Both the position numbers and the translations under genes were made by a program. Below are positions 1 through 34,214 of a stretch of 34,214 nucleotides of DNA, in pieces. Source of the stretch: Lysobacterales bacterium (GTDB taxonomy: Bacteria > Pseudomonadota > Gammaproteobacteria > Xanthomonadales > Rhodanobacteraceae); the NCBI GenBank assembly GCA_021324945.1, contig JAJPID010000064.1:1-34214 (forward strand), written 5' to 3'. The number at the start of each line of letters is the position of its first letter. The first letter of the stretch is position 1. The notes beneath the pieces are model-generated. The model had not been told where the DNA came from. It searched no databases and saw nothing but the letters and a program-made list of their open reading frames with translations.

Positions 1-128
1 CGGCGTCGTATTTCCACGACATCACCGGCGGCAACAACCACGGCTACATCGCCAAGCGTGGCTGGGACTGGGCTTCGGGCCGCGGCAGCCTGATCCTCAG
101 CAACTTCTCCGCGGGTGGTACGGAGTAA
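1..128 (+). CDS. S53 (sedolisin/kumamolisin-like) peptidase, C-terminal end only
   Basis: The last 41 codons of a gene entering from the left, read in the frame starting at base 3 and ending TAA at 126-128. The peptide carries the pattern FHDIT-GN-GY followed by GWD and a G-rich tail. This is the calcium-binding C-terminal signature of S53 serine-carboxyl peptidases (sedolisin, kumamolisin), where the Asp-Ile and the Gly-x-Asp backbone hold the Ca ion. These enzymes are usually secreted with a long pro-domain; neither pro-domain nor catalytic Glu/Asp/Ser is in the window. The final residues (about SNFSAGGTE) are less typical than the family end. The family call rests on about 25 residues. Confidence 0.7.
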   Translation, partial: ASYFHDITGGNNHGYIAKRGWDWASGRGSLILSNFSAGGTE

Positions 129-157
129 CCACCGGGAGCTCTCCTCTCAGGAGAGGG

Positions 158-185
158 AAGGGCCGCGCAAGCGGCCCTTCTTTTT
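158..185 (+). terminator. Rho-independent terminator of the S53 peptidase gene
   Basis: A 9-bp perfect stem (AAGGGCCGC / GCGGCCCTT) with a GCAA tetraloop is followed by C and TTTTT at 181-185, 30 bases after the stop codon. Just before it, 139-155 forms a second hairpin (CTCTCCT, loop CTC, AGGAGAG), which resembles the arm of the REP-like elements near 19.4 and 33.0 kb. Confidence 0.85.
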
Positions 186-346
186 CAGGAATGCAGCGTG
201 GCCGCAGAACGGATCATCGCTGGCGAAATGCGATGCAGATCCAACACACTGCTTCAGTGTCGCCCGCGCGCGGCCATGGACGCGGACGGACGGTGCGAAG
301 AAGATGGACAAGCTGGTGGAGAAAGACCGGCGCCGCTAACGCGCGG

Positions 347-769
347 TCACTTCGCGAACAGCTTCGAACGGTCCGCGAAAGCCTTGAACTCCAGCGCGTT
401 GCCGGAGGGGTCTAGCAGGAACATCGTGGCCTGCTCGCCCGGCTGGTCCTTGAAGCGCACGCGCGGTTCGATCACGAAGCGCGTGCCGGCCTTGCGCAGC
501 CTTTCGGCGAGCGCGTGCCACGCGTCCATGTCAAGAATCACGCCGAAGTGCCGCACCGGTACATTGTCGCCGTCAACGTCATGCGCGGTCGAGTCGTGCA
601 GTTCTTCCGGCGCGAGATGCGCGACGATCTGATGGCCGTGGAAATCGAAATCCACCCAGGTGTCGCTTGAGCGACCTTCCGCGCAGCCGAGCAACCCGCC
701 GTAGAACGTGCGCGCCGCTTCAAGCGAATGAACGGGAAAGGCAAGGTGGAATGGCGGCAGTTCATGCAT
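347..769 (-). CDS. VOC family protein (extradiol dioxygenase/glyoxalase-like)
   Basis: A 140-residue single VOC module made of two beta-alpha-beta-beta-beta repeats. It opens with [19 protein letters not shown] and has the [15 protein letters not shown] strand and an [14 protein letters not shown] end, typical of COG3565-type predicted ring-cleavage dioxygenases. His and Glu residues near the ends of the two repeats (HLAF; the final LEFK) could bind a divalent metal. The ATG at 769 was chosen because family homology begins there; a longer reading upstream is not VOC-like. It is cytosolic with no signal peptide. It is transcribed away from the small gene at 843, so promoters of both probably lie in 770-842. 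The substrate cannot be told from sequence. Confidence 0.85.
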
Positions 770-842
770 GGCTTGCTTGCGTTTCGCTGCGATTGAACTT
801 CGGATCGTAAGATGCGGACGATCCCAACGGAAGGAGCCTGCC

Positions 843-1118
843 GTGGCCGATGAAAACGCCAAGTCGCAAGCCGACCTGGTCGCCGACACGCTGACGCAAT
901 TGAAGGAAATGCACCACTACGCCAAGAACAATGTCGAGCGCCTGACCGCGATCTGGCTGTTATTCGACGGCGAGCTGTCCAAGCTGAAGCAGACCGACAA
1001 GATCGACGACCTGATGAACCGCCAAGGCCAGCTGCACGACGCGCTGGAGAAAGCGATCGCCGATCTCGAAAAGGTCTGGCAGAAGTTGCAGCCGCCACCG
1101 GAAGCAGCAGAGGCGTGA
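843..1118 (+). CDS. Small helical protein of unknown function (91 aa)
   Basis: Not recognised as a named family. A GTG start at 843 is favoured because AAGGAG lies 8-9 bases upstream; the longer in-frame reading from 768 has no ribosome site and would overlap the divergent VOC gene. The protein is highly charged and predicted almost entirely helical, with heptad-like spacing of Leu/Ile ([10 protein letters not shown], then [15 protein letters not shown]), and ends in a short Pro/Glu/Ala tail. There is no signal peptide, membrane segment or Cys. It is probably a cytosolic coiled-coil protein. Stand-alone; a GC-rich palindrome follows the stop. Confidence 0.7.
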
Positions 1119-1136
1119 AAGCCGTGCGCAAACGAT

Positions 1137-1157
1137 CGGCCGGCGATCAGCCGGCCG
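1137..1157. terminator. Terminator-like palindrome between convergent genes
   Basis: CGGCCGGC, loop GATCA, GCCGGCCG: a perfect 8-bp stem exactly between the stop of the gene ending at 1118 and the stop of the convergent mini-gene at 1173. It has no T-run on either side, so it is either a weak bidirectional terminator or just a stable hairpin protecting 3' ends. Confidence 0.4.
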
Positions 1158-1172
1158 GACTGGTGAATTCCG

Positions 1173-1316
1173 TTACCAGGTGTGGCCGTTGGCGCAATAA
1201 TGGCCGCCGGTGCCGTGCACGCCCGCGATGCAGGTTTCGCCACAACTCGAGCACTTGGACGTGCAGCGCGACGGCGCCGCGAAAAGGCCGAATAGTCTGG
1301 AGAAAAACTTGCGCAT
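1173..1316 (-). CDS. 47-residue Cys-rich mini-protein
   Basis: ATG at 1314-1316 preceded by a strong GGAGGA (1321-1326) at 4-base spacing, ending TAA. The protein starts MRKFFSRLFGLF, a short basic-hydrophobic amphipathic helix, followed by a Cys-rich part with Cys at 18, 22, 25, 29 and 41 (C-x3-C-x2-C-x3-C-x11-C) and a GTGGHYCANGHTW end that also offers two His. The Cys/His set could bind zinc or an Fe-S cluster, or form disulfides. The N-terminus is too short for a cleaved signal. I do not recognise a named family. The strong ribosome site and codon choice like its neighbours argue that it is real. It lies between the small helical gene and DUF1543. Confidence 0.65.
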   Translation of the reverse strand: MRKFFSRLFGLFAAPSRCTSKCSSCGETCIAGVHGTGGHYCANGHTW

Positions 1317-1393
1317 GACGTCCTCCTGATGCCGTGGATCGGACCACGGGGAAGCTTGCCGCTGAGATCATACACCTGCGGCTGGGCGGTTCA

Positions 1394-1939
1394 TCAGCGG
1401 TTTGCTTTCCTTGCCATCCATGCCTGCACCGTCGCCGGCGGTAGCGGGAAATAACCGTTGACAACTTGCGGATCGCGCGCGGCCGCATCCGGCGTCAGGT
1501 GCACGTGCCAACCGGCGACAGTACCGACGTGCAGGCAATCGTCGATTTCGTGCAAGTCGTCCTTGTGTGTTTCCTCGTGACCGCGCAGCAGCATCGCTTT
1601 CGCGCGCCGCTTGGCTTCGGCCTTGTTTGGAGCGCCGAAGAAACCCCATGCGTGGCTTTCACCGAACACGCCGGGTCGATAGCCGCCAATGTTGATGAAA
1701 TACAGGTGCAGGCCTTTATCCGACCGCGTGCGCGAAAGCCGCACGCGGTAGCCTTCGACGCTGTCGAGGAAGCACCACGCATCCACGTGCAGGCCGCGCG
1801 GGTCACCGAACCAGTTTTCCAGCAACTGCTCGTGCACGGCTTCCAGCGAATCGCCGACCGCGAATGCCACATCGTGCAATTCGGTTTTCGCGCGCGGCGC
1901 GGTGCCGCCGAGCACGCAGGCGATCAGGCGTTCGGTCAT
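1394..1939 (-). CDS. DUF1543 domain-containing protein
   Basis: A 181-residue protein with two copies of the DUF1543 module. The first has LGGTAPRAKTELHDVAF and a VGDS...LLENWFG pattern (about 10-45). The second has YFINIGGYRPGVFGE (about 79-95), followed by AEAKRRAKAML and an HKDDLHEIDDC segment. The repeated HDV/HKDDLHEID elements are the conserved core; no biochemical role is known to me. Cytosolic, no signal or membrane segment. ATG at 1939 fits the family start, though the upstream ribosome site is weak. It follows the alcohol dehydrogenase gene on the same strand across a 63-base gap, so the two may share a transcript. Confidence 0.85.
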   Translation of the reverse strand: MTERLIACVLGGTAPRAKTELHDVAFAVGDSLEAVHEQLLENWFGDPRGLHVDAWCFLDSVEGYRVRLSRTRSDKGLHLYFINIGGYRPGVFGESHAWGFFGAPNKAEAKRRAKAMLLRGHEETHKDDLHEIDDCLHVGTVAGWHVHLTPDAAARDPQVVNGYFPLPPATVQAWMARKANR

Positions 1940-2002
1940 GGCAGGTCGCGTCTCGATGATGGAACGGCGGAACCGTCCGTTGCGGCTCCCCCGCGAATCA
2001 TC

Positions 2003-3070
2003 TCACGCCGCCTTCGCCTCGTCTCTCAGCGTCTGCATGTCGATCACGAAGCGGTATTTCACGTCGCTTTTCAACATGCGTTCGTAAGCGTCGTTGATGT
2101 CGCGCATCGCGATCGTCTCGATGTCGCTGACGATGCCGTGCTCGGCGCAGAAATCCAACATCTCCTGCGTTTCGCGGATGCCGCCGATCAGTGAGCCGGC
2201 CAGGCCACGACGCTTCAGGATCAGATTGAACGCGGTGGGCGAGGGATGCGGCGTGGCCGGCGCGCCGACCAAGCACATCGTCCCGTCGCGCTTCAACAGA
2301 TTGAGATAGGCATCCAGATCATGCGGCGCGGCGACGGTGTTGAGGATGAAATCGAAACTGCCGGCGTGCTTCGCCATCTGTTCGGTGTCTTTCGAGATCA
2401 CCACTTCGTCCGCGCCGAGCCGCTTGCCGTCCGCGATCTTGTTCGGCGAAGTGGTGAACAGCACGACATGCGCGCCCATCGCGTGCGCCAGTTTCACGCC
2501 CATGTGTCCGAGGCCGCCGAGCCCGACGATGCCGACCTTCTTGCCTGGCCCGGCATTCCAATGCCGCAGCGGTGAATACGTGGTGATGCCGGCGCACAGC
2601 AATGGCGCCACCGCGGCGAGATCATTCTTGTGCGAAATCCGCAGCACGAATTTCTCGTCCACCACGATCTGCGTCGAATAGCCGCCGTAAGTGTTTTCGC
2701 CGCCGCCGTGCAGGGACCCGTTATACGTCGCGGTGAAACCGTTCTCGCAATAGTTCTCCTCACCGGCCTGGCAGGCTTCGCAATGGCCGCAACTGTCGAC
2801 CATGCAGCCGACGCCGACGGTGTCGCCGACTCTGAATTTCTTCACTTCGTTGCCGACCGCGGTAACCCTGCCGACGATTTCGTGGCCGGGCACGCAGGGA
2901 TAGCGCGTGTTTTTCCATTCGTTGCGCGCCTGGTGCAGGTCGGAATGGCACACGCCGCAAAAGAGGATTTCGATCTGCACGTCGTGCGCGCCTGGCGTAC
3001 GCCGTTCGATGGCGTGCGGACGCAGCGGTCGATCGGCGGCGGGCGTGGCGTAGGCGGCGACTTCTGACAT
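2003..3070 (-). CDS. NAD(P)-dependent zinc alcohol dehydrogenase (YahK/CAD type)
   Basis: A 355-residue medium-chain dehydrogenase that reduces aldehydes to alcohols. Catalytic zinc ligands are Cys41 (GVCHSD) and the His63-Glu64 pair (PGHE); structural zinc is held by Cys94, 97, 100 and 108 (CGHCEACQ...YC). The Rossmann motif is GLGGLGHMG, and the following TTSPNK loop is typical of NADP-preferring cinnamyl-alcohol/YahK-like members. Length and motif order are normal for the family. The start has a good AAGGAGTC ribosome site. Such enzymes act broadly on aldehydes; together with the adjacent msr genes a role in stress-derived aldehyde removal is possible but is inference. Confidence 0.92.
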   Translation of the reverse strand: MSEVAAYATPAADRPLRPHAIERRTPGAHDVQIEILFCGVCHSDLHQARNEWKNTRYPCVPGHEIVGRVTAVGNEVKKFRVGDTVGVGCMVDSCGHCEACQAGEENYCENGFTATYNGSLHGGGENTYGGYSTQIVVDEKFVLRISHKNDLAAVAPLLCAGITTYSPLRHWNAGPGKKVGIVGLGGLGHMGVKLAHAMGAHVVLFTTSPNKIADGKRLGADEVVISKDTEQMAKHAGSFDFILNTVAAPHDLDAYLNLLKRDGTMCLVGAPATPHPSPTAFNLILKRRGLAGSLIGGIRETQEMLDFCAEHGIVSDIETIAMRDINDAYERMLKSDVKYRFVIDMQTLRDEAKAA

Positions 3071-3149
3071 GGCATGACTCCTTGTCGATACTTTTCTGTG
3101 GCAAAAACCGAATGACGGCGCTGTGGCCGCATCCGGGCTGCGACGGCGT

Positions 3150-3662
3150 TCAGCCCGCGGCTTTCTCGCGCGTGGGCAGCACCCAATCCGGCCGTATGTA
3201 GTGGCAGGTGTAGCCGTCCGGATAGCGCTCCAGATAATCCTGATGTTCGGGTTCGGCTTCCCAGAAATCGCCCGCGGGTGACACTTCCGTCACCACCTTG
3301 CCGGGCCACAAACCGGACGCATCCACGTCCGCGATGGTGTCTTCGGCGACGTGCTTCTGTTCGTCATCGAGATAGAAAATCGCCGAGCGATAGCTGGTAC
3401 CGACATCGTTGCCTTGACGATTGCGCGTGGTCGGATCGTGGATCTGGAAGAAGAATTCCAGCAGTTTCCGATAACTGATTTTCGCGGGATCGAACACGAT
3501 CTCGATCGATTCGGCGTGAGTGCCATGATTGCGATACGTCGCGTTCGGCACGTCACCGCCGGAATAACCCACGCGCGTGGAGATCACGCCCGGTTGCTTG
3601 CGGATCAGGTCCTGCATGCCCCAGAAACAGCCGCCAGCGAGGATAGCGCGTTCGGTTGTCAT
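3150..3662 (-). CDS. msrA: Peptide-methionine (S)-S-oxide reductase MsrA, cytosolic
   Basis: 170 residues reducing the S-epimer of methionine sulfoxide in proteins, with thioredoxin as reductant. The catalytic motif GGCFWGMQ places the nucleophile at Cys12; the conserved [22 protein letters not shown] and the distal GYTCHY Cys (likely resolving) are present. There is no signal peptide, so it is cytosolic. Its ATG overlaps the TGA of msrB by four bases (ATGA), so translation is coupled to msrB and it needs no ribosome site of its own. A second, envelope-targeted MsrA is encoded at 18472-19197. Confidence 0.96.
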
Positions 3663-4117
3663 GTTTGCGCGTCCTTGTTTTCGAACAGATGACGGTACTC
3701 GCCGTAGCCTGCATTTTCCAGTTCCTCGACCGGAATGAAACGCAGGCTTGCGGAGTTGATGCAGTAGCGCAAGCCGCCGCGCTCGCGCGGGCCGTCGTCG
3801 AACACGTGACCAAGATGGCTGTCGCCGTGTTTCGAACGCACCTCGGTGCGGATCATGCCGTGGCTGGTGTCGCGCTGCTCGATCACATTGTCCAGCTCGA
3901 CCGGCTTACTGAAACTCGGCCAGCCGCAGCCGCTGTCGAACTTGTCCAGCGAGGTGAACAGCGGTTCGCCGGAAACGACGTCCACGTACAGCCCGGGTTC
4001 TTTGTGCGCATTGAACTCGTTGTCGAACGGCCGCTCGGTCGCGGCCTCCTGCGTCACGCGGTATTGCAGCGGCGTCAATTTTGCGACGGCTTCGGGGGTC
4101 TTGCGGTAGTCGGGCAT
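3659..4117 (-). CDS. msrB: Peptide-methionine (R)-S-oxide reductase MsrB
   Basis: 152 residues reducing the R-epimer of methionine sulfoxide. The catalytic Cys119 sits in [11 protein letters not shown] and the likely resolving Cys64 in GCGWPSF; His101 and His104 ([10 protein letters not shown]) complete the site. The two CxxC zinc pairs of zinc-type MsrB are absent, so this is the zinc-free form. A GGAGTCC ribosome site precedes the ATG at 4117. First gene of a two-gene msrB-msrA unit covering both epimers. The 332-base upstream gap is structured (see 4118-4449) and must hold its promoter unless it is read through from the sulfotransferase gene. Confidence 0.96.
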
Positions 4118-4449
4118 GTCGGACTCCAGTGCTGTCTGCTCCGGTTGAAATGGGGGACGGCCGGCGAAAGTCCAAGAGAGCCGATGCGATCACCTTAGAA
4201 GCGGCGGAAATTGAACGATTGGGGGACCATCAGGCCCCCGACATTTCGGCACCGCCGCTTCTCCGTTGTCTCGAGATCGTCGTCCGGGAGTGTCGCAGCC
4301 TTCGCTTCCGCGACACCCTGTCGCTCGCGCCCGCACGACGCAACCGGCATCACCGAACGCGGTCGGGATTTCGGTGTCGAAAGTCCAGCTCGCGGATTTG
4401 CACCTGGGTTGACAAACCTGGTGTCGCTGACTTCCGCTCGTCAGTTCAG
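4118..4449. other. Non-coding gap with several inverted repeats
   Basis: No convincing gene on either strand. It holds three foldback structures. At 4197-4262 an 11-bp perfect stem (AGAAGCGGCGG / CCGCCGCTTCT) encloses a GGGGG/CCCCC hairpin at 4221-4239. At 4290-4316 a 7-bp stem GTGTCGC / GCGACAC closes a 13-base loop. At 4401-4423 a CACC...GGTG foldback with one mismatch and one bulge lies just after the sulfotransferase stop. None is followed by a T-run, so they do not look like ordinary terminators. They could be a 5' leader of msrB, a small RNA, or remnants of a palindromic repeat. Confidence 0.45.
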
Positions 4450-5187
4450 CTACGAGACTGCAACATTATGCCCAGCCAGTTTTTCGTAATACCGTCGACA
4501 TTCATCGACGAGTTTGCGCTGGAAATCGGTCAGCGTGATTCTGCGCGGCCGGTACGGCCCGAACCCGGTCGATCGCTCCACCGCCGCGTACCAGTGCGGT
4601 GCCCAGACGCCATCGGAATCGCGCGGGCCTGGCGGCCAGTGCAGCATGCGGTCGGTGAATGGGATGCCGAGGCGCGCGCACAGTGCGCTTAGCACGCTGC
4701 GCGGATTTTTCAGCACGTCGTCCGCATCGATCACCGGCGGCGCGTGGCCGAGTTTGTCGCAGACATGATCGAACAAGCGCGCCTGCTGTTCGAAGCCGAG
4801 TTCCCACGCCACGGCGTCGGGGCGTTGAATGGTGAAGGACGCGACGACCGACTCCGGATCGCGGATCAGAAAACAGTTGGTGACTTGTTCCAGCCAGTCC
4901 AATGGCATGTGGGTGAGCATGTGCTGGGTCATGTGCTTCTGGTACCAGATCGGCTTGCCATTCGGGATCGGTCCAATGAGCATGGCCGCGACTTCCGCAG
5001 CGTCCGTGCTTTGCGACTTCAGAACTTCTTCGCGGCCAGGATGGTTGACACCTGTAGCTTGCAGGTAATGCGCGTAAAACGGTTCATCGATCACCGCGGT
5101 GTCGCCGCGGTTTTCCCAAGCGCGCATCATCGCAGTGGAAATGTTGCGCGGGCCGGACCACATCGCGATCCGCAGCGGCGTTCTCAC
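4450..5187 (-). CDS. Sulfotransferase-like protein (PAPS-type fold)
   Basis: 245 residues starting with GTG at 5187. The N-terminal MWSGPRNISTAMMRAW is the 5'-phosphosulfate-binding loop of the sulfotransferase fold after strand one, and FLIRDPESVVASF corresponds to the 3'-phosphate-binding strand-helix (RDP...S). Together these point to binding of PAPS or a similar nucleotide; the acceptor is unknown. The GTG overlaps the TGA of the aminotransferase by four bases (GTGA), so the two are translated together. Pairing with a class IV aminotransferase suggests a joint step on an amino-acid-derived compound; this is inference. Length is at the short end of the family but both signature regions are intact. 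Confidence 0.82.
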   Translation of the reverse strand: MRTPLRIAMWSGPRNISTAMMRAWENRGDTAVIDEPFYAHYLQATGVNHPGREEVLKSQSTDAAEVAAMLIGPIPNGKPIWYQKHMTQHMLTHMPLDWLEQVTNCFLIRDPESVVASFTIQRPDAVAWELGFEQQARLFDHVCDKLGHAPPVIDADDVLKNPRSVLSALCARLGIPFTDRMLHWPPGPRDSDGVWAPHWYAAVERSTGFGPYRPRRITLTDFQRKLVDECRRYYEKLAGHNVAVS

Positions 5188-6110
5188 ACGCGCGGTCCTT
5201 TGGCGCTTTCTTCCTTGATGAGTTGCATGTACAGCTTCTGCAACCGCTCGACCATCGGCCCGCGTTTGCCATCGCCCATCACGCGGCCATCGATTTCGCG
5301 CACCGGCGTCAAACCCGCGAACGTGCCGGTGACGCAGGCCTCCTCCGCGCCGTACACGTCGGTCAGACTGAAATCCTTTTCAAAAACGGGAATGCCGTTG
5401 GCGCGGCAGAGCTTGATCACGTTCGCGCGCGTGATGCCGCCGAGGCAATACTTGCCGGTGGACGTCCACACTTCGCCCTTGCGCACGATGAAGAAATGCG
5501 TGGAGTTGCAGGTCGAAACGAAGCCGTGCGGATCGAGCATCAGCGCTTCGTCGTAACCGGCCTTCTGCGCCTGGATGCAGGCGAGGATGCAGTTCAATTT
5601 GGAATGACTGTTGAGCTTGGGATCTTGCACGTCGGGCGCGCCGCGCCGCACGTGCACGGTGAACAGGCGGATGCCTCGCTCGACCGTCTCCGGCAACGGC
5701 TGCTTGTATTCTGGAATGATCACGACGGTGGCTCCGCCGATCACGAAGCGCGGATCCTGGTGCGGCGTGGCCTTGACGCCGCGCGTTACCATCAGACGGA
5801 TGTGCACGTGATCGCGCATGCCGTTCGCGCGCAGTACGTCGATCAGGCGTTGCGTCAACTGATCGCGCGTCAGGCCGATAGTCAGGTCGATCGCGCGCGC
5901 GCCTTCATACAGCCGGTCGAGATGTGCATCGAGAAAGGGCAGGCCGCCTTCGTGCAGGCGCAGGCCCTCCCACACGCCGTCGCCAAGCACGAAACCCGAA
6001 TCGAACACCGACACCTTGGCTTCGTCACGCGGCACCAGTTCGCCGTTGATGCTGATCTTGATCGACGCGTTGCGCGGATCAGGGGCGTAATCGTGGGTAC
6101 CTTTGCTCAT
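5184..6110 (-). CDS. Class IV PLP aminotransferase (BCAT / D-amino-acid transaminase family)
   Basis: 308 residues of PLP fold type IV. Visible are the N-terminal VFDSGFVLGDGVWEGLR signature, the Lys region DPKLNSHSKLN (Lys165 or Lys171 would hold PLP; Lys165 aligns better with D-amino-acid transaminase), the GFVSTCNSTHFF phosphate region, and GGITRANVI and TGTFAGLTPV near the end. Which amino acid it uses (branched-chain L, D-amino acid, or an aminodeoxychorismate lyase type) cannot be settled by eye. ATG at 6110 was chosen because the family begins 10-20 residues before the first strand; the upstream extension is non-family sequence. First gene of a two-gene unit with the overlapping sulfotransferase. 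Confidence 0.9.
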   Translation of the reverse strand: MSKGTHDYAPDPRNASIKISINGELVPRDEAKVSVFDSGFVLGDGVWEGLRLHEGGLPFLDAHLDRLYEGARAIDLTIGLTRDQLTQRLIDVLRANGMRDHVHIRLMVTRGVKATPHQDPRFVIGGATVVIIPEYKQPLPETVERGIRLFTVHVRRGAPDVQDPKLNSHSKLNCILACIQAQKAGYDEALMLDPHGFVSTCNSTHFFIVRKGEVWTSTGKYCLGGITRANVIKLCRANGIPVFEKDFSLTDVYGAEEACVTGTFAGLTPVREIDGRVMGDGKRGPMVERLQKLYMQLIKEESAKGPRV

Positions 6111-6410
6111 GAGCCGCCGCTCGCGGGAAGATCGGCGGAGTTTAGCGCGCGCAACGCGGCGGCAGCGGTGAACATCGCACGATGGCCGAACTCGACAACC
6201 GGTTTCGGTCGTCGCTGCGCAGCCTCCATCGTTATCTTGCGATCGGGTCGGAGAATGCGGCGTGCTATTCCGATGAGTTCGCGCCAAGCCGCTGGAAGTC
6301 ATCGATGGCCCGGACATGATCGAATTGAACGAACCCACACGCAAAAATCGCTACGAGCGGATGGGTTCACAAGCGCGAAGTGCAGTATTTCAAGCGGCAC
6401 TGATGTGAAG
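6111..6410. other. Gap between penicillin acylase and aminotransferase genes
   Basis: About 300 bases separating two minus-strand genes. No confident gene. On the plus strand two short frames meet: an ATG frame at 6182-6319 (45 codons, starting MAELDNRF) and, overlapping its stop by ATGA, a frame from 6316 to about 6408 (starting MIELNEPTRKN). They may be chance or pieces of one frameshifted gene. The aminotransferase promoter must lie in the left part unless it is read from the acylase gene. Confidence 0.4.
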
Positions 6411-8642
6411 CTACTGTCCTGGATGATATGTCCGCTGGGTGTGCCCCTGCAGTTGCTCTGGCCAGAAATACACCGTGCGCAGGTTGCCGGTGGAGTAGCG
6501 CTCGGCTTCGTCGGTGAAGTGTTCGGAATCTTGGTGGCCGCTTTCGCCGCCGGCGGTGACGGCGCGCGCGGAGACTTTCGGCCCGAATTCGACCGCTGCG
6601 AGGAAGCTGTTGCCGCTGTTGCCGTAGTAGCGCTTCGTGCCGGGCCAGCGGTGCGCGCCGAAGGAAGCCAGCGAACCCCAGCGCGATGAGGTGAAAGGAA
6701 CGGGGATGCTCGGCTTGGCATCGTCGAAGTGCGGTTCAATCGAATCGTCCAGTCGCTGAAAACGATTGATCTCACCCCACGCCGTGCCCCAGCTTCCGAA
6801 ATCTTTTTGCAAACGGTCCGATGCTTCCCACAGCGCGTGCAGACGTTGCTGCGGCGTGGCCTTTTCGGCGATGTAGTCGTACACGCGCATGTTCGATGCG
6901 TGCGGATCGAGACCGCTGGCTTGCGCGGTGTCGTTCACTTCGTCCCACAGCGTGTCGCCCCAGAACACCGCCAGCGAAGTCGGCATCGATGCGACGCCCC
7001 AACGGTAATCCCAGGTGCGCAGCATCCGGATTTGGCCCGCGAGTCGCGACTTCAGCGGGTCGTTCGCGGGGAGTGCGTCGTAGTCTTTGACCAGAATCGG
7101 GATCAGCCGCGCGAACGCGGGCAAATACGAGTCGAACGCGTCGGTGATCAGCATCGGCACTGTCATGTCGCGTATGCCCTGCAACAGGGCGAGCGCGTGC
7201 ACGCCGCGCGGATTCTCGCCGAAGCTGTCCATGTATTGCGGATAGTCTTTTGCTTTAGGGCTGTTCGTGCCGGCCGCGGTCCAGGGCCAATTGTTGGTGT
7301 TGAACACCCAGCCGTTGGACGGATTGATGACGTTCGGCATTTCGTTCAGTGGAGTGAGTCCTTGCCAGTCGGTGGCAGGATTGCTGCCGTCCACAGGCTG
7401 GGTGTAATCGAAGCGATTGTCGCGCTTGGGAATGAACTGCGGCACCAGGAACGCGATCTCGCCCTTGTCGTCGGCGAACAGTGTGTTGTTGGATGAATTG
7501 GCCTTCAGCTCGGCGACTTTTTCGTAAGAAGCGTAATCGCTCGCCTTGGTGCGCAGGAAGCTCTGTTCCAGTGCTGAGACCGGACGGTTCATCAACGCTT
7601 CGGCGATCCACCTGCCGTTCTCGCTGCGCACGATTGGGCCGTGATGCGTGAAGTACGCGGTGAAACTGCGCGACTTCATCGAGCCGTCGCTCGCACGATA
7701 TTGGACGGTGATTTCGCGTGTCGTCACCGGCCGCAGTTCCTTGCCGTATCGATAAAACAACCGACCGTCCTGCTTGACGATGGTTTCTGCGAACTCATCC
7801 ACGTTGTCCACGCCGGTCGAGGTATGCATCCAGCCGATGTGCGGGTTGAAACCCTGATAGATGAAGAACTGGCCCCAGGTCGCGGCGCCATAAGCGTCCA
7901 GGCCCTCGTCGCTCGACATCTGGAGTTCCGAGCGGAAATAGAACGAGGTGTGCGGATTGATCCACAATAGGGCGTGGCCGTTTGCCGTCAATCTCGGCGC
8001 GATGGCGATGCCGTTGGAGCCGGTCGGCTCGGCCCAGCTCGCGGATTCCATTTGCGCCAGTGCGATCATCGTTGCGGGATCGGCGCCGTAGAACTTCGCG
8101 AGATCCGACAAGTCCACGCGCTCGATGTCGCCGCCGATGCTGCCTTCGGTAAAGGACAGCGCCATCCACGGCTCGAAATGCGTGATCACTTTGGGGTGCT
8201 GTTGCGGATGCGTGACGAGATACCAGTTCAAACCATCGGCCCACGCATTCATCAGCTTCTGCAACCATGCCGGCGATTGCGCGTAAAGTTTTTTCAATTC
8301 GACCGGGTCGACCCACAATTGTTGGCGTAGGTCTTGCCAGACATTCGCTGCGCCTTGCGCGCGTGCCGTCCAGCCTAGCGCTGTGAGGTAATTCGTTTCG
8401 ATGCGGTTGAAATCGTCCTCGGCCTGCGCGTAGATCGCGCCGAACACCGCATCGGCATCAGTCCGGCCGTGGACGTGCGCGATGCCCCAATCGTCGCGGA
8501 CGATCGTCACGTTTTGCGCTTCGGTTTGCAGACGTGTGCGCTCCGTCTCGGCGTGCGCGACGCCGGCGCACGATAAAGCCGATGCCGCGCACGCGATCAG
8601 GGCGCGGGCCGCGAGAAATCGAGGTTCACCAGTGGACTTCAT
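6411..8642 (-). CDS. Secreted penicillin acylase family Ntn-hydrolase (possible AHL acylase)
   Basis: 743 residues. The signal peptide runs to AHA at residue 31. The alpha subunit follows (TIVRDDWGIAHVHG, then AIYAQAEDDFNR), then the self-processing site TG-SNGIAIAP, where Ser209 becomes the N-terminal nucleophile of the beta subunit. The beta subunit has LLWINPHTSFYFRSE and WGQFFIYQGFNPHIGWMHTS. Enzymes of this family mature by autocleavage in the periplasm and hydrolyse amide bonds of beta-lactams, acyl-homoserine lactones or other N-acyl compounds; sequence alone does not fix the substrate. ATG at 8642 was chosen for the signal peptide and a GGAAGGGA ribosome site. It is monocistronic, divergent from undA; a 356-base gap lies upstream. 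Confidence 0.9.
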   Translation of the reverse strand: MKSTGEPRFLAARALIACAASALSCAGVAHAETERTRLQTEAQNVTIVRDDWGIAHVHGRTDADAVFGAIYAQAEDDFNRIETNYLTALGWTARAQGAANVWQDLRQQLWVDPVELKKLYAQSPAWLQKLMNAWADGLNWYLVTHPQQHPKVITHFEPWMALSFTEGSIGGDIERVDLSDLAKFYGADPATMIALAQMESASWAEPTGSNGIAIAPRLTANGHALLWINPHTSFYFRSELQMSSDEGLDAYGAATWGQFFIYQGFNPHIGWMHTSTGVDNVDEFAETIVKQDGRLFYRYGKELRPVTTREITVQYRASDGSMKSRSFTAYFTHHGPIVRSENGRWIAEALMNRPVSALEQSFLRTKASDYASYEKVAELKANSSNNTLFADDKGEIAFLVPQFIPKRDNRFDYTQPVDGSNPATDWQGLTPLNEMPNVINPSNGWVFNTNNWPWTAAGTNSPKAKDYPQYMDSFGENPRGVHALALLQGIRDMTVPMLITDAFDSYLPAFARLIPILVKDYDALPANDPLKSRLAGQIRMLRTWDYRWGVASMPTSLAVFWGDTLWDEVNDTAQASGLDPHASNMRVYDYIAEKATPQQRLHALWEASDRLQKDFGSWGTAWGEINRFQRLDDSIEPHFDDAKPSIPVPFTSSRWGSLASFGAHRWPGTKRYYGNSGNSFLAAVEFGPKVSARAVTAGGESGHQDSEHFTDEAERYSTGNLRTVYFWPEQLQGHTQRTYHPGQ

Positions 8643-8998
8643 GATGCCGTCCCTTCCGGCCGCACAGGCCGATCCGTTTCCATATAACACGCTCGCTGCG
8701 GCGGCGCGAACGGCTGCGGACGTGCGGCTCGCCCCCACAGGACGGACGAACCACGCAAAACCCGCCTGCACGCTTGCCGGCGGATATTCGCGGGGGTACG
8801 TTAGTGCCAAGCCGGAACGCCCCTGATGAGCCGGCGCGCGGGACACTTCTCGGCACATCTTGCTGTGTCCAACTCTCACTGTCGAACAGCATTCTTCCGG
8901 CATCGCTGCGTTGCCGGAGGGCGTCGGCACGCCGATGGCGCGCCGGCCGACCAACGCAGCACTTCCCGAAAAACGAATCCAATTTCAAGGAGACATCC
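8643..8998. other. Divergent control region between the acylase gene and undA
   Basis: 356 bases without a convincing gene, between two outward-reading genes, so it should hold both promoters. A 7-bp perfect hairpin (TCCGGCA / TGCCGGA) spans 8896-8918, about 80 bases before the undA start. An AT-rich spot (CATATAAC at about 8680) is the best place for an acylase -10 region but has no clear -35 partner. AAGGAG at 8987-8992 is the undA ribosome site. I see no recognisable operator. Confidence 0.5.
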
Positions 8999-9787
8999 AT
9001 GAACACCCGTTTTGAACTTGCCGGCCCCCTGACCGACATCCGCAGCTATCCGCAGTGGACGCAGGACATGGTCGCAGACTGCGACCGCGTCAAGCGCACC
9101 GTGGTAGAACACGAGCTGTGGGATCTGATGCGCAGCGGTGCCTTGGGCGCCGACGGCACCGCCAATTTCATGGTGGGCATCTGGCCGGTGATCGAGCGCT
9201 TCCCTGGCTACATGGCGCAGAGCCTGTTGAAGACGCGCTACGGACGCAGCGAGGGCGACAATCTGGCGCGCCGCTGGCTGGTGCGCAACATCCGCGTCGA
9301 ACAGAACCACGCCGAGTACTGGCTGGATTGGGCCGAGGGCGCGGGCGTGCCGCGCCAGCAGGTTTTGGAAGGAACACCGCCTTACGGCACGCAGGCATTG
9401 GCCAATTGGCTTGAAGAGATCAGCAGCCGGGGCTCGTTGGCTGCCGGCATTGCGGCCAGCAATTACGCGGTCGAGGGGGCCACGGGCGAGTGGTCGCAGA
9501 TCGTATATGACAGCCGCGAATATCAGGGGCTCTTCCCGCAAAATACGCGCAAGGCTTCTCTGCGATGGCTGCAATTGCACGCGGCCTACGACGACACCCA
9601 TCCTTGGGAAGCGCTGGAGATCGTGTGTACCTTGTTGGGCGCCTCGCCACGCCCGGAAGAAGTGGCGCATATTGGGGAGTGCATCAAGCGCAGCTACAGA
9701 AGCATGTGCATCAGCATGGACAGCTGTTACCGCGGGTTGCGGCTGCAGGAAGAAGGTGCCTCATTTCAGGTCGTTGCCGCTGCTTGA
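8999..9787 (+). CDS. undA: UndA-like diiron oxidase (medium-chain fatty acid to 1-alkene)
   Basis: 262 residues of the haem-oxygenase-like diiron superfamily (often mislabelled TenA). The iron ligands fall at Glu101, His104, Glu159, His194, Asp198 and His201, which is the same set and numbering I recall for Pseudomonas UndA (261 residues). Surrounding blocks also match it from memory: VVEHEL, YMAQ, RRWL-RNIRVE-NHA-YW, NYA-EGATGEWS and HA-YDD-HPWEALEI-CTL. UndA oxidatively decarboxylates lauric and related acids (C10-C14) to terminal alkenes such as 1-undecene. It is cytosolic with no signal peptide. ATG at 8999 has AAGGAG six bases upstream. It is followed after 49 bases by a GGDEF-EAL gene. 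Alternative: another member of the HDO family with a different small substrate. Confidence 0.85.
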   Translation: MNTRFELAGPLTDIRSYPQWTQDMVADCDRVKRTVVEHELWDLMRSGALGADGTANFMVGIWPVIERFPGYMAQSLLKTRYGRSEGDNLARRWLVRNIRVEQNHAEYWLDWAEGAGVPRQQVLEGTPPYGTQALANWLEEISSRGSLAAGIAASNYAVEGATGEWSQIVYDSREYQGLFPQNTRKASLRWLQLHAAYDDTHPWEALEIVCTLLGASPRPEEVAHIGECIKRSYRSMCISMDSCYRGLRLQEEGASFQVVAAA

Positions 9788-9810
9788 TCTGGTATGCAAT
9801 GTGCATGGTA

Positions 9811-9831
9811 CGTGGCTCACACTGAGCCACG
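9811..9831 (+). promoter_or_regulatory. Hairpin just before the GGDEF-EAL start
   Basis: CGTGGCTCA, loop CAC, TGAGCCACG: a perfect 9-bp foldback between undA and the next gene, ending five bases before the ATG at 9837. It occupies the place where a ribosome site would be, and no AGGAG-like sequence is visible there. It may limit translation of the downstream gene, act as a weak terminator or processing site, or mean that the true start is elsewhere. Confidence 0.5.
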
Positions 9832-9836
9832 AACCC

Positions 9837-12581
9837 ATGCGCGGCGGCCAAATACCACTGGAGCGCTCGTTATCCAAACGGCTGTTGCCGCTGGCCTACG
9901 GGTTGGCGGCACTGGTGGCATTTATCGTCGCGCTCACTTGGGGGGCCTTGCAGGTTCAAATAGCTCTGGCTGGCCTGATGAATGGCGAGAGCATCTGGTC
10001 CAAGGCGCAGAAACAGTCAGTTATTGATCTGGCTTCATACGGGGTCAACGGAGACGAACGACGGTTGGTCGACTTCCGCCGCAACTATGTGGTGCTGAGA
10101 TCCGATGCTTGGGCACGCGATGCGATTGCCTCCGGGCACTTTGACAGGCCTGCGGTCGTCGCCGCTTTTCGCAGGGGCAGCGTTATCCCAGACGCCATCC
10201 CCGGAATGATTTTTATTTTCGAACACCTCGCGGATGCACCGTATGTTCGGGACGCGCTGCAGGAATGGCACTCCGTGGACGGTGCCATCAAGGAACTGGA
10301 CCAGATCGCTTTGCAGTTAGAGCAGCGGCACCGCTCCAGTAAAGACCTCCGACCGGACGAAATAGAACGTGTAGAGGCCCGCATCCACGCGTTGAACGCG
10401 TTTATCGAGCCTCACGCAAACCACTTTTCGTTGGAAATTGCCCTTGGCGCATCCTGGGCTGGCCGGATGCTGTTCATCGGCGAATTGTTCGCCGCTTGCG
10501 TTGCACTTGGGTTGTGGCTTCTGCTGGCGCGACGCACGCTCCAGCGTATCCGCGGCACGGAGGAGCGTTACCGGCTGCTTTTCGACAGCGCCGCCGATGC
10601 GATCGTGATGGTGGACGAGAACAGCGGCCACATCCTCGACGCCAACCGCACTGCTTCGACCTGGCTAGGCCGGGATCAGGGCGATCTGCGCGGTGTGCCG
10701 TTCGCGGACCTGTTCGCGAAATCCACCAGCCGCGAAGACGTCGGCGTTGGCCTCCTGCGCGGCGCACGCGGCGAACGGCCGGTGGAAACGCAGAGCAGCC
10801 TCACGGTGTGGGGCGATCGTGTCGTGCGGCAGGCGATCATCCGCGACATCAGCGAGCGCGTGGAGCGCGAACGCGAGCGCCGCATCGCCGCCGAAGCGCT
10901 GGCCGGCATCGCCGAAGGCGTGATCATCGCCGATGCCGATCGCCGCGTGCTCTCCATCAACGCGGCCGCGGCGCAGATCACCGGCTTCACGGTCGAAAGC
11001 CTTTCCGGGCTGCGGCTGGACGATGCACGCAGCCTGCCCGATGGGAGCCCGCTGCCGGCGTCGATCTGGGATGAAGTCGCGGCCGGACGCAACTGGACCG
11101 GCGAAGTGCAGAGCCTGCGCAGCAACGGCAGCACCTATCCGGAAAAACTCAGCATCAGCGCGATCCGGGATGGCGAACGCGTGCTGCATTACGTCGCGGT
11201 GTTCAGCGATATTTCGGTGGTGAAGGCCGATCGCCGCCGGCTGGAACATCTCGCCACGCACGATCCGCTCACCGGTCTGGTGAACCGCGCGGAATTCGAG
11301 CGGCGTTGCGCCGAAGCCATCGCGCACGCCGCGCGCGAACGTAGCGCGGCGGCGGTGTTGTTCATCGATCTCGACGCTTTCAAGTTCGTCAACGACAGCT
11401 ACAGCCACGGCATCGGCGACCGCTTGCTGGCGCTGGTGGCCGAGCGCATACAGAAGCAGCTCGGGCGCGCCGACGTGGCCGGGCGCATCGGCGGCGACGA
11501 ATTCACCGTGCTGGCGCGCGGGCTGGTATTGCGCGAAGACGCCGCCGCGCTGGCTGGACGCCTGCTCGCCACCTTGTCAGAGCCCTTCGTGGTGGACGAA
11601 TACGAAATCGTGCTGAGTGCCAGCATCGGCATCGCCGGGTTCCCGCTGGACGGCGCCGATGCGCCCACGCTGATCGCCAATGCGGACGCGGCGATGTATG
11701 CGGCCAAGAGCGAGGAGCGCAATGCGTACCGCTTCTACGCGCCGATGATGCACGCCGACACGCGCAAGCGCCTGCAACTTGCGGCGGAGTTGCGGCAGGC
11801 CTTGCTGCGCGACGAATTCCGGCTGGTCTATCAACCGAGCGTGGAATTGCGCAGTGGTCGCATCGTGGCGGTCGAGGCGCTGCTGCGCTGGCAACATCCC
11901 GAGCGCGGCGAAGTGCTGCCGGGAGAATTCATCCCTGTGGCGGAAAGCACCGGCGTGATCCATCGCATCGACGAATGGGTGATGCGCAGTGTGTGCGCGC
12001 AACTGCACGCATGGGATCGCGCCGGTCTGCCGCCAATCCGCGTGGCGGTGAATGTGTCGGCTCGCTGGTTCGGACATCCGGCCTTCATCGAAAGCGTCAG
12101 CCGCGCACTGCAATCCAATGGCGTGGCCGCGCAGCGGATTCTTCTGGAAATCACCGAAGGCGCAATGCTGCGCTTGGGTGAGGACACCGAAAGCAAGATG
12201 CAGGCGCTGGCGCGGCTGGGTCTGGCGGTGGCGATCGACGACTTCGGAACTGGCTACTCCTCGATGGCGTACCTGAAACTGCCAGCGGTGGCCTATCTGA
12301 AAATTGACCGTTCCTTCATCACAGGCCTGCCGGGCGACATCAACGATGCGGCGATCACCGAAGCGATGCTGGCGATGGCGAAGAGTTTGAATCTCACGCC
12401 GATCGCCGAAGGCATCGAAACCGAGGCGCAGCATGAATTCCTGCTGCGCGCCGGTTGTGCCGAAGGGCAGGGCTATCTCTATTCGTATCCGCTGCCCGCG
12501 CCTGCGATCGAACGCATGCTGCTGCCCAAGCCTGTGCCGACCGCAGGCAAGTTGAAATTGGTGCCGCCGAAGCGGGGCTGA
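9837..12581 (+). CDS. Membrane PAS-PAS-GGDEF-EAL protein, RbdA-like
   Basis: 914 residues. TM1 lies at about 16-38 and TM2 at about 211-233, flanking a periplasmic sensor region of about 170 residues with no family I recognise. PAS1 spans about 240-345, PAS2 about 354-470, GGDEF about 472-640 (intact GGDEF at 552-556), and EAL about 655-895 (Glu680 in EALLR, DDFGTGYSS from 801, LEITE, KIDRSF, AEGIE). The EAL catalytic set looks complete, so cyclic-di-GMP phosphodiesterase activity is likely; GGDEF may make c-di-GMP or act as a GTP-sensing switch. The I-site RxxD is not intact (GRAD at 543-546). As I recall, P. aeruginosa RbdA (PA0861) has this layout and sits next to undA. ATG 9837 is the first start before TM1; GTG 9801 is possible. 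Confidence 0.9.
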   Translation: MRGGQIPLERSLSKRLLPLAYGLAALVAFIVALTWGALQVQIALAGLMNGESIWSKAQKQSVIDLASYGVNGDERRLVDFRRNYVVLRSDAWARDAIASGHFDRPAVVAAFRRGSVIPDAIPGMIFIFEHLADAPYVRDALQEWHSVDGAIKELDQIALQLEQRHRSSKDLRPDEIERVEARIHALNAFIEPHANHFSLEIALGASWAGRMLFIGELFAACVALGLWLLLARRTLQRIRGTEERYRLLFDSAADAIVMVDENSGHILDANRTASTWLGRDQGDLRGVPFADLFAKSTSREDVGVGLLRGARGERPVETQSSLTVWGDRVVRQAIIRDISERVERERERRIAAEALAGIAEGVIIADADRRVLSINAAAAQITGFTVESLSGLRLDDARSLPDGSPLPASIWDEVAAGRNWTGEVQSLRSNGSTYPEKLSISAIRDGERVLHYVAVFSDISVVKADRRRLEHLATHDPLTGLVNRAEFERRCAEAIAHAARERSAAAVLFIDLDAFKFVNDSYSHGIGDRLLALVAERIQKQLGRADVAGRIGGDEFTVLARGLVLREDAAALAGRLLATLSEPFVVDEYEIVLSASIGIAGFPLDGADAPTLIANADAAMYAAKSEERNAYRFYAPMMHADTRKRLQLAAELRQALLRDEFRLVYQPSVELRSGRIVAVEALLRWQHPERGEVLPGEFIPVAESTGVIHRIDEWVMRSVCAQLHAWDRAGLPPIRVAVNVSARWFGHPAFIESVSRALQSNGVAAQRILLEITEGAMLRLGEDTESKMQALARLGLAVAIDDFGTGYSSMAYLKLPAVAYLKIDRSFITGLPGDINDAAITEAMLAMAKSLNLTPIAEGIETEAQHEFLLRAGCAEGQGYLYSYPLPAPAIERMLLPKPVPTAGKLKLVPPKRG

Positions 12582-12743
12582 TCCGTTCCGGTGCCGGGCC
12601 GCTCATGCCCGGGGGCGCTGGCCACGTATTCGTGGTATTCCAGAACACTCGAGCCACACTCAGCCGCATTGCGCACTATCCGCTTGCAGGCTGCGAGATT
12701 CGCCTTCGGCACCGGCACCAAGAAACCATCGGGGATAGCTCAT
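12582..12743 (-). pseudogene. DUF1428 (YbaA-like) gene remnant
   Basis: The ATG at 12741-12743 sits 11 bases after the YciI-like gene's stop with an AAGGAA ribosome site, but reads only MSYPRWFLG... in frame. Shifting frame by one base after the fourth codon gives DGFLVPVPKANLAACKRIVR followed by an LEYHEYVAS segment, which is the N-terminal third of DUF1428 proteins (typical start M-YVDGF-VPVPK). The CCCC run at the break suggests a one-base insertion. About 70 C-terminal residues are missing; the reading runs into the end of the convergent GGDEF-EAL gene. So there are two lesions: frameshift and truncation. A GC hairpin (CCGGGC / GCCCGG) at 12594-12612 lies in the remnant. Confidence 0.6.
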
Positions 12744-12754
12744 GGCAGGTTCCT

Positions 12755-13195
12755 TCAACACTGCGTCTTGCCATGTTCGCGCCGGCGCGCCTGCTGCCCC
12801 CGGAGTCGCGCATCCTGTTCGCGCATTTCCGGCGTCAGCGCGTCGCCGAAGTCCTCCGCCTCGAGCACGGGGCGGATTTCCACCGTCTCGCCGCCATCGA
12901 ACGGCGCGCGCTTCAGCCATTCGATGGCTTCGTCGATCGATTTCACCTGCCACATCCAGAAGCCGGCGACCAGCTCCTTGGTTTCGGTGAACGGGCCGTC
13001 GATCACGCGCCGCTGCTTGCCGTCGAATTGCACGCGCACGCCTTTCGATGTGGGATGCAGGCCTTCGCCTTCCAGCATCACGCCGGCCTTCACCAGTTCC
13101 TCGTTGTACTTGCCCATCGCTTCCAGCAATTCGCGGCTGGGCATCACGCCCGCTTCGGAATCCGCATTGGCTTTCACCAGCACCATGACTCGCAT
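12755..13195 (-). CDS. YciI family protein (DGPF domain)
   Basis: 146 residues starting MRVMVLVKANADSEAG, with the signature DGPFTETKELVAGFW in the middle and a WLKRAPF-GGETVEIRP end, as in the ferredoxin-like YciI/DGPF family. A C-terminal tail of about 25 charged residues (EQDARLRGQQARRREHG) extends beyond the domain. Function is unknown; relatives are often encoded beside ECF sigma factors. ATG at 13195 has a GGAGAA ribosome site. It appears intact although both neighbours (DUF1428 downstream, MoaD/BNR upstream and divergent) are broken. Confidence 0.88.
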   Translation of the reverse strand: MRVMVLVKANADSEAGVMPSRELLEAMGKYNEELVKAGVMLEGEGLHPTSKGVRVQFDGKQRRVIDGPFTETKELVAGFWMWQVKSIDEAIEWLKRAPFDGGETVEIRPVLEAEDFGDALTPEMREQDARLRGQQARRREHGKTQC

Positions 13196-13224
13196 TGCCG
13201 TTCTCCTCGGATGTCGGAATTGAA

Positions 13225-13250
13225 CCGCTCGTCTGAGCGGCTCTTGTTTT
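13225..13250 (+). terminator. Terminator-like hairpin with T-rich tail
   Basis: CCGCTC, loop GTCT, GAGCGG, then CTCTTGTTTT. It reads as a plus-strand terminator but no intact plus-strand gene precedes it; it sits between the divergent YciI-like gene and the MoaD remnant. It may be left over from a gene lost when this patch eroded. Confidence 0.4.
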
Positions 13251-13450
13251 GACGACGAACGAACGTGGGCCGGATCGACAAGCCGCCGCCCTGCGGCAGG
13301 CCGGGACCGGCGCCAGCATCGACGAAGTGCTGGAAGAGGTGTTCGCGCTATACGCAAATCTGCGCGGCTATGTGCTCGACGAGCATGACACCGTGCGGCA
13401 TCATCTAACGCTCTTCGCGGATGGCGCGGCGATTCGCAACAAACGCGACC
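13249..13450 (+). pseudogene. MoaD/ThiS-like fragment
   Basis: An open frame (first possible codon TTG at 13249) contains ASIDEVLEEVFALYANLRGY and a VLDEHDTVRHHLTLFADGAA stretch ending NKRDL, the middle of a MoaD/ThiS beta-grasp sulfur-carrier protein. The N-terminal strand is poorly preserved, and the essential C-terminal Gly-Gly that would be thiocarboxylated is missing. After about 13450 the frame becomes unrelated sequence and stops at 13569. There is no ribosome site. Non-functional as a sulfur carrier. Confidence 0.6.
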
Positions 13451-13634
13451 TGTGGCGAGCGGCGACCGGCTCGCGTTCGGTGCCACCATCGGCGGCTTCT
13501 GGATCACCGGGAATCAGGGCGATCGCTGGCTCAGGCAGGATGCGCGCCTGCCGCCGGTGTACGCGGTGAGTTCGCCGATGCTCCCGATGCGGTTCACGTT
13601 CCGTCGGCGTGACGCCATGACCGCTGCCACTTGA
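13451..13634 (+). pseudogene. C-terminal tail of a BNR-repeat (sialidase-like) protein
   Basis: Directly after the MoaD fragment, in a frame shifted relative to it, the sequence reads ASGDRLAFGATIGGFWITGN followed by GDRWLRQDARLPPVYAV. This is the last blade of WD40/YVTN/BNR-like beta-propeller proteins often labelled exo-alpha-sialidase (pattern GDRLA-G-T-G-LW-S-D-GD-W ... LPP-YAV). It ends TGA at 13632-13634. The rest of the propeller is absent. The abrupt join suggests one deletion that removed the MoaD end and most of a neighbouring BNR gene. Confidence 0.55.
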
Positions 13635-13686
13635 CGCGCGCGGCGGCGCGGTTCTCAATCTTGAAGTTTGACACTGGGAGAACCGC

Positions 13687-15984
13687 ATGAACGCCGCCAC
13701 CCCTCGGCCGCTCGTTGCGGCGCTGTGCGCGCTGCTAGCCACTGCTGCAAGCGCGGCAGCGCCGACTGCCGCATCGGATACGGCCCTACTGGGCTTCACC
13801 GCCGATGGTGCGACGCAAGAACGAAGCCTCGAGCAGAAGTTCGATGCGCAGTTGAGCGCGGCCGAGATGCGCGACTGGCTAAAGCAACTGTCTTCCGGAC
13901 CAAATCAGGTCGGCGCGCCGCACGACAAGGCGAATGCGGAGTTCATGCTGGGTCTGTTCAAACAATGGGGCTGGGACGCGCACATCGAAACCTTCGACGT
14001 GCTGTATCCCACGCCGAAAGAGGAAGCCGTAGAACTGGTCGCGCCAATGCAGTTCAAGGCGGCACTGGACGAACCGCCGGTAAAGGGCGACAGCACCTCC
14101 GACCTGTCTGGCGCGCTGCCGCCATACAACGTGTACGGCGCTGATGGCGATGTCACCGCGCCGCTGGTTTACGTCAATTACGGCATGCCGGACGACTACA
14201 AGGAACTGGCGCGGCACGGCGTGGATGTGAAGGGCAAGATCGTGATCGTGCGCTACGGCAACGGCTGGCGCGGACTGAAACCGGAGCTCGCCTATCAACA
14301 CGGTGCGGTGGGTTGCCTGATCTATTCCGATCCGCGCGACGACGGCTATTTCGAAGGCGATACCTACCCGCAAGGCGGCTGGCGTCCGCCGGAAGGCGTG
14401 CAGCGCGGCTCGGTCGCGAAGATGCAGGTATATCCTGGCGATCCGACCACGCCCGGTTTCGGCTCGACTCCCGATGCCAAACCGTTGCCGATCAAGGACG
14501 CGAAAACCATCCTGAAAATTCCGGTGCTGCCGATTTCCTACGCCGATGCCACGCCGCTGCTGAAGGCCTTGGGCGGACAGGTCGCTCCGGCCGGCTGGCG
14601 CGGCGCATTGCCGATCACCTATCACATCGGCGCGGGCCCCGCCAAAGTGCATTTGATGGTGAAATCCGACTGGACGCGCAAACCGGTGTACGACGTGATC
14701 GCCACGCTGAGAGGCTCGGATGCGCCGGATCAATGGATCGTGCGCGGCAATCACCACGATGGCTGGGTGTTCGGCGCGTGGGATCCGCTCGCCGGCATGG
14801 TTGCCGAGCTGGGCGAGGCGAAAGCGTTGGGCGCGCTGTACAAACAAGGTTGGAAACCGAAACGCACGATCGTCTACGCGAGCTGGGACGGCGAAGAGCC
14901 CGGTCTGCTCGGTTCCACCGAGTGGGCGGAAACACACGCCAAGGAGTTGCAGCAGAAAGCGGTGCTGTATCTCAACTCCGATACCAATGCGCGCGGCTTT
15001 CTGGGTGCGGGCGGCAGTCACTCGCTGCAACACCTGGTCAATCAGGCTGCGGCTGACGTGAACGATCCGGAGAAAAATGTCAGCGTGCAGGAACGCATGC
15101 GTGCGCACCTGCTGGTCGAGGCCGCCGACAAGAACGCGCGGCCGGAAATCAAGGCGCTGGCGAAGATCGCGGAGAAAGGCGGAGACGTGCCGATCGAGGC
15201 GCTTGGCTCGGGCTCGGATTACAGCGCATTCCTGGAGCATCTGGGATTGGCGTCGCTGGATCTTGGTTTCGGCGGAGAGGACGATCAGGCCGGCGTGTAT
15301 CACTCCCGCTACGATTCGTTCGATCATTTCGACCGTTTCGGCGATCCGGGCTTCAAGTACGAAGTCGCTCTGGCGCAAGTTGCAGGCCGCGTCGTGATGC
15401 GCGCGGCGGATGCGGAAGTGGTGCCGATGCGCTTTGGCGATTTTTCCGACACGCTGGACCGCTACGTCGGCGAACTGCACAAGCAGGTGGACGACACCAG
15501 GAAGGCCACGGAGGAGCAACACAAGCTGCTGGCGATGCACGCCTACGAACTGGATTCCGATCCGACGCGGCCGGTCGGACCGCCGGAGCGCGATTCGGAT
15601 GTGCCGAACATCGATCTGAAACCATTGGACGACGCCGCGAAGCAATTGAAGGCCAGCGCGCAGGCGTACGAAACCGCCTACAACGCACGCGCGGCGAAAG
15701 GCTTGCAGATTCCGGATGCCCAGTTGCAGCAGATCAACGATCTGATGGCGAGCATGGAGCAACGGCTCACCGATCCGGACGGCTTGCCGGGGCGCGAGTG
15801 GTTCAAGCACATGATCTACGCGCCGGGCATGCTCACCGGTTACGGAGTCAAGACCGTGCCGGGCGTGCGCGAAGCGTTGGACGGCCGTCGCTGGACCGAG
15901 GCCGACAAGTACGCAGCCGTCACCGCGAAGGTGCTGGACGGTTATCGCGCGCAGTTGGACAAGCTGACGGCGATGTTGAAATAG
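13687..15984 (+). CDS. Secreted M28 zinc peptidase, transferrin-receptor/GCPII-like
   Basis: 765 residues. The signal peptide ends near ASA/AAP (about residue 24). A protease-associated domain (about 140-300) is inserted in the catalytic domain, and a C-terminal transferrin-receptor-like dimerisation domain follows (about 620-765). Zinc ligands and catalytic residues align with glutamate carboxypeptidase II: His356, Asp366 (HHDGWVFGAWDP), Glu403-Glu404 (GEEPGLLGS), Asp432 (LNSDTN) and His539 (YHSRYDS). The His-Asp, His-Glu and His-Asp432 spacings match GCPII. It likely removes C-terminal acidic or other residues from peptides in the periplasm or outside. GGGAGAA precedes the ATG. Monocistronic, converging on the ABC exporter. 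Confidence 0.93.
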   Translation: MNAATPRPLVAALCALLATAASAAAPTAASDTALLGFTADGATQERSLEQKFDAQLSAAEMRDWLKQLSSGPNQVGAPHDKANAEFMLGLFKQWGWDAHIETFDVLYPTPKEEAVELVAPMQFKAALDEPPVKGDSTSDLSGALPPYNVYGADGDVTAPLVYVNYGMPDDYKELARHGVDVKGKIVIVRYGNGWRGLKPELAYQHGAVGCLIYSDPRDDGYFEGDTYPQGGWRPPEGVQRGSVAKMQVYPGDPTTPGFGSTPDAKPLPIKDAKTILKIPVLPISYADATPLLKALGGQVAPAGWRGALPITYHIGAGPAKVHLMVKSDWTRKPVYDVIATLRGSDAPDQWIVRGNHHDGWVFGAWDPLAGMVAELGEAKALGALYKQGWKPKRTIVYASWDGEEPGLLGSTEWAETHAKELQQKAVLYLNSDTNARGFLGAGGSHSLQHLVNQAAADVNDPEKNVSVQERMRAHLLVEAADKNARPEIKALAKIAEKGGDVPIEALGSGSDYSAFLEHLGLASLDLGFGGEDDQAGVYHSRYDSFDHFDRFGDPGFKYEVALAQVAGRVVMRAADAEVVPMRFGDFSDTLDRYVGELHKQVDDTRKATEEQHKLLAMHAYELDSDPTRPVGPPERDSDVPNIDLKPLDDAAKQLKASAQAYETAYNARAAKGLQIPDAQLQQINDLMASMEQRLTDPDGLPGREWFKHMIYAPGMLTGYGVKTVPGVREALDGRRWTEADKYAAVTAKVLDGYRAQLDKLTAMLK

Positions 15985-15987
15985 AGC

Positions 15988-16062
15988 GGTTGCAGGTGAT
16001 GGGTTGGAGGTTGGAAATTGCGATTCTCTCTGCCAACAACCCACGCCCCATAACTGCGACCT
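15988..16062. repeat. Inverted heptamer-type intergenic repeat, copy C
   Basis: The left arm reads as 7-base units GGTTGCA GGTGATG / GGTTGGA GGTTGGA (15988-16015). The right arm (about 16033-16062) is its imperfect reverse complement: reversed it contains GGTCGCAG, TATGGG and GGGTTGTTGG. It fills the gap between the convergent M28 peptidase and ABC exporter genes, where it could act as a bidirectional 3' structure. It has the same design as the arrays near 23.2 and 28.0 kb. Confidence 0.6.
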
Positions 16063-16075
16063 ACAATCATCCACC

Positions 16076-17845
16076 TCACGCTGCCGCGTCGAGTTCGACG
16101 CTGCGCGAGCGCGGCGCCGCGTATTCGGCGAACTCGCCCTGCGCCGCGAGCCTCGAGAAAAGTCCGCCGCGGCGGATCAGCTCCTCGTAGCGGCCACGCT
16201 CGACCAGACGGCCGTGATCCAGCACCAGGATCAGGTCGGCGTTGCGTACGGTCGAAAGGCGGTGCGCGATAATGAAAGTGGTGCGGTCGCGCGCGAGATT
16301 GTCGAGCGCGCGCTGGATGCGCGCCTCCGTGGCGTTGTCCAGCGCGCTGGTCGCTTCGTCCAGGATCAGGATCGGCGCGTCCTTCAGCATCGCGCGGGCG
16401 ATCGCAAGGCGCTGGCGTTCGCCGCCGGAGAGCGAACGGCCGCGTTCGGCCACCGGCGTGGCATAGGCGTGCGGTTTCTGTGCGATGAAGGAATGCGCAT
16501 CCGCTGCGCGCGCCGCTGCTTCGACCGTCGCTGCATCCGCATGAGGATTGCCGACCTTCAGATTTTCCTCGATCGAACGATGGAACAGCCCGGCTTCCTG
16601 GAAGACGACAGCAATGTTCTTGCGCAGCGAATCCAGATTGACCTCGCGAATGTCGATGCCGTCGATGGTGATGCGGCCGTGATCGGGATCGTGCGCGCGG
16701 TAGAGCAGGCCCAGCGCAGTGGTCTTGCCGGCGCCGGTGGGACCGACGAGCGCGACTTTCATCCCCGGCTTCACCCGGAAGCTCAGATCGTGCACGGCCG
16801 GCCGTCCGCCGTAGCTGAAGCTGACCTCCTCGAATGCGACTTCGCCACGTACGCGCGGCAGCATCGGCGCGTTCGGCCGCTCGAAGATCGCAGGTTTGAC
16901 GTCCAGCACCTCGAAGAAATCGCGCAAGGATTGCGACTGGAAGAACAGGTTGGAGATGAAAGTGGCGAATTGCTCCAGCCTTCCGATCAACAGCAACGAG
17001 AAACCGACGAAGCTGACGATGCCGCCGATCGAGATGCGGCCGTGTGCGTGCAACATCGATCCTAACGCGAAGATCGCGACCACGGTAAGCGTACTGGCCG
17101 CGCGCGAGAACACCGACAGCGTGGCCCAGCCGTTCAACACCGGATACTGCGCGGCCAGCGCGCGCGCGGTCAATTCCTTCAGGCCGTGCGCCTCGTCGTG
17201 CGCGCGCGTGAAGCTCTGCACCACGGCCACGTTGCCGAGCACGTCGCCTGCACGCGTGGAAATCTCGTGATAGTGCTCCTGCACGCGTTGCTGCGCCGCG
17301 TTGGTGCGGCGGATGGCGAGCGCGTTGAAACCGGCGAAACACAGCAGCAGCGCGACCATCAGCAGCGCCAGTTGCCAGCTCATGGTGAAGGCGATCGGCA
17401 GCAGCACCAGCAGCGACAAGGCCGTGGTGAGCTGGTCGCGGAAGAAGGTGAGCCACAGCGAGAACAGGTTGTCGGTGCCCGAATGCAACACGCGCATCAG
17501 CCGGCCGGTGTGGTGCGAGCTGTGGAAGGACAGCGGCAGCTTGATCGCGTGTTCGAAGAACATGCGGATCGCGGCCATGCGGCGGCGATAGGCCATGCGC
17601 TCGGCGTGCAGCGACACCAGCACACCCGAGGCGACGCCCACGAACCCGGCCAGCGCCCACGCGCCGATCAGCAGCGCGGGACGGCCATGGCGCGACGTCA
17701 GCGCGTCGATCACGCGGCCGAACAGCACCGGCTCGGCGAACAGGATGCCCGCCAGCGCCAGATTGCCCAGCGTTAGCGCAATGGCCAATGCGCGCTCGGG
17801 CGCCAGCAGGCGCAGCGCGCGTAGGTACACACTCAGGATCGACAT
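16076..17845 (-). CDS. ABC exporter, fused permease-ATPase, NdvA/ChvA-like
   Basis: 589 residues. An N-terminal six-helix permease domain (about 1-310) is followed by an ATPase domain: Walker A GPTGAGKTT at 368-376, signature LSGGERQ, Walker B ILILDEATSALD, and H-loop IIAHRLST. Length, the AEPVLFGRVIDAL start and the QYPVLNGWA and FQ-AGLFHRSIEENL stretches match the NdvA/ChvA family, which exports cyclic beta-1,2-glucan in Rhizobiaceae. No cyclic glucan synthase is in the window, so the substrate here is uncertain; another glycan, lipid or drug is possible. ATG 17845 matches NdvA length; an in-frame TTG lies nine codons upstream. Ribosome site weak. Confidence 0.85.
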   Translation of the reverse strand: MSILSVYLRALRLLAPERALAIALTLGNLALAGILFAEPVLFGRVIDALTSRHGRPALLIGAWALAGFVGVASGVLVSLHAERMAYRRRMAAIRMFFEHAIKLPLSFHSSHHTGRLMRVLHSGTDNLFSLWLTFFRDQLTTALSLLVLLPIAFTMSWQLALLMVALLLCFAGFNALAIRRTNAAQQRVQEHYHEISTRAGDVLGNVAVVQSFTRAHDEAHGLKELTARALAAQYPVLNGWATLSVFSRAASTLTVVAIFALGSMLHAHGRISIGGIVSFVGFSLLLIGRLEQFATFISNLFFQSQSLRDFFEVLDVKPAIFERPNAPMLPRVRGEVAFEEVSFSYGGRPAVHDLSFRVKPGMKVALVGPTGAGKTTALGLLYRAHDPDHGRITIDGIDIREVNLDSLRKNIAVVFQEAGLFHRSIEENLKVGNPHADAATVEAAARAADAHSFIAQKPHAYATPVAERGRSLSGGERQRLAIARAMLKDAPILILDEATSALDNATEARIQRALDNLARDRTTFIIAHRLSTVRNADLILVLDHGRLVERGRYEELIRRGGLFSRLAAQGEFAEYAAPRSRSVELDAAA

Positions 17846-18027
17846 GTCCGTAGTCTCGATCGAATCGCCCAACTTCGGACATACTTCAACACCCTGCGCC
17901 TTTCATTGCGCTGAATCGAGCCTCTCGACACGTTCCGAGCACTCAACAGATGAGCATAATCTCGACGCGTGACAACGTTTTGCTAACGCTTTCTGTCTAT
18001 GCTGATTGCGTTTCGCCGCGGAGCGTA

Positions 18028-18468
18028 ATGATGAAAGCGATTACATCGATGAAAGCGGGTCTCATCGCAATGTTGCTCTCGACATCGCTGTGCGCCTGCG
18101 TGCAGCAGCCTGCACGAAGTTCCTCAGGTGCCGGCGAACCCGCGGCAACACACACCGGCATCGATTACGCGAAATACGTGACGAGCACGGTGGGAATGTT
18201 TTCTTTCACGTCGCTGTTCGACTGGGATTCCAACGATCCCGACCACGTGGTGGTGTGGACCACGCCGTTCCAAGCCTATCGGCTGACCTTGCTGGGTGTG
18301 TGCTTCGACCTGCAGAACACGCCGACCATTGCGCTGACCTCCAACGGCGGCACCGTGACTGCCGGTCTGGATTCGGTGCTGGTGCGCCACGAGCGCTGCA
18401 CCATCCAGACGATCGAAAAGCTGGACGCGAAGGCGATCAGGGAGGCACGAAAACAGAAACGCCGATAA
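18028..18468 (+). CDS. DUF6491 family putative lipoprotein
   Basis: 146 residues with double ATG at 18028/18031; GGAG upstream suits either. The basic-hydrophobic N-terminus ends SLCAC, a plausible lipobox, so the protein is probably a lipoprotein; then comes a short Ser/Gly linker. The body has FSFTSLFDWDSNDPDHVVVWT, then FQAYRLTLLGVCFDLQ, LTSNGGTVTAGLDSVLV and a C-T-I-Q-T-I-E-K-L-D-A end, which is the DUF6491 pattern (two Cys, probably disulfide-bonded). Function unknown. It converges with the envelope msrA with only three bases between stops. Confidence 0.8.
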   Translation: MMKAITSMKAGLIAMLLSTSLCACVQQPARSSSGAGEPAATHTGIDYAKYVTSTVGMFSFTSLFDWDSNDPDHVVVWTTPFQAYRLTLLGVCFDLQNTPTIALTSNGGTVTAGLDSVLVRHERCTIQTIEKLDAKAIREARKQKRR

Positions 18469-18471
18469 ATT

Positions 18472-19197
18472 CTACAGCGGTTTCACCGCTATGGTGCCGG
18501 AGTCATCGCGCCACATCAGTGGCCGCTCGCGATAAAGCTGCGGAAGCAATTGCTTCAGTTGCGTGACTTTGGGCGCATCGTTGATCGCGATATACGGCTC
18601 GTCCGGATGGATGCGTGCATAATCCTGATGGTATTGCTCGGCCGGATAGAACGCATCGAACTTCGTCACCTGCGTCACGATCGGCGCATCGAAAACCCTC
18701 GCTGCGTCGAGTTGCGCGATGTACGCCTGCGCGATCTTTTCCTGCTGCGCATTCGAATAGAAGATCACGCCGCGATACTGCGTGCCGATATCCGGGCCTT
18801 GCCGGTTCAATTGCGTGGGATCGGTCGCGACCGAGAAATACACACGCAGCAATTGCCCATAGCTCACCTGTGCGGGATCGAATTCGATGCGCACCGATTC
18901 GGCGTGCCCGGTATCGCCTTCGCTGACGCGTTCATATTGGGCGGTGCCCGCCCGGCCACCGGAATAACCCGAGGTCACATTGATCACGCCCTTGACGTGC
19001 TCGAACACCCATTGCAAGCCCCAGAAGCAGCCACCGGCCAGCACCGCGGTCTGCTTGCCGTGTTGCGCCGACAGCGGCGTATCCACTCTCGGTGGCGGCA
19101 CGGCGTGCGCTTCCTCGCCGATGGCGGGACCGCAGCCGGCCGTGACAATCAAAACGACCGCCAATAAGGAAAGACGGGCAGGGCACAGGCATTTCAT
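18472..19197 (-). CDS. Envelope MsrA with lipoprotein-like signal
   Basis: 241 residues. ATG at 19197 was chosen because it opens a signal sequence (MKCLCPARLSLLAVV...TAGC) with Cys22 as the likely lipidated residue; the longer frame to 19251 is not signal-like. After a linker to about residue 50, the MsrA domain has GGCFWGLQWVFEHVKG, GYSGG, GHAESVRIEFDP, LNRQGPDIGTQYRGVIFY and the DAFYPAEQYHQDY acidic-Tyr motif. It lacks the C-terminal resolving-Cys region of the cytosolic copy, so it may be recycled by a different reductant. It likely repairs oxidised Met in periplasmic or outer-membrane proteins. No MsrB/MsrQ partner adjoins it. Confidence 0.88.
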   Translation of the reverse strand: MKCLCPARLSLLAVVLIVTAGCGPAIGEEAHAVPPPRVDTPLSAQHGKQTAVLAGGCFWGLQWVFEHVKGVINVTSGYSGGRAGTAQYERVSEGDTGHAESVRIEFDPAQVSYGQLLRVYFSVATDPTQLNRQGPDIGTQYRGVIFYSNAQQEKIAQAYIAQLDAARVFDAPIVTQVTKFDAFYPAEQYHQDYARIHPDEPYIAINDAPKVTQLKQLLPQLYRERPLMWRDDSGTIAVKPL

Positions 19198-19424
19198 TTC
19201 GTTCTCGCTGGAGTGGAGCAGTCTTTGTCCGCCGATCAATTGACCGCGCATCAGCGCTCGAGCTTACAACCGAGAACCTTGCGCATGTGCAGCCGGCGCG
19301 CAACGATGCGGTTGAGCCGTTTGAAGTCGTTGTGTGGAATTTGAAGCCCAAATAACGAGCGAAGCAGGAGCGCAAGGTCTGACGTGTTGGAGCGTTGAAG
19401 CGAAGCGATCCCGCATGGCGACCG

Positions 19425-19462
19425 TTCCCTCTTCCGTTTGCGGGAGAGGCAGGGTAAGGAAA
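19425..19462. repeat. REP-like palindromic element, copy 1
   Basis: CCTCTTCCG, loop TTTG, CGGGAGAGG (9 bp, one G-T pair), followed by CAGGGTAAGG. It lies 14 bases after the dacB stop (on the minus strand) in a 278-base gap with no other gene between dacB and the envelope msrA. It matches the element within metG at about 33026-33066. It may serve as a 3' stabiliser or terminator of the dacB operon. Confidence 0.65.
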
Positions 19463-19475
19463 AAATTGCGAAGCA

Positions 19476-21023
19476 TCAATTGCTCTCGGCAATCATCTCC
19501 GCCACCGCATCCAAATCGTCCTGTGGCGAGGGCGGAATGTTGCGGCCCAATGCATCGGTCGGGCGCTGATAACGATTGAGCATCAGCGAAAACGCCAGGT
19601 GTTCGCCACGCGCATCGGTGACGTAACCGGACAACGCATAGACGTGGGTCAGCGTGCCGGTCTTGGCTTGCAAGTTGTTGGCGGCGATCGTGCCGAGCAT
19701 GCGCGATTTCAGCGTGCCGTCCACACCCGCGACCGGCAGCGCATCGCGCAACACGTTCGCGAAGGGCTGTCGCGCCAGCCACGCCAACAGTCTTGCCGTC
19801 GCCATGGGCGTGACCAGATCCTGACGCGACAGGCCGCTGCCCTCACTGAAAGTTGCTTCGTCATTCCCGATGCCGACGCGTGCCAAGAATGCCCGCATCG
19901 CGCACAGGCCCCAATCCGCGCTGGTCTGCGGCGGTTCTTCCCGATCCGCGCAAGTGCCGGTGCGCGCGGTCTGGACACCGACCTGCTGCAACAGCATCTG
20001 TGCATAGCGGTTATCGGAGTGCTTCAACATGTGTCGGATCAGTTGCGACAAAGGTGGCGACGAGATGGTCGCGATTTCGAGCCGGGTGTCCGTGAGCGCC
20101 GGATGTTCCGGCCAGTGCACCACGCGCACGTTGCCATCCAGCGCGATGCCGTCGCGCGCCAGCGCATCGCGCAGCAGATTGGCCGTGAACAGCGCGCCGT
20201 CCGGTACGGACAATGTGTAGTCGTGTTGCGATTGATTCGCGGGCAAGCTGCCGCTCGCGTACAGCACGTCCGAACCGGGTGGGCGATAGAGGCCCAGTGG
20301 CGCGGCATTCCCGGTGAGATTGATCACGCGCAATCCGGATTGCGGCGGATCGACGGTCACTCCGCAACAGCGCGCGCCGGTGCGCGCGACATGTACGCGT
20401 ACCACACCGTCCTGCGCGCCCAGTGCGCCGGCTTGCGTGCCGTAGTATTCCTGCAAATCGTCCGCTTCCCAGCCGTCGCCGATCGGTGAGCCGGCAAAGT
20501 AAGTGTCATCGGCGATCAGATCGCCGTGCACGTGTCGCACGCCGCGCGCGGCCAGTGCCCGCGCGAAACGATCTGCCCAGTCCGAAGACACGTCGGCTGC
20601 GCCCAGCGAAGGATCGCCGCGGCCATAGAGAATCAAATCTCCCGGCAGCACGCCGTCGCGCGGTGCCACTGTCGCGTACAACATCGTTGAGAAACTCGCG
20701 TCGGTTCCCAGCTTTTGCAGAGCCAGCGCGGCCGTATAGAGCTTGGCGTTGGATGCGGGCAGGAACAGCGTGTTCGCATTGCGCGCGTACAGCGTTCGAC
20801 CGCTGTCCAGAGAAATCACGTCGATGCCCCACGATGCGTGAGCGAAACGCGGTTGCGAGAGCAGCAGATCGATATTGCTGGCGAGCAACGATTGCGCCGT
20901 GTGCGGCGAAGTCGGACTGATTGCATTCGGCGCGGCAGACGTCGGTTGTACTATGCGCACCGGTGCGCCGGCGCAACCCGCGAGCAACGTCGCAATGCAT
21001 GCCGCAAGAGCAAAACGTTTCAA
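19476..21023 (-). CDS. dacB: D-alanyl-D-alanine carboxypeptidase/endopeptidase (PBP4, S13)
   Basis: 515 residues. Penicillin-binding motifs of family S13 are complete: SNAK (Ser91-Lys94), SDN (336-338) and KTG (454-456), with the long S13 insert between the first two. It trims or cleaves D-Ala cross-links of peptidoglycan in the periplasm. A TTG start at 21023 is favoured: it overlaps the upstream DUF72 stop (TTGA) and gives an N-terminus KRFALAACIATLLAGC with a good lipobox (LAGC, Cys17), so this PBP4 is probably lipid-anchored. The frame stays open to 21194, but that part lies inside DUF72. Last gene of the VOC-DUF72-dacB operon. Confidence 0.92.
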   Translation of the reverse strand: MKRFALAACIATLLAGCAGAPVRIVQPTSAAPNAISPTSPHTAQSLLASNIDLLLSQPRFAHASWGIDVISLDSGRTLYARNANTLFLPASNAKLYTAALALQKLGTDASFSTMLYATVAPRDGVLPGDLILYGRGDPSLGAADVSSDWADRFARALAARGVRHVHGDLIADDTYFAGSPIGDGWEADDLQEYYGTQAGALGAQDGVVRVHVARTGARCCGVTVDPPQSGLRVINLTGNAAPLGLYRPPGSDVLYASGSLPANQSQHDYTLSVPDGALFTANLLRDALARDGIALDGNVRVVHWPEHPALTDTRLEIATISSPPLSQLIRHMLKHSDNRYAQMLLQQVGVQTARTGTCADREEPPQTSADWGLCAMRAFLARVGIGNDEATFSEGSGLSRQDLVTPMATARLLAWLARQPFANVLRDALPVAGVDGTLKSRMLGTIAANNLQAKTGTLTHVYALSGYVTDARGEHLAFSLMLNRYQRPTDALGRNIPPSPQDDLDAVAEMIAESN

Positions 21024-21862
21024 GCGATACGCCTTTGCAGCGCCATCGCCGCCGCCGGATTGCGCGCCTTGGCCGCGCTGATGAAATAGATAAACACATC
21101 GCGTGGTGTGGACCTTTTCCTTTCGGCCGGCAACGCGCGCGGCAGATCGCCCGGTTCGTCGCCTTGTGCCCACTGCATCGCGCGTTCGGCCCACGCATCC
21201 AGTTCCTTCGCGGGATACCCGTCGCGTTCGGACTCGCGGCTGCGCATCAGCCGTGCATAGACGAATTCGCCCGTGACATCGGCGAAATTTGGATGATCAA
21301 GCGAATCTGTGAACACGCAGGCGCAGCGATGTTCGACAGCGAGCGCCAGGAATTCTGCGCACACAAAACTTTTATTGCGCACTTCCAGCGCGTGCCGCAA
21401 GGCGCGGCCGTTCAACTCGCGCGGCAGCAAATCCAGAAACGCCGCGAAATCGTCGCGATCGTATGCGCGCGAAGGCGGAAACTGCCACAGGATCGGCCCT
21501 AGCCGGTCGCCGAACTCGGCCAGCCCGCCGAACACGAAGCCGCGCATCAATGATCCGGCCGAGGCCAGTTTGCGCACTTCGGACACCTGTCGGGGCGCCT
21601 TGAGCGAGAACACGAAACCTTCCGGGGTTTCCTCGCGCCATTTGGCGTAGACCTTCGGCGTCTGTGCGCGATAAAACGTGCTGTTGATCTCGATTGCAGT
21701 CAAGTGCCGGCTGGCGAATTCCAGTTCGCGTCGCTGCGGCAATCCTTTTGGGTAGAAGTTGTCGCGCCACGGCGGAAAGTTCCAGCCCCCGATGCCAGTC
21801 TTGATCCGCGCGCCGCGCAAGGCGGCGAGCGCATCGGCGATTGGCGCATCGGTTTTCTTCAT
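21020..21862 (-). CDS. DUF72 (YecE-like) TIM-barrel protein
   Basis: 280 residues with the DUF72 hallmarks: GIGGWNFPPWRDNFYP near residue 22, EINSTFYRAQTP, VFSLKAPR, GPILWQFPPS, LEVRNKSF, CVFTDS and a YARLMRS stretch, ending near DVFIYFISAAKA where the family usually has VYVYFNN. These proteins are TIM barrels of unknown function. Its ATG overlaps the VOC gene's TGA by four bases, and its own TGA overlaps the dacB TTG. It is cytosolic, although the next gene acts in the periplasm, so the coupling may be for dosage rather than shared reaction. Confidence 0.9.
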   Translation of the reverse strand: MKKTDAPIADALAALRGARIKTGIGGWNFPPWRDNFYPKGLPQRRELEFASRHLTAIEINSTFYRAQTPKVYAKWREETPEGFVFSLKAPRQVSEVRKLASAGSLMRGFVFGGLAEFGDRLGPILWQFPPSRAYDRDDFAAFLDLLPRELNGRALRHALEVRNKSFVCAEFLALAVEHRCACVFTDSLDHPNFADVTGEFVYARLMRSRESERDGYPAKELDAWAERAMQWAQGDEPGDLPRALPAERKRSTPRDVFIYFISAAKARNPAAAMALQRRIA

Positions 21863-22296
21863 GCCGCGTGTTCCGCCCAGGGGTCGTAATCGCCGAACGA
21901 CCACAAATGGCCTTCGAGGTCGCGCGCGCTGTAACCGCTGCCGCCGTAATCCTTGGTTTCCAGTTCGTCCACGATCTGTGCGCCGGCGGCCTTGGCACGC
22001 GCGTAATGCGCCGCGCAATCGGCGACGATGACATAACACGCCTGCGTTTCCCTTCCGCCGATCTCTTGCGGTTGCGCGATGCGTTTTCCCCAGGCGCTTT
22101 CATTGTCCGCCGAGCCCAGCATGATCATGCCGTTGCCGAAAGCGAGTTGCGCGTGGTGCACGACGTTGCCGTCGGCGTAAACCGCGTGTTTCTCGAAACC
22201 AAAGGCGCGGCACAACCACTCGATCGCGGCGAGCGCATCGCGGTAGCGCAAGCCAGGGATCACGGTGCAGATGGTTTGCTTGGCGAGCGATGTCAT
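21859..22296 (-). CDS. VOC family protein, PhnB/glyoxalase-like
   Basis: 145 residues. It opens TVIPGLRYRDALAAIEWL, followed by AFGFEKHAVY and an LAFGNGMIMLGS strand; the second half has CYVIVADCAAHYARAKAAGA and ends DLEGHLWSFGDYDPW, as in PhnB-type VOC proteins (COG2764). The reaction is unknown; relatives include bleomycin-resistance-like and demethylubiquinone-methyltransferase-like proteins. GGAGCA lies upstream of the ATG. First gene of a three-gene operon whose members overlap by four bases at each junction. Confidence 0.87.
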   Translation of the reverse strand: MTSLAKQTICTVIPGLRYRDALAAIEWLCRAFGFEKHAVYADGNVVHHAQLAFGNGMIMLGSADNESAWGKRIAQPQEIGGRETQACYVIVADCAAHYARAKAAGAQIVDELETKDYGGSGYSARDLEGHLWSFGDYDPWAEHAA

Positions 22297-22328
22297 GGCG
22301 GATGCTCCGTTGCGATGGGGAGCCTAAG

Positions 22329-22602
22329 TTAATCGAAAAACCGCATCATGCGGATCGTAAATTTCCGCACACCGTTGGCGCGCAGCGATCGCAGTGCGGC
22401 GTCCATCGTGGCCTTGTCGATCGCGGGCGCCTCGAGCGCTTCCAGTCGACTGTCCAGCAATGACGGCAGCACGTAGCAGATGATGCCGCGTTTCCACGCG
22501 CCGTTCGAGTTCCGCGCGCGGCACGCGCACAGAAACCAGACCTGCGGCCGGTGCTGGAAGGAAATCGCGATAGTTTCGTTTCAAGGCCGAGCGATCGATC
22601 AC
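22329..22602 (-). pseudogene. Possible decayed ORF of unknown family
   Basis: One minus-strand frame from a GTG at 22602 reads IDRSALKRNYRDFLPAPAAG, then becomes Arg-rich and unlike a normal protein after about residue 38. From about there a second frame reads AWKRGIICYVLPSLLDSR, then a regular helical stretch (ATMDAALRSLRANGVRKF) ending IRMMRFFD and TAA at 22329-22331. Together they look like one gene of about 90 residues split by a frameshift near 22490-22500. I do not recognise the family. It lies upstream of the VOC operon on the same strand and divergent from the osmC pseudogene. Confidence 0.3.
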
Positions 22603-22632
22603 GCAGGGTCGCGTTCATGCGTCTGCGCATCG

Positions 22633-23018
22633 ATGCAGCGCGCGATCGCGGCCAGCCACCGCGCGCGATCTTCGGACGAAGGCTATTCGGTCGGCTCGCG
22701 TTTCGTGGGCGACAAGGGCACCCATTCCGAGGAATTGATCGCGGCCGCGCAAGCGGCGTGTTTCTCGATGGCATCGTCGCTGCTGCTGAGCAAAACCGGC
22801 ATGAATCCGGAATCGATCGAGACGAACGCGACGATCACGCTGGACAAGATGGGCGAGGGTTTCGAGATCACCGCGTCGCATCTGGATGTTCGCGCGCGCG
22901 CGTTCCGGGTGCGGATCAGGCGAAGTTTCTGGAAGTGGCGAAGCAGGCCGAGCAAGGTTGCCCTGTGTCAAAGGTGCTGAAAGCGCGCATCAGCATGGAT
23001 GCGAGATTGCTCGCGTGA
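22633..23018 (+). pseudogene. OsmC/Ohr-family peroxidase gene, frameshifted
   Basis: From ATG 22633 the frame gives an OsmC core: GYSVGSRFVGDKGTHSEELI, then AAAQAACFSMASSLLL (first redox Cys) and a PESIETNATITLDK strand through ITASHLDVRARA. At 22891-22902 a (CG)6 run shifts the frame. Reading with two bases fewer restores VPGADQAKFLEVAKQAEQGC-PVSKVLKA (second redox Cys), ISMDARLLA and a TGA at 23016-23018. So both Cys codons survive but lie in different frames. The N-terminus is also about 20 residues short of normal OsmC. Intact relatives reduce organic hydroperoxides with bound thiols. The +2 shift in a dinucleotide run may be a true mutation, a phase-variable switch or a sequencing error. 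Confidence 0.8.
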
Positions 23019-23084
23019 CACAAAGGACTTGCATTTCGGCGCGCACCGTCGCAATTTTCGCATCGGCCACCGAAGGAGCTGACC

Positions 23085-23189
23085 ATGAAAGGCATGGAAA
23101 AACAGAAGAAGGAAACCAAGAAGAAACCGGAAAAGACGTTGAAGGAAAAACGCGCCGAGAAGCAGGCGAAGAAGGCGGCGCGGAGTTGA
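23085..23189 (+). CDS. 34-residue Lys-rich small protein
   Basis: ATG at 23085 with GAAGGAG nine bases upstream; it reads MKGMEKQKKETKKKPEKTLK and ends EKRAEKQAKKAARS. Over 40 percent is Lys/Arg, helical and soluble. Very small Lys-rich proteins of this sort (M-x-K-K-x-x-KKKPAKTxKEKKAAK) are common in proteobacteria, without known function; binding to nucleic acid or acidic surfaces is a guess. It stands alone after the osmC remnant. Confidence 0.6.
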   Translation: MKGMEKQKKETKKKPEKTLKEKRAEKQAKKAARS

Positions 23190-23198
23190 ATGGCTGCG

Positions 23199-23280
23199 GT
23201 TGGGGTTGCGGGTTATTGGTCATGGGTGATGGTCGATCGCGCATCACCCGCGTGTCCCTGACCCGCGACCCCCAACCCGC
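23199..23280. repeat. Inverted heptamer-type repeat, copy D, overlapping fdhD end
   Basis: The central foldback is GGGTGATG (23224-23231), loop of 10, CATCACCC (23242-23249). Outer arms GTTGGGGTTGCGGGT and ACCCGCGACCCCCAAC are imperfect reverse complements. Units are about seven bases long (for example CCCTGAC CCGCGAC CCCCAAC). The fdhD stop (TAA at 23213-23215 on the complement) lies within the left arm, so the repeat writes the last codons of fdhD. Confidence 0.6.
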
Positions 23281-24133
23281 TGTAGCCCACCCGCCACGTG
23301 TGGGTGTAGACATTCATCGCACTCCCGCGCGCGAACGCGATCAGGCTGACGTTGGCTTCATTGGCCAGCTCTATCGCCAGTGAGGTCGGTGCCGAGATGG
23401 CGGCGATCACCGCGATGCCGGCGGCCGCTGCCTTGTGCACGATTTCATAAGACGCGCGTGAGGTGATGGCGAGAAATCCCGTTCGCGCGAGCCACGCGGC
23501 GCTCGCAGGCGCACCGCTGTCGCGTGTCAGTGCGCCGATCAGCTTGTCCAGCGCGTTGTGCCGTCCCACATCCTCGCGCACCAGGATTCCGTCCGCGTAT
23601 GCGTAACCCGCGGCGTGCACGCCGCCGCTCTGTGAGTTCAACGGCTGCTGTTGCGCGAGCAGTCGCAAGCCACGTTCGATCGCATCGATTTCAAAACGCG
23701 CATTCGACCGCACCTGCGACACCGGCCGCACCGCCTCCGTGAGCGATTCGACCCCGCACAAGCCGCAGCCGCTGCGGCCGGCGAGATTTCGCCTGCGCAT
23801 TTCCAAGGCCTCGAAGCGCGCATGCGGAATCAGAACGTGCAGCGAAATGCCGCGTTCGCCGCGCACGCGATCGACCAGCTCGAATTCGTTCGCGTTTTCG
23901 ACGATGCCTTCGCTCAGGGAAAAACCCAGCGCGAAATCCTCGAGGTCGCAGGGCGTGGCCATCATCACCGCATGCGGCATACCGTTGTACAGCAGCGCTA
24001 CCGGCGTCTCCTCGATCACGAGGTCAGCGAAAGCTTGACGCCGCGCGCCTTCGATGCGTACGGGCGTGGCCGCGCGCAGTCCGGCGGTTCGCAGACCGCC
24101 AGGCTGCGTTGTGCGCTCGGAGGTGTCATCCAT
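23213..24133 (-). CDS. fdhD: Formate dehydrogenase accessory sulfurtransferase FdhD
   Basis: 306 residues. FdhD passes sulfur from a cysteine desulfurase to the molybdenum cofactor of formate dehydrogenases. The catalytic CGLC (Cys123, Cys126 in SGCGLCGVESL) is intact, as are GGVHAAGYAYADG, VREDVGRHNALDKLIG and SRASYEIVHKAAAAGI. The domain normally ends near the MNVYTH motif; here about 25 extra residues (roughly VGYSGLGV onward) come from the repeat at 23199-23280. ATG at 24133 was chosen because a moderately charged lead precedes the first conserved block (RRQAFADLVIEE). No formate dehydrogenase gene is in the window. It is divergent from the TolB/TPR gene. Confidence 0.94.
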   Translation of the reverse strand: MDDTSERTTQPGGLRTAGLRAATPVRIEGARRQAFADLVIEETPVALLYNGMPHAVMMATPCDLEDFALGFSLSEGIVENANEFELVDRVRGERGISLHVLIPHARFEALEMRRRNLAGRSGCGLCGVESLTEAVRPVSQVRSNARFEIDAIERGLRLLAQQQPLNSQSGGVHAAGYAYADGILVREDVGRHNALDKLIGALTRDSGAPASAAWLARTGFLAITSRASYEIVHKAAAAGIAVIAAISAPTSLAIELANEANVSLIAFARGSAMNVYTHTWRVGYSGLGVAGQGHAGDARSTITHDQ

Positions 24134-24144
24134 GCCGGGATTCT

Positions 24145-24165
24145 CGCACGCCGCCCGGGCGTGCG
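24145..24165. promoter_or_regulatory. Hairpin in the fdhD / TolB-TPR divergent gap
   Basis: CGCACGCC, loop GCCCG, GGCGTGCG: a perfect 8-bp stem, 12 bases upstream of the fdhD ATG, so it would lie in its mRNA leader, in an 80-base gap that must hold both promoters. TAGAAT at 24175-24180 could be a -10 for the rightward gene but lacks a clear -35. Confidence 0.4.
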
Positions 24166-24213
24166 GGATCAGCGTAGAATCCGTCGTACCGGGCACCGTC
24201 GTGGAGCACCACG

Positions 24214-25962
24214 ATGATGGGATTCGTGGCGGAGTTGCGACGCCGCAACGTGTTTCGAGCGGGCACATTGTATGCGGCCGCTGCGTGGCTTGCCGTGCAG
24301 GTCACCACACAGGTGTTTCCGTTCTTCGGAATCGCCAACTGGGTGGTGCGCCTCATTGTCCTCGCGGCGGCGATCGGTTTTCCCTTCGTGCTCGGCTTCG
24401 CCTGGTATTACGAACTGACGCCGGCGGGCCTGAAGCGCGAGAGCGAAGTGCCGCGCGCCGAATCGATCCGGCACGTGACCGGCAAGCGGCTGGATCGCGC
24501 GATCATCGCGGTGCTGAGCGTGATTATCGTGCTGCTGCTGGCCAACACCTTCGTGCTGCATCGCGACGCCGAGGCTATCCCGGACAAGTCAGTGGCCGTA
24601 CTGCCGCTGCTCAACGAAAGCGGCGATTCGGCCGACCAGTATTTTTCCGACGGTCTGTCGGAAGACCTGATCTCGATGCTCGGCCAGGTGCCGGAGTTGA
24701 AGGTCATCGGCCGCAATTCTTCCTTCCGCTTTCGCGGCGACATCAGCGACAGCCGCGGCATCGGCGCGAAACTCGGAGTCGCGACGCTGCTCGAAGGCAC
24801 CGTCCGCCGCGACCGCGGCCGTGTACGCATCGTCGCGAATCTGATTTCCGCTGCGGACAGCCGCATCATCTGGTCGCAGACCTACGAGCGCGAGCTGAAG
24901 GACATCTTCGATGTGCAATCGGATATCGCGCAATCGGTGGCGGCCTCTCTGCGCGCGGCGTTGCTTGGCCGCACGCTGGAATCCACCGACAAGCCGCCGG
25001 GCGGCGATCTCGACGCCTACAACGCGTACCTGCAAGGCAACTTCTACGTCGCGCGCAGCACCGAAGCCGATGATCGCATCGCGATCGCGCATTACCAGGA
25101 TGCCGTCCGCATCGATCCGCAATATGCACGCGCCTACGCCGCGCTGTCCTACGCCTCGACGGGGCTGGCCGGCGCGTTCCTGGATGGCGCAGAAATGCAG
25201 CAAACCTATGCGCGGGCGCGTGCGGCGGCGAACATGGCCTTGCAATTGGAGCCCGGTCTCGCCTCCGCGCACATCGCACGCGGCCAGTTGTTGTCCTGGG
25301 CGGATTTCGACTGGAGCGGTGCGGAGAGCGAATTCCGCCGCGCGCTGGAATTGTCGCCCAACGACGCCAATGCGCTGAGCCAGCGCGCCGGGTTGCTGGC
25401 GACGCTCGGCCATCCCGATCAGGCCGTCGATCTGAAATTGCGCGCACTCGCCACGGATCCCTTGCACGCGACGTGGTACGAGGCTCTGGCGAGCTATTAC
25501 TCCGCGCTCGGCCGGCTGGACGACGCGCAGCGCGCGATCGAGAAGGCGATCGCATTGCAGCCCAGCGGTGCGAGTTTCCACGAGACGCTGACGGTGATCG
25601 CTATCCAGCGCGGCGATGCGGCCGCCGCATTGAGCGCTGCAGGGCAGGGGCCACCCGGCTCGTGGCAGGACGTCGCGCTGGCGCTCGCGAAGCAGATCGG
25701 CGGCGATGCCACCGCAGCCGATGCCGCGTTGCGGAACGTGATCGCGAAATACGCCGACGGCAACGCTTACCAGATCGCTGAGCTATATGCCTTGCGAAAG
25801 CAACCGGATCAGATGTTCGCGTGGCTGGAACGCGCCTGGGCGAATCGCGATCCGGGCATCTCGTATCTGCTTTACGACCCGTTTCTGCTGGCGTACCGCG
25901 GCGATCCGCGTTTCGCCGCGTTCTGCAGGAAGCTCGGATTACCGCCGCCGGACGCGCACTGA
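24214..25962 (+). CDS. Membrane protein with TolB-like domain and TPR repeats
   Basis: 582 residues. Three membrane helices lie at about 18-38, 44-66 and 92-112, then a TolB/FlgO-like alpha-beta domain at about 125-250 (DKSVAVLPLLNESGD, YFSDGLSEDLISML, RNSSFRFRG, VATLLEGTVR, ANLISAADSRIIWSQTYERE), then tetratricopeptide repeats from about 265 to 560. This is the common architecture of TPR proteins related to CadC/adenylate-cyclase-type regulators, but here no DNA-binding or cyclase domain precedes the membrane part. The domain after TM3 probably faces the periplasm and may scaffold or sense partners; the role is unknown. Two adjacent ATGs (24214, 24217) with GTGGAGC upstream; the first is given. 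Confidence 0.85.
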   Translation: MMGFVAELRRRNVFRAGTLYAAAAWLAVQVTTQVFPFFGIANWVVRLIVLAAAIGFPFVLGFAWYYELTPAGLKRESEVPRAESIRHVTGKRLDRAIIAVLSVIIVLLLANTFVLHRDAEAIPDKSVAVLPLLNESGDSADQYFSDGLSEDLISMLGQVPELKVIGRNSSFRFRGDISDSRGIGAKLGVATLLEGTVRRDRGRVRIVANLISAADSRIIWSQTYERELKDIFDVQSDIAQSVAASLRAALLGRTLESTDKPPGGDLDAYNAYLQGNFYVARSTEADDRIAIAHYQDAVRIDPQYARAYAALSYASTGLAGAFLDGAEMQQTYARARAAANMALQLEPGLASAHIARGQLLSWADFDWSGAESEFRRALELSPNDANALSQRAGLLATLGHPDQAVDLKLRALATDPLHATWYEALASYYSALGRLDDAQRAIEKAIALQPSGASFHETLTVIAIQRGDAAAALSAAGQGPPGSWQDVALALAKQIGGDATAADAALRNVIAKYADGNAYQIAELYALRKQPDQMFAWLERAWANRDPGISYLLYDPFLLAYRGDPRFAAFCRKLGLPPPDAH

Positions 25963-26036
25963 CTCTGCTTCATCGCGCATCAACGCAAGGCCGGATCCGG
26001 GCGGCCTCCTCACCCGGACATCAGAGGAGATACGGA

Positions 26037-26195
26037 ATGAACATTCCGATTACAGGCGGCAGGCAAGATGGCGGCGACGACGCCGATTCGCGCGAGGATG
26101 ACATGGATGCCGATGCCAAGAAACAGGAAGCTCCGACGCCCGACCGCAGACAGCCGCCAGGCCCCGTACCCGGCGCCAAGAAGCAGGAGATTTGA
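26037..26195 (+). CDS. 52-residue charged, disordered small protein
   Basis: ATG at 26037 preceded by AGAGGAGA; it begins MNIPITGG, then an acidic stretch (DGGDDADSREDDMDADA), then Lys/Gln and a Pro-rich end (RRQPPGPVPGAKKQEI). Low complexity and probably unstructured, with no Cys and no membrane segment. The good ribosome site makes it a plausible gene. It sits between the TPR gene and DUF1345 on the same strand and might be co-transcribed with them. No family recognised. Confidence 0.55.
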   Translation: MNIPITGGRQDGGDDADSREDDMDADAKKQEAPTPDRRQPPGPVPGAKKQEI

Positions 26196-26272
26196 CGGGA
26201 TTCGGCTCCGCAACGGCCGTCCACCAACGACTACTGCGGCTATCATGCGCGCTCCCATTCGGGCGAGGCGCC

Positions 26273-26947
26273 ATGGCGGAAAAGACACCGGTGAAGCGCG
26301 GCTGGCTGGCACGGCGTTGGCATTATCTGCACCGGCGGCCGCGCTATTCGCTGTGCGCGCTGCTGTTCGTGACGCTGACAGTCGGCTTCACGCTCGGCGG
26401 CATGCCGCCCGCACGCGGCCTGTTGCTCTCGTTCGACATCGCCACATCGATATTCCTCGCCTCCACCGCCACGATGTTCGCGCGCGCAAAAACGCAATCC
26501 ATGCGCGCCCGCGCGCGCACGCAAGACGAGGGTTACTGGAGTTTTCTGCTCTCCAGTGCGGGGGTGGCGGTGATCGCGCTGGTGGCGCTGGGCGTTGAAT
26601 TGCATGCCAGCAAGGGCGGTGGCGCGATCGAGATCGCGCTGGCTGCGTGCAGCCTGCTGCTTTCGTGGCTGTTCCTGAATACCATCTTCGCGCTGCACTA
26701 CGCGCACGAATACTACGGCGACTTCGGCAACAAGAGCGCCGGGCTGGACTTTCCGGGCACCAAAGCGCCCGATTACTGGGATTTTCTCTACTTCGCCTTC
26801 GTAATCGGAATGACCTTCCAGGTGTCCGACGTGCAGATTACCGAGCGCGCAATCCGCCACGTTGCCACCGCACAAGGTTTGATCTCGTTCTTCTTCAACG
26901 TCATCATCATTGCGCTGAGCGTGAACGTCGTCGCCAGCAGCGCGTGA
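26273..26947 (+). CDS. DUF1345 membrane protein
   Basis: 224 residues with a basic N-terminus, helices at about 25-43, 48-66, 89-110, 121-143 and 198-220, and the conserved DUF1345 stretches ALHYAHEYYGD, GLDFPG and PDYWDFLYFAFVIGMTFQVSDV. Inner-membrane protein of unknown function. ATG at 26273 was chosen because it gives the usual family length and a GGGCGAGGCG site lies upstream; the frame open to 26192 would add non-family residues. It converges with the EamA gene. Confidence 0.88.
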   Translation: MAEKTPVKRGWLARRWHYLHRRPRYSLCALLFVTLTVGFTLGGMPPARGLLLSFDIATSIFLASTATMFARAKTQSMRARARTQDEGYWSFLLSSAGVAVIALVALGVELHASKGGGAIEIALAACSLLLSWLFLNTIFALHYAHEYYGDFGNKSAGLDFPGTKAPDYWDFLYFAFVIGMTFQVSDVQITERAIRHVATAQGLISFFFNVIIIALSVNVVASSA

Positions 26948-26997
26948 TCCGCAGCACGTCCCCGTACCCCACGGAAGTTCCGACGTCAGAGGGTTTC

Positions 26998-27921
26998 TCA
27001 TTCGCGGCCGGATTCGGCTGCGCCCAGCATCTCCGGCGAGGAAACGGTTTCCGTACGGCGCACAATCATGGGTTGCGCGAACACCGCGCCAAGTATCACG
27101 ACCCCACCGAGGTAGAACCACACATCGAGCTGGTGCTGTTCGCCGAGCAGCGGGATCGCCAGCACGATCGCATACACGGGCTCCAGGTTGGTGACGAGCT
27201 GCACGTTGAACGCAGAGAGCCTGCGCAGCGCCGCCAATGCAAGCGCGAACGGGAGCAGCGTGCAGGCGAGCGCCAGCGTCAGCAGCAGCGCCGCGTCGTG
27301 TAAGTCCGGCAACACGAATGCGACGCCTTTATGCGGCAGCAGTGGCGCGAGAATCGTCAGGAATGCCGCACCTGCGCCGAGTTCGATGCAAGTGACGATG
27401 AGCGGATCGGCGTGTTCGACCATGCGCTTGTTCAAGGCGCCGAAGCAAGCGACGAACAGCGCCGACAATACGCCGACCGCGATGCCGAGCCGCATGTCCG
27501 CGGGCACTCCACCGACTACCAGCGCCACGCCCGGCACCACCGCCACGCCCAGCAGCAGTTCACGCACGTCGAACACGCGCCGCGTGATCCAGGGCTCGAT
27601 CAGCGCCAGGAATACCGGCGCCAGCGCGATGCAGGTCGCCGCGACCGACGCGTTGGCGAGCTTCACCGCAGCGTAGAACGTCAGCCAGTGCAGCGCCACG
27701 ACCACGCCGATGCCGGCATAGATCGCAGTCAGTCGGATCGACAGCGTTCGCAGCCCGCGCCACACGCGCGGCACGCACAGCAACGCAGCTGTGACCAGCA
27801 ACATGCGCCACCATACCAGCGGCAACGCGGGCAAGGCGATCAGCTTGCCGAGGATCGCGGTGAAACCCCACAGCAACACGCAAAAATGGATTTGCCACTG
27901 CGCTTTGGCGTGGGGCTTCAT
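26998..27921 (-). CDS. EamA/DMT family transporter
   Basis: 307 residues, about ten membrane helices in two EamA repeats: VLLWGFTAILGKLIALPALP opens the first, then the WWRMLLV element; the second starts about residue 155 and contains SALFVACFGALNKRMVE and the FNVQLVTNLEPVYAIVLA signature near the end, typical of drug/metabolite exporters. Substrate unknown (amino acids, drugs or nucleosides are typical for the family). ATG 27921 is where homology starts; upstream the frame runs into the heptamer repeat at 27930, which cannot be family sequence. Ribosome site weak. Confidence 0.9.
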   Translation of the reverse strand: MKPHAKAQWQIHFCVLLWGFTAILGKLIALPALPLVWWRMLLVTAALLCVPRVWRGLRTLSIRLTAIYAGIGVVVALHWLTFYAAVKLANASVAATCIALAPVFLALIEPWITRRVFDVRELLLGVAVVPGVALVVGGVPADMRLGIAVGVLSALFVACFGALNKRMVEHADPLIVTCIELGAGAAFLTILAPLLPHKGVAFVLPDLHDAALLLTLALACTLLPFALALAALRRLSAFNVQLVTNLEPVYAIVLAIPLLGEQHQLDVWFYLGGVVILGAVFAQPMIVRRTETVSSPEMLGAAESGRE

Positions 27922-27929
27922 GCAGAACT

Positions 27930-28039
27930 GTGATTGGTGATGGGTGAGTTGTGAGGGGTGAGAAAAAGCCTGCAAGCTGTGGCCGATATCATGCCCCAAC
28001 TCGCCATTGACGACTCACCACTCACGACTCACGACTCAC
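27930..28039. repeat. Inverted heptamer arrays, copy B
   Basis: The left array has five 7-base units: GTGATTG, GTGATGG, GTGAGTT, GTGAGGG, GTGAGAA (27930-27964). The right array has four: GACTCAC, CACTCAC, GACTCAC, GACTCAC (28012-28039), the reverse complement of GTGAGTC. They are separated by 47 bases. The whole element fills the 122-base gap between the AsmA stop and the EamA start, both on the minus strand, and could fold into a long stem in a shared transcript. Confidence 0.75.
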
Positions 28040-28043
28040 AACT

Positions 28044-30077
28044 TCAATGCGCCTGTGCCGGCTCGCGCATCTGCGAGATCAGGCCCGTGCAGGCGTTCTC
28101 GTTGTCGTGGCTGGGCGCGATCATCGCAGCCAGTGCGGCCAATGGTGCGGCGACCGTGCCGAGCACCGCCGCGCCCGCGCCACGCGCCAGTAGCGGGCCT
28201 TTCTCCACGCCGGCGTCGGGACTCTTCAGCGTGCCGCGTAGGTACAGCGGTGAGCGTAGCGAGAGAATCCGCACCCCCTTGCTGTGCGGGTTCAAGGTGA
28301 GATCGAGTTGCTCGGTCGCCAGGTTGATATCGCCGTCGACGTTTACAGTCATGTCGTCGGTGTCGATCAGGAACAGGGTCGAGCGCCACAAGCCATCCTT
28401 CGCGGTGAAATCCGCCGCGGCGCAATTGATCTTTACCGGCTCGTCGCCGAACAGCTTCAGTGTGGCGATGTTGGCTAGATTCAACCCCGCTTCTTCCAGC
28501 AGCAGCTTGCTGATCGCGCCGTTCTCGACCAGCAGTTTCACTTCGCCGTCGGAGGTGCCCAGCAATTTCGCCACGGAATTGCCGTTGCCGCTGAGTGCGG
28601 CGTCGCCGTCGATTTCGCCGCCGCTGGTTTGCATCAACGCGACCGTGGGGAACAGTTGCTTCAACTGCACACCGCGCAGTGAGAGTTTCATCCGGCCCGG
28701 CATCGGGCTGGAACGACTATCCAGCGTGATGTGTGCGTCCAGGTCGCCGCCGGCCACGCCGAAGCGCAGCGGATCCAGCGTCAGCACGCCATCGTCGAGC
28801 GTGAGATGCGTGGAAAGATTCTGGATCGGCAATTCCATTTTGCGCAGGATGCGTTTGCCGGCGAAGGTGACATCCGCATCCATGGTGCGCCAGCGCGCGG
28901 TGTTGAACGGTTCGACCGGCAGCACCTTGTCCGGCGGCTGCTTCACCGCTTCGCCGCGCTGCGCCTTCGATGCGTTGCTGTCGGCGCCAATCAGGGGCGC
29001 GAGATCGGAAAAGTTCAATACGTTGGATGTGAGCGCGCCGCTGAGTTTGGGCCGTGCGACGGCGGTCGCGTAGCTCATGCTGCCGTGCAGGTCACTCGCA
29101 CCCACGCGGCCGTCGAAATGGTCGTATCTATAGAGCCCTTGCTTGATCTCGCCGGTCAGATGGCCGGTCGTGGTGAAGGGCGGCGTGGCAGGTAGCGTCA
29201 GCCCGGTAAGGGCATACAGATGCGACATGCTGTCCGCCGATATCTTCAGGTGCAAGTTCAGCGCTGACAGATGCACCGGATCGGTCAACGTGCCGGCTGC
29301 AGCGATATGTACGTCGCGCAGGCGCAGGTCGGCTTGCAGCGGAAACGGCATCGACGCGTCGGAGAGCGCCAGCACGCTGCCGATCTTGCCGCTGCCGGTG
29401 GCTTTGGCGCCGCGCCAGGTGCCGTTCGCGGTCCAGCCGAAGTAATAGGCCTGATCCGAATGCGGCGGCGGCGCGGTGTCCGCGCCATTCAATTTCGGCG
29501 CGACGATCTGCGCGAACGGGATCGGCTTGCCCAATGGCTGCACCGCGACATCCAGATGCAGGTCGAGCCTGCCGTCGTCGATGCGCAAGGCTCCCGCATC
29601 GAACGCCACTTCACCGATGTCCAGGTTCCACTGTCCGCCCTGCGCGAACTGGAATTGCCAGTTGTTGCGGCCGCTCTTGTCGCGTTCGATGTCGACACTC
29701 GGCCCGATCAATTTCAGCGACGGGATCTCGATGGTGTGGCCGATCAGCGCCAGCGGTGACAGGCTGAAACGCACCTGCTGCACGCTCGCGAAGCGCGGTT
29801 GTTTCGTCCACTCCGGATTGGCAATGCTGACGTCGCGCGCGGTGAAGCGCGGCCAGGGAATCCAGTGCGACAAACCGTTCGCATCGGGATTGCGCGACCA
29901 GGCCACGGTGAGATCGCCGTTGATCGCCACCGGCCGCCCGATCGACGCGCTGAGTCGCTGATCCAGCCAGGGACGCGCGCGGTTCCAGTCGAACAATGCG
30001 ACAACCAGGATCGCAGCGATGACCAACACGGCCACGATCACCACGACCCAGAGCAGAATGCGCTGCACCAGCGCCAT
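28044..30077 (-). CDS. AsmA family protein
   Basis: 677 residues. One N-terminal membrane helix (about 8-28) is followed by the AsmA start RPWLDQRLSASIGRPVAING and the FTARDVSIANPEW element, long beta-rich repeats, and the conserved AsmA C-terminal region (SGGEIDGDAALSGNGNSVAK, GTSDGEVKLLVENGAISKLL, RSTLFLIDTDDMTVNVDGDI, LYLRGTLKSPDAGV). AsmA-like proteins span the periplasm and are linked to phospholipid transport and outer-membrane homeostasis. AGGAGGT lies just before the ATG at 30077. Divergent from the zinc peptidase gene. Confidence 0.92.
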   Translation of the reverse strand: MALVQRILLWVVVIVAVLVIAAILVVALFDWNRARPWLDQRLSASIGRPVAINGDLTVAWSRNPDANGLSHWIPWPRFTARDVSIANPEWTKQPRFASVQQVRFSLSPLALIGHTIEIPSLKLIGPSVDIERDKSGRNNWQFQFAQGGQWNLDIGEVAFDAGALRIDDGRLDLHLDVAVQPLGKPIPFAQIVAPKLNGADTAPPPHSDQAYYFGWTANGTWRGAKATGSGKIGSVLALSDASMPFPLQADLRLRDVHIAAAGTLTDPVHLSALNLHLKISADSMSHLYALTGLTLPATPPFTTTGHLTGEIKQGLYRYDHFDGRVGASDLHGSMSYATAVARPKLSGALTSNVLNFSDLAPLIGADSNASKAQRGEAVKQPPDKVLPVEPFNTARWRTMDADVTFAGKRILRKMELPIQNLSTHLTLDDGVLTLDPLRFGVAGGDLDAHITLDSRSSPMPGRMKLSLRGVQLKQLFPTVALMQTSGGEIDGDAALSGNGNSVAKLLGTSDGEVKLLVENGAISKLLLEEAGLNLANIATLKLFGDEPVKINCAAADFTAKDGLWRSTLFLIDTDDMTVNVDGDINLATEQLDLTLNPHSKGVRILSLRSPLYLRGTLKSPDAGVEKGPLLARGAGAAVLGTVAAPLAALAAMIAPSHDNENACTGLISQMREPAQAH

Positions 30078-30222
30078 GCCAGACCTCCTGTTCGGCAGCA
30101 TTCAAAGCCTACACGACCTCGCGTGCATGGCGCTGAAACGCAGCAGGTATTCGTTCATGATCCGCACTTGCACGCGGACGAATGCACTCGCAAAGTAAAC
30201 GGATCCAGCGGGGAGAACGCGC

Positions 30223-31083
30223 ATGCTCTGGAACAAAAGCCGCTCTAGCGACAACGTGGTCGAGTCCGAAGGCGGTGGCGGCGGATTCGGACTGGGTCCA
30301 ATCCATCTCGGTTTCGGCGGCACGGTCATCGCAATCATCATCGCGATCCTCTTTCCCCAGACGCGCGGAATCATTTTCGGGTTGCTCGCCGGCGGCGGCG
30401 CGCCGACGCCACAGCAGACCACGCAGGCCGACGCCAGCGATCCGCAAGTCAACTTTGTCAAGCACATTCTCGGCAGCACCGAGGACGTGTGTAGTGCGTA
30501 TTTCCAGAAGATGGGCCAGACCTACGTCGATCCGAAACTTGTGCTGTTTCACGGTCAGGTGAACACGGCCTGTGGCGGGGCGTCCGCGGCGGTCGGGCCG
30601 TTCTATTGCCCCGGCGACAAGCAGGTCTACCTCGATCTGGATTTCTTCCAGGAGCTCGCAACGCGTTTCCATTCCGACAGCGATTTCGCGCGTGCCTACG
30701 TGATCGCGCACGAGATCGGCCATCACGTGCAGGATCAATTGGGGATCATGGATGCGGAGCAGAAAGCGCATGCGCGCGGCGCGCCGATGGAAGGCGCGAA
30801 CGGCCTGTCCGTGCGCCTGGAATTGCAGGCCGACTGCTTCGCCGGGGTCTGGGCCAATCAGTCGCAGCAGCAACTGCAATGGCTGCAACCGGGCGATGTC
30901 GAAAGCGCGCTCAATGCTGCCTCGCAGATCGGCGACGACACCCTGCAACGCGAATCGCAGGGCACCGTGATGCCCGATTCCTTCACGCACGGAACTTCCG
31001 CGCAGCGCGTGCGCTGGTTCAAGACTGGATTCCAATCCGGAGACATCAGTGCATGCGATACGTTCAAGGCGCAGCAGTTGTGA
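30223..31083 (+). CDS. ypfJ: Putative neutral zinc metallopeptidase (YpfJ family)
   Basis: 286 residues. The Gly-rich N-terminus includes a membrane helix (about 33-57, TVIAIIIAILF), followed by the soluble domain. The zinc site is HEIGHH (His163, Glu164, His167), with the downstream ELQADCFAGVWA block supplying the third ligand, as in PF04228. Cys90/Cys117/Cys129 may form disulfides, consistent with a periplasmic domain. Function in E. coli is undefined. GGGGAGAA precedes the ATG. Converges with the cyclophilin gene. Confidence 0.93.
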   Translation: MLWNKSRSSDNVVESEGGGGGFGLGPIHLGFGGTVIAIIIAILFPQTRGIIFGLLAGGGAPTPQQTTQADASDPQVNFVKHILGSTEDVCSAYFQKMGQTYVDPKLVLFHGQVNTACGGASAAVGPFYCPGDKQVYLDLDFFQELATRFHSDSDFARAYVIAHEIGHHVQDQLGIMDAEQKAHARGAPMEGANGLSVRLELQADCFAGVWANQSQQQLQWLQPGDVESALNAASQIGDDTLQRESQGTVMPDSFTHGTSAQRVRWFKTGFQSGDISACDTFKAQQL

Positions 31084-31103
31084 GACGACATGCGACTTGC
31101 TCG

Positions 31104-32027
31104 CTACTTCGATTTTGCTTCCCGCACCGGCAGCGGCACGTTGCACAGATCGATCCTGCCGGCCTTGTGCAGATACCATGCATCCGAGCGGTTGCGGCGT
31201 GATTCAACGAGCGCGATGAAGGTCGGCGTGTCGGTGCGCAGCACTTCCAGATTTTCGCGTTGCGCAGGTTGCAGATCCGACGCCAGTCGCACGCGGATGA
31301 TCGGCGTGCGCTGCGAGGCCTTCTCATAGAAGCCGAGCGCGCCGGTGCCGCGCGGCAGCGCTGAAAGCAACTCCATGCCTTTCACCACGCGCCCGACCAA
31401 GGCGATGTTGCGGTCGAGCTGGCGCGGCGCCTGGCCGATCACCACGTAGAGTTCGGTGCCCGGCCCGGAATCGGGCGCGTTGTCGCGGCCGGCTCCCACC
31501 ATCGCGTAGCAATGCGCCAGCCAGGTCTTGTTGGTTTTCGGATCGCGCGCGGCGGGAAAGCCATTGCTGAAACCGACCTGCGGCGCGTACACGTCGCCGT
31601 CGGGCAGCACGGTGAACGGCAGTTTCGGATCGATGTCGCGCTCGAATTCCGGCGCGATCTTGTCCTTGGCTGTGCCGATCGATTTCTTGTGCGTGGGATG
31701 TTCGGCCTCCGCCTGCGGATCGCCCCATTGCGTCACGAAGTTGTCCTGCACGCGCAGGATGGCGAGGCCGTCCCAGTAGTGTTCATGCGCCAGCGTGCGG
31801 ATGTTCTGCGCGTGCAGCGGCGCATAGGCGGGATCCAATTCGATCACCACGCGACCGTTTGGCAGGTCCATGTACAACGTGTTGTTAGGATCGAGCGGCC
31901 GCCAGTCGGACGGCTTGGACGCATCGAGAATCTGCTGCATGGTGGGCGCGGGTTTTTTCGGCACGTCGGATGCGAACGCTGCGCCCATCGCCAGCAACAA
32001 CCCCAATGCCAGCATCGAAGATTTCAT
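31104..32027 (-). CDS. Periplasmic cyclophilin-type peptidyl-prolyl isomerase
   Basis: 307 residues. The signal peptide is cleaved after AFA (residue 19). The cyclophilin domain (about 50-250) shows [39 protein letters not shown] and an insert rich in Asp/Pro, [40 protein letters not shown] and [16 protein letters not shown]. About 60 extra C-terminal residues follow and contain a Cys and basic residues. It catalyses cis-trans isomerisation of prolyl bonds in exported proteins. ATG at 32027 was chosen for the signal peptide and the GGGAGCGG site. It follows the 32065 gene with 37 bases between, so possibly one operon. Confidence 0.9.
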
Positions 32028-32064
32028 CGTCCGCTCCCGCAATGGCCGGAGCGGCATCATACCT

Positions 32065-32508
32065 TCAAGGCGCGTGCGCGTTTTCCACGATGCGTTCGAT
32101 CGCTATCGGCAGATAGCGCCGCGCGTAGGCCGGGCTGTGCTGCGCGAATACGCGGCGCGCCTGATTCAGACGTGCGTCGTCCGGCGCGTACGCGAACAGG
32201 AAGGCGCCGCCGTCGCGCGCAAGATCGGCGTCCTCGCGCAAATAACCCGTTTCCGTCCCGGCGAATTCCACCAGCCGCGCCTCCATGCGTTCCAGCCAGC
32301 TCTGACCGTGGTGCGCTTCCAGTTGCCCGATCACGAATTCGCCAGTGGCGGCGCGCACATCTTCCGGGGGGAAACCTTCCTTGCGGAAGGCCGCCTCCGC
32401 CGCCTCGGCATCGGCGAGAGTCCGATAGCCCGCGATGATGTAGTGACGCGGATAGAAGATGCCGAACGAATGATCGCCCTCCTTGAAGAACGCCCAATGC
32501 TGGGTCAT
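32065..32508 (-). CDS. Conserved-looking hypothetical protein (147 aa)
   Basis: It starts [20 protein letters not shown] with a GGGAGAA ribosome site. The segment [20 protein letters not shown] followed by [12 protein letters not shown] resembles the alpha-beta unit of YflT-type general stress domains, where a helix follows a short beta strand and ends in a G-x-x-x-x-D-I motif; this is only a fold-level hint. The rest is helical with several acidic patches and no Cys. Cytosolic. It lies between metG and the cyclophilin, same strand; 104 bases separate it from the metG stop. Confidence 0.7.
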
Positions 32509-32612
32509 GGCGCGTGTTCTCCCGCTACGGAAAGGATTTCTTGCGTAATCCTAATCTTCGCAGCTCACGACGGCGTGAATTGCGGCGCGGCGTAAACGCA
32601 GCGCTCCCGGCA

Positions 32613-34214
32613 CTACTTCACCGGCATGCCAGCCTGCGCGCCTGCATCGACGTCGAGCAGGAACAATTGCTCGCCGCCTGCGCCGGCCGAGAGGATCATC
32701 CCTTCGCTCAATCCGAAACGCATCTTGCGCGGCGCGAGGTTGGCGATGAATACGACCTTGCGGCCGACCAGTTTCTGCGGTTCGGGGTACGCAGCCTTGA
32801 TACCAGAAAAAATCTGGCGCCTGCCCAATTTGCCCGCGTCCAGTTCGAAACGCAGCAGCTTGTCAGAGCCTTCGACGTGCTCGCACACCAGAACCGTGCC
32901 GATGCGCAGGTCGAGTCTTGCGAAGTCGTCTATGGAGATGACATCGGGACTCGGGACTCGGGACTCGGGACTCGCGGAAGCGGGAGATTTCATGGAGTCA
33001 TTCATGGCTGAGTGGCTGTGCTTGTCCCCCTTTCCCGCTTGCGGGAGAGGGTTGGGGTGAGGGGAGGATGGAGCGGAAGCGCTCGGCTGCAAGGATTCCT
33101 TCGACGCCTCGATCATCGCCTCGATCTTCTTCGGATCGACGCGCGTGGCCAACGGCGTGAACGCATTGATGCGCGCGCCCAGCAGTGGGTCGCGTGCTTC
33201 ATCGAAGCGCGACACCGATGCACCGAGAAATGCAAACGCGCGCGCTGCGATCGCTGGCACTACCGGCGAGAGCCAGATCGTCAGCAACCGGAAATAGTTC
33301 AGCGCCAGCGTGCAGACGGCGTGCAATTCAGCGCGTTTGCTCTCATCCTTGGCCAGCAGCCACGGCGCGTGCTCGGCGACGTAGCCATTGGCCTCGTCCG
33401 CGATTTCGATGATCTGGCGAATCGCTGCGGCATAATCGCGCGCTTCGAACAGCGCCGCGCACGCGGACAATTTCTCCACCGCCACGTCGTAGCGCGCTCG
33501 CTCGGCAGTGGGCAAGTCATTTGCCAATCTGCCGTCGAAAAATTTGTGCACGAATCCGGCGCAGCGGCTGGCGATGTTCACCCACTTGCCGACCAGGTGT
33601 GAATTGACGCGCTCCTCGAACGCTTTCAGATCCAGATCGATGTCGGCGAGCGTGGCCGTAAGCATCGAAGCGAGGTAATAGCGCAGATAATCCGCATCCA
33701 GATGATCGAGCCATGTGCGCGCATTGATGAAGGTGCCGCGCGACTTGGACATCTTGGCGCCGTCCACGGTAAGAAACCCGTGCACGTTCACCGCGCTCGG
33801 CATGCGCAACCCCGCGCCGTGCAACATCGCCGGCCAGAACAGCGTGTGAAAATAGATGATGTCCTTGCCGATGAAATGGACAAGCTCGGTGTCATCGGCA
33901 TCGGCGCGCGTGAAACGCTCGAAGTCGCAAGCCGACAAGCCTGCGCGTCCGCTATTGCACAATTCCTTGAACGCGGCCAGATAACCGACCGGCGCATCCA
34001 CCCACACGTAGAAATATTTTCCGGGTTGGTCGGGAATCTCGAAACCGAAATAGGGCGCATCGCGCGACACGTCCCACGAACGCAGGCCGTCGGCAAACCA
34101 CTCGCGCAGCTTGTTCACCACTTCCGCTTGGAGGCCGCCGGCCGCGCGGCGTTCTTCCAACCAGCCTCGCAGCAATTCCTCGAAATCGGCCAGCTTGACG
34201 AAGAAGTGCAGCGA
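32613..34214 (-). CDS. metG: Methionyl-tRNA synthetase, 5' part outside window
   Basis: 534 codons of the C-terminal part; the N-terminus with the HIGH motif lies beyond 34214. Visible are the FYVWVDAPVGY core, the activation loop KMSKS at 33741-33755, the anticodon-binding helical domain (WVNIASRCAGFVHK, WLSPVVPAIAARAF), then a linker (about 33110-32945) and a C-terminal Trbp111/EMAP-II-like tRNA-binding domain (IDDFARLDLRIGTV, LGRRQIFSGIKAAY, ANLAPRKMRFGLSEGMIL). It charges tRNA-Met. The linker is unusual: it contains PHPNPLPQAGKGD and SPESRVPSPDV, which are translations of a REP-like palindrome and of a heptamer array. The frame is open throughout. Confidence 0.95.
   Translation of the reverse strand, partial: SLHFFVKLADFEELLRGWLEERRAAGGLQAEVVNKLREWFADGLRSWDVSRDAPYFGFEIPDQPGKYFYVWVDAPVGYLAAFKELCNSGRAGLSACDFERFTRADADDTELVHFIGKDIIYFHTLFWPAMLHGAGLRMPSAVNVHGFLTVDGAKMSKSRGTFINARTWLDHLDADYLRYYLASMLTATLADIDLDLKAFEERVNSHLVGKWVNIASRCAGFVHKFFDGRLANDLPTAERARYDVAVEKLSACAALFEARDYAAAIRQIIEIADEANGYVAEHAPWLLAKDESKRAELHAVCTLALNYFRLLTIWLSPVVPAIAARAFAFLGASVSRFDEARDPLLGARINAFTPLATRVDPKKIEAMIEASKESLQPSASAPSSPHPNPLPQAGKGDKHSHSAMNDSMKSPASASPESRVPSPDVISIDDFARLDLRIGTVLVCEHVEGSDKLLRFELDAGKLGRRQIFSGIKAAYPEPQKLVGRKVVFIANLAPRKMRFGLSEGMILSAGAGGEQLFLLDVDAGAQAGMPVK
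32946..32973. repeat. Perfect heptamer array (GGGACTC)4 inside metG
   Basis: Four exact tandem copies of GGGACTC in the linker of metG, read on the complementary strand as SPESRVPSP. Since 28 bases is not a multiple of three, gain or loss of one or two units would break the frame before the tRNA-binding domain. Confidence 0.9.
33026..33066. repeat. REP-like palindromic element inside metG, copy 2
   Basis: The core is CTTTCCCG, loop CTTG, CGGGAGAG, followed by GGTTGGGGTGAGGGGAGG. On the metG strand it reads CCCTCACCCCAACCC then TCTCCCGCAAGCGGG, the sequence of a palindrome widely seen between genes in xanthomonad-like genomes. It encodes PHPNPLPQAGKGD. Same family as 19425-19462. Confidence 0.85.

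Follow-up and report, generated by a model that had tools for sequence, protein, structure and literature searches.

Why should a gene for a predicted alkene-forming oxidase lie directly beside a gene for a membrane-bound cyclic-di-GMP (c-di-GMP) protein? The question was raised by two adjacent genes (Table 1) in the window, the whole 34,214-nucleotide stretch of DNA analysed here. PMC10614000 credits Rui et al. 2014 with an earlier report of an undA-rbdA pairing in Pseudomonas. What is new here is the extension of the pairing beyond Pseudomonas, with reversed gene order, a different GGDEF-EAL core and probable recurrence.

Table 1. Features of the undA locus in the window.
Feature	Position	Strand	Description	Basis
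undA-family gene	8999..9787	+	262 aa heme-oxygenase-like diiron fatty-acid decarboxylase; ATG 8999, stop 9785-9787	PF14518, PDB identity, ligands, W190
Intergenic gap, undA to partner	9788..9836	+	49 bp, genes on same strand	
Membrane sensor-PAS-PAS-GGDEF-EAL protein gene (partner)	9837..12581	+	914 aa, predicted c-di-GMP phosphodiesterase; ATG 9837, stop 12579-12581	
Two transmembrane segments and periplasmic sensor domain, RbdA-homologous	9837..10556	+	residues 1-240	
PAS region	10563..11213	+	PAS_8 stretch, residues 243-289; PAS stretch, residues 355-459	Pfam
GGDEF domain	11253..11723	+	residues 473-629; GGDEF motif at residue 552	Pfam
EAL domain	11784..12491	+	residues 650-885; motif blocks present	Pfam

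Judged by its sequence, the first gene encodes an UndA-family fatty-acid decarboxylase, a predicted alkene maker. Residues 4–245 matched the PDB entries 4wwj/4wwz/4wx0, 6p5q and 3oql (E 1.7e-74 to 8.9e-74), of which 6p5q is named UndA and 3oql a TenA homolog; identity to the 4wwj and 3oql stretches was 45–46%. The original prediction had listed a full set of iron ligands, and its numbering held: E101, H104, E159, H194, D198 and H201, a complete 3-His/3-carboxylate diiron set, were invariant in alignments of 5 and 19 rows. W190, given as the radical site of UndA in the available text of PMC13108848, was invariant in both alignments as well. Placement outside the UndA clade had been named as grounds for refutation; in the phylogeny the window protein fell inside that clade with the crystallised enzymes, separate from six other PF14518 proteins (branch support 92/84; 6 of 11 other-HDO rows were included). 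The A3 profile scored 262–422 bits for full-length UndA proteins, 100 bits for a 123-aa fragment and at most 20.2 bits for other HDOs among the matches listed (10 of 11 tried). The window protein is thus like Pseudomonas UndA (4wwj, 6p5q, 3oql) in ligands, W190, length and clade, but its gene has the opposite order relative to the c-di-GMP partner. Among the matches listed in a literature search on alkenes in Dyella or Rhodanobacter, no paper contained 'undecene'.

The second protein had been described as a membrane PAS-PAS-GGDEF-EAL protein, in agreement with its Pfam domains and with two membrane segments found by hydropathy (residues about 14–48 and 208–235). Since these segments flank residues about 50–205, that region is predicted to be periplasmic; no Pfam family covers it. 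GGDEF, EAL and the further motif blocks that are catalytic in EAL domains were all found, and the partner is a predicted c-di-GMP phosphodiesterase. Both genes are likely carried on one transcript: a simple scan of positions 8600–12900 found no terminator-like site on the + strand and no sigma-70-like promoter, and the gap between the genes was 31–209 bp across related loci (best 80 of 533 relatives). No RNA element was matched in the window by Rfam at gathering scores. A gene for a penicillin-amidase-type acylase adjoins undA divergently.

Within the window's family (f1, taken to be Rhodanobacteraceae on the basis of named loci in a contig scan; 127 genomes), the partner's sensor domain lay directly downstream of 87/87 UndA copies. 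These were spread over 85 genomes, two of which held two copies, each with its own partner. UndA without the sensor gene occurred in none of the 127 genomes, and a sensor-domain match without UndA in 11; in one of these 11 (G826) the match spanned only 31 residues, at a contig end. Of 533 relatives in the contig scan, the best 80 were retained, so that this sample covers near kin only. By tblastn, the sensor region was downstream of undA in all 80 of these loci; the GGDEF part could be seen at 76 of them and the EAL part at 75. A GGDEF/EAL neighbour was found for 73/77 called undA genes in these best 80 of 533 relatives versus 23/949 other genes (2.4%); the gene caller behind these neighbour counts is crude and overlooked undA at 3/80 loci. 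At the four remaining undA genes the partner was interrupted or cut by a contig end. In the same 80 relatives, position +1 was occupied by the partner cluster in 72/77 called loci, the commonest cluster at other positions from −6 to +6 reached at most 21/69, and no conserved third gene stood out by clustering. The pair stays together while the flanking genes turn over. At two loci, L141 and L142, the partner was kept and undA was absent.

In a second family (f161; 89 genomes), taken to be Pseudomonadaceae since its UndA proteins cluster with those of the PDB and of a P. aeruginosa record, the sensor gene was located upstream on the same strand at 13/13 UndA copies. The gene upstream of the undA homologue in P. 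aeruginosa (L183) matched PDB 5xgb (PA0861) with 1279 bits, in agreement with the original prediction, in which rbdA adjoins undA there. Plasmids of Caballeronia sp. M1242 and B. ambifaria (Burkholderiaceae) carried an RbdA-type gene directly upstream of UndA; 14 places in 12 records of the plasmid collection were matched, and the best place per record was examined. More distant UndA genes neighboured a GAF-PAS-GGDEF-EAL gene (L108), a GGDEF-EAL gene (L109) and, in 4/4 records of A. baumannii, a gene for a divergent GGDEF protein. A conserved two-gene linkage, which had been said to fail if restricted to one or two genomes, was therefore borne out by the 87/87 and 13/13 copies in two families and by the two Burkholderiaceae plasmids. 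Some exceptions count against a functional module: in Caballeronia SBC1 and SBC2 no c-di-GMP gene was found within 6 kb of UndA, which sits behind a histidine kinase, none was found in 11 kb of G936, and in C. zhejiangensis the partner had decayed to just an EAL remnant beside UndA.

The periplasmic domains of the partner and of RbdA are homologous by sequence, in loci of opposite gene order and with differing cores (25–29% identity to seven Pseudomonas-type genes, E 4.5e-12 to 9.7e-20). RbdA (PA0861) shares with the partner this domain type between two transmembrane segments, the PAS-GGDEF-EAL order and the GGDEF and EAL motifs, and in both pairs UndA adjoins a membrane sensor-PAS-GGDEF-EAL protein. 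The pairs differ in that the Pseudomonas partner is upstream and has one PAS stretch, whereas the window partner is downstream and has two, and in the tree group to which the GGDEF-EAL core belongs. The description "RbdA-like" clearly held for the periplasmic domain only; the core scored closer to other proteins, and the gene order is reversed. Identity over the PAS-GGDEF-EAL part was 32–34% to the RbdA-type gene (two genomes). In two Pseudomonas-type genomes, 13/22 and 12/30 other matches of the window partner outscored that gene, which ranked 14th among the 22 matches in G635. The partner scored 208 bits against RbdA (5xgb), versus 404 bits against 5m3c and 349 bits against 4rnh, which we take to be RmcA and MorA, respectively.

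Core trees were constructed with 65 proteins containing the full core; the class-wide copies L162–L173 and L033, L143, L144, L151 and L153, among others, failed this filter. Window-type and RbdA-type cores formed two separate groups (100/100 each). A single clade of both was not rejected (AU p 0.42 with 13 and p 0.154 with 6 of the 65 dropped, namely near-copies, long branches, L108 and L109; L141 was counted as UndA-linked in both tests). A core swap could not be claimed as proven: the cores fall apart in the trees, yet a common clade survives the AU test. For the sensor domain, a single clade of UndA-linked copies was rejected (AU p 0.000112, with 8 loci dropped from 55 rows and L141 and L142 counted as UndA-linked; p 0.00077 without long and doubtful rows, with 16 loci dropped, including L141, L142 and L143, an UndA-free row within the Rhodanobacteraceae group). 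The groups put to the AU test, for cores and sensors, were defined with a first FastTree already in view. Since the UndA-linked sensors are not one clade, the linkage probably arose more than once.

The sensor domain also occurred without UndA, in 21/108 matches in the window's family, 9/22 in the Pseudomonas-type family and 11/13 sensor-positive genomes of a class sample, in which UndA was also present in G000 and G260 only. UndA-free carriers included a histidine kinase-response regulator hybrid (L143) and a GGDEF-only protein (L144). An UndA-specific RbdA-type domain was accordingly rejected, and the domain is not alkene-specific by default. Only six weak columns marked UndA linkage among the sensor residues. 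No other fatty-acid enzyme was found among 10 neighbour proteins of UndA-free copies (one each, 10/19 loci).

That the pair recurs in distant bacteria suggests that the partner may read what UndA makes or uses. We give just under an even chance to an enzyme-plus-sensor module in which the partner senses the product or substrate of UndA and adjusts c-di-GMP. In this reading UndA, in the cytoplasm, would convert a medium-chain fatty acid (C12 in Pseudomonas) into a terminal alkene by decarboxylation that depends on Fe and O2; this hydrophobic product, or the fatty acid it comes from, would accumulate in the envelope, where the RbdA-type periplasmic domain could bind it; and binding would switch the phosphodiesterase in the cytoplasmic PAS-PAS-GGDEF-EAL part, and with it the choice between biofilm and motility. 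What the ligand is (alkene or fatty acid) and which way the switch turns are our inferences. A narrower version can be put forward tentatively: UndA would synthesise a volatile hydrocarbon signal for which its RbdA-type partner is the receptor. The ligand of the RbdA domain would then be the alkene made by UndA, whether 1-undecene or a homologue, and selection for this link would have joined UndA to c-di-GMP sensors repeatedly, in both orders and with different cores. In P. fluorescens, 1-undecene acts on biofilm maturation, which was restored in a delta-undA strain (MFE01) by pure or neighbour-emitted 1-undecene through an unknown detection mechanism (PMC10614000). RbdA acts as a c-di-GMP phosphodiesterase; its periplasmic domain has been modelled as an all-helical fold around a large closed cavity, and its physiological ligand is described as unknown (PMC11372557).

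Somewhat unlikely, in our estimate, is a co-regulated programme without sensing of this kind, in which UndA and the phosphodiesterase are expressed together as parts of one stage of biofilm life or dispersal, the sensor responds to a different signal from the envelope or the surroundings, and the alkene is produced in parallel. It fits the many UndA-free carriers described above and the contribution of RbdA to dispersal by glutamate, NO and cis-2-decenoic acid, as given in the available text of PMC10746223. Both points also count against alkene sensing, as do the few linkage-marking residues. Co-regulation alone, however, leaves unexplained the exclusive pairing of UndA in the two sampled families and the apparent recurrence of the linkage in opposite order. 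We regard as doubtful a reading in which free medium-chain fatty acids, or related acyl compounds, of the envelope are what the sensor monitors and what UndA removes, a homeostatic and lifestyle switch rather than an alkene receptor. Free C10–C14 fatty acids are UndA substrates (PMC10614000), the modelled RbdA cavity could fit acyl chains, a C8 acyl-homoserine lactone having been docked there (PMC11372557), and the acylase beside undA in the window would be compatible; yet an acylase was not a conserved neighbour (within 10 kb of undA in 19/80 loci by tblastn and 16/80 by clustering, best 80 of 533 relatives), and pure 1-undecene alone rescued the delta-undA phenotype in MFE01. Neutral linkage from an ancestor without functional coupling is very improbable: the pair is inherited within each family, and repeated UndA loss from an old pair could likewise yield the sensor tree, but the pair persists among changing flanks against a low base rate of GGDEF/EAL neighbours, has opposite order between families, occurs twice in each of two genomes and is also plasmid-borne.

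The enzyme-plus-sensor module would have a parallel in PhcB and PhcR, synthase and sensor of the volatile 3-OH PAME (PMC10614000). The likeness is one of idea alone, an enzyme for a volatile signal paired with its sensor; no sequence relation is claimed, and the receptor role of the partner is proposed from its linkage to UndA. Two questions meet at this locus, the ligand of RbdA (PMC11372557) and the detection of 1-undecene by P. fluorescens (PMC10614000), and the near-obligate, probably recurrent link narrows them to one: does the alkene, or the fatty acid it comes from, bind to the sensor domain? The predicted alkene producers with c-di-GMP control now also include Rhodanobacteraceae and some Burkholderiaceae plasmids.

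In the two families sampled, undA was consistently linked to a gene for a membrane protein with an RbdA-type periplasmic sensor domain (the partner). Among 127 genomes of the window's family, 87 UndA copies were found in 85 genomes, and the sensor domain lay downstream on the same strand for 87/87, with 68–246 bp between the profile hits. Two genomes (G757 and G840) contained two UndA copies, both with their own partner in the usual order. UndA was encoded by 13 of 89 genomes of the Pseudomonas-type family (read as Pseudomonadaceae), and in 13/13 the sensor gene was located upstream on the same strand. There the sensor hit ended 1808–1826 bp before undA, a spacing that fits one PAS-GGDEF-EAL stretch in between. 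The two-gene module of the original prediction thus extends beyond one or two genomes. Six loci from one Pseudomonas-type genus group (L092–L096, L181) had an extra convergent GGDEF gene just downstream of undA, which therefore has c-di-GMP genes on both sides.

A contig scan yielded 533 relatives, the best 80 of which formed the locus set. The partner N-terminal region was downstream of undA on the same strand in 80/80 loci (gaps of 31–209 bp), with 76 loci showing the GGDEF part and 75 the EAL part. A contig end cut the partner in L037, L075 and L078, three of the five loci without EAL, and in L030; in L027 its frame was interrupted. Short or interrupted partner reading frames were noted for L027, L088 and G867:C1:1371551. 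With the UndA partner set aside, a GGDEF/EAL neighbour was present for 23/949 other genes (2.4%) in these loci, compared with 73/77 called undA genes; the four exceptions were L027, L037, L075 and L078. The partner cluster occupied position +1 in 72/77 cases, and the commonest cluster at other positions reached at most 21/69. The genes flanking the pair turn over.

The sensor domain occurred without UndA in 21/108 hits in the window's family, 9/22 hits in the Pseudomonas-type family and 11/13 sensor-positive genomes of the draw across the class, where UndA was present in just 3/369 genomes. Of two of these three genomes, G210 had a GGDEF-EAL gene directly upstream of undA, and in G260 the partner N-terminus followed UndA and was cut off by the contig end. 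Two genomes of one genus (L141, L142) kept a Rhodanobacteraceae-type partner and had lost undA; the gene directly upstream of the partner belonged to one cluster in both, the L141 member having an FGE-sulfatase domain. UndA predicts the partner in the two families sampled, but the partner does not predict UndA.

Features around undA in the window
Feature	Coordinates	Strand	Remarks
Penicillin-amidase family acylase	6411–8648	−	divergent from undA; PvdQ matched weakly (83.5 bits; cut-off 950)
undA	8999–9787	+	262 aa
Partner gene	9837–12581	+	914 aa; 49 bp after undA

In its genome (2.5 Mb, 99% complete), the window makes up contig C28. Its undA product matched Haem_oxygenas_2 in Pfam (42.3 bits, cut-off 28.9). 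The PDB sequences matching it with phmmer were 4wwj/4wwz/4wx0, 6p5q ('UndA') and 3oql at 251–254 bits, the next chain having an E value of 0.48. The six iron ligands originally read from the sequence were all invariant, as was W190, in an alignment whose 19 rows covered the window's family, Pseudomonas-type genomes and two far relatives. Passages of PMC13108848 describe the 3H/3C diiron motif, the reaction from lauric acid to 1-undecene and the role of W190. In a tree that included six further PF14518 proteins, a 92/84 branch placed the window protein with the crystallised enzymes, supporting its place in the UndA clade; the outgroup branches were long, the bootstrap unsettled and the exact root unsure. 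Among the best 80 of 533 relatives, those in named contigs came chiefly from Rhodanobacter, Dyella, Frateuria, Oleiagrimonas, Rudaea and their relatives, from which the window's family was read as Rhodanobacteraceae, and the closest was L011 from a proteobacterial metagenome assembly (UndA identity 82%), with the same neighbours as in the window. An acylase relative was located ≤10 kb from undA in 19/80 loci (tblastn), invariably on the minus strand and at variable distance.

The window partner had PAS/PAS/GGDEF/EAL domains (Pfam) and a predicted periplasmic stretch between two membrane segments. Its predicted likeness to RbdA was clear for the periplasmic domain only. The N-terminal 240 residues shared 25–29% identity with Pseudomonas-type RbdA genes (E 4.5e-12 to 9.7e-20), and E51, W54, K56, Q58, R94, W144, D148 and F197 were common to both sensor domains. 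In G635, the RbdA-type gene scored 203 bits to the window protein, whereas 13 other matches scored higher (up to 454). The window core scored higher against PDB 5m3c (404 bits) and 4rnh (349) than against RbdA (208). Searches for a Pfam family of the sensor domain (34 members, up to E 0.1) returned none, only seven weak unrelated names (best E 0.012, each in ≤2 members), and no close solved relative was found (best E 0.33). The RbdA-type sensor domain (window 9837–10556; L143, L144, L162–L173) was carried by GGDEF-EAL, GGDEF-only and histidine kinase-response regulator proteins. In the core tree, Rhodanobacteraceae UndA-linked cores were separated from RbdA/orphan cores, each group having 100/100 support. 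A single clade of all sensor-bearing cores was nevertheless not rejected (AU p 0.42 and 0.154), so the trees do no more than suggest an exchange of the output core.

Twelve records with a match were inspected in the plasmid collection. The gene upstream of undA in the P. aeruginosa record was RbdA itself (PA0861; 1279 bits to 5xgb), as originally stated. An RbdA-type gene preceded undA by 13 bp in Caballeronia M1242 (sensor E 4e-54) and by 19 bp in B. ambifaria (E 8e-36). The B. ambifaria plasmid carrying this pair (L186, NZ_CP086300.1) was typed as conjugative, and the pair had transposition genes to one side and recombinase genes to the other. In C. zhejiangensis, just a 171-aa EAL remnant was upstream. 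UndA of Caballeronia SBC1 and SBC2 (L185, L221) lay behind a receiver-PAS-histidine kinase (Pfam for SBC1 only), accompanied by a 214-aa protein starting like a response regulator; c-di-GMP genes were not detected up to 6 kb away. A divergent GGDEF protein adjoined the UndA match in 4/4 A. baumannii records (Pfam for one). The Methylibium and Caballeronia NK8 matches were fragmentary, and their surroundings yielded no c-di-GMP gene. Far UndA proteins (~35%) were considered in four genomes: undA was followed by a GAF-PAS-GGDEF-EAL gene in G544, directly preceded by a GGDEF-EAL gene in G210 and ~0.8 kb from a GGDEF gene, with another reading frame between, in G905; no c-di-GMP neighbour was found in G936.

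In the sensor tree, UndA-free sensors separated the UndA-linked sensors of Rhodanobacteraceae from those of Pseudomonas/Burkholderiaceae. Since a single clade of all UndA-linked sensors was rejected (p 0.000112; p 0.00077 once long and doubtful rows were removed) and the gene order is reversed, at least two separate UndA-sensor linkages are favoured. A single ancient pair from which UndA was lost repeatedly could also account for the pattern. Additional linkages would be represented by the far UndA proteins whose c-di-GMP neighbours are unrelated.

PMC10614000 reports that P. fluorescens MFE01 ΔundA fails at biofilm maturation and that 1-undecene restores it, the manner of detection being described there as unknown. 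Taken together with the linkage, these results make sensing of UndA's product or substrate by the partner the most economical reading, a tentative one with a little under even chances. The same paper cites Rui et al. (2014) for undA always being associated with rbdA in various Pseudomonas, so the Pseudomonas pairing was already known. PMC10614000 was the single paper found naming both genes, and none was found joining undA and undecene to c-di-GMP, or 1-undecene to GGDEF, most subscription journals being outside the search. Relative to this literature, the pairing in a second family, where the order is reversed and the core differs, seems to be new, as do the pairing on Burkholderiaceae plasmids and the recurrence of the linkage.
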